DNA of 64,000 nucleotides. Origin: Plasmodium relictum. Its lineage: Eukaryota > Apicomplexa > Aconoidasida > Haemosporida > Plasmodiidae. How positions within the stretch are numbered: the stretch's first letter is position 1; each line of letters opens with the position of its first letter. Below the pieces are notes generated by a model, which saw only the letters and a list, made by a program, of their open reading frames with translations, had not been told where the DNA came from and ran no database searches. Below are positions 1-64,000 of this stretch, piece by piece. Both the position numbers and the translations under genes were made by a program. The stretch lies in NCBI RefSeq assembly GCF_900005765.1, contig NC_041687.1:248001-312000 (forward strand), in the 5' to 3' direction.

Positions 1-142
1 ATTTTTTTTTAATATTCTCAGGAATAATAAATCTATGTATTCTTTTTTTTTTTTTTCTTTTGAAGAATAACTAATTTTTGAAAGTACTAATTTATTTTAT
101 TTAGAAAACTTTATTTTATTCACTTAATTTTTATTTTATATA

Positions 143-1671
143 CTAGTTTTTCTTTTTTCTTTTTTTTTTCTTTTGATATTCACTAAATAAATTTCTTTGC
201 TTTATTGCTCTTATGTATGATTGAATAATAATTGCCGCTTCATTATTTATATTCTCTTCTTTTTGAATTATTCTATCTCTTTTTTCAGTTAATTCTTTTA
301 AAATCTGATTTTCTTCATCTTCTGCTTTTTTTCGCATTAAAATAGTATCCAAATCATTTTCGATTATTCTATTTTCTTTTAATTCATTATTCAATTTTTC
401 TATTTCTATAATGCAAGTATAAATTTTTAAATAAAAAAAATAAATAAATAATAATAAAAATTGTGCAAATATTTATATATATGTGTCTATTTATTACCAT
501 TATCCATTATATTTATTTCTTTGTCTATTGAATCAATATAATTTTTGATATCTAGTTCTAATAATTTATTTTTTTTAACCAAGCTTATTTCTTGATCTTG
601 ATATGTTTTAATTTGGTTTTCATATACATTTTTTGTTTTTTCAAATAAAATATTAATATTTTCTAAATTTTCGGAAGCATCATTTATAGGAATCATATTT
701 AATAACTTTTTTATATTTTCTTCAGAGCTTTTTCTTAGATCATCCAGTTCTTTTTCCTTGTTTCTCAGAATATCTTCTAATTCTTCTATTTCGTACTGAC
801 TTTCTTTTCTAATGCTCTCTAGTTCGTCATTTAATTTTTTTTCTTGATCTTGTATTTTTTTTTCTTCCTCTTTTAATTTTTCTAGATTATCAATCCTCTT
901 TAGTTTTTCTTCTGCTGTTGTTTGAAACTTAATAAAAAAAATATTCTATAATAAAAAAAAGAAAAAAAAAAGAAGGAATATTTAAAATTAGACTATTTTG
1001 TTATAAGACTAATTTTTTTTTTTTAATAACTTTTAAATCATTAATAATATGTAAAAATTTTAAAAAATCATGATTATCTTTGTCATTTGAAGAATTTAAA
1101 ATTTGAAATAGATTATCATTTTCTTTTAATATTTTGCATAAAGCAAAACAATACTTTTTTATTTTCACTACTAATTCCTGATCTCTAAAAAAGGAAAGAT
1201 TTTCATTACCACTATCATTTGTTTTTTCTATTTCTTCGATCTTTTCTATTTGAGTGTGTTCATATAATTTATTTAATTTTATTATATCTTTAAAATAAAT
1301 AAGAAATTCTTGAGGCATCGTTTTTAACTCTTTTTCGTTTAATTTTTCTAACACCTATTATATTAGAAATTTTTATGAAATATGTACTTATCACTTTATT
1401 CATATATATTTTAATAATATATATTTTTTATTCTTTTTTCTAAAAACTATATGCCTCATCTATGCCATATTTCATTCATTAAATTATAATTTAAGAAATA
1501 TAAACAATTCTTTTAGTGTCATTTACACTTTTGTATATATATATATATTGTTTTTTTTTTTTTTTGAACCTCCTCATTTATTAATGACAAATTAATAATT
1601 TTCTTCTCAAATATTTCTATAACATTATATAACCTTTTAGCATCAATATCAATAAATTTTGTTTCTGTCAT
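143..1671 (-). CDS. DRC10/IQCD-like nexin-dynein regulatory complex protein, 4 exons
   Basis: Exons on the minus strand: 1671-1570, 1354-1010, about 927-498 (an alternative acceptor gives 945) and 405-143; phases join to about 379 residues. The N-terminus (MTETKFIDIDAKRLYNVIEI) matches the start of human IQCD/DRC10 (TTIEAKRIMSILDEAIYKVE in memory). Exon 2 holds the second conserved segment (VKIKKYCFALCKILKENDNL). Exon 3 is a long Glu/Lys coiled coil. The C-terminus has one IQ motif (AAIIIQSYIRAIKQRNLF) followed by a Lys-rich tail, the same order as IQCD. DRC10 is a subunit of the axonemal nexin-dynein regulatory complex, so a role in the male-gamete flagellum is inferred. Another IQ coiled-coil family such as DRC9 is possible, but the N-terminal match favours DRC10. 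Confidence 0.8.
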
Positions 1672-2452
1672 TTTTCTTTTCTTTTACAATGTTTTTAAAG
1701 AAAATTAGTTAAAAAAAAAGTTACTGATTCAATAAGATGGATAACAACAACAAAAAAAAAAAAAAAGAGTAAAAATTGCTAATTAAAATATAATAAAAAT
1801 ATGCTAAATTATAATTAAAGTTTAAAAAAAAAAAAAGACCTCTTATAATATTGTATGCGTAATATTAATAAAGATATATTTATAATGTATATTAAAAAAA
1901 AAGTAAATACTTTTATAAGCATTTATATAAATTTATTTTTCTTTTTAAATAAAAAAAGTATATTAACTCCAAAAAAAAAAATTATTCTTTTAAATATTTT
2001 ATTATTAATTAAAAAAAAGTTTTCAAAATTTGCATAAGCTATTTCTTTTGCCTTCATTTCTATCTAAAGAAGAAAAAAAAAATTTGTCTTTTATAATCAA
2101 TATTACACATTTTTCTTCATTAATAAAACATTTATATATATATACGAAAAATTATTGTCATTATAACATATAGAAATGCAATATATTTTTTTTTTTAAAT
2201 ATATATATATATTATATATGTTGTGAATTTATATATTATTATAAATATAAGCATATTAAGAAAAAAAAAATTGTAGATTCATAAATATGTCTTTTGTTTA
2301 TTCTATTAAATTTTTTCATAATTTTATTCAATTTAAAAAAAAAAAAAAATTTTTAAAAGGCATTAATTTATTAAATATATTTCAATTAAAAACATATAAA
2401 ATATATAAAAATACATATAAAGAAATAGTATTTATATATATATAATAAAAAA
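1672..2452. other. intergenic, no gene seen
   Basis: AT-rich spacer between the DRC10-like start and the bystin/snoRNA locus. It holds homopolymer runs and one 60-codon Lys/Ile/Phe-rich open frame (1855-2037, +) that looks like chance. It must contain the DRC10 promoter; no motif stands out. Confidence 0.6.
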
Positions 2453-2530
2453 AATATTAAATCAGTTTAACAAATTGTCATCAATCTTAGTTCAGAAGCA
2501 GAACTGATTATAATTCATCATTTTAATATT
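2453..2530 (-). ncRNA. box C/D snoRNA downstream of bystin
   Basis: On the minus strand the element has a C box ATGATGA (2521-2515), D' box CTGA (2495-2492), C' box TGATGA (2483-2478) and D box CTGA (2465-2462). They are enclosed by a perfect 9-bp terminal stem (AATATTAAA at 2530-2522 with TTTAATATT at 2461-2453). This is the full canonical box C/D architecture, about 78 nt. The guide next to D' (AGTTCTGCTT) can pair over 10 bp, one of them G-U, with the conserved LSU rRNA stretch AAGCAGAAUU as I remember it; the five-nucleotide rule would place 2'-O-methylation on the A of AAGCA. It has the same orientation as bystin and lies past the last coding exon I can model, so it may sit in a 3' UTR intron or be separately transcribed. 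Confidence 0.78.
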
Positions 2531-2609
2531 TTTTTTTTATATACTATTCTTTATATATATTTTAATATTTTCTTTTTTCTTATTAACTTTATTATATCTT
2601 TTTATATAT

Positions 2610-2677
2610 TACCTTTAAAAGAATAACTGCATCATTTTTGGAATATACAGATTTCAAATTAGGGTTTATCAAAGGTA
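2610..2677. other. GC-richer structured island, possible small RNA
   Basis: A 68-base block of clearly higher GC than its surroundings, bounded by TACCTTT and AAAGGTA, which pair. Read on the minus strand the stem extends to 9 bp with one G-U. Read on the plus strand the stem is followed directly by ACA, as in the 3' hairpin of an H/ACA RNA, but no convincing 5' hairpin precedes it. There are no clear C or D boxes. A minus-strand exon reading PLINPNLKSVYSKNDAVILL is also formally open. Nature undecided. Confidence 0.35.
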
Positions 2678-2857
2678 CATTATATTGTGTATATATATAT
2701 TTCTTGTTATTAAATTATAAAAATAATACAATTTAAAATATTTAAGTTTCTAACTATATTCTGAGTCAATATATATAAACATAAACAAAACATAAAAAAA
2801 CAGAAATGTATATAACGTAATGATTAAAAAAAACTTAATGTAAACTTATTTCATATA

Positions 2858-4825
2858 TTATATAATATTTTCTTCATTGTTTGATGCTATGTCTTTAATT
2901 TCTATACAAAAAAAAAAAAAAAAAAATATGTACATATATATAAATAAATTCATAGAATTTGATATTGATTAAAATTAAAATAAAAAAAATATATTATCAT
3001 AAACATAAATTTTATTTAATTCTTAAAAATAACTTTAATTTTTAAAAAACACAATATTATTTTACATAATTAATAATTTCATAGATTCATATATATTTTA
3101 TATGTATATTACTTTTAATTAATGAAGAAGACGAATACATATGTTTTAATATTTCGCTTGATAATTGAGGATGATTCTTTTTTTGGATTAAAATTTTTAA
3201 TTTATCAATCTGGTTTTCATCCAGTAATTCTATTAAAAAAAAAAATATATAAATATTTTTATGTTTCTAATTAAAATAAATGATTTGAAAAAAAAAAAAA
3301 GATATAAAAATTGAATAAAATAAATAAATAAATATAAATATATTTAATTTTCTTTTAAAAAAAAGAAAAAATTATTGAGAAAAAAAACTTTTTTATATCA
3401 GATAGGGATAACTGTTTAACACTTTATCTTCAAAATAATTTTTTCAGATGCCAAGCGTTTGCTTTCATCATTTAAAAAAAAATTATTTTTTCTCAAAATT
3501 TTTTTTATGTACATATATATATATATATTTACCTTTATAATTATTAACAAGCATTAATAACGCTTTATGCCAAATTACTGTTAATTGATTAGGATAATTT
3601 TGAAAATTAATAAAGTATTCAACACAGTTTCCAATAAACTAAAGAAAAATAATATGTATTATCACTGCTATAATAATATTATATAAATACTTTGTAAAAT
3701 TTATTTAAGATATTTAAAAAAAAAAATTTATGTTCTATTTTTCCATTTATTACTTGTTTAGGAAAAGAATATTTTTTATTAAAAAAAATGCTTAAAAAAT
3801 ACCCAATAGTAGAATTCCATTGAAATTTAAAAATTTGATTTAGTCCATTTATAACAGAGTTTATTGATATACTCATCTTTTGAATTATACTTCCAATAAT
3901 TATCATTTGCTTTTTTGTACATTCCTATATTTAAAAAAAATAAAAAATTTATAAAAATATTACATGAGAATAAAAATTTAAATATGAATAATAAATACAG
4001 TTAAATATTATAAAAAAAAATATATTAATTTTGTTTATCTATTTATCAGCTTGGGGCAGTACTATTGTCTTCATTTTTTTATAATTCCGACAAAACTAAT
4101 CATCATATCAAATAGTTCTTTTATTATAATTATTTTTTTTTTTTATATAGATATTTTATTTAAATGCATAAAATTAAGATAATATACATATTTTATTAAA
4201 TTACTTTTTGTAATAATGGAAACAAAATTCCCTTAAACCATGCGTTGGATTTATATAAAGCTTTTATTAAAGTTTTATAAAGAAAGGAATCTAATTTTTT
4301 GTTTTGATCAATGTTTTCTAAAATTATAGGTAGTAAAATGAATTCATAAAATTTACAAACATCCACTTCTTTTAATCCAGATGAAAATAACTTTGTTGCT
4401 TCAAAAGTTGCTTGGGTTGTCCAATTTTTTGGTTTTGTTAATAATAACAGTTCAAACCATCTTGGAGATTTTGTCAAAATTTTGAAAGCCCTATGCAACT
4501 TCCCTTTTTTAAAATGTGCTAAATCTTCACCTATTGTTTTATAACATTTTTCAACTAAAGGATCTATCTTATCTCCCTAAAAAAAAAAAAAAAAAAAAAA
4601 GTAATTTTTGTATTATTATAAATGGTATATAATATATATAATCTGATCCTAAATATAAAAATATTATATTTTTTTTTCTTTTTAATAATATTTTTAATGT
4701 TGTGTACAAAATTGTACTGCATAAACTGTTCAAAAATTAAAACATATTATGCCCTGATGTTTGTATTAATTTTATTTTAAGCAATTTTTTTTACTTTTTT
4801 TTTTTTTGTATTTTATAAAAAAAAC

Positions 4826-4856
<31 letters not shown>

Positions 4857-5411
4857 TATTAAAATTGCTCATAATAAAAATAAGAATTTATTATTTATAT
4901 TTCCCTTTTTCTTTTTTTTTTTTTTATTTTATTTTTATTTTAAATATATTATTACTTGTTCCTTTTGTATCATATCTTCTTTTTCTTTTTTCTCAATTTC
5001 ACGAGAAATTTCCTCATTTGCTTTTATATCAAATTCTTGAAAAATATCATTGGATTCATCTAATTCATTAAAATAAGAATCCTTATGAGAATCTAATTTA
5101 TTACTTTCATTAAAACTTACATCTGAATTTTCATGAATATCATCATCAAATTCTAAGAATTTATTAGCTTCTTGAATATTTTCTTCATCTAAATCATTTA
5201 TATTATGATGCAAGTATTCTTCATTTTGTTCATTAGCTAAATTTAATATTTTATTTAAATCATTTTTTTTCTTTATTTTTTTTTTTTTTTGTTTTTTTTT
5301 TTCTTGTTTCTTTTTTTTAAGTATTTTATTTTTTACTACTATATCATTTTTTAAATCCTCTTCAAATGCTCTTAGATGTTTATTTTTCTTTCTTATTTTT
5401 ATTTTTGTCAT
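2858..5411 (-). CDS. BYSL: bystin (Enp1), 40S ribosome biogenesis factor, 6 exons
   Basis: Minus-strand exons: 5411-4956, 4576-4205, 3924-3754, 3638-3533, 3229-3113 and probably 2901-2858, giving about 421 residues. Exon 1 is a Lys-rich then acidic N-terminal extension. From exon 2 the protein follows bystin closely: [20 protein letters not shown], then [52 protein letters not shown] and [12 protein letters not shown]. Bystin/Enp1 is a nucleolar protein needed for 18S rRNA processing and 40S export. The exon 3 donor at 3753 was chosen over one at 3690 because it restores gapless alignment (PKQ joined to FIGNCVEYF) and gives a 115-nt intron instead of 52. The last exon is the least certain; without it the frame stops near 3087. 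Introns 2 and 4 contain box C/D snoRNAs. Confidence 0.92.
3388..3481 (-). ncRNA. box C/D snoRNA in bystin intron 4, double LSU guide
   Basis: On the minus strand: C box ATGATGA (3471-3465), D' CTGA (3447-3444), C' TGAAGA (3432-3427), D CTGA (3401-3398), with U-tract and A-tract ends that can pair. Both guide regions are antisense to conserved large-subunit rRNA. Upstream of D the complement reads AGGGATAACTG (3404-3414), the A-loop region sequence ACAGGGAUAACUGG. Upstream of D' it reads GCCAAGCGTT (3450-3459), found about 10 nt further along LSU (GGCCAAGCGUUCAUAGC). By the five-nucleotide rule the targets would be the second G of AGGG and the second C of GCC. It lies in the sense strand of its host intron, so release by splicing is likely. 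The rRNA matches are from memory. Confidence 0.87.
4039..4115 (-). ncRNA. box C/D snoRNA in bystin intron 2
   Basis: Minus strand: C box ATGATGA (4106-4100), C'-like TGAAGA (4073-4068), D box CTGA (4049-4046), and a 6-bp terminal stem CTATTT (4115-4110) with AAATAG (4044-4039). The D' box is weak (CGGA near 4090). The guide upstream of D complements TGGGGCAGTAC (4052-4062), which resembles conserved LSU rRNA CUGGGGCGGUACAUCUG with one position becoming G-U. The predicted methylated base is the second G of GGGG. The host intron belongs to a ribosome-biogenesis gene, a common arrangement for intronic snoRNAs. Confidence 0.75.
4700..4760. other. structured GC island in bystin intron 1
   Basis: The block holds a 14-base perfect palindrome GTACAAAATTGTAC (4704-4717) and pairing arms GCATAA (4719-4724) and TTATGC (4747-4752). 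No C/D or H/ACA box set is complete, so I only call structure. Its position in another intron of the snoRNA host gene makes it worth testing as a further intronic RNA. Confidence 0.25.
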
Positions 5412-7033
5412 TTATATTAAAAATAAATATAAAAATACATATAGTCTCTTAATATTTATAGTTTATATCAAATAACTAATATAATATGCTATAATATATT
5501 ACATTAAAATATATACTTAAAAAATTTATCATTATATTTCATGTAAATAAAAAATATAATAATAATAATATATGTATATATATAAAATTAAACTATATTT
5601 ACTTTGAATTAAATTAATAATAATATATTCAGAAAAAATAAAAATATAATTATAATTAATGTTTATAAAATATACTTTAACTTAAAAGATTGCTGTTTAA
5701 AAATTAAAAAGGATATTTATTAATTATTTAAAAATTAAAAATTAAAAAGTAATATTTTTAAATAAGAATTATATTTAAAAAAACAAAAAATTATTTTTGA
5801 AAAAAAAAAAAAAAAATACATATATATATATGAGAAATTGTTTATATATTTATATGTATATATATTTTTTTTTAATTCTTTTAAATATATATGTAATTTT
5901 GATTACAACAATTAACGAAAAAAAAAAAATATATATTTTAGTAATAAAGAAGTATTTTATGTATTCTTAAAAAAAAATTATCAAATTAATAAAAATATGT
6001 ACAAAAAAAAAAAATAAATAAACAAATAAATAAATATTAAAATAAAATAAATAAATATTTTTATTTTTTATTTTTTTTTAAAAATAAATATATTTTTTTT
6101 TTTTAAATTTATTTATTTTAAAATATTTTTTTTTTTTATTTTTATTTTTACATTTCGAATTGTTCATAATTAAAATATTTTTTTTTTTTTTTTAACTAAC
6201 TAAAAAAAAAATAGATAATTTTTAAATAGAAATAAAAGTGGTTAAATTTGTTTTATATAAAATTTTTTAAATATAGTGAAAAGGAATAATGATAAAAATA
6301 TCTTATTTCATCCACACCATTAGTTAACATCACTGTATGCTTATTCTGAATACTTTTCCACTTGCATAATAATTGAATTTTTTATGTAATGTATAAATTT
6401 TTTTATTTTATTTTATTTTATTTTTTATGGAAATCTAAATATAAAATTTATATTTTTATTTCATTAATAAATAATTATCACTTATTTAAAATATTCTTTG
6501 AACACCCTAATACAATTTTGTTGTTTTTATGGTTGGCATAATCTAAAAAATTTTTATTTAATAGTGTTTGAAAAATATGAAATATATTCGTAATATATAT
6601 TTAATAAAATTGTTCATTCGAAATTCTTATAATTAGTATGCATAAAAATAGAAATTTATCTTAATATATAATCACTAAATACGGATTTTAAAAAAATGAG
6701 AATTTTTAGAAGAGGTAACATTTTTATGATATATATACATATGGAATGTATAAAAAGGGATATTCAATATTTATTTAAATTTTTATTTTTAAGTGTGTTA
6801 AGAAAATATCTTACTTACGTGTATTGTAACTTTTGCAAATATATTACTACACAGGCTTTAACGTGTTCTTTTTCATTAAAATAACCTTTTTTTTGAGCAA
6901 CATTTTTCTATATTTTTTTTAATTTTATTTTCATACGCTCTTTTATAAATAATTTTTGGTTCAAAATATACGAGGATATATGGAAAACTTATTTTATCTG
7001 AACTTTCACTTTCATATACATATATAGATATAT

Positions 7034-7088
<55 letters not shown>

Positions 7089-8281
7089 CCTTAAGTATTC
7101 TTTATATATGAAATTTTATCTAAACTGTTTTTATTATATTTTTTTTTTTATTATTAATATTATTTTCTCAGATATTAAATATCATCAAATTTTATTTCAG
7201 ACATATGCTTGTCAAAAATTTTATAACTCATCATTGAAAATAAAATTAATAAACTATCATTACTGGAATTTTTTTATAAAATTCGCGGTATAGTATTAAA
7301 AAACAGTTTTTTCCTGATAATGTCGTGCATTTTTTTTCTTTAAATAAATATTTCATTAATAAAGTAAATATATATATTATGTACTGATGATATCATTTTA
7401 TAAATTAAAATGATGGAATAAAATTACAAAAAAAAAATTCTTGTAGTATAAAAAAGTATATAAAAAAATATTTTTTATATAAAAAATTAGTATTATCTTC
7501 ATATAGTATTTAAATAAATAAAGCAAAATCCTTTAAAACAAGCATTTTACTTTTATGAAATAAAGAATGTTATAAAAAAATAGCAGTACATATATGAATA
7601 AGCAAAAAGTTATCTATATATTAGAGTTTATTTTAAAATATTGAATTAAAATATATGTATTTAAGTAAACAATTATATAATTTATTAAATAAAAAAAAGT
7701 AGAAAAAAAAAAATATTTAAATAAAATAAATTTTTATATATCATGTATATATATAAATTATGCTATATTGCAAAATATATATTAATAGTGTATCAGAAAA
7801 AAATATATATTTAACATAACCACTGATAACACTAATATTAGATATATATATATATATAATTTTAAAATAATTAATTATTATAATATTCCATTATATCATA
7901 AAATAGAATTTAAATTAAATTTATTTTCAAAAATCAATAATATGAAGAAAAGATTAACCAAAAAATTTATATACCTTTTTTCAAATATCTAAAACATTTT
8001 ATCTTTATATTTTTTTTTTTTAACTTAGCATGTAAAAATATGTATGTAAATCAAAATATATAAAATAAATTTTTTTTTATTTTTTTTATTCGTGTCGTAA
8101 AGTATTGAATATAAAAAAGAAAAATAATTTTGTCAAAAAAAAAAACAAAAAAAAATAAAAAAATAAAATAAATACGGAAGAGAAACAAAATTTGTTTAAA
8201 AATAGTTTTAATTATATAATTTAAAAATTACAATTTAATATTCATACTTAAAATTAGAAAGTACTATTTGATTTTTATAAA
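5412..8281. other. 2.9-kb intergenic region between bystin and eL36
   Basis: Divergent spacer that must contain promoters for bystin (-) and eL36 (+). It is almost pure A/T with long homopolymers. Exceptions are a GC-richer island at about 6285-6365, a GATA microsatellite at 7034-7088, a perfect 9-bp hairpin at 7392-7414 and a longer bulged hairpin at 7786-7834. Short open frames at 6696 and 7108 (+) have no coding look. Confidence 0.6.
7034..7088. repeat. (GATA)n microsatellite
   Basis: About thirteen tandem copies of the tetranucleotide GATA, unusual here because nearly all other simple repeats are A/T only. Confidence 0.95.
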
Positions 8282-8514
8282 ATGGGAAGAAAATCATCAA
8301 CAAAACCTTCAACAGGAATAGCAGGTTATTACATCAACAAATATAAAAAAAAAAAGAAATAAAATAAAGCGGAAAAAAAAAAAAATACATAGAAAAAAGT
8401 AAAAAGAAATTCAATTAGAAGAAAAATGTAACATATATTAATGTTTCGAACTATTTAAAATATAGGAATAATACATTTGATATAATAATAAATATACATA
8501 ATGTTACAGAATAT

Positions 8515-8566
<52 letters not shown>

Positions 8567-8948
8567 TTATAAATTTATAACAATAAGTATTAATAATTTG
8601 AAATATGCATTTTCTATCATTATTAAAAAAAAATCTTTTTTTTTTTTTTTAGTTGGTTTTAATAGTGGACATATTGTAACAAAAAGAAATATAAAAATAA
8701 ATAAAAAGAAAAAACATCCATCTAAAAGAAAAGAATTTATAAAAGATGTTGTAAGAGAAATAACTGGATTTAGCCCATATGAAAAAAGATTAATTGAATT
8801 AATAAAAATTGGTACATCAGCTTCAACTAAAAGAAGCTTAAAGTATGCAAAAAAAAAATTAGGAACACATAAAAGAGGAAAAGCAAAGAGAGAAGAAATC
8901 CAAAAAATTGTTATGATACAAAGAAGAAAAGCTGCTGAGAAGCATTAA
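8282..8948 (+). CDS. RPL36: 60S ribosomal protein eL36, 2 exons
   Basis: Exon 1 is 8282-8324 (MGRKSSTKPSTGIA, phase 1) and exon 2 is 8653-8948, joined through Val to GFNSGHIVTKR; 112 residues, close to the usual 100-115. The signature FIKDVVREITGFSPYEKR matches eL36 (FVRDMIREVCGFAPYERR). KYAKKKLGTHKRGKAKREEI and a basic C-terminus follow. It is a small basic component of the cytosolic large subunit. The 328-nt intron splits the gene just after the start region, as is common in Plasmodium ribosomal protein genes, and contains an (AT)n run at 8517-8558. I see no snoRNA boxes in this intron. Confidence 0.96.
8517..8558. repeat. (AT)n microsatellite in eL36 intron
   Basis: About 21 uninterrupted AT dinucleotides inside the single intron of eL36. 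Confidence 0.9.
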
Positions 8949-9266
8949 AAGTCATTATTTTTGTTTTTATTTTTTTTTTTTTCATAAATTTATTATTTTA
9001 ATGTTTTTTCATCTCATTATCTGTTATTTTATCTCTCATTTTTTCTTTTTTTTTCTTTCTTTTTTTTTTTTTTTTTTTATAATATTCATATTTTTTTATT
9101 ATTCTATTTTTATATGAATTACTTTTTTATATATTTATTCTTATTTTTTTTTTTATATTATTATTTGAAATTTACAATTTTATACACACACAAATTTTAC
9201 TGCAATTCTTTTTTAATTTCATTATGCAAATGAGAATGAAACTTTTAAAGAGAATTTTTTTAATAT

Positions 9267-9297
<31 letters not shown>

Positions 9298-9462
9298 TTT
9301 ATAAAATAATATTAAATAAATTTTGTAAAATTTTTTTTTTTTCATAAAGTATATAAATAGTTAATTTTCTGCTACTATGAAACAAAATTATCCATATTAT
9401 GAAATAAAAAATACGTAAATTAACAAAAAAAATTGACATTCAATTTAAGAAATGTCGTAAAA
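8949..9462. other. intergenic, T-rich
   Basis: 3' flank of eL36 with long poly-T runs, then the upstream region of the next gene. A possible micro-exon starting ATG near 9377 (MKQNYPYYE) was considered, but its phase does not fit the downstream exon. Confidence 0.5.
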
Positions 9463-9997
9463 ATGAAAAATAAACTGTGGGAAAAAGGAGTTGTAATATA
9501 TTTAAAAAAAAAAATAAATATGTAAATTTGTTTTTATTATGTAATTTTTTTTTTTTTTTTTTTGAACTATCATTTAATTTTATATATATTATAGAAAATA
9601 ATAGAACTTCCCCTTTTTTTATAAATTATTTATTTTTATTCTTATATAAAAAAAAATAGAAAAAGAAAAATAATTCTTGCAATAAATGTAGTTCTGTTTC
9701 TATATTACAAAAAATATTTCATCACTATAATATTTCATTTATATTTTTTTTATTTTATTTTTTTTTTTCCTATTTCAGAAATTTTCTTTTGGTGTTTTGG
9801 GAATAATTTATTTTCTTTATTTAAAAAGATTTGTTATCCAAGAATGGGGAATTTATCAAGCGAAAAAAAAAGAAAGAGATATTAACACAAACAAAATTCA
9901 AATTACTGAAAGTGATAAAAATGTGAGAGAAATTTTAGAAGAAGAAAAAAAAAATAAAAAATATAAAAAGGAATTCAACTATCATAAAGACAAATAA
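9463..9997 (+). CDS. small single-TM basic protein, 2 exons, function unknown
   Basis: Exon 1 is 9463-9492 (MKNKLWEKGV), donor GTAATA; exon 2 is 9779-9997 after TTTCAG. Phases agree (0/0) and give 82 residues. Residues 11-25 (KFSFGVLGIIYFLYL) form one short membrane segment, followed by RFVIQEWGIYQAKKKERD and a charged, probably helical Lys/Glu tail. The layout (short N-terminus, one helix, basic charged tail) resembles small mitochondrial inner-membrane assembly factors, but I recognise no specific family. The open frame alone is short enough to arise by chance. Matching splice phases and its codon texture are the reasons for calling it. Confidence 0.55.
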
Positions 9998-11298
9998 AAA
10001 AAAAATTATTGTAGTTTTTTTTTTTTTTTAATTTTAAACTAAAAAGAATAGATATTAGTTTTTTAGAAAACATTAACACATAATCGTTGTTGATGGTGTT
10101 GTATTTATATAAGAAACTAAATTATTTAAATGAGAACATTATTCTTTTTTTTTTAAGCTTTAATATATTTATTAATTGTATTCATTAAATATTAAGACAA
10201 TATTTTAAGTAATTCCTAAATTACAGTAAGTATTTGCTTTTTTCCCCTCTTTCTTACTTCCTCCATTTTTTTAATGTATTTCATAAATTGCTAATTAAAA
10301 TATAAGAAATAATATCTCTTAAAATAACTTTATTAATGAATATAAACATGGTGTTGTGATATCGAAAATATATTTCAAAATTTATGAGATTTTCACCTTA
10401 TCATAAAATTCTTACCTTTTTGTACTTTTTTTTTTTTTAATACCCAAAAGTATTTTTCATAATAAAAGTTTTTTTCAAAGGTTATTTTAAAAACTTTTTT
10501 TTTTATTTGAATTATATTCAAGTAAATATTAAGAATTATTTTTCTTTTTTTATTTCATAAAGAATTATAATAATATAAAAATGTCAAAATATTCTTAGTG
10601 TTTGATATGCCTTCTTTTTTATTGACATTATTATTTTTCCACTTTATACTTTATTAAAAAAGAATTATTCAAAATTATAAAAAAGATAAAAGCAGAAGGA
10701 ACATAGAAAAAAAAAAAAAAACACAAGAATGATATAAATAATAATAAAAGAAATAAAAATAAAATTTATAATTTTTTTATATAAATCTATTAATTTTTTT
10801 TTTTTTTTATTGCTATAAACGTTTTAAAATCTCTGAGAATGATTGTGGGGTCTTATATATATGTAGCAAACTAAATTTTATGAGTGTAGTGTTTGCATTT
10901 CTTTATTTTCTTTTTACTTTTTAAATTAATTTTCATAGAATAAAAATATATCTACACACAATCAACAGATGCACGTATTAAAAAAAAATAAAGATAAAAA
11001 TAAAATAAATTAAAAAATATATGAAATAAAAAAGCTTAAGTTATTTATAAAACTTTCATTATAAATATAATTATATAAAAAGAAATAAATATTATTTGTT
11101 GTACATTTTTTTTTTTTTTCTATTTAACGTAAAATAGCATAAAGCTAAAACTGATATAATGTTTGAAAAAAACAAAAAAAAAAAAAAATAAAGTTGATCC
11201 ATAAAAAAAAAAAAAATTAATATCAAAGTAATATTAAAAATAAATATGTGTTTCAAAATTTCTTAAAAAGAAAAAGAAATTTTAATAAACTTAATGAA
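9998..11298. other. intergenic, no gene seen
   Basis: A/T-rich spacer between two plus-strand genes. A pyrimidine-rich tract lies at about 10235-10275 and a slightly GC-richer patch at about 10815-10890. Neither gave a recognisable RNA or exon. Confidence 0.5.
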
Positions 11299-13032
11299 AT
11301 GGTACACACAAGAAATAATGAGAAAATATCACTTTTTTCAAAAAGTTTAATACTAAAGAATGGCTTATATATAATAAATGTAAAAAATGACAACTTAAAA
11401 AATTATAGATGGTGGCAAAGTTTAATTAACCCTAGTGATTCATTCAATCCCAAAAAAACAAAAGGGTTTTTAGTCTTGCGATTATTATTATATGGATACT
11501 TAAACAGAATAAGTACGTATAGATCAAATAAAGATAATGATTTGATGTATCCTTATTTAAAAATTTTATTAGATAATGCAGAAGTCTATAGAACGAAAAT
11601 TTTAGATAATTCATTAAATATATGGGATGAAAAACTAGAGTTACAAATTCATTATATTAAAAGTAAAATTGAAATTCAATTATATGATATGGATGAAACA
11701 GAAGGCATAGTAGAAGATGAATATATTGGGAGTGCTTTTATTAACGTTTGTGATTTAGAGTTGTCAAAAAAATATGATATAATTATTAAATATGTTGACA
11801 AAGTTGCTATATTGACAGATCCTTATATTTATAAAAACAAATTAGGAGAAGAATCTAGCAAAAAAAAAAAAAGTAATGCAAGTGAAAGTAGCAGTTACAT
11901 GAATAGTAAAGTCATTTTAAAAAATGATACGAATGATTATAATGTCCGTATTTTTGCAAAATTAGTTAACAAAAGTAATTGTAGTAATTCAATTTTACAA
12001 ATGAATACAATAACTTCATTAAATTATAGACATATATTTAAAAATAATGAAATATTAGAAAAAGATTTAAATGTAAATGAATTATATGAAGAAATAAAAA
12101 GTATTAAACTAAATATTGATACTATTTGGATTCCTTTTTTCTCTATTATATATAATTTTGCTTCATGGAAAACTCCTTTTTATTCAATATTTTTTGTTTT
12201 TTTTTTCTGTTTCTCTTTTATTTTCTCAAAATTTTTTTTCTCCTTTTTTTTAGTTGCTTTAAGTTTAATTTTCTTTATTCTAGTTTGTATTATTAAAGAA
12301 AGCGATAAGTTGAAATCCAAAAATTTTAGCATTTTTGAAGAAAAAAAAAAAAAAAAAAAAAAGTGCGACTCTTCTACTTATTTGAAGAAATCAGAAAGAA
12401 AATTTTATCAAAATATTCAAGATAAAGAACATTCAAAAGAAAATAATTTAACAGATGATATAACAAGCAATACTTCTTCTTCAAAAGATGGAAGTAGCAC
12501 TGATTCCGATAACTCAAATGAAGAAAGTTCAGTTTCAGCTTATTACAGCGATAATAATAGAAATAAAAAAAATGATAAAGATAATAGAAGTGACAATGAA
12601 GATGATTCTGACAATGATAGTTTTAATAATTGCACAGGTGAAGATATAGATGAAGAAAATAACTTAACTATTATTAAAACATTTATATCTAGTGCAATTG
12701 ATGATGATGTTATAAACAATATAAAATATATTCATTATATTTTATTTTGTATCACTAAATCATCTGAAGTATTTTTTTATATTTTAAGAAAATTTGGTTA
12801 CTTTTTAGTGATTTTAACTTTATTATTATGTGTTCTCAATATATTTTTTTATCCCTATGTATCTAGAATATTACGTTTCTTAATTTTTTCAAGTGGTTTC
12901 ATTTTACTAACATATAATTTCAAACCAACTAATATAATTTATAGGTTTTTTATATGTTTTCAAGAATATTATTTCTTAAAAATTAAACGAAGAAATATTG
13001 ATATTTTTAATAATTCACTAAAATTTATTTAA
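11299..13032 (+). CDS. C2-domain multi-pass membrane protein (MCTP-like)
   Basis: About 577 residues from the first in-frame ATG at 11299; the open frame extends 17 codons further upstream without an ATG, so an upstream exon cannot be excluded. Residues about 55-165 form one C2 domain: KGFLVLRLLLYGYL, then YPYLKILLDN, DNSLNIWDEKLEL and YDMDETEGIVEDEYIG. The last carries the Asp/Glu loop expected to bind calcium. A hydrophobic block at about 275-335 (Phe-rich, one or two helices) is followed by an acidic Ser/Asn-rich loop with an 8-Lys run, then a C-terminal pair of membrane helices (about 490-560). One C2 domain plus a C-terminal two-helix region recalls MCTP proteins at ER-plasma membrane contacts, usually with three or more C2 domains. 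A general C2 protein label is safer. Confidence 0.75.
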   Translation: MVHTRNNEKISLFSKSLILKNGLYIINVKNDNLKNYRWWQSLINPSDSFNPKKTKGFLVLRLLLYGYLNRISTYRSNKDNDLMYPYLKILLDNAEVYRTKILDNSLNIWDEKLELQIHYIKSKIEIQLYDMDETEGIVEDEYIGSAFINVCDLELSKKYDIIIKYVDKVAILTDPYIYKNKLGEESSKKKKSNASESSSYMNSKVILKNDTNDYNVRIFAKLVNKSNCSNSILQMNTITSLNYRHIFKNNEILEKDLNVNELYEEIKSIKLNIDTIWIPFFSIIYNFASWKTPFYSIFFVFFFCFSFIFSKFFFSFFLVALSLIFFILVCIIKESDKLKSKNFSIFEEKKKKKKKCDSSTYLKKSERKFYQNIQDKEHSKENNLTDDITSNTSSSKDGSSTDSDNSNEESSVSAYYSDNNRNKKNDKDNRSDNEDDSDNDSFNNCTGEDIDEENNLTIIKTFISSAIDDDVINNIKYIHYILFCITKSSEVFFYILRKFGYFLVILTLLLCVLNIFFYPYVSRILRFLIFSSGFILLTYNFKPTNIIYRFFICFQEYYFLKIKRRNIDIFNNSLKFI

Positions 13033-14731
13033 AAAAAAATTCATATTATACAAAATCAAAAGAAATATTGTGAAATTTAAATTATTTATGTTTATATGTT
13101 AAAACTTATATTATCATCTATATCCACTGATTTTATTAATTTTTAACAGACTTATTCCTTATAATTGTAATGGACCATATTATTAAGATTTTTCCTTTAA
13201 TTATACTAGAATTAAATTTTGCAAAAAAAATAATGCATCATCTTTTTTTTTATAATTACATAAAAATAAATATTTAACTAAAAATATATTATGCTTTATA
13301 TTATTTCTTTTTTTATTTTTAAATATTTATCTTATTTTATTATTTTTTATTATTTTTTTTTATTAATATGTGAACGTTTTCATTTTTGTTGCTTCCAGAC
13401 TTTTCCTTATTTTTTTATGTATGGTAAGAGAAAAAATTTATAATTTTTGTGTTCAAAAATAAAAAGAAAATAAATACGTTTTTTTATTATTTTTTTTTTT
13501 AAAAAGTGTATTACTTAAACTTTTTAGGAAAATTATAACTATACACATAAAATAATTATTCAAATATTTTATGAAAATTAAAAAGTTAAAACTAAAATAT
13601 TTTAACAAAAAAAAAAAAAAAAAAAAGATGAAAACAATTCAATTATTTTATCATAAAAATATAAGTAAATTAATCATTTTAAATGATAAAAAAATATAAA
13701 ATTCTTTTTAAAAATATATATTTTAATTTTTTTTTTTGTAGAATAGAATATTACGTTAATACAAGTTGCAAGTTTTCCTATAAATTAAGAGAAAAAAAGA
13801 AAAAAGAATTTTAAAAAATTTAATATTTTTCGTGTTTTTTATTCTTAATTTTTAATGTAATTTAAAACAGTTATTTAAATTATTGTAATCCATTAATAGT
13901 TACACTTTTATAGTATTTTAATTTATTCCAAAATTTTAAAATTCTTTTTTTTATGGAAGTACATTAATATTCTTATAAAAAATATAAATACGAATCTTTT
14001 ATATAATTCCTATAAAATATTACTTCTATTTTTTCATATATTTTAGTATACATAATGAATTTATATGTTGAAACAAATAACATTTGTTAAATTTTTGTTA
14101 ATTTTTTTATGACTTTACTAAAACGTTTCATTCAATTACAAAAAACTTAGATTTAGAATTATAAATTAGATAAATAAATAAAGAATATAGATGAATTAGC
14201 ATAGTATTATTCAGTAAATTTATGCTGAATTATATATAATTATATACACTTCTAAAAAATTAAATTAGTGCAAATAAGAAGGAAAAAGAAAAAAAAAAAA
14301 AGAAGCGAATAAAATATAAAATAAAATGGTATATAATAGCTATAAATAAAAAAACAAAATATAGTATATATATATAAGAAAAAGTTAATAATAATAAGGA
14401 TAATTTTAACAAATATTCTGAGTCAAAATAAATCATACATGAAGATAGAAGTTTGGAATAAATTTATTAAAAGAATATAAAATATATGCAGGTAAAAAGC
14501 TTTGAAAAAATTAAGATAAATTTTGTAAACATGTAAAAGTTTTAAATAAAAGTATTAATATAAAATAAATATATTACTAAAAAAAACATTTATTTTGTTT
14601 TTTTTTTAAAAAAAAAAAGAAAAAAATAATTATATGAATAAATAAAAATAAAATATAATCAGTCATAGATATAGTAGCTTAATAAATTTTTTTTATGAAT
14701 CGTTTTTTATTTTTTTTTAAAAAAAAAAGAT
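13033..14731. other. intergenic, upstream of PRP6
   Basis: 1.7 kb of A/T-rich sequence between two plus-strand genes. An exon-like fragment bounded by TTCCAG and GTAAGA lies at about 13399-13424, with no partner exon. The 14-mer ATATTCTGAGTCAA (14413-14426) also occurs at 2756-2769. Confidence 0.5.
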
Positions 14732-17700
14732 ATGTATGATAACATAAATAAAGATTACTTAGGAAATGGAATTTTAAAAAGTGATCCATTAAATATAAAA
14801 AAGGATGAATCAATAAATTTTTCGGCACTAAAAAGTGATATCAAAAATAATAAAAATGAAATGTATAATTTTAATCCAATAAAAATTGAGCCTTTTGGCA
14901 AACCACCAGTTGGTTATATTCCTGGAAAAGGAAGAGGAGTAACAGGTTTTTCAGGAGGGGTTAGTAGAGATGACACAACAGATGATAAAGATAAAAATGA
15001 TTATTCTGATTTTAATTATGATGAATTTCACGGTTATTCCGAATCTTTATTTAAAGATACAGAATATGATGAAGAAGATAAAGAAGCAGATGAAATTTAT
15101 GAAAATATAGATGCGCGTATGGATATAAGAAGAAAGAGTAGAAGAGAAAATAAGTTAAAAGAAGAAATTTCAAAAATGAGAGCTCAAAAGCCAACTATTC
15201 AAGAGCAATTTAGTGACTTAAAAAAAAATTTGGCAAATGTAACTCTTGAAGAATGGGAATCCATACCAAGCGTTTTTCAATATTCCTCAAAACAAAAACA
15301 AAAAAAGGCACCAAAAAATTATTTACCACCACCAGATTCTTTAATAATAAGTCGAATTAACGAATCTAATGCTCATTTAAATTATAATAATTCTTCTAGT
15401 GGATTAAAAACACCTCTTGGCTTAGGATATAAAACACCTTTAGGATTACAAACGCCATTAGGATTACGTACTCCATTAGGAGCTCAGACTCCGATAGGAT
15501 TAGGGTTCCAAACTCCTTTTATGAAAAGTTCTGCAACGTTAGGATATGAAACCCCCTTATATAATAGGAACCCTTTAAAAAACAATATGGTTTATAGTGG
15601 CTTAAATACTCCTTTTACTTTATCTGGTTATAACACTCCATTAAATGCATCAAATATTAGTGGTTATAATACTCCACTACTGAATAATGTGAATAAATTA
15701 TCATTAAATGATTTGGGAGAAGCTAGGGGAACAGTATTGTCAGTTAAACTAGATGAGCTTATTGATAATGTAGAAGGGCAAACAGTCATAGATCCTAAAG
15801 GTTATTTAACAAATTTAAATGCTAAGAGTTTAATAAATGATGCAGATGTAGCTGATATTAATAAAGCTAGATCATTATTAAAATCAGTTATTAGCACAAA
15901 TCCTAAACATGGACCAGGATGGATTGCAGCAGCTCGTGTTGAAGAGTTGTCTCAAAGAAAAGATAAAGCAAAAGAAATAATTATGAAAGGATGTATTGAA
16001 TGCTCTAAAAATGAAGATGTGTGGTTAGAAGCAGTGAGGTTAGAGGATAAAGTCAGTGAAGCAAAGATCATTTTGGCGAAAGCTATTAAACATATACCAA
16101 CATCAGTAAAGTTGTGGCTAGAAGCATGCAAAAAAGAAAAAAACACCGATGATAAAAGAAAGGTTTTACGAAAAGCAATAGAATGTATACCTAATTCGGT
16201 ACGTTTATGGAAAGAAGCTATATCCTTAGAAAATGAAAACAATGCATATATTTTGCTAAAAAGAGCAGTAGAATGTATTCCTCAATGTATTGAAATGTGG
16301 ATTGCTTTAGCTAGACTATGTAATTATAATGAAGCTCAAAAGGTTTTAAATGAAGCAAGAAAGAAAATTCCCACTAGCGCAGAAATATGGATTAATGCAT
16401 CTAAGTTAGAAGAAAAACAAGGTAATATTAATATGGTAGACACCATTATTAAAAGATGTATTGAAAATTTGTCTTCCAAAAATGTCATTTTTGAAAGAGA
16501 TAAATGGATAAAATTTGCTGAAGAATGTGAAAAATCAAATTTTCCTCATACATGTGAAAGCATTATAAGGAACACAATGAATATAGGTGTGGAAACGTTA
16601 AATAAAAAAAGTATATATAAACAAGATGCTCAAAATTGTATTAATAATAAATCATTTCATACTGCTAGGGTCTTATATAATGAAGCATTAAAAATATTTA
16701 AAACAAAAAAATCTTTATGGCTAGCCCTAGCTAATCTCGAATTGAAATATGGAAAAAAGGAAAGTGTGGATGAAGTTCTACAGAGGGCTGTGCACAATTG
16801 CCCTCACTCAAGTGTTTTATGGCTAATGCTAGCAAAACAAAAATGGTTAAATAATGAGATAGATAAAGCGAGAGAAATTTTAGCTGAATCATTTATACAT
16901 AATCAAAACACAGAGGTTATATCATTAGCTGCAATTAAATTAGAAAGAGAAAATAATGAATTTGATAGAGCAAGATTTTTATTAAAAAAATCTAGAGTTC
17001 AGTGTAATACACCCAAAATTTGGATGCAATCTGTTCAATTAGAGAGATTATTAAGAAATTACAAGGAAGCAAAGTATCTTGTATATGAAGCATTAAAAAT
17101 TCACAAGTATTTCGATAAATTATATATGATTGCAGGACAAATTGAATTGGAATTTGATAAATTTAATAAAGAAAATAGTGTGGAAGATGAAAATAAATTT
17201 GTGAATAGTGTTAATAATAGTAATAATAATACAAATGAAGAAATTGATATAAACAAATATTTAGATAAAAAAATAGACCAAGACACATATAATGAAAATT
17301 CTTATTTAAATGCTCAAAAAATTTATGAACAGGGATTGAAATATTGTGCATCATCAATTAATTTATGGATTTGTGCTATTGATTTACAAATTGAAAAAAA
17401 GAATTATACTTCTGCTAGAGCTTTAGTTGAAAAAGCAAAAATTAAAATAAAATATTTGCATTCTTTAAGTAATAATAATCATGTTTTGAAAAACAAAGAA
17501 ATAATTGAAACTAGTGATTTAACTTTTGAAGAAGAATTAAGTAAAAATTTGGATGATATAAAAAATCCTAATTCCACTAATAATATATCAAATAATAAAA
17601 CCGATTTAGAAAAAAATACAACAAGAAGTGCATATGTTAAGGTTATTGAAAATTATGATTTATTGTGGTTAAAATTAATTGAAATAGAATTATGTTGTAA

Positions 17701-18857
17701 TAATAAAAATATGAACCCAATTATATCTGAAGCATTAAAAGAATGCCCTTCTTCAGGCATATTATGGGCAAAAGCTATAGAATTAGAAAATAAAAATTTA
17801 CAAAATAGTAAATCTGTTAGTGCCTTTAATAATTGTGGAAATAATGCTTATGTTGTTTTGACAGTAGCTAAATTATTTTGGTTTAACTTTAAAATTCATA
17901 AAGCTAGGAAATGGTTTTATAGAGTTATTACTTTAAATCCATATTTTGGAGATGGATGGGCTACCTTTTTGGCTTTTGAAATTGATCAACAAAATGAAAT
18001 TAATCAAAAAGATATAATAAATAAATGCATAAAAGCAGAACCAAATAGAGGTATAATTATATATATACACATATTTATTTGTATTTATCTACATGTATAT
18101 GTAACTTTTTTTTTTAGGTTATATGTGGAATAAAATTACAAAAAGAGTTGAGAACTGGAGATTAAAATATCCTCAAAAGTTATATAAATATATCAAGGAA
18201 TTATTTCCAGATGTTCTAAAAAAAAAAATTTCGGAAAATATATGGGAAATTATTACTGATGAAAATGTAAATAGCCAAATAGGTACAAATTTGGGAATGA
18301 AACAAAGAGAAAGTGAAGGAAAAGAAATAAAAAATAGTGATAGTGATGAAAAATATTTCAAAGTATATATCAAAGATAAAGAAAAAGAAAAGGAAAAAAT
18401 AGATATAAAAGACGAAGATAAAGAAAAAGAAAAGGAAAAAATAGATATAAAAGACGAAGATAAAGAAAAAGAAAAGGAAAAAATAGATACAAAAGACGAA
18501 GATAAAGAAAAAGAAAAGGAAAAAATATATACAAAAGACGAAGATAAAGAAAAAGAAAAGGAAAAAATATATACAAAAGACGAAGATAAAGAAAAAGAAA
18601 AGGAAAAAATAGATATAAAAGACGAAGATAAAGAAAAAATAGACATAAAAGATAAAAATAAAAAGAAAATATATACAAAAGATAAAGATAAAAAAGAAGT
18701 GGATGAAAAAGATAAGAACTATATATTAAAAAAAGGAGAAAAAGATTTAAAAGAACAAGAAAATAAATATAAGCGTAATGAAAAAAATAACAACAAAAGA
18801 AAGGAGAAAAGTTACACATCGGAATTTAATCAATCAGACAAAAGAAAAAAAAAATAA
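14732..18857 (+). CDS. PRPF6: pre-mRNA-processing factor 6 (PRP6/PRP1), 2 exons
   Basis: Exons 14732-18050 and 18118-18857, 67-nt intron, about 1352 residues against about 940 in human PRPF6. PRP6 is a U5/tri-snRNP scaffold that bridges U5 and U4/U6. The N-terminal PRP1 domain is clear (KPPVGYIPGKGRGVTGF, then DDEDKEADEIYENIDARM-like text). Next come a Thr-Pro repeat block (residues about 225-320), the signature GQTVIDPKGYLTNLN (about 349) and about 15 HAT/TPR units with WIAAARVEE, VWLEAVRLE and LWLALANLE spacing to about 1100. Exon 2 completes the last repeat (GYMWNKITKRVENWRLK). A highly charged tail then carries six tandem 14-residue DKEKEKEKIDIKDE units. Asn-rich inserts interrupt the later repeats, typical of Plasmodium. 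Confidence 0.95.
18375..18626 (+). repeat. six tandem 42-bp coding repeats in PRP6 tail
   Basis: Six units of exactly 42 bp (starts 18375, 18417, 18459, 18501, 18543, 18585), nearly identical at DNA level, encode DKEKEKEKI[D/Y][I/T]KDE. A truncated seventh unit follows. Near-identity including third positions points to recent slippage or unequal exchange, so copy number is likely polymorphic. Confidence 0.95.
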
Positions 18858-19478
18858 GTTAAATCATAATATTTTTTTCTATAAAGAATGCATATATTTT
18901 TAAATGAAGAACTTTATATTTTATTTTATTTTATTTTTTTTTTTTTTTTTGTTGTAATTGTTTAAAAACCTTTTTTACATTTATTTATTAATAATTTACT
19001 TTTTTTTTTAATTTTTTTGTTTTATCAAATCAAGTTATAACAAGAGCAAATGAATGCGCTTTCCTTTTAATTTAAAATTAAAAAGAATATTAGTATATAT
19101 GTATACTTTTCTTTTTCTTTTTTTTTTTCTATCGTTTAAACTTTAAAAAAACGTTAATTTTTTTATAAATTTGAAAAATTTGTAAAATATATTATAGCAT
19201 GTATAACTTAAATTTTAGACAAATTCTGATTACAAAGGAAAATATTAAAAAAAATATATTTTTACTATTTATCATAAATATAGATATAAATGATTTTATA
19301 TTTTAACAACTAAATTTTATATATTTTATTTTCTTATTTAACCTATTTTTGTTTCAAAAGGAGTGCAAATAAATCTTAAACAGTTTTTTTTTCTGAATAT
19401 GTGACAAAATAAGCTATCTTTATTATATTCCTACATCTTAGTTTTTTATAATAAAATTTTAATACTACATACCATTAG
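18858..19478. other. convergent intergenic region
   Basis: Tail-to-tail spacer between PRP6 (+) and the G-patch gene (-), rich in poly-T and poly-A tracts that probably include both 3' ends. No gene seen. Confidence 0.6.
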
Positions 19479-20745
19479 TCAATTTTTCTTTTTCTTCTTT
19501 TTTTCTGTCTTTGATTTTTTTCCTTTTTTATCTTTATTATTTTTTCTTTTTTTAATTTTCTTTTTTTTTTTGTTTGTTAAACTTTCTGTATTATTTAATT
19601 CTTTATTTATCTCTTTTTCTTTCTTTGTAATCATTTTTTTTTTATCATTTACTATGCTATCTGATTCTTTTAATTTTTTCGTATTTTTTGTATTATGTTC
19701 ATCTATAATTTTTCTATTTCTTTTTTTATTAACTTCTCTATCTTTTATTTTAATTTTTTTTTTTTTTTTTTTTCTTTCATCATCAATAACAGACAATTTT
19801 GTTTTCTCTAAATTACATATTATTGATTCTTGGTTGTTACTGGTAGATATTATAGAATTGTCCTTTTTTATAAAGATTGAATATTTTATATTTTCATTTT
19901 TATCATTTTGTAACTTAATATCATTTGTTGAAGATAAATTATCTTTATTATTATTAGAATTTCTATTATGACTTACTTCCTTAATATTTTGGGCACACTT
20001 ATTGTACATATTCTCCCACCATTTTTCATTCTCTTTTTCTTCATGTTCTTTATAACCTAGCTGTGCTCAAAATAAAAAATTTAACATATTATTGTATATT
20101 TATAAATAGAAAATTTAATAATTTCAAGTTTATTTTTTTTTAAATTACCCCATGTTCTCCGTATTTTTTTATTTTCATTATGTCAACTTCTCCATTTTCG
20201 TGCTTACCTAATCCCTTTCCTCTTAAGAAAAAAAAGAAAATGAATTAAAAAAAATTAAATGTTTTATATTTTTAGATAAATATAGTGTTCATGACATTTA
20301 AAAAATAATATCTATATAATCAAAAAGTAATAACATAAATATGAATTCTTTATTCTTTCTTTGTTATCTTCTTATTTTATTTCATTTACATTTCCCATCC
20401 AAATTTTTTAAGAATATAAGATCCGAATTTTGATTCTACTGGTTTTGACTGATTTTCTAAATAATGGTAAAAAAAAAAAATAAAATAAACATTTAAATAT
20501 TAAAATTTACACAATATTAACTATCTATATAAATTTTAATTAAAGATTTCTATTATTAGAAAATACAATATGTGACAAAAACAAAAAAAAAAAGGTTGTA
20601 TAGCAATTTTAATAAATAGTCTAATAATAAATTCATTCTTATTCATTAATTGTACAAAAAGAAAAATATGTTTTCAATTTCATTTTTTTTTCATATAAAA
20701 CTTACGAATATCACTTAGCAATTTTTCATAATATTTTTTCGACAT
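19479..20745 (-). CDS. G-patch protein, GPATCH4-like, 4 exons
   Basis: Minus-strand exons 20745-20706, 20456-20390, 20221-20149 and 20060-19479; 253 residues. The G-patch is assembled across exons: KFGSYILKKFGWE, then GKGLGKHENGEVDIMKIKK, then GEHGLGYKEHEKENEKWWEN. The order G-patch then WWENMYNKCAQNI matches human GPATCH4 (NHWWNELFNKTAANL), a nucleolar protein. G-patches bind and activate DEAH helicases such as DHX15, so a role with a DEAH helicase in ribosome assembly or splicing is inferred. The rest is a Lys-rich low-complexity tail (KKKKKIKIKDREVNKKRNRK) suited to nucleolar targeting. Confidence 0.85.
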
Positions 20746-22787
20746 AATTTAAGGTTAAAATTAATTTTTTAGTACTTAAAAATTTATTTTCTTTCTTAAA
20801 TTATATAAAAAAATGATGTCAATGTTCATTAAAAATATTAAATTTTTCAATTTGTTTTAAATATAGTAAAATACTATAAAATAATAGAACGCATTTCTAT
20901 AAGTCAATTCTTGTTTTAAATTGAAAATCTAATTGGTAGATTTATGAAAAAAGTATTAATTTCATAGATAAATATTGATGTTGATTTTATTATTTTTCAT
21001 TTTGAGTTTACTTTAAATATCTTTCTTTCCCATTTTTTTTCTTTTTCTTTTTCTTTTTCTCTTTTTTTTTTTTTAAATATATTTATGTATGAACCTATAA
21101 AAATATATTACTTCTATTTTATATATTTATGAGTTATCCCTGCTTTTAATTTTTTTTTTTTGAAGATCCCTTATTTAAATAAATTTTAAGTTATAATGAA
21201 TAAGTTTTAAAGAATATATAAATTTTCTTAAATATTAAGTATATTTCATTTAAAAAGAATGAAACTTAATTCTTCTAATAAAATATATACAATTTATACT
21301 TTCTTTTACATATTTCTATACTTAAAAAAAAAATAGTATGTATACAAAGTATAACTCCCTTAATTTATTCAACAATTTAAAAAGTTTAAATTTTTTATTT
21401 AAAAATTATTAACCATATTTTTAAGAAATATAATAATTAACAAACTTTTTTTATTTTATTAAAATTAAAAAAAAAAATAATAAAATAAGATAATAATAAT
21501 AATAAAATAGAATAAACAAAATATTGCAACTTTTAACACTAGTTTAAATAATAGATGGTATTTTTTTTTTTTTTTATCTAGGCTAATATTTTGTTCAATA
21601 TGAAGTGCATAAAAAAAAAAAAAAAAATAAATTAAAATAAAATAATAGAAAATTGTAAAATAATAGGTATCTTTTAAAATAAAGCAAAAAATGCTATTTT
21701 ACATAAGATTATACAGAAATATAAAATTGTATTTAAAGTTAAAATTTTAACTTATATTAAGAAAAATTATATGCATACATTAATATATATGAACATTATA
21801 TTATATATATAATTTTTATATATACGTATGTATATATTTTACTTAAAAAATTTTTAAATATTTTTTATACTAACATAAACAAAAACGTTTAAAAAAAAAA
21901 AAAAATATATCAAAATGATATTTTTTTTTATATAATAAACTTTAATTTTTAAATAATAAAACATATTCAATGTTTCTAATAAAAAATCAAAATAATAATA
22001 TGAAAAATAAATACAATTATTACTTGTGAATTTTTACATTATTTTTTTTTTCATTTTATTGTTTTTTTTTTTATTTATTTTTAATACTTTTTATGCTTAT
22101 TCCCAAATTATGTAACAAAAAAAAAAAAAAAAAAAATATTAAAGTAAAAAACCTGCTGAATACGAATACATGAGTTTAATGCAAAAAAAATCGTATGAAA
22201 AGTCTTTTATTTCAAAAAATGGATGTTCTCAGAAGAAAGACTTAATTTTTACGTAAAATTAGTTGTGGAAAGATTTTAAATTTTCTTTTTTTTTTTTTTC
22301 TTATATTCTTTATATTTTTATATCTGAAGAGAATCAACGTTGATAACGATTCAAAGAATTCCAGTTTGAGAAAAAAAAATTAAAAAAAAATATATATATA
22401 TATATATCCTATAGAATTTATATAAAAATATTAGGAATAATTAATTGTAATTTAAATTATTTTAAAAAAAATTAAAAAAAAATTAAAAAAAAAACTCTTT
22501 TTGCTTAGTTTTGAAGAAATAAAAATTAAAAAAATATAAAAAAAAATATATATATATATAATATATTTGGAAATTATAATATTTACATTATATAATTTTA
22601 TTGTAAATAATAAATGTACATGTTAGATAATATTTTTAAAAAGTATTAATTTTTTTAAAAGAAATACTAAAATTTTTCATTATAAAATAATTGTAACAAT
22701 TGATTATTGTTATAAAAATTAAAAGATAAGAAAATAAGAAAAACAAAAAAAGAAAAGAAATTATTTTAAAAATTAAAATAAGAAAAA
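20746..22787. other. divergent intergenic region upstream of eIF4B
   Basis: 2 kb shared by two divergent genes. Mostly A/T, with GC-richer patches at about 22150-22275 and 22320-22375 that probably lie in the eIF4B promoter or 5' UTR. The stretch GAGTTATCCCTG (21130-21141, +) is complementary to conserved LSU rRNA, but no snoRNA boxes surround it. Confidence 0.5.
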
Positions 22788-25700
22788 ATGAGCTCTATTA
22801 ATAATGATAATAAAATGGATACTGAAACAAGTAAATTAGAAGGTGAAGAGAACAAGAGTAGTAATCGTTGGGCAGATATGTGCGAAGATTGTGATGCCCC
22901 TTTAGGTATTAACATATATATATATTTATATTTGCTCTTATTTTAAATTATTTTAATGTTTTTTTCTTTAAATATTTAAATATATGTATAACATTCCTTT
23001 TTTTTTTTCTTTTTCTTTTTAGTTGATACATATAATGATAAAAATGATATGAAAGAGAAAACGGTTGAGGGTAATATTAATAACAGTAACAATAATACTA
23101 ATAGTAATATTAAGCAGAACTATTTTATGCCTACAAAAAATGGTATTATTTATTTTAATTAAAAATGATTCTCATTACACTTACAATTTAAATTATCATT
23201 AGTTTTTTGTTATTATATTTAATATACATATTTATGTAACCTTTTTATTTTTTATTATTTATGTTGTATTTATTAGAATAGATATTATTATTATGATTTT
23301 TAAAAATGATACAACCTTCCTTTGTTTCTCTTTATATATATTATATTAGCTATCATATATTATATATTTAAATATCATCATTTTTTTAAAAAAAATATTT
23401 ATTAATTCATTATTATTTTAGTAAATTTATAATTTTATATATAAGGTTCTTTTATAATTTTTATTTTTTTCCCTTTTTTTTTATAATTTTCATCGTAATA
23501 TTTAATTTATTTTTGTATTTAAATGGAAATATATTTTTTGCTTTTTTTATATATTAGATATTTTGCATTTTTAAATGTATCTATATGCTTATTTTTGTAT
23601 CGTATTTTTTTTAGATGTTAATAATTATAGTATCTGCTACGAAATATATATTCGCAATTTGCACATTGATATAACAAAGGAGGAAATTTATAAAATGTTT
23701 GAAGGTTATCGTATAAAGAGAATTAATATATTGAACAAAAAAGGTAAAACTGCAGCAGCGTATGTAGAATTCGATAACCCAGAAGATATGAGCAGATCAT
23801 TAGAATTAAATGGAAAAATGATTTATTCAGGAAATAATTCATATGAACATGGTACTATATCAGTAATAATCAACAAAGATAAAATGAAAAATTTTCATAT
23901 GAATCAGAAACAAAATAAATTTAAAAAAATAGTTAGCAGAAATAATAATTTTTCAAATGTTCGACCAGGAAATAATAATATGAATAATATTACGAATACT
24001 TATAATAATAACAGTAGCAATAATAACAATAATAGTAATAATAACATTAATAATATGTTTAATATGAATAATGTTTATTACAATGATAATAATAAAAATA
24101 TTAAAATGGATATAAAAAATAATGCTATGAATAACATGAATCAAAATTATAATTATAATATGAAAATGAATTATGTAAATAATCAACAGGGTGGTAATAT
24201 GCATATGAATCAACAAAATAATAATCCTCATGTTTTAAATGATAAGATGAATTCTAATTCAAATTTCAATTTTAAAAATGTTAATTTTCAAAATAATAAT
24301 AATCATATAAATAAAAATCCTATTTCTGAGAATACTGTTGCAAATTCTTCTACAACGGCAAATGGAGCAGAACAAAGGAAAAAATTAATTTTGAAAAAAA
24401 GAACTGTACCATTAGATCAAAAAAGTTATGTTATTAATCCTAGTATTTTTGGTGAAGCGAAACCAGTTGATACTGACCCAGATAAAATATTAAATGAAAG
24501 TTTAGCTAAGGAAAAGGAAAAAGAAAACAGTTCAGAAGAAAATGAAAAAAAAGTAGAACAAGAAGAAAATGAAAAAAAAAATCAGGAAGTCAATGAAAAA
24601 CAAAAAAAAATGAGTAACATGAACGATTTCAACAAAGATAACAAAAATCTAAATGGTGTTAATAAAAATGTATTTAGTTATAAAAAGGGTCTAAACACAA
24701 GTAGAAGCTTTAATTATAATAATTACCAAAATAATGTTAAGAATAATTCTACTAAAAAAATTTTTATGATGAATAAAAATAACTCTAATATTAATATCAA
24801 AAAGAACCTTAACAGTGCAGATAATAATACACCTACAAATAAAAACGTAAACAATATTAGCAATAATAATCCAAATAATAATGTGAGTGATATAAGTGCG
24901 AATAAGATGAATATTAATAAAAATTTTAAAAACACCGATAATAATATGAATGCAAATTACAATAACGTAAAAAATGCTAACACAGAAGTAAATAAAAAAA
25001 ATATAAATTTAACTGTTATTCATAATCATATATACGAAAATAAATTATATAGTGCAAATGCAGAGAATGAAACTGATAAGACTCAAGATATAAAGAATAC
25101 TAGTTGCACCAACATCCATAATAATGATTGTAATGACGGCTGTGGAAACTTTCGAAATAATAATGAAAAAATAGAAAAAAGGAATCTTGAACATCTTTCA
25201 GGTAAACAAAAAGATTCTAGTATAATCAAGAAAGACGACAAAGCAAATATCAAGAATATTATAATGAAAAATATCAAACGCGAAGATGGAAATAATTGCA
25301 GTAATAATAAGAATATAGTATCTAGTAATAATACCTATAATAATGATCAGAATTATTGCAGTAATAATGAAGTTACCTCTAATATGAGAAGTACAAAGAG
25401 CAATGTAGAACCAAATATGGATAATGAAATGAAAAAAGAAAATATAAACTCTAAAGAAAAAAACGAAAATAATTTAAGAAAAAATGAAATATATGATAAG
25501 ATCAATAGGAATATAAACTCAAGAAATGAAAGTTATAATAATAATTCTTATAATTACAATATCGAAAATTTATATGACAATTCCTTAAAATATGTAAAAA
25601 ATGCTAATAATTCAAACAAAGCAAAAAAAGTTACACCTATTAAAACAGTTAAAGTAATAGCAACAGAAAAAAAAAATGAAGATGAAAATAGTTCTGAAGA

Positions 25701-27147
25701 AAATAAAGAAAAAACAAATAAAGATGATAATAACAATGATGATACTGAAGATAATAATGAAAAGAATGCAAAAGAAGAAAAAAATTTAGATGAAAAAAAA
25801 TTTGAGAATAATAATGAATCAGAGAGAAGTAATGATAACTATACATATGAAACAGAAAGCTCAGAAAATAAAGATATAACGAGCACCAATTTAAAATCAA
25901 CTTTATTGCATGTAAAAACTAAAAAAAAAATAAAAAAGAAAAACGTAGATGAAAATGAACAAACAGGAAATAATACAAATGATAATAATGCGGATAACCA
26001 AACTTCACAAAATGGAAATGCACAAATAACAAATAAAAGTCAAAAGATAGACATTTTAGTTAAACCTAATTTAAAGAAGGGAGAAAATATATGGGAAGCA
26101 AGAACTCATTTGTTAGTAGAACAGAAAGAAAGTAGTGAAAAAAATGAAAAAGGTTCTCATTATAGTTCTAGAAGAAGTCGTTCTCATTCAAATAAAGTAA
26201 GTAGAGGAAGTAGTCGTAGAAGAGACAGCAGTAGGAGAAGAGATGAAAGCAGAAGAAGAGACAGATATAGTAGACGATATGATAGAAGATCTGATAGAAA
26301 AGACGATAGTAGAAGAGATGAAAGAAGAGATGAAAGCAGAAGAGAAAGTAGCAGAAGAGATAATAATAGGAGAGATGAAAGTAGACGAAATGACAGAAGA
26401 GATGACAGCAGAAGAGATGAAAGTAGAAGAGATGATAGAAAAGATGAAAGAAAAGATGGCAGTATAAAAAAAGACGATTATAAAAGAAGAGAAGATTCAA
26501 AGAGAGAAGAAAAGGGAAGTTCTTATGAGTACAGAAAACATAGAAATTATGAGAAACATAATAGTAGTAGAAGTAATTACGATAGAAAAAGAAATAGTAG
26601 ATATAGCATATTAGAAAAAAAAAATTATGACAATAAAAGTTACATTTCAGATGAAAAAAGAAAGCATAAAGACTCCTATGATAAAAATAATTACAAAGAT
26701 TCATACGATAAAAGCTATAGAAATTCCCATGATAGGTTAAGTTATAAAGACAATTATGAAAAAAACAATAAGGATAATTATAAAGATAGTTATGATAGAA
26801 ATAATTATATGGATTACGACAAAATGGATAATAAATATTTTTCAAATAATTACAGTTCCATGAGGCATAAAAGCTATAAGCATCATAATTCTCATTCTAA
26901 AATGAATAATTATAATTATTCCAATAATTATAAACCATCCAATTATTATAAATATTCATCTAAAGGTAATTATTCTAAAGATGTTAAAAATTCATCAAAA
27001 CAAAATGATAAGGAAAAAACAGAAACAAAATCAGAAATTCAAGCAATTCCTAAAAAAGCTATAGTTACGGCTGTTAAAACTAATAACGTATCTATTAAAA
27101 AGAATAGATATGAATGTTTAGGAGAAGGGGATGAAAGTGATAAGTAA
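22788..27147 (+). CDS. EIF4B: translation initiation factor eIF4B, 3 exons
   Basis: Exons 22788-22905, 23023-23142 and 23615-27147; about 1256 residues, twice the human length. Exon 1 has SNRWADMCED, resembling the N-terminal eIF4B motif. Exon 3 opens with an RRM (EIYIRNLHIDITKEEIYKMF and AAAYVEFDNPEDMSRSLELN). The motif SIFGEAKPVDTD at about residue 355 is diagnostic (human ASIFGGAKPVDT) and is preceded by the matching LILKKRTVP segment. The middle is Asn-rich low complexity. Residues about 925-1050 form a dense Arg/Asp/Ser region (RRDESRRD repeats), equivalent in place to the DRYG/RNA-binding region. The end, KNRYECLGEGDESD, matches the conserved C-terminus SKYAALSVDGEDE. eIF4B stimulates the eIF4A helicase during 40S recruitment. 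Confidence 0.88.
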
Positions 27148-29457
27148 AAAAAAAAAATAAAATAAAATTATAATAAATAAAATGTATATATGTATATTGT
27201 AATAATAAAATTGTCATTTTAGTAATATAACAATTAAATAGTTCTAAACATACAATGAAAATGACAAACAAAATAGAATTAATGATGAATAATCAATCAA
27301 AATTAAAAATAATTTAGTTAAAAGGGCCTTCTCTTATTATTACTATTAAAAAAAAAAATTAAAATGTATACATTATTGTACACTTAGATTATAATTCAAA
27401 GATATATGTCATAAACACATATGTAATTATATATATTTATAAATATTTATGCACAAGAAAAATATTTGTGAATGATATGTCTTATTTATAGGCTCCATTT
27501 TTTTTTTTTTATTTGTTAATAAACAAAAAAAAAAAAAAAAGAAATTGGTATATTATTATTTTTATTTTTTATTTTATTTTATTCTATTGTTGTATGTAAT
27601 GTTATAAATCTGAATTAATGTAAAACTATACTTCTACATTTATTATATATATTTTTACAGTTAACATGATTTTATCATTTTTACTTATACATCATTACCA
27701 TTAAACATAAATAAATGTATACATACATTTATGTATATATATATATATATATATATGTGTTTATTCATATGAGTATATATTTATTTTTAATAGTAAAAAA
27801 TGTAACTATAAAAAAAAATAAAAATTTAGCCTGCTTTAAAAATGTTTGAATATATTATTTCAATATATTATACATAAACTTTTTATTTTTAGTTATATAT
27901 ATAATTTATGAATTTATATTTTATTATATTGTGTATGTTAACATTTTTTAAATTATTTAAGTGGTTATTGTGTAATAGCAATTAAATGGTCTTTTTTTTT
28001 TAATTCATGTTTATAATTAAAGGAAATTTATTTACTTAATTTATGCATATATATATAGTTGTCAGTAAAAAAAGAAAAAAAAAAAAATTAAAACAAGCAC
28101 AATATTATAAAATATCAGTGTAAAATTTAACCTTTTTTAATATTTCTAAAAAGAATTATAAAAAAATATGTAAAACATATGAAATATTTAATTTCATGAA
28201 CAAAAAGACTTTTTCATATTGCTTTTCATAAATTTAACGTAAATATTTTTAATATAAGTAGTTTTCAATAGTAAAAATATAAAATTATATATTTCAATAT
28301 ATCAAATTAAGCGTAAACAAGTTTATAAAAAAAAAAAAATAAATGAAATATTGAATAGTTTTAAGAGACTAAAAATATAGAAGACTATAAAAAGCATTAT
28401 GCATTTACTGAAAAGTGTATTATGATTATATAGCATTTTGATATAGTTCATTTAAAATTTTTTCAGTTTCTCATTAATATTTATATTTTGTTTTTAATAT
28501 ATATATTTGTTTTATTTTTCATTCTATTTTTTTTTAATATAACAAAAAATAAGATTGCAAAGCATTTAAAAATAAAAATATGTTGTAATTTTTATTTAAC
28601 AAATGAATATGTATAAACCCAATAAAATTTAATTAAACAAAAATTCTTCATCTTAAGATTTATTTAAAATAAGAGAATATACAATAGAAGTATATATCAA
28701 AATATGGCTTAATAGAAATTAATAAAAAGATTTTTAAAGAAAAATAAATTTGTAACCTATAATTATTTTGGTAATATGCGCATATAAACTTGTATATATT
28801 TATTCTTGCAATTCAATCTTATGTTATCCTAAATATTTAACAATAGAGACTAATAATATGCCAATAAAATTTATTAAAATTCAATTTTAAGCATTTTTTT
28901 TAAGCGCATAAACTTTAACAAACTATATGAAAAGTATTTACACACTAAATATTTTTTTTTTTTCTTGTGAAATAATGTGTACATTTAAATTTTTTTTATT
29001 CAATTTTATATTAACTTAAAAATTTAGTGCTTATATGGTGATATATATTATTAAATAAAAATTTTAATAATATTATTGTCAAGAAGTTTTTAATAGAAAA
29101 TAGAAAAAAGTTTTACTTCAAAAAAAAATTTTTTTTTTTACCATACATGTAAAATTAAAATTTATATTATGTTTTATAATATATACGTATTTTTTTTTCT
29201 TAAATTTTTATATTTATATTTGTGTTTTTGTTTTTTTTTTTTTGTTTTTTTTTTCAAATTAAAATACCTTAATAGTATATCTTAAAGAAAAAAAAAAAAA
29301 ATTAATCTATGTTTAGATACAATATGTATTTTTTAAGTTTGAAAAGAATATTTATGTAAATCAAAAAAGAGAAAAAAATTGTATATGATTTTTAAGGTCA
29401 TATAAAATTTATTTTTTTTTTTTTTATATCCAATTTTTTAATTTTATTACAACAATT
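27148..29457. other. 2.3-kb intergenic region, no gene seen
   Basis: Between two plus-strand genes. It holds an (AT)n run near 27735-27756 and many homopolymers. No exon-like or structured block stands out. Confidence 0.6.
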
Positions 29458-32454
29458 ATGAATACATATAAAGATTTTAATAATGCAATAGATCAAAAAA
29501 AATTATTGGACGAATGTATATTTGTAGTTAAAGAACAAAGTTTTTATATGAAACAATCATTGGTAAGAAATAAAGAGAAAAAAGGAAATAATAAAAAAAA
29601 AAAAAATAAATAAATAAATAATTATATAAAAACGTAAAACAAAATTATTCCAATCATATGAATTCTTTTAATAATACCTCTTTAATTTATAACTATTAAT
29701 AAGCTTTAAATTTTTTAAAAAAAAATTTTTTTAAATTGAAAACTTTATTTTTTTATTTTATTTTTTTATTTTTTTTTTATTATATATAAATAGGAAAATG
29801 GATCACTAAGGGATACATTAAAATATGCTTCAAATATGCTGTGTGAACTGAGAACTTCTTTGTTATCCCCTAAACATTATTATGAATTATATATGATAAT
29901 ATTTAATGAGTTGCAGCATTTAGATAACTTTATAAGTGATAAAAAGAAACATAAAAAAAAATTTATTGATATATATGAAAGTGTTCAACATGCCGGGAAT
30001 ATTATTCCACGTTTATATTTATTAATAATTGTTGGTAGAAATTATATAAAGAATAAAGATATTAAAGCAAAATACATATTAAAAGACATGACTGAACTAT
30101 GCAAAGGTATTCAACACCCATTAAGAGGTCTATTTTTGAGATATTTTTTAATACAAATGTGTAAAGATAGAATACCAGATACAGGGAGCGAATATGAAGA
30201 AGCAGGTGGGGGGAATATTGATGATGCTTTTGAATTTTTATTAACAAATTTTTATGAAAGCTTAAAACTATGGAGTCGTATGAATGATCAAACTATAAAG
30301 ATACCAACTTTACAAGATGATAAAGTAGTTAATAATAGAATAAAAGTTTTAAAAGAAAAAATGGACGTAAAAATGTTGGTTGGTTCTATTTTAGTAAGAA
30401 TGTCACAGTTAGAAGGTATGACAACACAATACTATATTGAAAAATGTTTACCAAAATTACTATTGTATTTATCTAATATAAATGATTCTTTAATACAACA
30501 ATATATTTTTGAATCAATTGTTCAAGTATTTAGTGATGAATGTCATATATATAGTTTAGAAACTTTATTAAATGCTGTTTTAAAAATAAATAGCTCTTTG
30601 GATTTTAAAAGCATACTTATAACATTATTAAAAAGATTAAGATCCTTTATTGAATCAAATAAATACGAATTACCAAAAAATATTGATATTTTTAATTTAT
30701 TTTATGATAATCTAGTTTTATATGTAAATAAGACTTTGGAAACTTGCACAAAAACTAAGTTCAACTCAATCTATGAAAATTCCAAAAAATGCAAATTAAA
30801 CAATGGGAATATGGAAAATTTGAAAAACTCTGATAATAATGATATTGTACAAAATAACAATGATTCTAATAATATAAATGATAATTTTAACAATTTAAAT
30901 AGTGATTTAAATAATATCATAAATAATAACAATAATGAAATAAAATATAATACAAATGATGATGTTGGTATTATAAATAGTGAAGAGTATGTACAGAATA
31001 TAGTAAAAATGCTACAAGTTATTTATGAATTCATATTTTTGTGTATTCGTATTTACGACAATATAAGCATTAGTAAATTATTTGTATTGCCATATACAAT
31101 TGTTTCAAATGTAAGTTTAGACAATGATTTAATATGCGAACAAGTAATTAGTATTATTGTACTTCCTTTTAGTTATTTAGGTTTAAGTGCTTTAAATAGT
31201 AAAGATATGCAAAAATTATTAAGTAGTGTTAATGAAAGACATAAAAAAAAGTTAAGCTTAGATATAATAGATGCCATAATAGAATGCAAAAATAAATCTA
31301 TAGTATATGAAGATGTAGAAGAAATCCTAAAATATATCTCTTACATATTTCATGAGAAAGAAAAAAAAGATGATGTATTTAATTTAGAAAACAGTTCAAC
31401 ATATACATCTGAGAAATTATGTAAATTTTTTCATATCATAACTAATACTAACAATATTGAACAAAAGTATAATATATATATGCTATTTTATAAATATATT
31501 GCAGATAGTAGTTATCTTATCCATTTATTACCAACAATAATTTTCAGTATGTTGAATTTAGTTACAACAATAACAAATTTAGTAACTAATCAATCAGAAA
31601 AAAAGGAAGATAATTATGATGATTTAGTTGAAGACAAAAACGATAAAATTTCTAATCATTTCAGTATAGATAGCCAAAATGATATCCTGGATGAAAAAAG
31701 AGTAAATCAATATAACATGTATGTTAAAAATATTTTTAAATTTATTCATACCAACCTTTTGTCGGTATCTAGTAAAATTCCTCTTTTAGCTTTCAAATTA
31801 TTTTTATATAGTGCTGTTGTAGTAAATAATTATAATAATTTCTTACAAGCATATCAGTATATATCTTTTGACAACTTAGAAGCAATTTGTTATGAATTTA
31901 TTACTCAGCCTTTAATAATATATGAAGAAGATATAAATATATCATCACAACAATTCGATTGCATTATATGGGCTGTTGGAATAATGTGCTCACATATTAC
32001 ATTGCTTGAAAATGAAAATTATGAAAATATTGCATTAAAACTGACACAACATGCAAGCAAATTATTAAAAAAAAAAGATCAGTGTATTGGGGTTTTACAA
32101 TGTTCTCATTTATATTGGGAAAATAAAAAATATAGAAATAGTAGTAAAGTTTTTGACTGCTTACAAAAAAGTATAAAAAATGCTGATATAGCTATGCAAT
32201 CAAATAGTGATAATATATTTCTTTTTGTATATATGCTACAGAAATATGTGTATTATTATGAAGCAGAAAATATTGAAATTACAGAAGACAGTTTGCATTA
32301 CTTAATTAGCGTGTGCCATGATTATTATAATCAAACAAACAGTGATAACATATTTAAACAGGAATATAAGCAAATTGTTAAGTATATATATGAAAAAAAA
32401 AAGAATTCGAATTTATTTCATAAAATAAATGTAGATACATCGATTTTATTATGA
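29458..32454 (+). CDS. VPS35: vacuolar protein sorting-associated protein 35 (retromer), 2 exons
   Basis: Exon 1 is 29458-29562 (MNTYKDFNNAIDQKKLLDEC), exon 2 is 29794-32454; 921 residues, against 796 in human. The diagnostic region is intact: IPRLYLLIIVGRNYI near residue 105, then ELCKGIQHPLRGLFLRYFLI, the Rab7/VPS26-facing PRLYL and PLRGLFLR motifs. The rest is helical HEAT-like solenoid with one Asn/Asp-rich insert at about residues 340-400. VPS35 is the backbone of the retromer coat that returns cargo from endosome-like compartments to the Golgi. In apicomplexans retromer also serves secretory-organelle traffic (family knowledge). Confidence 0.96.
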
Positions 32455-32989
32455 AAATAAAGTAAAAATATATATATATATATATATTAATATGTAAATA
32501 TAATTTAATAAAAACAAATTCAAACATATGAATCCAAAATGGTTATATATAATAAGAAATAGAATAAATAACTAAGAACTCATTATGTAACAAATGTTTC
32601 AAGTAAATATAATATTTACATAGAAAATTCAATAAATATATATATACATATATTTATGTATATGTATTTCCTAATTAATAGTATCTATAAAAACTATATT
32701 TTGAAAATATTAAATAATTAATTTAAAATGAGAATTTAGAAAGTTTTTTTTTCTTTTTTTTTTGTTGTTGTACTAAAAATTTATGATTCATGATTAAAAA
32801 CTAAAAATATTAACATTATTTTTATATACTTTTTTTTTTTCTATTTTATATTAATTTCATTATCATCATATATGAATTTTATTTATATTTCTTTTTTCTT
32901 TATAAATTTTGATGCATTTTTAACAATTATTATTTAAAGATAGAGATTTTTTAAAAACAAAAAATTTTAAAATGATTAAAATTAATATT
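32455..32989. other. convergent intergenic region
   Basis: Tail-to-tail spacer between VPS35 (+) and mRPL11 (-), only A/T-rich tracts and likely polyadenylation regions. Confidence 0.6.
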
Positions 32990-34148
32990 TTATTTTTTAG
33001 ATCTTTTTTGTTGTTTATTCCTATTTCTAATATCTTTTTTTATATTATCTAATTTATTAATGTCTACAAAATATTTTTTTTTACTTTCATCATCCAATTC
33101 CCTACACACTTTTATGCCCATACTGTTACATGTTCCTTAATGAAAAAAAATGATAAATTCAAATTATATTAAAAATAAAAATTCATAATGTATGCAACTT
33201 TAAATTATTTATTTTCTTTATTATTCATACCAATAATATATTTGCATATACTTTTTAATGATAAATTTATCAGCGGGGGATCCATACGTTTACATTTTGC
33301 AATATGAAAAACCTACTTATTTAAAAATTAATGAAATAAATTATAATATTATATTTGAAGTTTAACTGAAAATGAGTAAATGAAAAAAAAAAAAAAAAAT
33401 ATTTTAAAAAGATGTTTAAAATATAAGGCATAAAATTTTAATTAAATAATGAAGTTAAATATATGAAATAATCAAATAACTATATAGAAATAAAAATTAC
33501 TTCAGCTAGAGTAATAGAACCAACAGTATGATGCTTTGGTGTTGAACTGAACATGGGAACTCTAGCACATCTTCTTATGAACCAAACAACAGTGGGTGTT
33601 CTTAAGTAAAATCTGTATGTTCTAAAATATTTTAAAAAAAAAAAATTGAAAAAAGATAAATTATCTTTTCAGTTACTTCTAAATTGAATAAATTATATAA
33701 TTTTCTTAAAAAAAAATTGACGAAATTTAGTGTTGCCAACAATTTTTTTTTTTTATTTTATATTAAGATATTAAATATTATAATGTAAAATTGAGGGATA
33801 TTTTGTAGTTATTAAACCTATCATTTAAAGGCTCCAATGTAACTTGAATTGGAACATTCTTTGATATATTTTTTGTTCTCTCATTGAATTCTTTAAAAAA
33901 CGTCATCATATTTATACCTATTATTTTTCATATTATAAAGAATGAAATATATCAAAATTTTTTTTTTTTTTTATTATAATATGTATTTATAGTAAACTTA
34001 TTAAGCATATATTTGTTATTATGTAAAAATATATGTATACTTTTGCTAATATGTATTAACCTAAAGGTCCAAGCGTTTGGCCAATACTTGGACTTGGTTT
34101 TGCAGAACCAGCTAAAACAACTAAATTAAATCTTCCTATTCTAGACAT
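32990..34148 (-). CDS. MRPL11: mitochondrial ribosomal protein uL11m, 5 exons
   Basis: Minus-strand exons 34148-34061, 33917-33818, 33621-33501, 33312-33231 and 33135-32990; 178 residues. MSRIGRFNLVVLAGSAKPSP, then SIGQTLGPLGINMMTFFKEF, is the uL11 N-terminal domain (family PPLGPALGPLGINMMQFCKDF). TPTVVWFIRR and the C-terminal SICKYIIGTCNSMGIKV correspond to the rRNA-binding domain. Closest in memory is mammalian MRPL11, not cytosolic uL11 (RPL12). The Plasmodium apicoplast encodes its own L11, so a mitochondrial role is most likely, although no obvious long presequence is present. It would bind the GTPase-associated centre of the fragmented mitochondrial LSU rRNA. Confidence 0.92.
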
Positions 34149-35292
34149 TTTTTTCCTAAATTTAAAAAAAAAAAAACCAATAATAATAATAATAATATAT
34201 ATATTATTTGTATAATTTAATTTACATTAATATACAGCTCTTAATATTTCAATATTTTTTATTGTATACTTAAGAATTTACCAATTAAATCTTTTTTATT
34301 TTATCTTATTTTTCAACATTTCTATATTATATTTAAATGAAGTTTAATTCCTTCGAAGTTGTCAAAATTCTCTTTTTCTTTAATTTTTAAATATATGTAA
34401 TTAACTGTATGCATAATTTAATATATATATATTTTCAAATAATGTTATAATTTATCCATATATATATATTTTATAATTAAGTTTTTATTCTTTTTTTTAA
34501 TTTACAATTCCTTTATCATTACATCTATATAAAATTTTCATTATTGTATTACAAAGTTTTTTCTTTTTTTTATTTTAATATATTTTTTCTTTTTTTTATA
34601 ATTTTTCGTGTTTGAATATTTTAAAAATAGTATATTATTCGAATCTCTTATTTATTTACTTATTTTATTTTATTTTTTTTTAAATTTATAGTAAATTTTA
34701 TTTATAAACATATTTTAAATAAAAGAGAGAATTTTTAAACTATAATTTTTTAATTACAAGACTTTGAAAGAATAAAATTTTTTATCGTTTCCATTATTTT
34801 GTGTGTAAAAGATGTTATTAAAAAGAAAAAATATACATTTTGATAATTTTAAATACATTTTTGTATGTATTTTAAAATTAAAGTGCGATTTTTTTTTTTT
34901 TTTTTTTCTTTTTTTTTCTTTTTTTTATTAATATATATAATATGAATTTTAACTTATATCTCTTAAATTTTATAATTTTTGAGTAGTTGCATTTACAAAC
35001 ACAAATCTATACTTGTCTGCATTTATATTTTTCTCTATTAAAAAGTTAAAAATATCTCAATTTTTTTTTTTTTATTTTATTTATATTTTATTTTATTTAT
35101 TTTTTTTAATTTTCCAGTTAACAGTTGTTTAACTTTTTGTTTTTCTTATTTTTTCATTTTCCATAATTTTTTTTTTTTTTGTTTTCTAAAATATATAATT
35201 ATGTGAATTTACATAAAATAAAAATTAAATTATTAGTCACATCTTTATTTACATTTTAATTATATATAACCATATAGTACATGCACAGATAG
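34149..35292. other. divergent promoter region
   Basis: 1.1-kb head-to-head spacer between mRPL11 (-) and the actin-like gene (+), very T/A-rich. No motif recognised. Confidence 0.6.
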
Positions 35293-37120
35293 ATGGATAA
35301 TCAAACAATTATAATTGACAACGGTTCAGGTGAATATAAATAATAACCAAATTGAAACGATATGTTCATATAATCAAAAAAGAAAAAGAAAAAAAAAAAG
35401 AGTAAAATATACCTTAATGTTTATAGAAAAATTTAATTATTTTTTCTTTTTTTTTTAAAATTTGATATAGGTTATATAAAAGCTGGATTAAATGTTTATG
35501 AAGAACCTTCTATAATATTTCCAACAATAGTTGGGAATTTCCGACACAATGAAAATTCCGAAACATTTGTTGGAGACGATGCAATTTATCATGAATCAGA
35601 ATTGTCTATTTATCGTCCAATTGATCATGGGCATATTAGTAATTGGGATATGGCACAAACAATTTGGGATTATACATTAAGTTGTGTTGACAAAAATAAA
35701 AACGCAAAAGACATTTTATTAACAGAGCCTCCTTTATGCTCCACTTCTCATAGAACAAAAATGGGAGAAATTTTTTTTGAGTATTTTGATTTTTTAAATT
35801 TGAACATTTCTGTGTCAGGTTTAATGTCTATATATGCCGCGGGGGTAACAACTGGTTTAGTTTTAGATATAGGAGAAGGTGTTACTCAGTGCTTACCAAT
35901 ATTTGATGGATATATCGAAAAAAATTCAGTTATACGTTCAGATTTTGGTGGAGAAGAATTAAGTATGTTTTTACAAAAATTAATATGTGATATTGGATAT
36001 AGCATGACAACAAGAAAAAATTTTGAATATGTTAAATCAATTAAAGAAAATTTATGCTTTTGTTCATTAAATCCATCACAAGATCAACTAAGAGATGACT
36101 TATCAGTCACATATACTTTACCAGATGGTGATGTTTTAAGAGATGGTTATAATACCATTGAAATATCTCATGAACGTTTTTATGTTCCTGAAGCTTTGTT
36201 TAATCCTCAGTTGTGTCATAGAGATAGTTTAAGTATCGTTGATATTATTTGGAAATCTATTTTAGCATGCCCTATTGAAAATAGGAAAAGCTTATCTAAT
36301 TGTATAGTACTTTCAGGTGGATCTACTTTATTTCCTAATTTAGTAGAAAGAATCGAAACAGAAGTAAAAAATAATTCTCCAGCAAATGCAAGATCTTCTG
36401 TAAAAGTAATTTTAAAAAAAAACAAGATAAGCAGTTTTAACACATTTCATATTGTACTATTTATGCTTTTCCACATATATATATATATATGGATATTGTT
36501 TGTTTAAAAAAAAAAAAGAAAAATATATATTTTTAAATATATTTAATATAAATATATATTTTTATTTTTTTATAAAATAAGGTTTATGCACATGAAAAAA
36601 GAGCTGTTATGGCTTGGTGCGGTTCAAGAATATTTTCGCAACCAGAATTAAGAGAAGCTCAACAGGGTTTATGGATTTCTAAAGATGAATATAATGAAAT
36701 AGGAGATAACATATTTTTAATAAAGGTAAGAAACAAAAAAAAATAAAATAAAATAAAAATGCAAACTTAAAATAATTAAATATGTCATCATATACTATTC
36801 ATGTGGTATATATATTAAATATTATTTATATATCTAATACACATTTCTTGTATCATTTTAACATAATATCTCTATTTTTTGAATTGTTATATATATGTTA
36901 AAACCTATTATTTATTATAATTTCTTTATATATATATATATTTTATACTATTTTTAAAAAATTTATATAAATATTTTTCCAAGAACTTTTTTATGTCTTT
37001 TCAACATATTATATGTCTTTAATTTCTTTGATTTTTTCGTGATATTTCACTTTTCATGTTTATATCTATTATAATTTTTTTTTTTTTTTTCAACTATAGG
37101 CAACTCTAAAACTTACCTAA
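35293..37120 (+). CDS. actin-like / actin-related protein, 4 exons
   Basis: Exons 35293-35329, 35471-36405, 36582-36725 and 37100-37120; 378 residues, almost the length of actin (375). Nucleotide-binding signatures are present: IIIDNGSGYIKAG at the start, LDIGEGVTQCLP (actin LDSGDGVTHTVP) and CIVLSGGSTLFPNL (IVMSGGTTM). GLWISKDEYNEIG equals the C-terminal actin motif MWITKEEYDESG. Divergence from actin is strong elsewhere, so this is one of the apicomplexan actin-like or ARP proteins (ALP1 and ARP2-like were considered), not actin I or II. The seven-codon last exon (ATLKLT) is supported by phase, by TATAG at its acceptor and by the resulting length. Confidence 0.88.
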
Positions 37121-37291
37121 CCCAGAACTTTATCCTATATTATTTTGTTATTTTTTATGGATATATGCTTCTATTTTTTAGTATATTTTTTATCTTTTTT
37201 TTTAATTTTTTCTTGCTATAAAAAAAAATTATGATGCATTATTTATTAGCACATATTTAAACAAATAGAAATTCAATTTCTTAATTTTTTT

Positions 37292-38368
37292 TTAATAATT
37301 TGTAACTTGTTCTTTTATTATATTTTCTATTTTTAAATTATAAATTCCTCTTTGAGCTTTTGTTGATACTAAATGATGCAAATTCTTTGCAACTTTGTGC
37401 ATTTTCGTATCTTTTAATTTATTTTCATACAGCTGTTTAAAAGTAAAAAAATTTTTTATTTTTTGAGAACAAACATAATTTTTTCATTGTTTTACATAAA
37501 ATATGAATAAAAAGTAATGAATATATATATCTATATAAGATAAACATAGCAAAATATAAAAAAACGTTAATCATACTAATTGATTCTTTCTTTTTTCTTC
37601 AAGTTCTAAAAGCATTTTGCTTTTTTGTTCATTAACCTATAAGTATTAACACAATAATAAAAAAGATGCTTATTTCATACTTTTATTATATTTTTTTTTT
37701 TTTTTTTGAATTTCATACATAATTATTAATTTCAATAATTTGTCTTTTTCTCTTAAAAAAATCGTGAATATATTTTCTTGAATAAAAACCACGAAAACTA
37801 TACTTATTCATATAGAAAAATATTACTGTTATATATAATTGTGAATTTATAATAAATATATGTTTTTTTTTTTTTTTTTTTTTCTTATTTATTATTTTGT
37901 GTATTTTACGTTTTTTGTATTTTTATAGCATTGTCTGACATATGCAAAATTATTTGCTGCTCTAATTTTTGTTTCTTCAGTTTTTTTAATAAATATTTAC
38001 AACTGCATAGCTCTATTTTATTCTTAATATATTTTAAAAAATATCTAATATAAAAGTAAACGAATGTATATTCATTGCATAAAACACATAATATAATTTC
38101 TTTAAAATTTTTCCTAATTCAAAAAAAAGAAATTGTTTACTTATAAATTAAATATATTCTTCTTTCTTTATAACCTCTATAATATTTTTGTATAACTATA
38201 GCAGCTAACTTTTCTTTTTTCTCATTTTCTTTTTTTTCTCTATTAAAAATTAATACATTTCATTAATTTTAAAAAGGAAAATATGATATAATTTTTTCAT
38301 TATAACCTTAAAAGCCTTTTGTACTCATAAGATAAATTCATATATTTTAATAATTTTATAAAATCCAT
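37292..38368 (-). CDS. SPATA17-like multi-IQ protein, 6 exons
   Basis: Minus-strand exons 38368-38307, 38239-38141, 38044-37910, 37797-37719, 37636-37577 and 37432-37292; all phases join, about 191 residues. IQ motifs are visible: AAIVIQKYYRGYKERRIY and AIKIQKTFRGFYSRKYIHDF (the latter spans an exon junction, which fixed the acceptor at 37798). A charged helix follows, then HHLVSTKAQRGIYN, which matches HYLLSTKQIPGIYN just after the IQ repeats of human SPATA17. IQ motifs bind calmodulin-like proteins. SPATA17 is a testis/cilium protein, so a male-gamete role is inferred. The long C-terminal part of the human protein is absent. Tail-to-tail with the actin-like gene. Confidence 0.75.
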
Positions 38369-38646
38369 TGTATTTTATTTCGTACATCTCTTCAAAATAT
38401 ATTAAATTATGAGCATTTAAAAAGAAAAAAAAAAATTAAAAAACTATTTCAAATTTTCTTTACAAAGTAAAAATAAATATAAATATATGTGAATCAAATA
38501 CAGTTAAATGGAAATAAAAATAAAAATTAGACATATATATATATATATATAGAGGAAGTCACTTATAAAAAAAAAGAGTAAAATATATAATATTTTTGAT
38601 ATTTTTTAATTAAAATTAATACAATTATCACTTATAAAAATAAATA

Positions 38647-38680
<34 letters not shown>

Positions 38681-38955
38681 TTTATGTATTTGTCTTAAAA
38701 TTGCATCACAAATATTTTCTGTTAGAAAATCAAAAATATAAATATATACAAATATGCAAAAACATATAATTCAATTTACAAAAAAAAAAAAAAAAAAATT
38801 AAAATAAAATAAAATAATAAAGTAATGATAAAATAAATAATGTTAGAAGAAACAATTATGTTTGATGTATTTAATAAATCTTATACATAGCTTTATTTAC
38901 CATTTTTACTAAATTAAACATATATGATACAAAATAATTTTGTTTCTTTATTCAT
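38369..38955. other. intergenic, AT repeats
   Basis: Between two minus-strand genes, with (AT)n runs near 38534-38552 and 38660-38683. No gene seen. Confidence 0.6.
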
Positions 38956-40476
38956 TTATCCATCTATTTTTTTTTTCTTTTTATTTAAAATTTGAGATAC
39001 TAAAGATGATTTTAAAGCTAATTCACTTAAGCGTTTTTGACTTTGCCTAGATAAAACAGAATTTTTAAATGAAGTGGAAGACATGCGAGAACTATAATTT
39101 TTATTTATTAAGAAGTTAATATTTTTTTTTTTTAAAATTTCTTTATTGTATTTTATATTTTTTAAGCTATTCTGTAATTTTTCTGCAATAATCTCTCTTT
39201 TATTTATTTTTTGTAAATTAAATTCATTTTTTATATAGACATTCCCTTCATCTTCTTCATTCTCTTTTTGCTTACTGCGATAGCTATTTGATTCATCACA
39301 AAACTCGTTTTTTTCGTTTTCGTTTTCATTTTCATTTTCTATTAATTTTGGTGTATTGATAATATTTCCCCATGTTATAATCGGACTTTTATCAATTCCC
39401 TTTCCAGCTTGTATTAAAGGAGTTTTTACATATTCATATTGATTATTTCTTGTTAATAAATTAAATTTTCCTTGTTCTATCATTTTATCTTCTTTATTTT
39501 CTTTTTCTTTTTTTAATAATTTTAGCTCTTTTATTTCTCCACTTTGATTTATTTGCTTTTCAATATCTTCATTATATTCTTGAGAAAATCTTGTATTGCT
39601 ACAACATATTTTTAATTTGCTTTTTTTTATATTATCAATATTACTAACTTTGAAACTTGAAGAAAACATCATAGAATATAATTCATTTTCAGACTTATTT
39701 GTATTCAATATATGACAATTTACTCCTTTTTTTGTATAATCCTCAATTTTTTCCATTAACAAATTATGTTGACTTCTTTTAGATATAGAATAAAGATTTT
39801 TTTCCATACATTTATTTTTCATTTTCTTAAGTAAATATTCAAAAGATTTATTATCCTCTGATGTGTATTTTTTTTGAAAATCTCTTAAATTCATATTCAG
39901 ATTAATTCTGTGTTTTTTTCCATTAGGTAATATAACTAATTTGTAATTTTCATTTTCATTTGTAAAATCATTTTTATCTGAATATAATAGTAATGAATTA
40001 TTATTGTTATTACACTGGTTCAAAATATCATAACTAGTTATATTTTCTTTTTCTTCAAAATTTGTTTTCAAGTCTTTAACATTATCAGAAGAATAATTTA
40101 AATCGCCATTATAATTTTCATCTATTATCATTAGGTTTTCATTATTATCTTGGGTTCTTGAAATTAATTCATTCTTCAATTTTTTAATATCAGGATAATA
40201 CTTTTTTTCTATTAAATGTTCTAAAATACTTAAATAATCTTCTTCAAGTAAAACTATATGATTATTTTTTGTACAAAGATAATTTGCGTCATATTCAACT
40301 ATATCATTATTTTCAAATAAAACTATTTTTTCATTCTCATTTTCTCTTTTTTTTTTTTTCTTTTTTATCTTTTTTAATTTGTTTTCGTCCTTTAACAAAA
40401 TTTTATTTTCATTTAAACTTTTTTCTTCACTATAATTTTCATCTTCTTGTAAATAAATACACGATGTATTATTCAT
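38956..40476 (-). CDS. ESS2: splicing factor ESS2 (DGCR14 homolog)
   Basis: Single exon, 506 residues. Three conserved ESS2 segments appear in order: VLLEEDYLSILEHLIEKKYY then PDIKKLKNEL (human VLDEDTYIEGLQTIIQRDFFPDVEKL), LRDFQKKYTSEDNKSFEYLL (LDVFLSRYTSEDNASFQEIM), and TPLIQAGKGIDKSPIITWG then IINTP (ESPMMTWGEVENTP). A Ser-rich basic C-terminus follows (RMSSTSFKNSVLSRQSQKRL). ESS2 is a nuclear protein that associates with late (C-complex) spliceosomes. Lys/Glu/Asn-rich inserts separate the blocks. Confidence is high because the order and spacing of the blocks agree. Confidence 0.9.
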   Translation of the reverse strand: MNNTSCIYLQEDENYSEEKSLNENKILLKDENKLKKIKKKKKKRENENEKIVLFENNDIVEYDANYLCTKNNHIVLLEEDYLSILEHLIEKKYYPDIKKLKNELISRTQDNNENLMIIDENYNGDLNYSSDNVKDLKTNFEEKENITSYDILNQCNNNNNSLLLYSDKNDFTNENENYKLVILPNGKKHRINLNMNLRDFQKKYTSEDNKSFEYLLKKMKNKCMEKNLYSISKRSQHNLLMEKIEDYTKKGVNCHILNTNKSENELYSMMFSSSFKVSNIDNIKKSKLKICCSNTRFSQEYNEDIEKQINQSGEIKELKLLKKEKENKEDKMIEQGKFNLLTRNNQYEYVKTPLIQAGKGIDKSPIITWGNIINTPKLIENENENENEKNEFCDESNSYRSKQKENEEDEGNVYIKNEFNLQKINKREIIAEKLQNSLKNIKYNKEILKKKNINFLINKNYSSRMSSTSFKNSVLSRQSQKRLSELALKSSLVSQILNKKKKKIDG

Positions 40477-41327
40477 TATTTCTTTATATATTTTAATATC
40501 TTATACATTCATGCTAATATATATATATATTTTTACTTAAAGAGTTACATATTAATTATAATATATATACTTAAATTTATATTTAAAATTTCTGAATTGT
40601 AACTGTTATTTTACTAATTCTTTAATAAAATTTTTTTTTTTTTTAATTTTTTGAAAAATAAAAACTTCTCTATTACATCAGTTTTTTATTTTTTCTCACC
40701 TCTTCATTATTTAATTTCATTAGTAAAAATTGTTTCAACACAATTCATTTAATTATTTAAAAATATATATATATATCTACTTAATTCATTTATCTTATAT
40801 ATAAACTTTCATAAAAAGTATATAACTTTTTTTGTAATTTAAATAAACCTTAATTAAAAAACACAAGAAAAAAAATAAAATAATTCATTATATACTTTTT
40901 TTTATCTTGATTAAAGTATTAATTCCAATTTATTATTTCTTCATTTTAATTTATAGATAAAATTTCATATTTTAACTTCCAAAAATATTTTTTTTTTTTT
41001 TCTCTCGCAAAAAAATTAGTGAATAAATCAAGAAGTGCTGTATAAATTCCTTTTAACTAATATTTTTAATTCATGTAGATTTTTATTATTTCCTCATTTT
41101 TTTTAAATTTCTTCTTTTAAATGTGAACAATTATAAGTACTTTTAAGTATTAAAATTTAAAAATTTTGCTTTAATAATACAAGAAAATTTTGAAATTAAA
41201 ATATAAAATAAAAGTGTTGAAGATTTAATATTTGAAGAAAATGTTTTTTGATATCATTTCTTCAGTATTATTTTAAATACTATTTTCGTTATTTGTTTTT
41301 TTTTTTTTTGTGGAGAAGATTAAAAAA
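40477..41327. other. divergent promoter region
   Basis: Head-to-head spacer between ESS2 (-) and the methyltransferase gene (+). A/T-rich, nothing recognised. Confidence 0.6.
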
Positions 41328-42941
41328 ATGAAATGTAATGGAAAAGTAGGTTATTTTTTAAATCTGAAAAAAGAATATGGAGATAGAGCTGATATAATAT
41401 TTAAAAAATTAGAAGAAAAAAATGTTCAGGGTGCATTTATAACAGATTTTATAAAAATTGATTTTATTAATATAACCAAAGTTTTATTATTTTTGATAAA
41501 AAATAATAAGGTAAGAACTTGTTTCGATGGCTTATATATTGACAAAAAATATAGTAATTTTTTTTTTCTTGAAAATGAAAAAGTTTTTAATGAAATAGAC
41601 AAAAACGAGAAAAGCAAGAAAAATGACGAAATTGAAAAAGTTGATGAAAACATTTTAGTTAATAATGGAATAAATTTATGTGTAAGCAATTCTGAGGAAA
41701 TACAAGATGATTTAAATAAGTCTAAATGTATAAAAGGAAATATGAAAAATAATTTAAATGAAAATACAAATGAATATCTAGAGAATAATTCAGAAAATGC
41801 CAAAAATTATTATAAAAAAATAATTATACAAAAATCAGAATTATTAAATATAAATGATATTATGAATTATGATGGAAGCATTGAAAATATCAATAAAATA
41901 ATGTATTATTTAAATCCTTGCTCGGTTATATCAGCTTACTTCATGAATATAAAAAAAAATGAATGTGTGTTAGATATGTGTGCTTCTCCTGGTGGCAAGT
42001 CATTAGTTATAGCAAATAAATTATTTGGCTATGGCTCATCTCCATTAAATAGAATTAATAATATTAATATAAATGATAAAGATATTGAAATAAATTGTTG
42101 TTTAAATATGGTTAATTATTATAAAATGAATAGAGAAGGGTTATTAGTTATTAATGAATATAATAAAGTTCGATATGATAGATTAAAACAAGTATTAAAT
42201 AAATACTTACCAAATGATTTAACTAATTCTAATAATATACATATAACTAATTATAATGGTTTAAATTTAAATTCTTTCATGAGATTTCCTAAATTTCATA
42301 AAATTTTGTTAGATGTTCCTTGCTCTTCTGATGGGTATTTATTAAAAAAAAATACTAATGATATAAAAAAGTGGTCTTTTAATATTATTAAAAATAATTC
42401 TAATGTCCAAATTAAATTATTGTATAACTCTTTTCATTTACTTCATTTAAATGGTTTTATAATTTATTCTACATGTGCATTATCACACTATGAAAATGAT
42501 TATGTTATTGAAAAATTATTAAAAAAATTTGGAAATCAAGTTAAAATTATTGATTTCATTGAAGAAGAATTTCAAAGACAATATAAAAAAATTTTGTATA
42601 GTCTTCAAAGAAATAATAATATGAAAAATTATGTAACAGAAAATATTTCTGATAAAACAAATGATCTTAAATCTGAAAATATATATAACAGTAAAGAGGA
42701 TAATGATAAAAATAATCTTAAAAGTAGTGTTTCTAATAATTGTAACTCTGATGATAGTAATTTTAATTATCAAAATTCTAATGATCACAATAATAGCACA
42801 TTTTACAATAATAAATTTAATGAATTTAAAGAAAAAAGTAAATTTTTAAAATTTTTTGAGAAGACAAAATATGGTTATATTTCTTTACCTGATAAGTCCC
42901 CATTTGGTATTTTGTATATTTGTAAAATTCAAAAAATTTAA
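41328..42941 (+). CDS. NOL1/NOP2/Sun-family RNA m5C methyltransferase, NSUN3/4-like
   Basis: Single exon, 537 residues from ATG 41328; the upstream GTG in the same frame at 41310 is not a likely eukaryotic start. SAM-binding motif I is VLDMCASPGGKSL (about residue 214). Motif IV is LLDVPCSSDGYLLKKN with the release cysteine (about 328). Motif VI is IIYSTCALSHYEND with the catalytic cysteine in STC (about 379). The C-terminal SLPDKSPFGILYICKIQK parallels VIPDKGKAWGPMYVAKLKK of human NSUN3. It would transfer methyl to C5 of cytosine in tRNA or rRNA. NSUN3 and NSUN4 act in mitochondria. Asn/Asp-rich inserts split the domain at about 125-165 and 440-500. Exact subfamily uncertain. Confidence 0.88.
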   Translation: MKCNGKVGYFLNLKKEYGDRADIIFKKLEEKNVQGAFITDFIKIDFINITKVLLFLIKNNKVRTCFDGLYIDKKYSNFFFLENEKVFNEIDKNEKSKKNDEIEKVDENILVNNGINLCVSNSEEIQDDLNKSKCIKGNMKNNLNENTNEYLENNSENAKNYYKKIIIQKSELLNINDIMNYDGSIENINKIMYYLNPCSVISAYFMNIKKNECVLDMCASPGGKSLVIANKLFGYGSSPLNRINNININDKDIEINCCLNMVNYYKMNREGLLVINEYNKVRYDRLKQVLNKYLPNDLTNSNNIHITNYNGLNLNSFMRFPKFHKILLDVPCSSDGYLLKKNTNDIKKWSFNIIKNNSNVQIKLLYNSFHLLHLNGFIIYSTCALSHYENDYVIEKLLKKFGNQVKIIDFIEEEFQRQYKKILYSLQRNNNMKNYVTENISDKTNDLKSENIYNSKEDNDKNNLKSSVSNNCNSDDSNFNYQNSNDHNNSTFYNNKFNEFKEKSKFLKFFEKTKYGYISLPDKSPFGILYICKIQKI

Positions 42942-43043
42942 AATCACTACTAAAATAAACTTTTTATTTTTTTTTATTATTTATTATGTTTTTATTTAAT
43001 AAATTTAGTTTTAAAATTTTACGGTAATATTAAAAAATGAATT

Positions 43044-43109
<66 letters not shown>

Positions 43110-43409
43110 NNNNNNNNNNNNNNNNNNNNNNNNNNNNNNNNNNNNNNNNNNNNNNNNNNNNNNNNNNNNNNNNNNNNNNNNNNNNNNNNNNNNNNNNNNN
43201 NNNNNNNNNNNNNNNNNNNNNNNNNNNNNNNNNNNNNNNNNNNNNNNNNNNNNNNNNNNNNNNNNNNNNNNNNNNNNNNNNNNNNNNNNNNNNNNNNNNN
43301 NNNNNNNNNNNNNNNNNNNNNNNNNNNNNNNNNNNNNNNNNNNNNNNNNNNNNNNNNNNNNNNNNNNNNNNNNNNNNNNNNNNNNNNNNNNNNNNNNNNN
43401 NNNNNNNNN

Positions 43410-43454
<45 letters not shown>

Positions 43455-43714
43455 AAATAATTATGTAGAATAAAAAAAAAAAGAAAAAAAGAAAATTGAA
43501 TTTTTCTAATTCTTATAAATATTTGTTTAAAAATTATAGATACTAAAGATTAAAAAATATATCTAATTATACTTTAAGAATGGATTACTATTAAAAAAGA
43601 AAATAAAAAGTTTATATAAATTAAAAATATGTACATATAAACATATAAGAAGATATAAAAAAAAAAAAAATTGTAAATAAATAAAAATGAGAAAGTGCCA
43701 ATTTTAGTATTTTT
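42942..43714. other. intergenic with assembly gap
   Basis: Convergent spacer with (AT)n (43047-43104), a 300-base run of N (43110-43409) and a poly-A run of 44 bases (43410-43453). The gap size is probably a placeholder. Tail-to-tail position makes a missing gene unlikely. Confidence 0.9.
43047..43104. repeat. (AT)n microsatellite at gap edge
   Basis: About 29 AT units directly before the N run; the likely cause of the assembly break. Confidence 0.95.
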
Positions 43715-44764
43715 TTATTTTTTTGATAAGTTATATTTCACTATAGCAGTATTTGCGTTTACAATAAATGCAATAAGAGAAACACTTTTATCATATGACG
43801 CTTCTGACAGATAAGAAAAATGAGAGCATAACTTAAGGAAATAGCATTTCAATTTATAATCATAATTACTTCTTAATAAGTATTTAATAGTTGTTTCAAA
43901 AATAAAATTAACAGGTATTTGACATGTTATTAAACTCTGAATTTTTGTCACACACTCCTTCATTTTTGTTTGAGTTGGGTTAATAAAAACGAAATCACAT
44001 AATTCATTTATATATGTAGCCGCAACTGATAAAGATTGATGTGTTTTTGTTGAATTTGAATACACTGTCATTTCTAAAGCCATTATACATTTCCTTAAAT
44101 TTCTTCCATGTGTTTCTATTAAGTTTTTAAAAAATTCTAGTGAATTAAAAGATGGAGAAACATTTTCATTGTCACATATATTTTTTAAAACACTAAATAT
44201 TTCTTCTTCTGTAGGTAATGGAACTCTTATACAAATACATCTACTTTTTAATGGTTCTATTATTTTAGATAAGTGTTCTAAATGCAAAATAACTCTTGCA
44301 TTTTTTATGTAAGTTTCTAGTGTTCTTCTTAATCCTGCCTGTGCTCCTTCACTTAAAAACTCAGCATCTTTGAAAACAAAAATTCTATACATTGGACTTT
44401 TAGAAAAAAAGGATGCACTAGATTTATAACTACATAATTCTTTAATTATGCTTTGAACAATAATTTTATCTTTATTTCCTAATTCAAAACATTGTAATTC
44501 TAAATGATAATTGCTTTGAACTACATTTATATTTATTTTATTTTCTACGTTTGTTATACATTCAGGTCTTCTAATTATTTTCTCTTCTTTAAATATTTCT
44601 TTTATTAAACAATCTATTCTAGTGCTTTTTCCACCTCCAGGTGTTCCATAAAATATTATATGAGGTAAATCTTTATGAGCGCTTAATTTTTTTAATCTCT
44701 CTGTTATATCTTTATGAATTGTTAATTCGTCTAAACTGCGAGGAGCATACTTCTCCAGCCACAT
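43715..44764 (-). CDS. replication factor C small subunit (human RFC3 / yeast Rfc5 type)
   Basis: Single exon, 349 residues, the usual length. MWLEKYAPRSLDELTIHKDI is the RFC start motif (SLWVDKYRPKSLNALSHNEEL). Walker A is GTPGGGKST. ININVVQSNYHLELQCFELG and IVQSIIKELCS match yeast Rfc5 (LNVVSSPYHLEITPSDMG, IVIQELLKEV). The Walker B acidic box is altered to FVFKDAEFL, as in this subunit class, and the SRC motif (LKSRCICIR) that supplies the arginine finger is present. It is part of the five-subunit clamp loader that places PCNA on DNA. Naming differs between organisms (RFC3 or RFC5), so I leave the symbol blank. Confidence 0.95.
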   Translation of the reverse strand: MWLEKYAPRSLDELTIHKDITERLKKLSAHKDLPHIIFYGTPGGGKSTRIDCLIKEIFKEEKIIRRPECITNVENKININVVQSNYHLELQCFELGNKDKIIVQSIIKELCSYKSSASFFSKSPMYRIFVFKDAEFLSEGAQAGLRRTLETYIKNARVILHLEHLSKIIEPLKSRCICIRVPLPTEEEIFSVLKNICDNENVSPSFNSLEFFKNLIETHGRNLRKCIMALEMTVYSNSTKTHQSLSVAATYINELCDFVFINPTQTKMKECVTKIQSLITCQIPVNFIFETTIKYLLRSNYDYKLKCYFLKLCSHFSYLSEASYDKSVSLIAFIVNANTAIVKYNLSKK

Positions 44765-46393
44765 CTTTCATAAACTTAAATTCAAAATAAATTTATAAAA
44801 AAAACTCAAAAAATTACATAAAAATTTTACTTTGTAACAAAATATTTTAATAAAATGCTAAAAAATGAAAACAAGATGCAGTAAATTCAAAATCGTTTAT
44901 AAAGCATAAATAAATATACATAAATTTATATATATATATATTTAAATAAATAAAAAAAAATAAAGACATATAAATATTTATTATCGCATAAATATCTATA
45001 TATTTAAGTTACAACAAATTAAATATAAAAAAAAAAAAAGAATATTACAAAAATTAAAAAAAGGAGAAAAAAAATTATATAATGGGTAAAATATGCTAAT
45101 ACTTTATTCTTTTAAGTTTCATATTATATTTTAAATATAATATTATTTTCTTATTATAAAATTATAAAATAAAAAAATAGATAATATAATTCTCCTTTCT
45201 CTTTGAATCTATATATATTCCATTTTGTATTTTTCTTTTTTATTTTAAATCTCTACATTTCCCATTTTTCTTTTTGCTTTTTTTTTTACTTTAACACAAT
45301 TATGTCAATATATATGAAATGTTTATGGAATATATTTCCTTATTTTTTTATTAAAGAATCTTTAAAATAGAAAAAATGTTAAGAGATGTGAGAGAAATAT
45401 TCTTAAAAAAAAAAAAAATATCAAAAATACATTTTAAGAAGTTCTAAATAGGAAAAATTTATATATGGATATTTAATAAAATATTTGTATTTAAGTAAAA
45501 AATTTATCAGAAAAAAAAAAAAAAAATAAAAAGCCATTTACTAAATTAATAGTTGATAGTTTTATAATAGAGAAGATCCAACATTAATGTATAAATAAAA
45601 TTTAATATATAATTATGAATACATAAATTAATACAATGCACCTTTATACTAATTTTTTATTACTAAAATTACATAGTTTTCAAGAATTTAATTAGTCTTA
45701 CTATTTAAATATGTAATTTCTATTATTTCATTTATTTAAAAATAAAATTTCATTATAATTTTTCAATAGCTAAAAATACACATTTTGAAAAAAAAAAAAA
45801 GATATTTAGCTTTATATAATATATAAAAAAAAAAAAAATAATACACATAATAAAAATGAAATATATTAAATTATGTCTTAAAAAAAAAGATAAAAAAAAG
45901 TAGTTAATAAGAATAAGTATATTCTAAAAAGAAAAAACTTTTAAATAATAAGAGATAATTTTCTTTGTATTTCTAAAAAAATTGAGTTAATGATTAATTT
46001 AATTTCTTACATGAAAATTAGGAATAGAAATTAAAGATTAAAATGTATATATACTTATATTTATTTTTGAAATAAGTATATGACAAATATAAAAGTATAA
46101 ATATAATAAAAATAGATAAGTAATCATATATATGTTTTAAAAAAAGAAATATTATACATACAGATTTGAGGCAAGTAAAAAAGCAGGCTAATTTTAAATG
46201 TAAAATTAAAAAAAATATATAATAGTTACTAAAATAAAATACAAAATTCTTTTTTAATTTAGCAGAGACTTTAAAAAAATAACTACAATATTATATGAGC
46301 ATCATTACATATAAAAAAAAAAACCCTTTGCACATTAAATATAATTAAAAAAATTATAATTTTAGATCTTATTCGAATAATTTATAAGACGAT
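44765..46393. other. 1.6-kb intergenic region
   Basis: Between two minus-strand genes. Only A/T-rich tracts seen; it contains the RFC promoter and the 3' end of the WW/FF gene. Confidence 0.6.
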
Positions 46394-48290
46394 TTAACTA
46401 AAGTTCAATCTCTCAACTAAATTTTTATTTTTCTCATGCTCTATTTTTAATTCTCTTATTCTTTCTTTTATAATATTTTCTCTTTCTTCAGAAACACATT
46501 CTAATCTTTGATAACTAAAAATGAAATGAAAATTAAAAATATAAATATATTATAACAAAAATAATAATAGTAATTACATATATGTAAATGATTATATTAT
46601 GTATTTGAATGATATTAATTTTATATATATATATATTTTTAAAATTTGATCAAAGCATTTTGTAAAAAATAATAATTTAATATAATATATACATATATTT
46701 ATTAAAAAAAAATATAGGAAAATAAAAAATGATAATAATCAAAAAAAGTTTAAATAATTACCTAATATCCAATGATAAAGTATCGATTAATTTCTTATAA
46801 TTTTCTTTTTCATCTGAATTATGTTTAATAAAATTTGATTTCTTCAAATAATCTTTAAATATTTGCTTTGCTTCCTTTATTTTATAGCATTTCCATTTTA
46901 AATAGACTTTTTCTAAGTGCTCATATTTTAAAGATGAAAATATTTTGTTATCTTTATCAATTAATTTTATTATTTCATCAAATGAATTATTAATAAAATT
47001 AACCGATAAGTTAGCTAAGTATTTATCAAAAGTTTTTAATTTTATATTTATATAATTATTTATAAATTCTCTATATAAATCAAATTTTTCATTATCACTT
47101 AAAGATAATTTTTTATATTCTTCATTAATGGTAATATTATCAGGAATAGAACATATTTGTTCAAAATTTTCTTTTTTACTAATACAAGTATCATATTTCA
47201 AAATGTCGTCATTTATGATAGGAAATTTTAATTTTTCAGATAAAATTCCTAAAAAAATATTTTTTTCGTTTCTATTTATTTTATCTTTTTTTGAATGCTC
47301 TTTATGCTTTAAATCTGAGTGTTTATTTTCTCTTCCTTTATTCCTATCTTTAATTTTTTTTAAAAGCTTTTGACTTACACTTTCAAATATTCTGTCTTTT
47401 TTATCATAAGAAAGGATTTCATATTTTTTTTTTTTTATTAAATTATTTTTTATTTTTATCCATATTCTTGGATTTTCATCTCTTAAATAATCATTTAAGG
47501 TATCTTCGAATTTTTTTTCTACTTTTTTCTCTTTTTCTTTTTTTTTTTTTTCTAAAAAATTTTTCAATATTTTATTTCTAGTGTTCATCCAATATTCAGA
47601 ACAATTTCCTTTGTATTCATTTCTATCTTTTAGAAATTTAATTGCATCTTTTTCCCTAAATGGATAAAAAAATTCTTCCTCTTTTTTATTTAATAAATTT
47701 TGAAAATTTTCAATTAATGTTTTTAATTCATTTTTTTTATCTTCTTGAACTTCTTTTATTAATTTATAAAAATATTCTTTTCTCATTTCTTTCGGTACAC
47801 TTAAAAATCTTCTATCATATAGAATATTTGCTAAAACACTTTCATATTTTGAAAATTCATTTAAATTTTTTTCTATGAGAAGATCCTTATACTCTTTCAA
47901 AATATTCTTCATATTTTCACTTTCTTCACTTATTTTTAAATTATTATTATTTATATTCTCTATTTCTTCTTCATTATCAATTTTCTCTTCTTTTTTTTCT
48001 TTTTTTAATATTTCATCTAATTCTAATGGGCAATTCCATGTCTTCTCATTCGTTTTTTTATTAAAATAAAATTTATAATTTTTACTTGTTTCTATAATAA
48101 ACCAATTTTTACTATTTTCTATGTATTCCCAACTATATGGCTTACCAACATAATATTCCTGTTCTTCTTTTGATAAGTTATCATATTTACTTCTATTAAT
48201 ATCAATTATATTATTGTAATTTTTGTTTTGATTTACAATTTCACTTACTATTTTTTCTTCATTTATTTCTTTTTCTATTTCATTTTCCAT
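46394..48290 (-). CDS. WW and FF domain protein, TCERG1 (CA150)/PRP40-like, 2 exons
   Basis: Exon 1 is 48290-46762, exon 2 is 46514-46394 (phase 2 join through Ser), about 549 residues. A WW domain lies near residues 60-90 (NWFIIETSKNYKFYFNKKTN then EKTWNCPLEL). FF-type repeats follow: KDLLIEKNLNEFSKYESVLA then NILYDRRFL, with RKEYFYKLIKEVQEDKKNEL, close to TCERG1 FF1 (FKAMLLERDVSAFSTWEKEL, FDPRYLLL). Two or three less clear FF repeats extend to the end, and exon 2 closes with an Arg/Glu helix. Such proteins couple RNA polymerase II elongation to splicing or bridge U1 to the branch-site complex (PRP40). The single WW domain is fewer than usual for either family. Confidence 0.8.
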
Positions 48291-49088
48291 TTTTTTTTTT
48301 TATTTTTTTCTTCTCAATGATTTACATTTAATTATTTTCTAATAATTATTTTAATCGATTTTAACCTTTGCATCCTAATAAAATACTTAATAATCACAAA
48401 ACCTTTTTTTTTTATAAAAAGGAATGTTAAAAGTTCTCAACTTCGATTTTTTTCTTTTTTTTTATATCTATAAAAATAATAACATTATTATATTCATTTT
48501 TTTTTTTTTTACTTCATTATAAAGAGAAACATTTTTTTTATTTATAACATTGTATGAACTAAAAAATTTATGAAATTTATTTTATTACCACAATATAAAT
48601 ATTTGTATATTAATATATACTAATAACATATTTTAAAAAAAAATGACAAAATATTAATACTAATATTTTATAATTTTTATAAAAAAAAAATGATGAAATT
48701 AATTTTTTTAATCATTTTAAAAACTCTAATATAATAAAAATTTTGCATTTTAAAGAATTTTTACATAAAAAGAAAAAAAAAAAACATATTCATAAGAAAA
48801 ATAATATCAAAAAGTATATATATGTTAAACAAATTAAATTATGTTACTATTTATAAAATTTCAACTTTAAACAAAAAGAAAAAATTAGATAATATTAAAC
48901 TTCTTTTTTCTTTTAAATAGTCCTTTTATATAAAAAAAAATAAATAACTATATAAATTTTACATATTTAAATCATATTAGTCTATATATCTACACATGTG
49001 TGATTAAGTTATAACTAGTTATATTAAAAAAAAAAAAGAATAATTTTATTTTAAATATGTAACATTAAAAAAAAAAAAAATAAATAAG
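48291..49088. other. intergenic, no gene seen
   Basis: A/T-rich spacer between minus-strand genes; includes the promoter of the WW/FF gene and the 3' end of GOSR1. Confidence 0.6.
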
Positions 49089-49937
49089 TCACTTTTTAAA
49101 ATAAGAATATAAAACATAAAAAAATATCAAACTTAAAATTATTCCTACAATTACAATAATTAAATTTTGTTTATGCACTTTCTTTATAGTATCAATTAAT
49201 GAAGAGGATAAACCTACGTAATTATATATATCAATAACTTTTTTACGAACATTTTTTAAAAATTTATTTTGTTTTCTTATCATATTTAAAGTATTCATTC
49301 CTTGAGCATGAAATATATTTAAGTTATTTTCTACCTGTTTTAATATTTCCTTTTCATTATGTAAATAGCTTATAGTATCGTTAAGATTTTTCTTTTTGGT
49401 ACTTTTATAAGTATTTGGTTTATTATTCATCTCTGACTGTTTTAAATTATTCTTATATATATTATCCAATGTTTTTATGTAAGAATTGGATTCTTTTGAT
49501 AAAGTTTCAATTCTCTTCTCCCAAATTACATTTTCATTGTTCATTATTTTGTTATTCATATTATTAGCATTTATAAAGGAATAAGTATTTTTTAAAGTCT
49601 CAACATTCATAAAAAATGAATTAGTTAAAGCATTTATTTTATTTAAGGTTAAATTATTTTTTGTATTTTTATTTTGATTCATAACATCACTTCTTTTATA
49701 TAAATTAGAATTATTATGTAAGTTGCTGTCATTTTCTTCTTTTTGATTTGATATAACTAAATTATATGAATAGAATAAATTATATGATTTTTCAAGCTCT
49801 TTTCTTATTTTTACTATTTTTGTATATATATTATTTAAACTTGTACTTGAATAGTTACCATTTTCGATATTATTATTTTCATTTTTATTTGTTGAATTTA
49901 TGAACTCATTATCCAGCACTTCATATTTATAATTCAT
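49089..49937 (-). CDS. GOSR1: Golgi Qb-SNARE GOSR1/GS28
   Basis: Single exon, 282 residues. A C-terminal SNARE helix is followed by one membrane anchor (LIIVIVGIILSLIFFYVLYS) and a four-residue end. The SNARE segment YLHNEKEILKQVENNLNIFH then AQGMNTLNMIRKQNKFLKNV aligns with human GOSR1 (LRNSDRLIEETISIAMATKE, NMTSQRGMLKSI), with the zero-layer glutamine kept in IRKQNKFL. DIYNYVGLSSSLIDTIKK matches the linker NRFPAVNSLIQRINLRK. The N-terminal half is helical with an Asn-rich insert. It acts in ER-Golgi and intra-Golgi vesicle fusion. Confidence 0.85.
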   Translation of the reverse strand: MNYKYEVLDNEFINSTNKNENNNIENGNYSSTSLNNIYTKIVKIRKELEKSYNLFYSYNLVISNQKEENDSNLHNNSNLYKRSDVMNQNKNTKNNLTLNKINALTNSFFMNVETLKNTYSFINANNMNNKIMNNENVIWEKRIETLSKESNSYIKTLDNIYKNNLKQSEMNNKPNTYKSTKKKNLNDTISYLHNEKEILKQVENNLNIFHAQGMNTLNMIRKQNKFLKNVRKKVIDIYNYVGLSSSLIDTIKKVHKQNLIIVIVGIILSLIFFYVLYSYFKK

Positions 49938-50860
49938 TTTTTTTTTTTTTCTTAATTAAAATTATCTCAAAAAAGAAAGAAAAAACAAAAATATTTGTGT
50001 AATAATTTTCACATATTTATCTTTAAAATTCTCGAAATTCTTTCTTTTTATAATATATAGGTATATATCATTTTTAGTAGAATGAATTTGATTTTTTTTT
50101 TTTTATATTTTAAATGAATAAAAATATGTGTGTATGTGTTGTTTAAAATTAATAAACAATATTAATAAAAAATTCATATAATAACTTTATAAACACAAAA
50201 AAGTAAATAAAAATTAATGTTTGTTTAAAGAAAACGTAAAAAAAAAAAAAAAATTTATTTAATAAAAATTATAAAAGCATATAATATTAACAAAAAAATG
50301 TTTATGCTAGTATGATATATATTTAAGAAGAAAATTAGAAAATTATAATTATATATACTTTTTTCATAATACATAGATATTTTAAAGAAATTTTAAGCAT
50401 ATTATAATATAAACAACTTAATAAAAAAATTTTGAAAACTAATAAAAAGTTTATACAAACTTATAGAATAAAAGAAATCTTTAAGGAATTATAGAAGGCT
50501 ACTTTTTTACCTTAATTTTTCTTATTTTATTTAAAAAAATTAAATTAAAAATTATTACAAAGCATGTCATGTATCTATGTATATATATAAATATACATTT
50601 TTCTTCATCTTCAGAACAATTTAGATGAATTAAAAAAAAAAAAAAAAAAAGAAATTTTATATTGAAAATAAAAAAAATATTTTTGTAATTGTACAAATAA
50701 ATAATCGTATCTGAATCAAATTTTTTGGTAAATGTTAGATAAATATACATATAAAATTATATTTATATATGAAACAAATCGAAGTATGTTAAAATATGTA
50801 GCATTATATTTTTTTTATTGGTTTTATTTCTTCATATGCAAAAAATAAAATTAAAAAATT
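49938..50860. other. intergenic, no convincing gene
   Basis: A minus-strand open frame at 50499-50750 includes a short acidic patch (NCSEDEEK), but is otherwise Phe/Ile/Tyr-rich and has no splice support, so I do not call it. Confidence 0.5.
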
Positions 50861-51538
50861 TTACGAGAATAAATTATAACCTATATATTTTAGTAGGTAC
50901 ATCATTATACTTAAAAAAAAAGAAAAAATATATTAAAAAAAAGGAAATGACACAAATAATAATAATATAAAAAATTACCAAATTTGACCATTATTTTCAA
51001 TATTTAAATCAATATGTAAAAAAATATATTTAAACATTTCATAATTTATATATAAATCATTTATATTTAATGAATCAAATGCTTTTTCCTCCTTCTTTTT
51101 TTCAACATAATCATTCGAATATATATCATTTCTCATTATTTTTTTAAAATAATCATTGTTGGTATAATATAAAAACATTTTTATAATGTCTTCTATATTT
51201 ACTTTAATATTAAAATGATATAAAGCTTTCCTTATTTTTTGTATATTGATATGATTACTGAGATTTTTATTGTAATAACATATTTCATCAAAATCATCTA
51301 TTTGCTTAACACTCTTCTTTTTCTCTATCTTTTCTTTTAATTCTTCTTCTAAAAATTCATTATCACTTACTATATCATCAATATTATTAATATAATTCCA
51401 GATATAGTTTATTTTTTTATCAATTATGCTAATAAATTCTAAATCATTATGTTTTTCGTAGATTGTTTTAATTTTTCCTTTTCTTCTTAATGATTTTTCT
51501 AAATCTTGTACTTTTAAATTACTTTTATGTTTTTTCAT
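50861..51538 (-). CDS. EF-hand-like protein, unknown function, 2 exons
   Basis: Exon 1 is 51538-50979 and exon 2 is 50909-50861; about 202 residues. Read without splicing the frame stops at once after NNGQIW. With the donor at 50978 the protein continues CIMMYLLKYIGYNLFS. The junction then builds a helix-loop-helix (FKYIFLHIDLN, ENNGQI, CIMMYLLKYIGY) that looks like an EF-hand with a degenerate loop. An earlier segment (KIRKALYHFNIKVNIEDIIK) resembles another EF-hand pair. The first half is a Lys/Glu coiled coil. I do not recognise a named family; calmodulin-like or axonemal EF-hand proteins are possible. Confidence 0.6.
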
Positions 51539-51787
51539 TATTGTTAATTAAAAAATCTTTATTATTTTTTTTTTTTTTTTTTTTTTATTAGGAGTATTGA
51601 AAAGAAGTAAATTCTAATAATATATATTTTATGTATTTTATAAAATAAAATATAAATGAAAAAAAAAATTTCAACTTTTTTCAATAACTTTATATTATTT
51701 TTAATTTTTATATTATATGTATTTGACCTTTTTCCTTTTTTAAATAATACTTGTTAAATATAATTTGCATTTAAATGTGTTTGAATT

Positions 51788-52454
51788 CTATCGTTTTATG
51801 AAAAAATTTGTACTTGAAAAATTATTAATGATTTTTTCATTCGTTATAATGCATTTATCAATTCTAGATGAAGGACTACCTACATTTGTTAAAAAGTTTT
51901 TGAATTTTTCTAATGATTCTTTTTGATCACTTTCTGCTTTACCTATAACAGTATTTCTATCAGTATTCTGAACATATCCTTTTATATTTAAATTATCAGC
52001 TTCTTGTTTTGTATATTTCCTAAAATAAACACCTACAAAAATTAAATAGTTCCTAATATTTTTTCTTAATATATTTCTAATGTATTCTTTATTTATTATG
52101 AATATTAATTATTTTGTTAAAAACATGAAGTGTATCAACGAAGTAATGTTTTATTATTAATAAAAAAAAAAATATATATACATTTATAATTTATAAAAAA
52201 AAAATATATTGTAGTTTTATATTTATAATAAAAAAAATAAAAATAAAAACAATACACAATTATTTTCTCTTTGATTAATTTATTCTTTTTTTTAATATAT
52301 TTATTAAACCTTGAACTTTTCCAAAAACTTCAAAATCAAAGGTATATATCATTTTACTAGAATTATAAATATTTCTCAAAAAATAATTTTTGCTAGAAAA
52401 ATTTTTTGTCTGAGGAAATAAAAGAAAAGATTGAAATAAATTAAAAGGTCTCAT
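51788..52454 (-). CDS. acylphosphatase, 2 exons
   Basis: Exon 1 is 52454-52310, exon 2 is 52032-51788, joined within Gly; 129 residues. The conserved core is FEVFGKVQGVYFRKYTKQEA then GYVQNTDRNTVIGKAES, with the substrate-binding Arg in GVYFRK and the catalytic Asn in VQNTDR. GSPSSRIDKC matches GSPKSHIDKA of human acylphosphatase. The enzyme hydrolyses acyl phosphates. Usual length is about 98 residues; this has about 30 extra N-terminal residues (MRPFNLFQSFLLFPQTKNFS) rich in Phe, Ser and Lys, possibly an organelle-targeting or signal region. An internal Met (SSKMIYTFDF) sits exactly where the canonical protein begins. Confidence 0.93.
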
Positions 52455-53962
52455 TATTTTTTAATTTTTTATTAGTTAAAATTTAATTCATCCAAAAATT
52501 AAAAAATTGAAAAAATAAAAATATATTTTTTTATTTTATATATTTCATTCCTATAGAAATTTTTTTTTTTTTTTTGTATATATCATTTATTCATATAATT
52601 TTTTATGAAATTATTTTTTATATTTTATATAAATATATATATATATACTTTTTTTCGCAAATTATATACTTTTCTTTAATCCCTCTTAAGAAATTCTTAC
52701 TATTTGAGTTCTTAATTTATTTAAAAAAATATATATTTTGAAAAATTTGAAGTTAATTTTTTTTTTTAAGAAGACTGTTATTTTATTTATTTTTAATTAA
52801 TTATGGGAAAATTCAAACACATTTTGGTGAAAAAAAAAAAAAATACTAGTGTTACGAAGTTTATAATTTAATATGTAGTTATATGTATAAAGTAATTTTA
52901 GACTATTTAGTATTAAATTTTTATATATTTATATTTATTCTCAAAAAAAATATATTAAAATAAAAAATGAATAAAAAAATTAGATTATTAAAGTAAAAGA
53001 GAAAAGGAATCAAAAAGCAAGCAAATAGGACAAAAAAAGAAAAAGGCAAAAGTATATATTTTCTAATATTTTAATTATTTTTCTTCTTTTTTTATTTAAA
53101 ATAGACTTCTCTTAAATTTATTCATTTTTTCTTTATCCTACTTTTGTATTCTACAAAAATATATTTTTTTCTATTAAATTCTAATAATTTAATGATGGAA
53201 TAAAGAACTCTTTTTTTTTTCTAGATGTTATTTATATGATATTATCTACAATATTGATTTAGCTTGCATGTACTTTTTTTTTCTTTAACATTGTATATAA
53301 TTATAGAGAAAAAAAGAAAAAGACAGTTCAAAATAAATATAAATAGAAGTAAAAGAAAGATAAAAAGATAAAATATTAAATATATTTTATTTATTTATTT
53401 TTTAATTAAAAAAAAAAAATCCAATACACAATTTAATTTTACTAGTCATAATATTTATCACTTGAATGTGAATGTGTTTTTTTAATATGTTAAAAAAATG
53501 TACTTATTTATATATATATTTTATATTCTTAATGAGTATATTTTACATTCATCAATATGAAAATTAAAACTTTAAAAAAAATTTCCTTTTATTTTTATTA
53601 TAATTTTTTATTTTATTTTATTTTTTTATTTATATATTTACAAATTTGTAATAAAACACATTGCATGGCATATTTTATATAATTGTTTATTTATAAAATT
53701 AATTAAAGGATTAATTTTTTAATGTATTATCTTTATTGAAAATGAAAGTAAACCAGTATATTTAATTAATATTTAAAATCTTAAAATTCAACATTTTTCG
53801 AATTTAAAGAACACAACATAAAGAGTAAAAATAAATAAATAGCTTCTACAAACACTTATATAAAAATGTAAGACAGCTTTTTAAAAAAAAATGTGTGTGA
53901 GATAACACAACAAAAAAAAAAAAAAAAGAAAACTGAGGAAATCACAACTTCTATTTTTTATA

Positions 53963-54002
<40 letters not shown>

Positions 54003-55140
54003 GTATTTAAATATACGTACATATAAATATATATATATACATTTTTTTTTTCTGAAAAAAAACACAAATACGAAAATATTTCTTTATTTTTTATTTTAAA
54101 GATACAAAAATAAAAAATAATTACGCAAAGAATTTTTTTATTTTAAAATATTAGTTCTTATTTTAATTAATTTATAATATTAAACACATATAAATTCCTA
54201 CACATTATATTTTCCTTTCTTTTTTTTTTTTTACAACTTTATAAAATTGTTCCATTCCATTTTTTTTTTTTTTAATAGTTCTCATCTAAGAATATATATC
54301 TTATTTTATTACACCAAATTTTTATTTGCCTCCTTGCATTTCCTCTTTTTTATGTGTTGTAAAATAGATTTATGCTAATTTTTTTTTTTTTTTGTTTATA
54401 TTTTTTGTTTTATTTTTTAAGTTAATTTCAAATTCATTTATGGTAAAAAAAATTAAATGATATGTATTTTTATTCCATTATAGATTTATTTGCGAATCAG
54501 AAATAGACTATGTTTTATTCTTATAAAAATTACAAAAAAAAATTTTTTAATTATAACATATATATATATATTTTTTTGCTTACATTTGTATTTTTAAACT
54601 ATTTGTTCTATATTTTGAATACTAAAAAAAAAAAAAAATAGTGTATATATATATATATTTTTTTTTTTCTTTTATATTTTTAGTATTAATTTTTGAATAA
54701 ATAAATTAAATACATTTTAATAAGGGTTGGTAAAGTAATAAGAATTAAAATTTTAAATAAATTAAAAAAAAAAAAAAACATATATTATTTTTAAGGGTTA
54801 ACTAATTAGTATTTTAAGTAGAACCAAATTTTTTTCCTTTATACATATACATAATATATTATTTTGTATTTATGCAAAATAAAATAATTAAATTAATAAT
54901 TCATTTTTATATAATAGTATATATAAAAATACTATATTTATTTGTGATATTATTTATTATTTTTTTTTTAATTTTATTATTTATTTTAATATTTTTGTAA
55001 ATACTTGTTAATAGAAGTAATAGAGAAGTATTTAATTTTAGTAAAACTTTAATTGTACAAATCTGTATCTATTATAATGTTATGCAAATTTTATAAAAAG
55101 TAACTTTAAAAAAAAAAAAAAACTAACAGGTAAAAAAAAA
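52455..55140. other. 2.7-kb divergent intergenic region
   Basis: Head-to-head spacer between acylphosphatase (-) and the 5-phosphatase (+). It has an (AT)n run at about 53966-53995 and many homopolymers. An open frame at 53893-54099 (+) runs through that repeat and is not coding. No other structure found. Confidence 0.6.
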
Positions 55141-57611
55141 ATGTGTGATGATTTTCCTAAAAATCTAAGCTTAACAATTAATAATAAAAATGAATCAGTT
55201 TTTCCAAAAAATAAAAAGATAGAAGAGCCAAAAATTCTTCTCATTAACACAGTAAATAACGAATTATGTTTATCTAAAGAGGTTAATAATTCTAAACCTT
55301 GTAATGTAATTCGAAACACTGAAAGTCCATTAGTTCATAGATATAGAAGCAGAAGTGAAGCATCAGGAAATGCAAATTCTAATAAAAATAATTTTCAAAA
55401 TGATAAATCAAGAAAAATAAGGTTAAGCAGTAGTAATAATAGGATATGTAACGAATCAAAAGAAGAGCTTTCCTCTAATTTAAAAAAAAAAAATGTTGGC
55501 ATCAGTATTTTAAATAGTAATAATAAAAATGTACTTAAATTTGAAAAAAAAAATGTAATAGGCTATAACTATTTCAATAGCAGACGAAAGGATTTTGATA
55601 CAAATGATTCTAATATTATCAAAACTTTACCATTAAGCATATATGTCGGTACATGGAATTGTGAGTATTTTGATTTCTCAAAAGATAGCCATTATGAAAA
55701 AAAACGAAATACTACAAATTATTTAAAAAAAAATGTGCACGATAGTATGTATTCAACAAAAATAAATGAGAGGTATTCTATGAGAGCGGTAACACCTTTG
55801 ATATGTTTTGATTCTACGAACAAATTAGATAGCTTGCATTATAGTAAAAATAAACATCGAAACATATCAAATACTTGTGCAACTGGAAAATATAGCCAGA
55901 ATATTACAACAGAAAACAAAGAGAGTAAAAGTATACCATGTAATGGTAATTTTGATTTAATAAATTCTTGCAATGTAAAACATTTTGAATATAAACCTGC
56001 AATTTATCACAATATGGACATAACGATTATTAATACAAATGGAAAAAAAGAGAATATCAGCAACGACGACAAGCGTAGAGAATTGAATTCTATTAAAAAA
56101 AGTGGCATTGAAATTAATAAAAAAAAAAACAATTATGATACATTAAGAGTTCCTGGCGACGATAAAATTGGGGCATTTTGGTTAAACGAAAACACATTTA
56201 AAAATAAAGATGAAATGATTGATTTAAAAAATTTTAAAATAGAAAAAAATGAACAAAAATTAGAAAAAAATTACGATTTTTTACAGATTAAAAAAAATTA
56301 TTGTCCAACTTCAAAATCAAATGAAGGATTTCTATTTTCTCACTGGATACAACCATATTATGATATATATGTAATATGTTTACAAGAATCTATATCTGAT
56401 AATATTATAGAATATTTGTCTATGTATTTAAAAGAAGTAAATCAAGAAACGTATGTGTTTTTGCCGTTAGCTGATTATAAATTATCAGGATATGGAGATG
56501 GAGCATTTCTACAAATGAAATCAACAACTATTGCTGCTTGGGTAAGAAAAACTAAACTATATCCAAATGGACCAGTTAAATTATGTGCATCAAAATCTAT
56601 AGCCTTTAATAAATTAAATAATAGTAAAGGCTGTGTATCAATATTATTAAATATTTTTAATCAGTTTATTTTATTTATTGGTTGTCATATGCCGGCTAAA
56701 GACCAAGAATTAAGACAAAAATCCAGGGAATTTGTATTAGCAAAATTAAGTGAATATTTTAGTAATAAAGCTACTTCTAATTTTAAAGATGTATTTCATC
56801 ATGTTATTTGGATGGGTGATTTTAACTTTAGAGTTCAAGGTATAAATTTAGAAAAAGTAATTTATTATATAAAAACTAATAATTTAAAAGAATTACTAAA
56901 ACATGATGAAGGACATTCTGCTTATTCATGTGATTTATCAATAAGCTTTCAAGAATTACCAATCAACTTTTTACCTACTTATAAAAAAAAAGAAGGTAGA
57001 CCAATAATTAATAAAAATGATAACAAATGGGTTGAGAAAGAATATAAATTAATTCATAACATAAAATGGTATAAAGGAGGAAAGCAAGAACCAAGAATAC
57101 CATCAGTAATATATATAAATATATTGATTTATTTATTTATAATTATACATTAGAATAATTGTATTTTTTCTTTTTTTTATAGTGGACAGATAGAATTTTT
57201 AAGTGGTCATGTGAAAAAACAAAGAATTGTTTAGCATTTGTTCCAAATTCGTATATATCTCCAATACCTGAAGAAAAAAGTATTTAATATTTATTAAAAT
57301 AATTAATTTAATATTTATTTTTATGTATATAAATAAAATAATATGAGCATATTTATAAATTTTTTTTTTTAGGTATATTAATGGCTAGTGATCACAACCC
57401 TGTATCATGTTGTTTTCAAATGTATAAAATGAAAAATGAAGAAGATATACCTTTAACTAAAGTAATATTTATGTATTAATAGAAAATGACATATATATAT
57501 ATGCAAAAAAAAAAAAAAAAAAAAAAATTCAATAAAAATTGTGACTTTTTTCCTTCATATAATTTAATTAAAATAATTTTTTTATTTTTATAGAGTGTTT
57601 GGAAATTTTAA
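55141..57611 (+). CDS. inositol polyphosphate 5-phosphatase, 4 exons
   Basis: Exons 55141-57105, 57183-57279, 57373-57461 and 57594-57611; 722 residues. Catalytic motifs in order: LSIYVGTWNCEYFDF (about residue 166), YVICLQES (metal-binding Glu), IGCHMPA, WMGDFNFRV (about 557; family GDLNYRI), PRIPSWTDRIFKW completed across the first intron (PSWTDRVLW) and MASDHNPVSCCF in exon 3 (SDHRPV). The enzyme removes the 5-phosphate from inositol phosphates or phosphoinositides. No membrane, SAC or other extra domain is visible. The N-terminal 165 residues and the insert between WNC and the QE motif are Asn/Lys/Ser-rich. The last exon adds only SVWKF. Confidence 0.93.
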
Positions 57612-57823
57612 AGAATATTTAGGTTATCTTTAACCTTTTTTTTTACTTTTATTATATTTGAATATTTATTATAAAAATTATTCTTGATTTGTACAATTTT
57701 AAAAATATAATAAATTTGATTATACATTTTTTCATTTATTGTTTTTTTTTTATTTTTATTATAAGCTATACTTCTATAATAGAAAAAAAAGAAAATAATT
57801 CCCAAAAAAAGTTTAAGCAACAT

Positions 57824-58140
57824 AAATGTCTAAATATTTTTTGAAATAATTTTTCATTTTATTTTCAAAAATAAATAAAAAATTAATTTTTCCTCTTTTC
57901 TTCCTTTTTGTTTCCTTATTTTTATTAAAAAGAGATTTTAACAATTTGTTTATATTTTAAAAAATATAATTTTTTTTTTTAAATTTTAAACAAATTTAAA
58001 ATATAATGAAAAAAACAAGTATCATATATAAAAAGAAAATTGAAAATATATATATATATATATATTTAATTAGTAAATTTAATTTAAAAAAATATTGCAA
58101 ATATAAATTATTTATGTAATTAAAATATATATAATATTTT
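57824..58140. other. short convergent spacer
   Basis: A/T-rich 3' flanks of the 5-phosphatase (+) and the 766-residue gene (-). No gene called. Confidence 0.5.
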
Positions 58141-60441
58141 TTATAATAATCTATTTACTGTGTCTAAAATCATTATATATATTTTATCATTAGAATAAAA
58201 AAAAAATATATGAATAGAACTCTGACTGCACGCTTCCTGAGAATATTTATCGTAATTAATAAAATTATAATCCTGACCAAAAATAGATAAAATATAATGC
58301 AACTTATTTTTATTTTCTGTTTTCTTTTTAATTAATTCACCAATTAAAAAATTAAATATGTTATATATATTACAATTATTTATTAAACCATTATTCAAAA
58401 TTATTTTTTGTATTTGATAATAATTTTTTAATTTTTTGACAAGAAAATCTGAATTTTGTTTATAGTTTACTTTAATATCTAAATGAATTCTCCCTATATA
58501 CTCAATTAAATAATTTACAAATTCATCAAATTTTTTTCTTTTTTTGTCTATTTTTTTTTTACTTCTTCCTTCTGAAAAATCATTCATAATACTATAAAGA
58601 TATTCTTCCTTTAATATATTTTCATTAACTTTAAAATAATCTTCTCTATTTTTTTGCAAAAAACTAAGAACTTTGTTGATTTTTTTAAGCTTATATTGTT
58701 CTTCATTTTTATCTTTTTCTAAACATATATTTTTCGTTAAATTATTTTCATAAATTCTCTTGTGCTCACTTAATTTACTCACTTCTTTTTCTTCACTTAT
58801 ATCTGCTCTTGAAAAATCATCATCATTGTTTTTTTCTGGATTACTATTTTTCATGTATTTTTTTAAAAAATCACTAGTTGTTGAAGCTTTAAAAAAGTCT
58901 TCTTTCTTTTTTACTTTTGAATTCTTAGTATTCCTAATATTTTGTATAAAGGATAAACTTACATTGCTGCTAGATGAGTCATAATTAATGTAAAATTTCT
59001 TATCATTTATATCATATTCTTTTCCATTTTTAGTGTTTATTTTTAAATCATAAATATCCACATCATAGTTATTTCTATGATTATTTCTATTTCTAACTGA
59101 TTTTTTTTCATCTTTATTCTTATCTGAAATACCTTTTTTATCAAAAAATTCTTTTTCGATGTATTCCATATTAAGTTCATAAAAATGTTGTGTATCTTTA
59201 TTTCTCATATGTATAAAAGAATCATTGAAATTTTTTTCTTTATTTAAATAGTTTGCATTATAAAAATTTAAATTACTTTCATTATCAGTATAATTAGTAT
59301 CAAAATTAGGTATTTGTCTTAATTCGTTACAAATAGGTATTTCTTCTAAATTATTTTGCTGCTTTTGAGAATTAAAAAAAATATTTTTATATATATTAAC
59401 AACATTATTCATATTTATCTGATTATTTGTATCATCTAGTTGATTATTTATAATATCATAGCTTTTATTAATGTTGAAATTATTATATGTAAATTTGCTT
59501 GAATCTTTCATGTAGATATTTTCACCTACTTTGTAATAGCATTCATAGAATTTCAAATTAATTAAGTGTATTTGTGCATTTTCTGATTTATTATTTGCTA
59601 AAACATTTCTTAAAATCCCTATTAAATTTTCATCACAGTTATTAAAAATACAAAGTAAATCTATTGGATATGTATATAAGTCAGTAAAAAAATTTTCGTA
59701 TGCTACTTTTAATTTATTTTCTTTATTTATATTTTCATATTTATTAAATTCATTATGATTTATTTTTAATGTACCACTTTTGTTACAATCCATTTCCTTT
59801 GTATTATTACATTCATACTGATTATTATAATTATTTTCGCATATAATAGATTTATTAAAATAACAAACTTCATTATTTTCATATAAATAACCATCTTCTA
59901 ACTTTTTTTTTTCATTATGTATATCTATAACGACAACATTATTTAATTTATCCTTGTCTTTATATATGTTTTTATGAGTAATTAATCTCAATTTTGTGTA
60001 ATCATTAATACAAAAGTAAGCATGATTGTTATTTATATATATTTTATTATCATACTTACAATTAAAAGATATCATAATTTGCTTATACTTTTTAATAATA
60101 TATTTTATATAATCATCGCTAAAAAAACTTGATAAATATACATTTTTTAATAGATAAGAAGTTTTCTTTTTTATAATATTTTCATATATGTACTTACTGT
60201 TCAAAATTTCATTAGAATCATCGGCAAAATTAGTTATAGCAATTTGACTATTTACTAAATGGCTTTTAATTATATGTTCTAATTTTTTTAAAGACTTATT
60301 TTTATTTAAATAACCTAAATAATCAATATTACTTTCATTTCCTTTACTAATTTTTATGAGATCATCTACGTAAATTTTTTCTATATATGTAAAAATTAAG
60401 CCATTATTATCAATTTTTTTTTTATTCCCATTAAAATACAT
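58141..60441 (-). CDS. large protein of unknown function
   Basis: Single exon, 766 residues, start MYFNGNKKKIDNNGLIFTYI. I do not recognise a family. Residues about 1-190 look globular with regular hydrophobic spacing (YLLKNVYLSSFFSDDYIKYI, ISFNCKYDNKIYINNNHAYF). Residues about 200-560 are mostly Asn/Lys/Asp-rich low complexity. Residues about 590-766 look globular again and mostly helical (KFDEFVNYLIEYIGRIHLDI, NCNIYNIFNFLIGELIKK), ending SSIHIFFFYSNDKIYIMILD. No signal peptide, membrane helix, PEXEL-like export motif or catalytic signature was seen. Probably a lineage-specific conserved Plasmodium protein. Confidence 0.75.
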   Translation of the reverse strand: MYFNGNKKKIDNNGLIFTYIEKIYVDDLIKISKGNESNIDYLGYLNKNKSLKKLEHIIKSHLVNSQIAITNFADDSNEILNSKYIYENIIKKKTSYLLKNVYLSSFFSDDYIKYIIKKYKQIMISFNCKYDNKIYINNNHAYFCINDYTKLRLITHKNIYKDKDKLNNVVVIDIHNEKKKLEDGYLYENNEVCYFNKSIICENNYNNQYECNNTKEMDCNKSGTLKINHNEFNKYENINKENKLKVAYENFFTDLYTYPIDLLCIFNNCDENLIGILRNVLANNKSENAQIHLINLKFYECYYKVGENIYMKDSSKFTYNNFNINKSYDIINNQLDDTNNQINMNNVVNIYKNIFFNSQKQQNNLEEIPICNELRQIPNFDTNYTDNESNLNFYNANYLNKEKNFNDSFIHMRNKDTQHFYELNMEYIEKEFFDKKGISDKNKDEKKSVRNRNNHRNNYDVDIYDLKINTKNGKEYDINDKKFYINYDSSSSNVSLSFIQNIRNTKNSKVKKKEDFFKASTTSDFLKKYMKNSNPEKNNDDDFSRADISEEKEVSKLSEHKRIYENNLTKNICLEKDKNEEQYKLKKINKVLSFLQKNREDYFKVNENILKEEYLYSIMNDFSEGRSKKKIDKKRKKFDEFVNYLIEYIGRIHLDIKVNYKQNSDFLVKKLKNYYQIQKIILNNGLINNCNIYNIFNFLIGELIKKKTENKNKLHYILSIFGQDYNFINYDKYSQEACSQSSIHIFFFYSNDKIYIMILDTVNRLL

Positions 60442-61071
60442 ACTGATAATTTACAAATTTTATTTTATATAGAAATTTTTTTTTTATATTCTTACAAAAA
60501 AAAAAAAAAAAAGGAAAAAAAGTTATTTTAAAAAAAAAATATAACAAAAAAAAATTAGAGTTAATGATTACAAATATTATTTTCTTTATATTGAAGTGAA
60601 TTTTTTTGGAACCAACCTTTTATTTTTATTTTTATTTTTATTCTTGTTCTTATTCTTATTATTATTCTTATTTATTTTTACTTTCATTTTTATTTTTATT
60701 TTCATTTTTATTTTTACTTTCATTTTTATCTTTATTTTTACTTTATTTTATTTTTTTTTGGTTCATGATACTTAGTTCTTTCATAAACTTTTGTATTTAA
60801 TTTTATTATTAAATTTTATATTCTATTTTTTTTTCTTCTGCTTAATTTTTACACAAGCTCAGCTTTTTTGTTATATATATGTATTTATTTATTTATACTT
60901 AATTTTTTAATTTAATTTTATTTATTTATTTTTTTTCTAAGGCATTCTAAGTGTATTTTAAAAAAAATCATAAAATATTTAGTTTGTTGCTATTTTTTTT
61001 TTTTTTTTTTTTGTTTCTTTTATTAGTACATATGAAGGAATTATATTTTTTTCAGTTTAAAGAGTTTTAAG
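60442..61071. other. divergent intergenic with imperfect hexamer repeat
   Basis: Head-to-head promoter region. At about 60619-60760 an imperfect 6/12-base TTTTTA/TTTTCA-type repeat occurs. Its minus-strand reading gives Lys/Asn/Glu/Ser text like Plasmodium low-complexity protein but is broken by stops. Confidence 0.6.
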
Positions 61072-62416
61072 ATGACTGTAATAACATCAGAAGATGTTTA
61101 TAAATTTGTTAAAGACTGTATAAAAATAAAAGAGGAAGTAGAAAATTCAAAAAAGATTAAAAAAAAAGAAAAAAACACAAATGAATTGAAAAATAAATTG
61201 TCAAAATACAATTTCGATTATTCTAAATTTGAAAGTTGTATAAAAGAAATTGAAGATGAAGAAGAAGAAAAAATAGAAAAAAACAAGCTCAATTACATGA
61301 ATAATAGGAATCCATGTACTCATGATCATTCAAAAGAAAGACAATTATATGAGAAAGATTCAAAAGAAAAAATAAAAGCCTCTAGCGCTTTTAATGAAGA
61401 AGGAAAAAAGGCTTTTTATGAAAAAAATTATAAACTTGCATGTGTGTATTTTCGTAAAGGATTAATACAACTAGACTATAGTTTTCCTGATTCGGAACAA
61501 GATATAAATGAACAAAAAAAACTAGAAATTAATTTACATTTAAATATGGCATTAACAAAATTTCATATGTCTAAATATTATGAATGTATAAGTGAATGCT
61601 CTACAGTAAGATAAATAAATATTTATGTATATAAATATTTATATAAGCATACTATTATATATATATAAGAATTTTTTTATTTTTCTATTGTATTAATTTT
61701 AGTTTTCTTTTCTTTCTTTTTTTTTTTTCATTGAATAATTTTTCATTTTTTAAATCTTATTTCCTAATTAGGTTTTAAATCTAGATAAGAATAACATAAA
61801 AGCTTATTACAGAAAAGGACAAGCCTATATGAAGCTAGACTTATATAATGAAGCAAAACAAGAATTTTTGAAAGTATTAGATCTTGATCCTAATGATAAT
61901 AATGTAAAAAAGTCTTTATTGACCTTAAAAGAAAAAATTTTAACTTATAACAAAAAAAACAAATTAGTCTTTTCTAAATTTTTTTCTTTTAACGAAAATA
62001 AGGAAAATAAATTAAAAAACGAGAAAAAAAAAGGTAAGGTAAAAGATAATTTAAATAAAGGAAACAATGAAAATACTCATGAAAAAAACAAACATGAGAA
62101 ATTAGTAATGAATAAAGAGAATTTAAAAAAAATAGATAAAGATAATAATTTTGATAAGAATTTATTAAATAAAACAGAACATAATAAAAGTTATTTATAT
62201 AAAGCGAAGGAATACATACTTATGATAAATAGCTCAAACTATTTTAAAAATTATTATGAGTTCTTAATGAAAAATGCTTTTCTATATATTTTTATATGTT
62301 TTTCAATTTTTTTATTAATTTTTACTTCATATAAAAATTTCTTAACATATTTACCCTTTTTTCCAATTTTATCTTTTATTGTTTTTTTATTTATATATAT
62401 TTCTAAAAAAAAATAA
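61072..62416 (+). CDS. TPR protein with C-terminal membrane anchor, 2 exons
   Basis: Exons 61072-61605 and 61772-62416, 392 residues. After a Lys/Glu-rich N-terminus, three TPR motifs begin near residue 105: SAFNEEGKKAFYEKNYKLAC then VYFRKGL, LEINLHLNMALTKFHMSKYY then ECISECS, and, across the intron, NIKAYYRKGQAYMKLDLYNE then AKQEFLKVLDLDPND. This trio with a long gap between helices resembles the TPR module of FKBP/AIP and other HSP90-binding co-chaperones. A Lys/Asn-rich linker leads to two hydrophobic helices (about 340-385) and a short KKK end, a tail-anchored layout with a dilysine-like terminus suggestive of ER. No FKBP domain is present. Confidence 0.82.
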
Positions 62417-62921
62417 AAATTATTTTATTTAAACAATATATCTTTTATGTTTTTTAAATATATTATCATAAAAAATATATGAATATGCGTGATTTCTTTT
62501 TTTTAAGTTAATAAAACCCACATAAAATAATAAAATAAAACAAAATAGAATTTCAAAATAAATAAAGTTTTGTGCACACATTTTTAAGTATACAAAACGA
62601 ACATAATTTCTCTTATTTTTTTCACTATATACTTAAATATTCTAAAATATATATTATCATACATATATATATATATATATATAATGAAATCGCAAATTTT
62701 ATGTTTTATATTAACTTTTAAAAAGAACAATAATTTTTAAATATTAGCAAATGAATCATACGTATATGTATTACAATAAAATGATAATTTATAATTAAAT
62801 GATTTTAAGAGAAATTTCACAAAAAAAAATTTAAATCTTTTCTTTTTTGTATCATAGTAATATAAATAATTAATTTATAAGAATTTTTAAATATCAAAGT
62901 ATTTATTTTTTAATTTCAAAA
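62417..62921. other. intergenic, no gene seen
   Basis: A/T-rich spacer between two plus-strand genes with a short (AT)n near 62663-62683. Confidence 0.6.
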
Positions 62922-63781
62922 ATGTGCTGTTATAATAATTTTATAATTGAAACAGAAAAAGGACCAATAAATGTATACTTTGAAAAACAAAGTAGGTTGT
63001 ATTGCTTGGTTCATACAACAAACAATATATTGCAAGCTCATGTATATTACCCTAATGATTTTATACAATTTGAAAGCAAATTAAATTATGATAGTTTAGA
63101 AATAAATGAATTAAAAGATAATAATGATAAAAGTTCAGAAGGCAAATATTCATTTGATATGAAAAGAGAAGATAAACTTAGATATAATAATATTTTCTCT
63201 TATTTTAAAAAAAGTATTCATTATTTTGGAAATTTTAATATAAATATTTTATATTTCTTGATGAACAAACATAACATAGAATTATGTTGGGTTGATAATA
63301 AGGAAATACTTAAAAAAATAAATAATAATGATAATTGTACTACAATTTTTAATGATAATCAATTAAATAATAAAAATTTAATTGCATTTATAATAAATGT
63401 TGTTAAATTAAAAATATTTGATTTATATTATCATAGGCATTTTTATGCAATAAGAAAAATTTCAGGTATATATTTTTTAATTTTATTTAATCAAAAAAAG
63501 TTATTGTAAAATATATATATAAGAAGGGATAAATAATAAAAAAATAGAAATATATTAAACCGATGCTATATTTATCATTCTTAATTTTATACTATTTGAA
63601 TATTCTAATTTTAACAGGACTTTGGTTCCATTTGGATTCTTCACTTAGCAAGCCAGTTTTATTTCCTAGTAACCAAGATGTATTCTTAATAAAAAATAAA
63701 ATGAAACAAATATTCATAAAAATAGTTGTACTTATAAAAATAATTAATAAATCAATATTTAATAATAGGCACCTTTCTTAA
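62922..63781 (+). CDS. Josephin-domain deubiquitinase, 2 exons
   Basis: Exon 1 is 62922-63465, exon 2 is 63618-63781, phase 1 join within Gly; 235 residues. VYFEKQSRLYCLVHTTNNIL is the Josephin N-terminus with the catalytic cysteine (family IYHEKQRRELCALHALNN). FGNFNINILYFLMNKHNIEL matches GNYDVNVIMAALQTKGYE. HFYAIRKISG supplies the catalytic His (HWICVREVGG), and exon 2 adds LWFHLDSSLSKP with the third polar residue (YYNLDSKL). This resembles stand-alone Josephin proteins (JOSD1/2), not ataxin-3, since no UIM or polyQ follows. Expected to cleave ubiquitin conjugates. An Asn/Asp/Lys-rich insert lies between the Cys and His regions. Confidence 0.9.
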
Positions 63782-63871
63782 TTTGCTTAAATTAAGAAAT
63801 ACTTAGAACAATAAAATGTGAAAATTTGTTTTGTTACATAAATTTATGTATACAGCTTATTTCATACAATT

Positions 63872-63873
<2 letters not shown>

Positions 63874-63946
<73 letters not shown>
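63874..63946. repeat. (AT)n microsatellite
   Basis: About 36 uninterrupted AT units, 3' of the Josephin gene. Confidence 0.95.
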
Positions 63947-63948
<2 letters not shown>

Positions 63949-64000
63949 ATTTTAATAAGCATATAACATATGAAGTTTTTATTTTACACACCCAATTCAG

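Follow-up and report, generated by a model that had tools for sequence, protein, structure and literature searches.

A snoR09/PFS7 box C/D snoRNA in a bystin intron of Plasmodium relictum, with predicted guides for two neighbouring LSU rRNA sites

Intron 4 of the Plasmodium relictum bystin (Enp1) gene contains a box C/D snoRNA that is almost certainly the orthologue of P. falciparum PFS7, the snoR09 family of Rfam, with the same D-guide role, and that has a second putative guide in front of box D′. The RNA lies on the minus strand at 3392–3476 of the window, by which we mean the whole 64 kb stretch of DNA that was analysed. Searched with RF01586 (snoR09), the minus strand from 3476 to 3392 scored 97.2 bits where the cut-off is 50, aligned to the entire model (1–84 of 84) and gave an E value of 3.4e-15 for the window. 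An earlier note on this DNA had drawn the element wider, as 94 nt at 3388–3481; the Rfam ends reduce it to 85 nt. The RNA itself is not new, being known as snoR09 in Rfam and as PFS7 in P. falciparum. The term ‘snoR09’ together with ‘Plasmodium’ was not found in the literature searched, and neither ‘snoR09’ nor ‘PFS7’ occurs in the available part of PMC3979661.

Along the minus strand the boxes follow in the order C, D′, C′ and D. Box C (ATGATGA, 3465–3471) and box D (CTGA, 3398–3401) give the RNA a RUGAUGA towards its 5′ end and a CUGA towards its 3′ end, the arrangement that defines a box C/D RNA, and these two boxes and box D′ (CTGA, 3444–3447) were read from the sequence. Box C′ (TGAAGA, 3427–3432) is one letter off TGATGA and has the same six letters in PFS7. 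The D′ guide, AACGCTTGGC (3450–3459), is the reverse complement of GCCAAGCGTT in LSU rRNA, and the D guide, CAGTTATCCCT (3404–3414), is the reverse complement of AGGGATAACTG. Counting both strands, there is a single copy of each guide string in the 64 kb window, and a first-order model of the window expects the two strings at 2.4e-8 and 3.0e-8 per position.

The host gene (3087–5411, minus strand) was pieced together by visual reading of open frames and splice sites into five exons at 5411–4956, 4576–4205, 3924–3754, 3638–3533 and 3229–3087. The joined exons encode 415 residues, of which 130–404 match Pfam Bystin (PF05291) with 310.6 bits and an E value of 1.4e-92; the host intron of the snoRNA is therefore bystin intron 4 (3230–3532, 303 nt), with GT at 3532 and AG ending at 3230. 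The boxes, the RF01586 match and the Pfam match agree with the earlier description of a box C/D snoRNA with four ordered boxes on the sense strand of this intron. PFS7, published in 2009 by Mishra, Kumar and Sharma, was assigned to an intron of the P. falciparum Enp1 homologue PF11_0105 (PMC2656528, as far as its text is available), and the locations in the two species are syntenic. Within the intron, 56 nt precede the snoRNA and 162 nt follow it, whereas the intronic P. falciparum RNAs, except PFS16, are given as >100 nt from the 5′ splice site in the available part of PMC2656528. The same part of that paper reports confirmed expression for 14 of its 18 RNAs, 13 of them by northern blot, and singles out PFS2 and PFS16 as without expression evidence; PFS7 is named neither way there, and a PFS7 oligonucleotide appears in the methods. 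Potential orthologues in other Plasmodium species are stated for most of the 18 RNAs (PMC2656528, available part).

The P. relictum RNA shares with PFS7/snoR09 its boxes, D guide, 9-nt D′ core, host gene and neighbour order. Overall, 71 of 79 aligned positions are identical to PFS7, with 8 substitutions. The D′ core, ACGCTTGGC, is identical here, in PFS7 and in the Rfam consensus, and at its outermost, tenth letter the D′ guide has A here and T in PFS7, so that the D′ duplex would be one pair longer than that of PFS7. If the 9-nt core stands for the D′ guide, the 43 positions of boxes, guides and D spacer show no difference between the two RNAs while the remaining 36 show 8 (Fisher p 0.0012), and with the tenth letter counted inside the proportions become 1/44 and 7/35 (p 0.019); these position sets, which include the 2-nt spacer before box D, were marked after seeing the sequence and describe one species pair. 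Conservation of the boxes in a sister species, on which the earlier note had made its reading depend, was found in P. falciparum, the one species compared, down to the letters of box C′.

The guides were paired with yeast and human LSU segments. The rule applied asks for some 10 nt or more of guide immediately before D, D′ or both, and sets the methyl group at the fifth nucleotide. Against these yeast and human segments, the D guide forms 11 bp with AGGGATAACTG and would put the methyl group on the second G, while the D′ guide forms 10 bp with GCCAAGCGTT, including one G–U pair with yeast, and would put it on the second C; both guides thus have the length that the rule asks for. The corresponding PFS7 duplexes, with the same LSU segments, are 9 bp for D′ and 12 bp, one of them G–U, for D. 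On the yeast and human LSU, the predicted target nucleotides are 21 apart and the gap between the two segments is 10 nt, in keeping with the earlier proposal of two guides aimed at segments about 10 nt apart. From the base pairing, the predicted product of the D guide is Gm at the second G of AGGG, which corresponds to yeast Gm2815, and that of the D′ guide is Cm at the second C of GCCAAGCG of Plasmodium 28S, which corresponds to Arabidopsis Cm2837. In yeast, position 2921 belongs to the A-loop and position 2815 to the peptidyl-transferase loop. The numbering of PMC11542601 (available part) puts 2815 at 106 nt ahead of 2921, which makes the A-loop label of the earlier note a loose one. The two nucleotides named in the earlier note, the second G of AGGG and the second C of GCC, are those tabulated as Arabidopsis Gm2816/yeast Gm2815 and as Arabidopsis Cm2837 in the available part of the same review. 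A scan of viral_contigs for a conserved LSU string returned 0 stretches.

The RF00213 (snoR38) model matches weakly at 3369–3441, with 26.6 bits and far under its cut-off of 45, and we read this match as a reflection of the shared guide. Yeast snR38, human snR38 (alias SNORD1) and Arabidopsis SnoR38Y are directed at the LSU G that the D guide here addresses, the likeness being one of listed sites. In the available part of a 2024 review (PMC11542601), Arabidopsis Gm2816 is equated with human Gm4392, yeast Gm2815 and O. tauri Gm2647, and Arabidopsis Cm2837 with O. tauri Cm2668, the latter row having no yeast or human entry. The Cm2837 site is given there as mapped in Arabidopsis, tomato and tobacco, and the O. 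tauri sites are predictions according to the review text. The spacing of 21 recurs in both pairs of that table, Gm2816/Cm2837 and Gm2647/Cm2668. In a 2021 Arabidopsis profile, G2816 is assigned to SnoR38Y and C2837 to SnoR24 (PMC8053127, available part); SnoR24, likened here by its listed target, is given there as the guide for the equivalent of the D′ site and as a separate RNA, and the separate listing means two Arabidopsis RNAs where Plasmodium appears to have a single one. The name ‘snoR24’ was absent from the literature matches listed in a dedicated search.

We propose that the snoRNA would be transcribed within the bystin pre-mRNA, released from intron 4 after splicing and assembled with Snu13, Nop56, Nop58 and fibrillarin. 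In the resulting particle, the D guide would direct 2′-O-methylation of the second G of AGGG in 28S, the yeast Gm2815 equivalent, and the D′ guide that of a C 21 nt further on, the Arabidopsis Cm2837 equivalent. It is probable that both guides act. Among the literature matches listed, we saw no 2′-O-methyl map for Plasmodium; the RiboMeth-seq data in PMC9778586 are from T. brucei, and the available text of that paper describes Plasmodium rRNA as generally 2′-O-methylated, with no sites given.

The main alternative is a single-guide snoRNA of the snR38 type, in which only the D guide methylates, producing the Gm, and the D′ complement just holds or folds the pre-rRNA. In the available part of PMC2656528, PFS7 is partnered with yeast LSU Gm2815, snR38 and AtsnoR38 and has one methylation site; four of the 18 RNAs are said to have two antisense regions, those with more than one site in Table 1 being PFS1, PFS2, PFS3 and PFS8; and PFS7 is not among the five RNAs named with a C′ box, which counts against an active D′ guide. 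With a single listed site and an uncounted C′ there, the second guide is a reading of the present analysis. The site of PFS7 is printed in Table 1 as 28S Cm3176 beside yeast Gm2815 (PMC2656528, available part), and an Entamoeba study tabulates the same RNA as 28S Gm3176 (PMC3542256, available part), suggesting that Cm3176 is likely a slip for Gm3176. If it is taken as Gm3176, the D′ site, 3197 by arithmetic, is unlisted in the available part of PMC2656528; alternatively, 3176 would be the D′ cytosine and the D site would be the unlisted one, and one site is given either way. The missing yeast and human entries for the D′ site in the available plant table (PMC11542601), the D′ duplex being shorter than that of D and the C′ box being one letter off also fit a single guide. 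However, the 9-nt D′ core is invariant among P. relictum, P. falciparum and the Rfam consensus, and the D′ register falls on the C whose methylation in Arabidopsis, tomato and tobacco is mapped as Cm2837 (PMC11542601, available part). We regard a single-guide RNA as unlikely and favour two acting guides.

Two further origins were considered and rejected. The boxes are short and common by themselves and C′ is degenerate, so that an A/T-rich intron might bring boxes and short complements together by chance; the Rfam score and window E value, the expectation of only 2–3e-8 per position for the guide strings and the host-gene location shared with P. falciparum (PMC2656528, available part) are decisive against this, leaving it a negligible probability and bearing out the earlier judgement that chance was very unlikely. 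The other is a decayed snoR09 pseudogene with a working copy elsewhere. At E≤0.001, snoR09 has 1 match in the 22.6 Mb assembly, a possibly incomplete one, when the best 62 of 21,325 candidates were scored, and a separate DNA search of the assembly for the snoRNA likewise gave a single match; with the boxes and guide cores intact as well, a pseudogene copy is highly improbable. An orthologue of PFS7 with two guides is thus the reading that we retain.

What is preserved in the P. relictum genome is a published Plasmodium snoRNA together with its bystin locus. The D′ guide would supply this RNA with a second target near the catalytic centre of the ribosome, and the point possibly worth printing is that a plant-type Cm site, the D′ target, would be addressed by the same RNA. 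It is reasonably likely that one malaria-parasite snoRNA serves both the shared peptidyl-transferase-loop Gm and a Cm 21 nt downstream, and that this Cm could be absent from the host. In the available part of PMC11542601 the Cm site is a mapped one for plants and a predicted one for a green alga, with no entry for yeast or human; if methylated, the D′ target C could distinguish the parasite ribosome from that of its animal host.

The snoRNA is enclosed by an external stem whose 5′ arm (3477–3505, minus strand) is 86% complementary over 29 nt to the 3′ arm (3366–3394), the latter overlapping the last 3 nt of the snoRNA. Together with the 3-bp stem of the Rfam model, these arms provide a terminal stem, which is almost unbroken and exceeds that of the model, although A/T-rich sequence favours complementary arms by itself and the stem was read in this species alone. 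Folding of 3370–3498 on the minus strand gave a z score of -2.94, with 2 of 200 shuffles equally good. Judged from the pairing of its arms, the external stem would bring the RNA ends together for intron release. In the isolated fold, AACGCUU, part of the D′ guide, pairs with AAGUGUU inside the RNA, a point against the proposed two-guide mechanism.

Three other snoRNAs accompany this one on the minus strand. Bystin intron 2 holds snoR10/PFS5, of the U31/snR67 type (4042–4111), which scored 81.0 bits with RF01587 (cut-off 65) and is identical to PFS5 at 60 of 67 aligned positions. At 7164–7239 lies SNORD27/PFS4 (U27), with 57.3 bits for RF00086 (cut-off 52) and 62/73 aligned positions identical to PFS4. 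The snR61/PFS6 copy, of the U38 type (2459–2526; RF00476, 48.4 bits against a cut-off of 45), agrees with PFS6 at 51 of 65 aligned positions and is located 560 nt past the stop codon of bystin, whereas PFS6 in P. falciparum is given as intronic in the available part of PMC2656528. This copy retains its D′ guide, CAGTTCTGCTT; the stretch before box D is unlike that of PFS6, so any guide there has not been kept. The order S6–S7–S5–S4 (snR61, snoR09, snoR10 and SNORD27) and the strand are the same in the window and in P. falciparum, where the four RNAs are placed on chromosome 11 at 388057–392950 (PMC2656528, available part). Finally, positions 127–201 of the 207 in the H/ACA model plasmodium_snoR11 (RF01589), part of the second half of snoR11, match the minus strand of bystin intron 1 at 4704–4778 with 42.5 bits against a cut-off of 80. 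This is possibly a diverged snoR11 orthologue, in which case three of the four bystin introns would carry a snoRNA.
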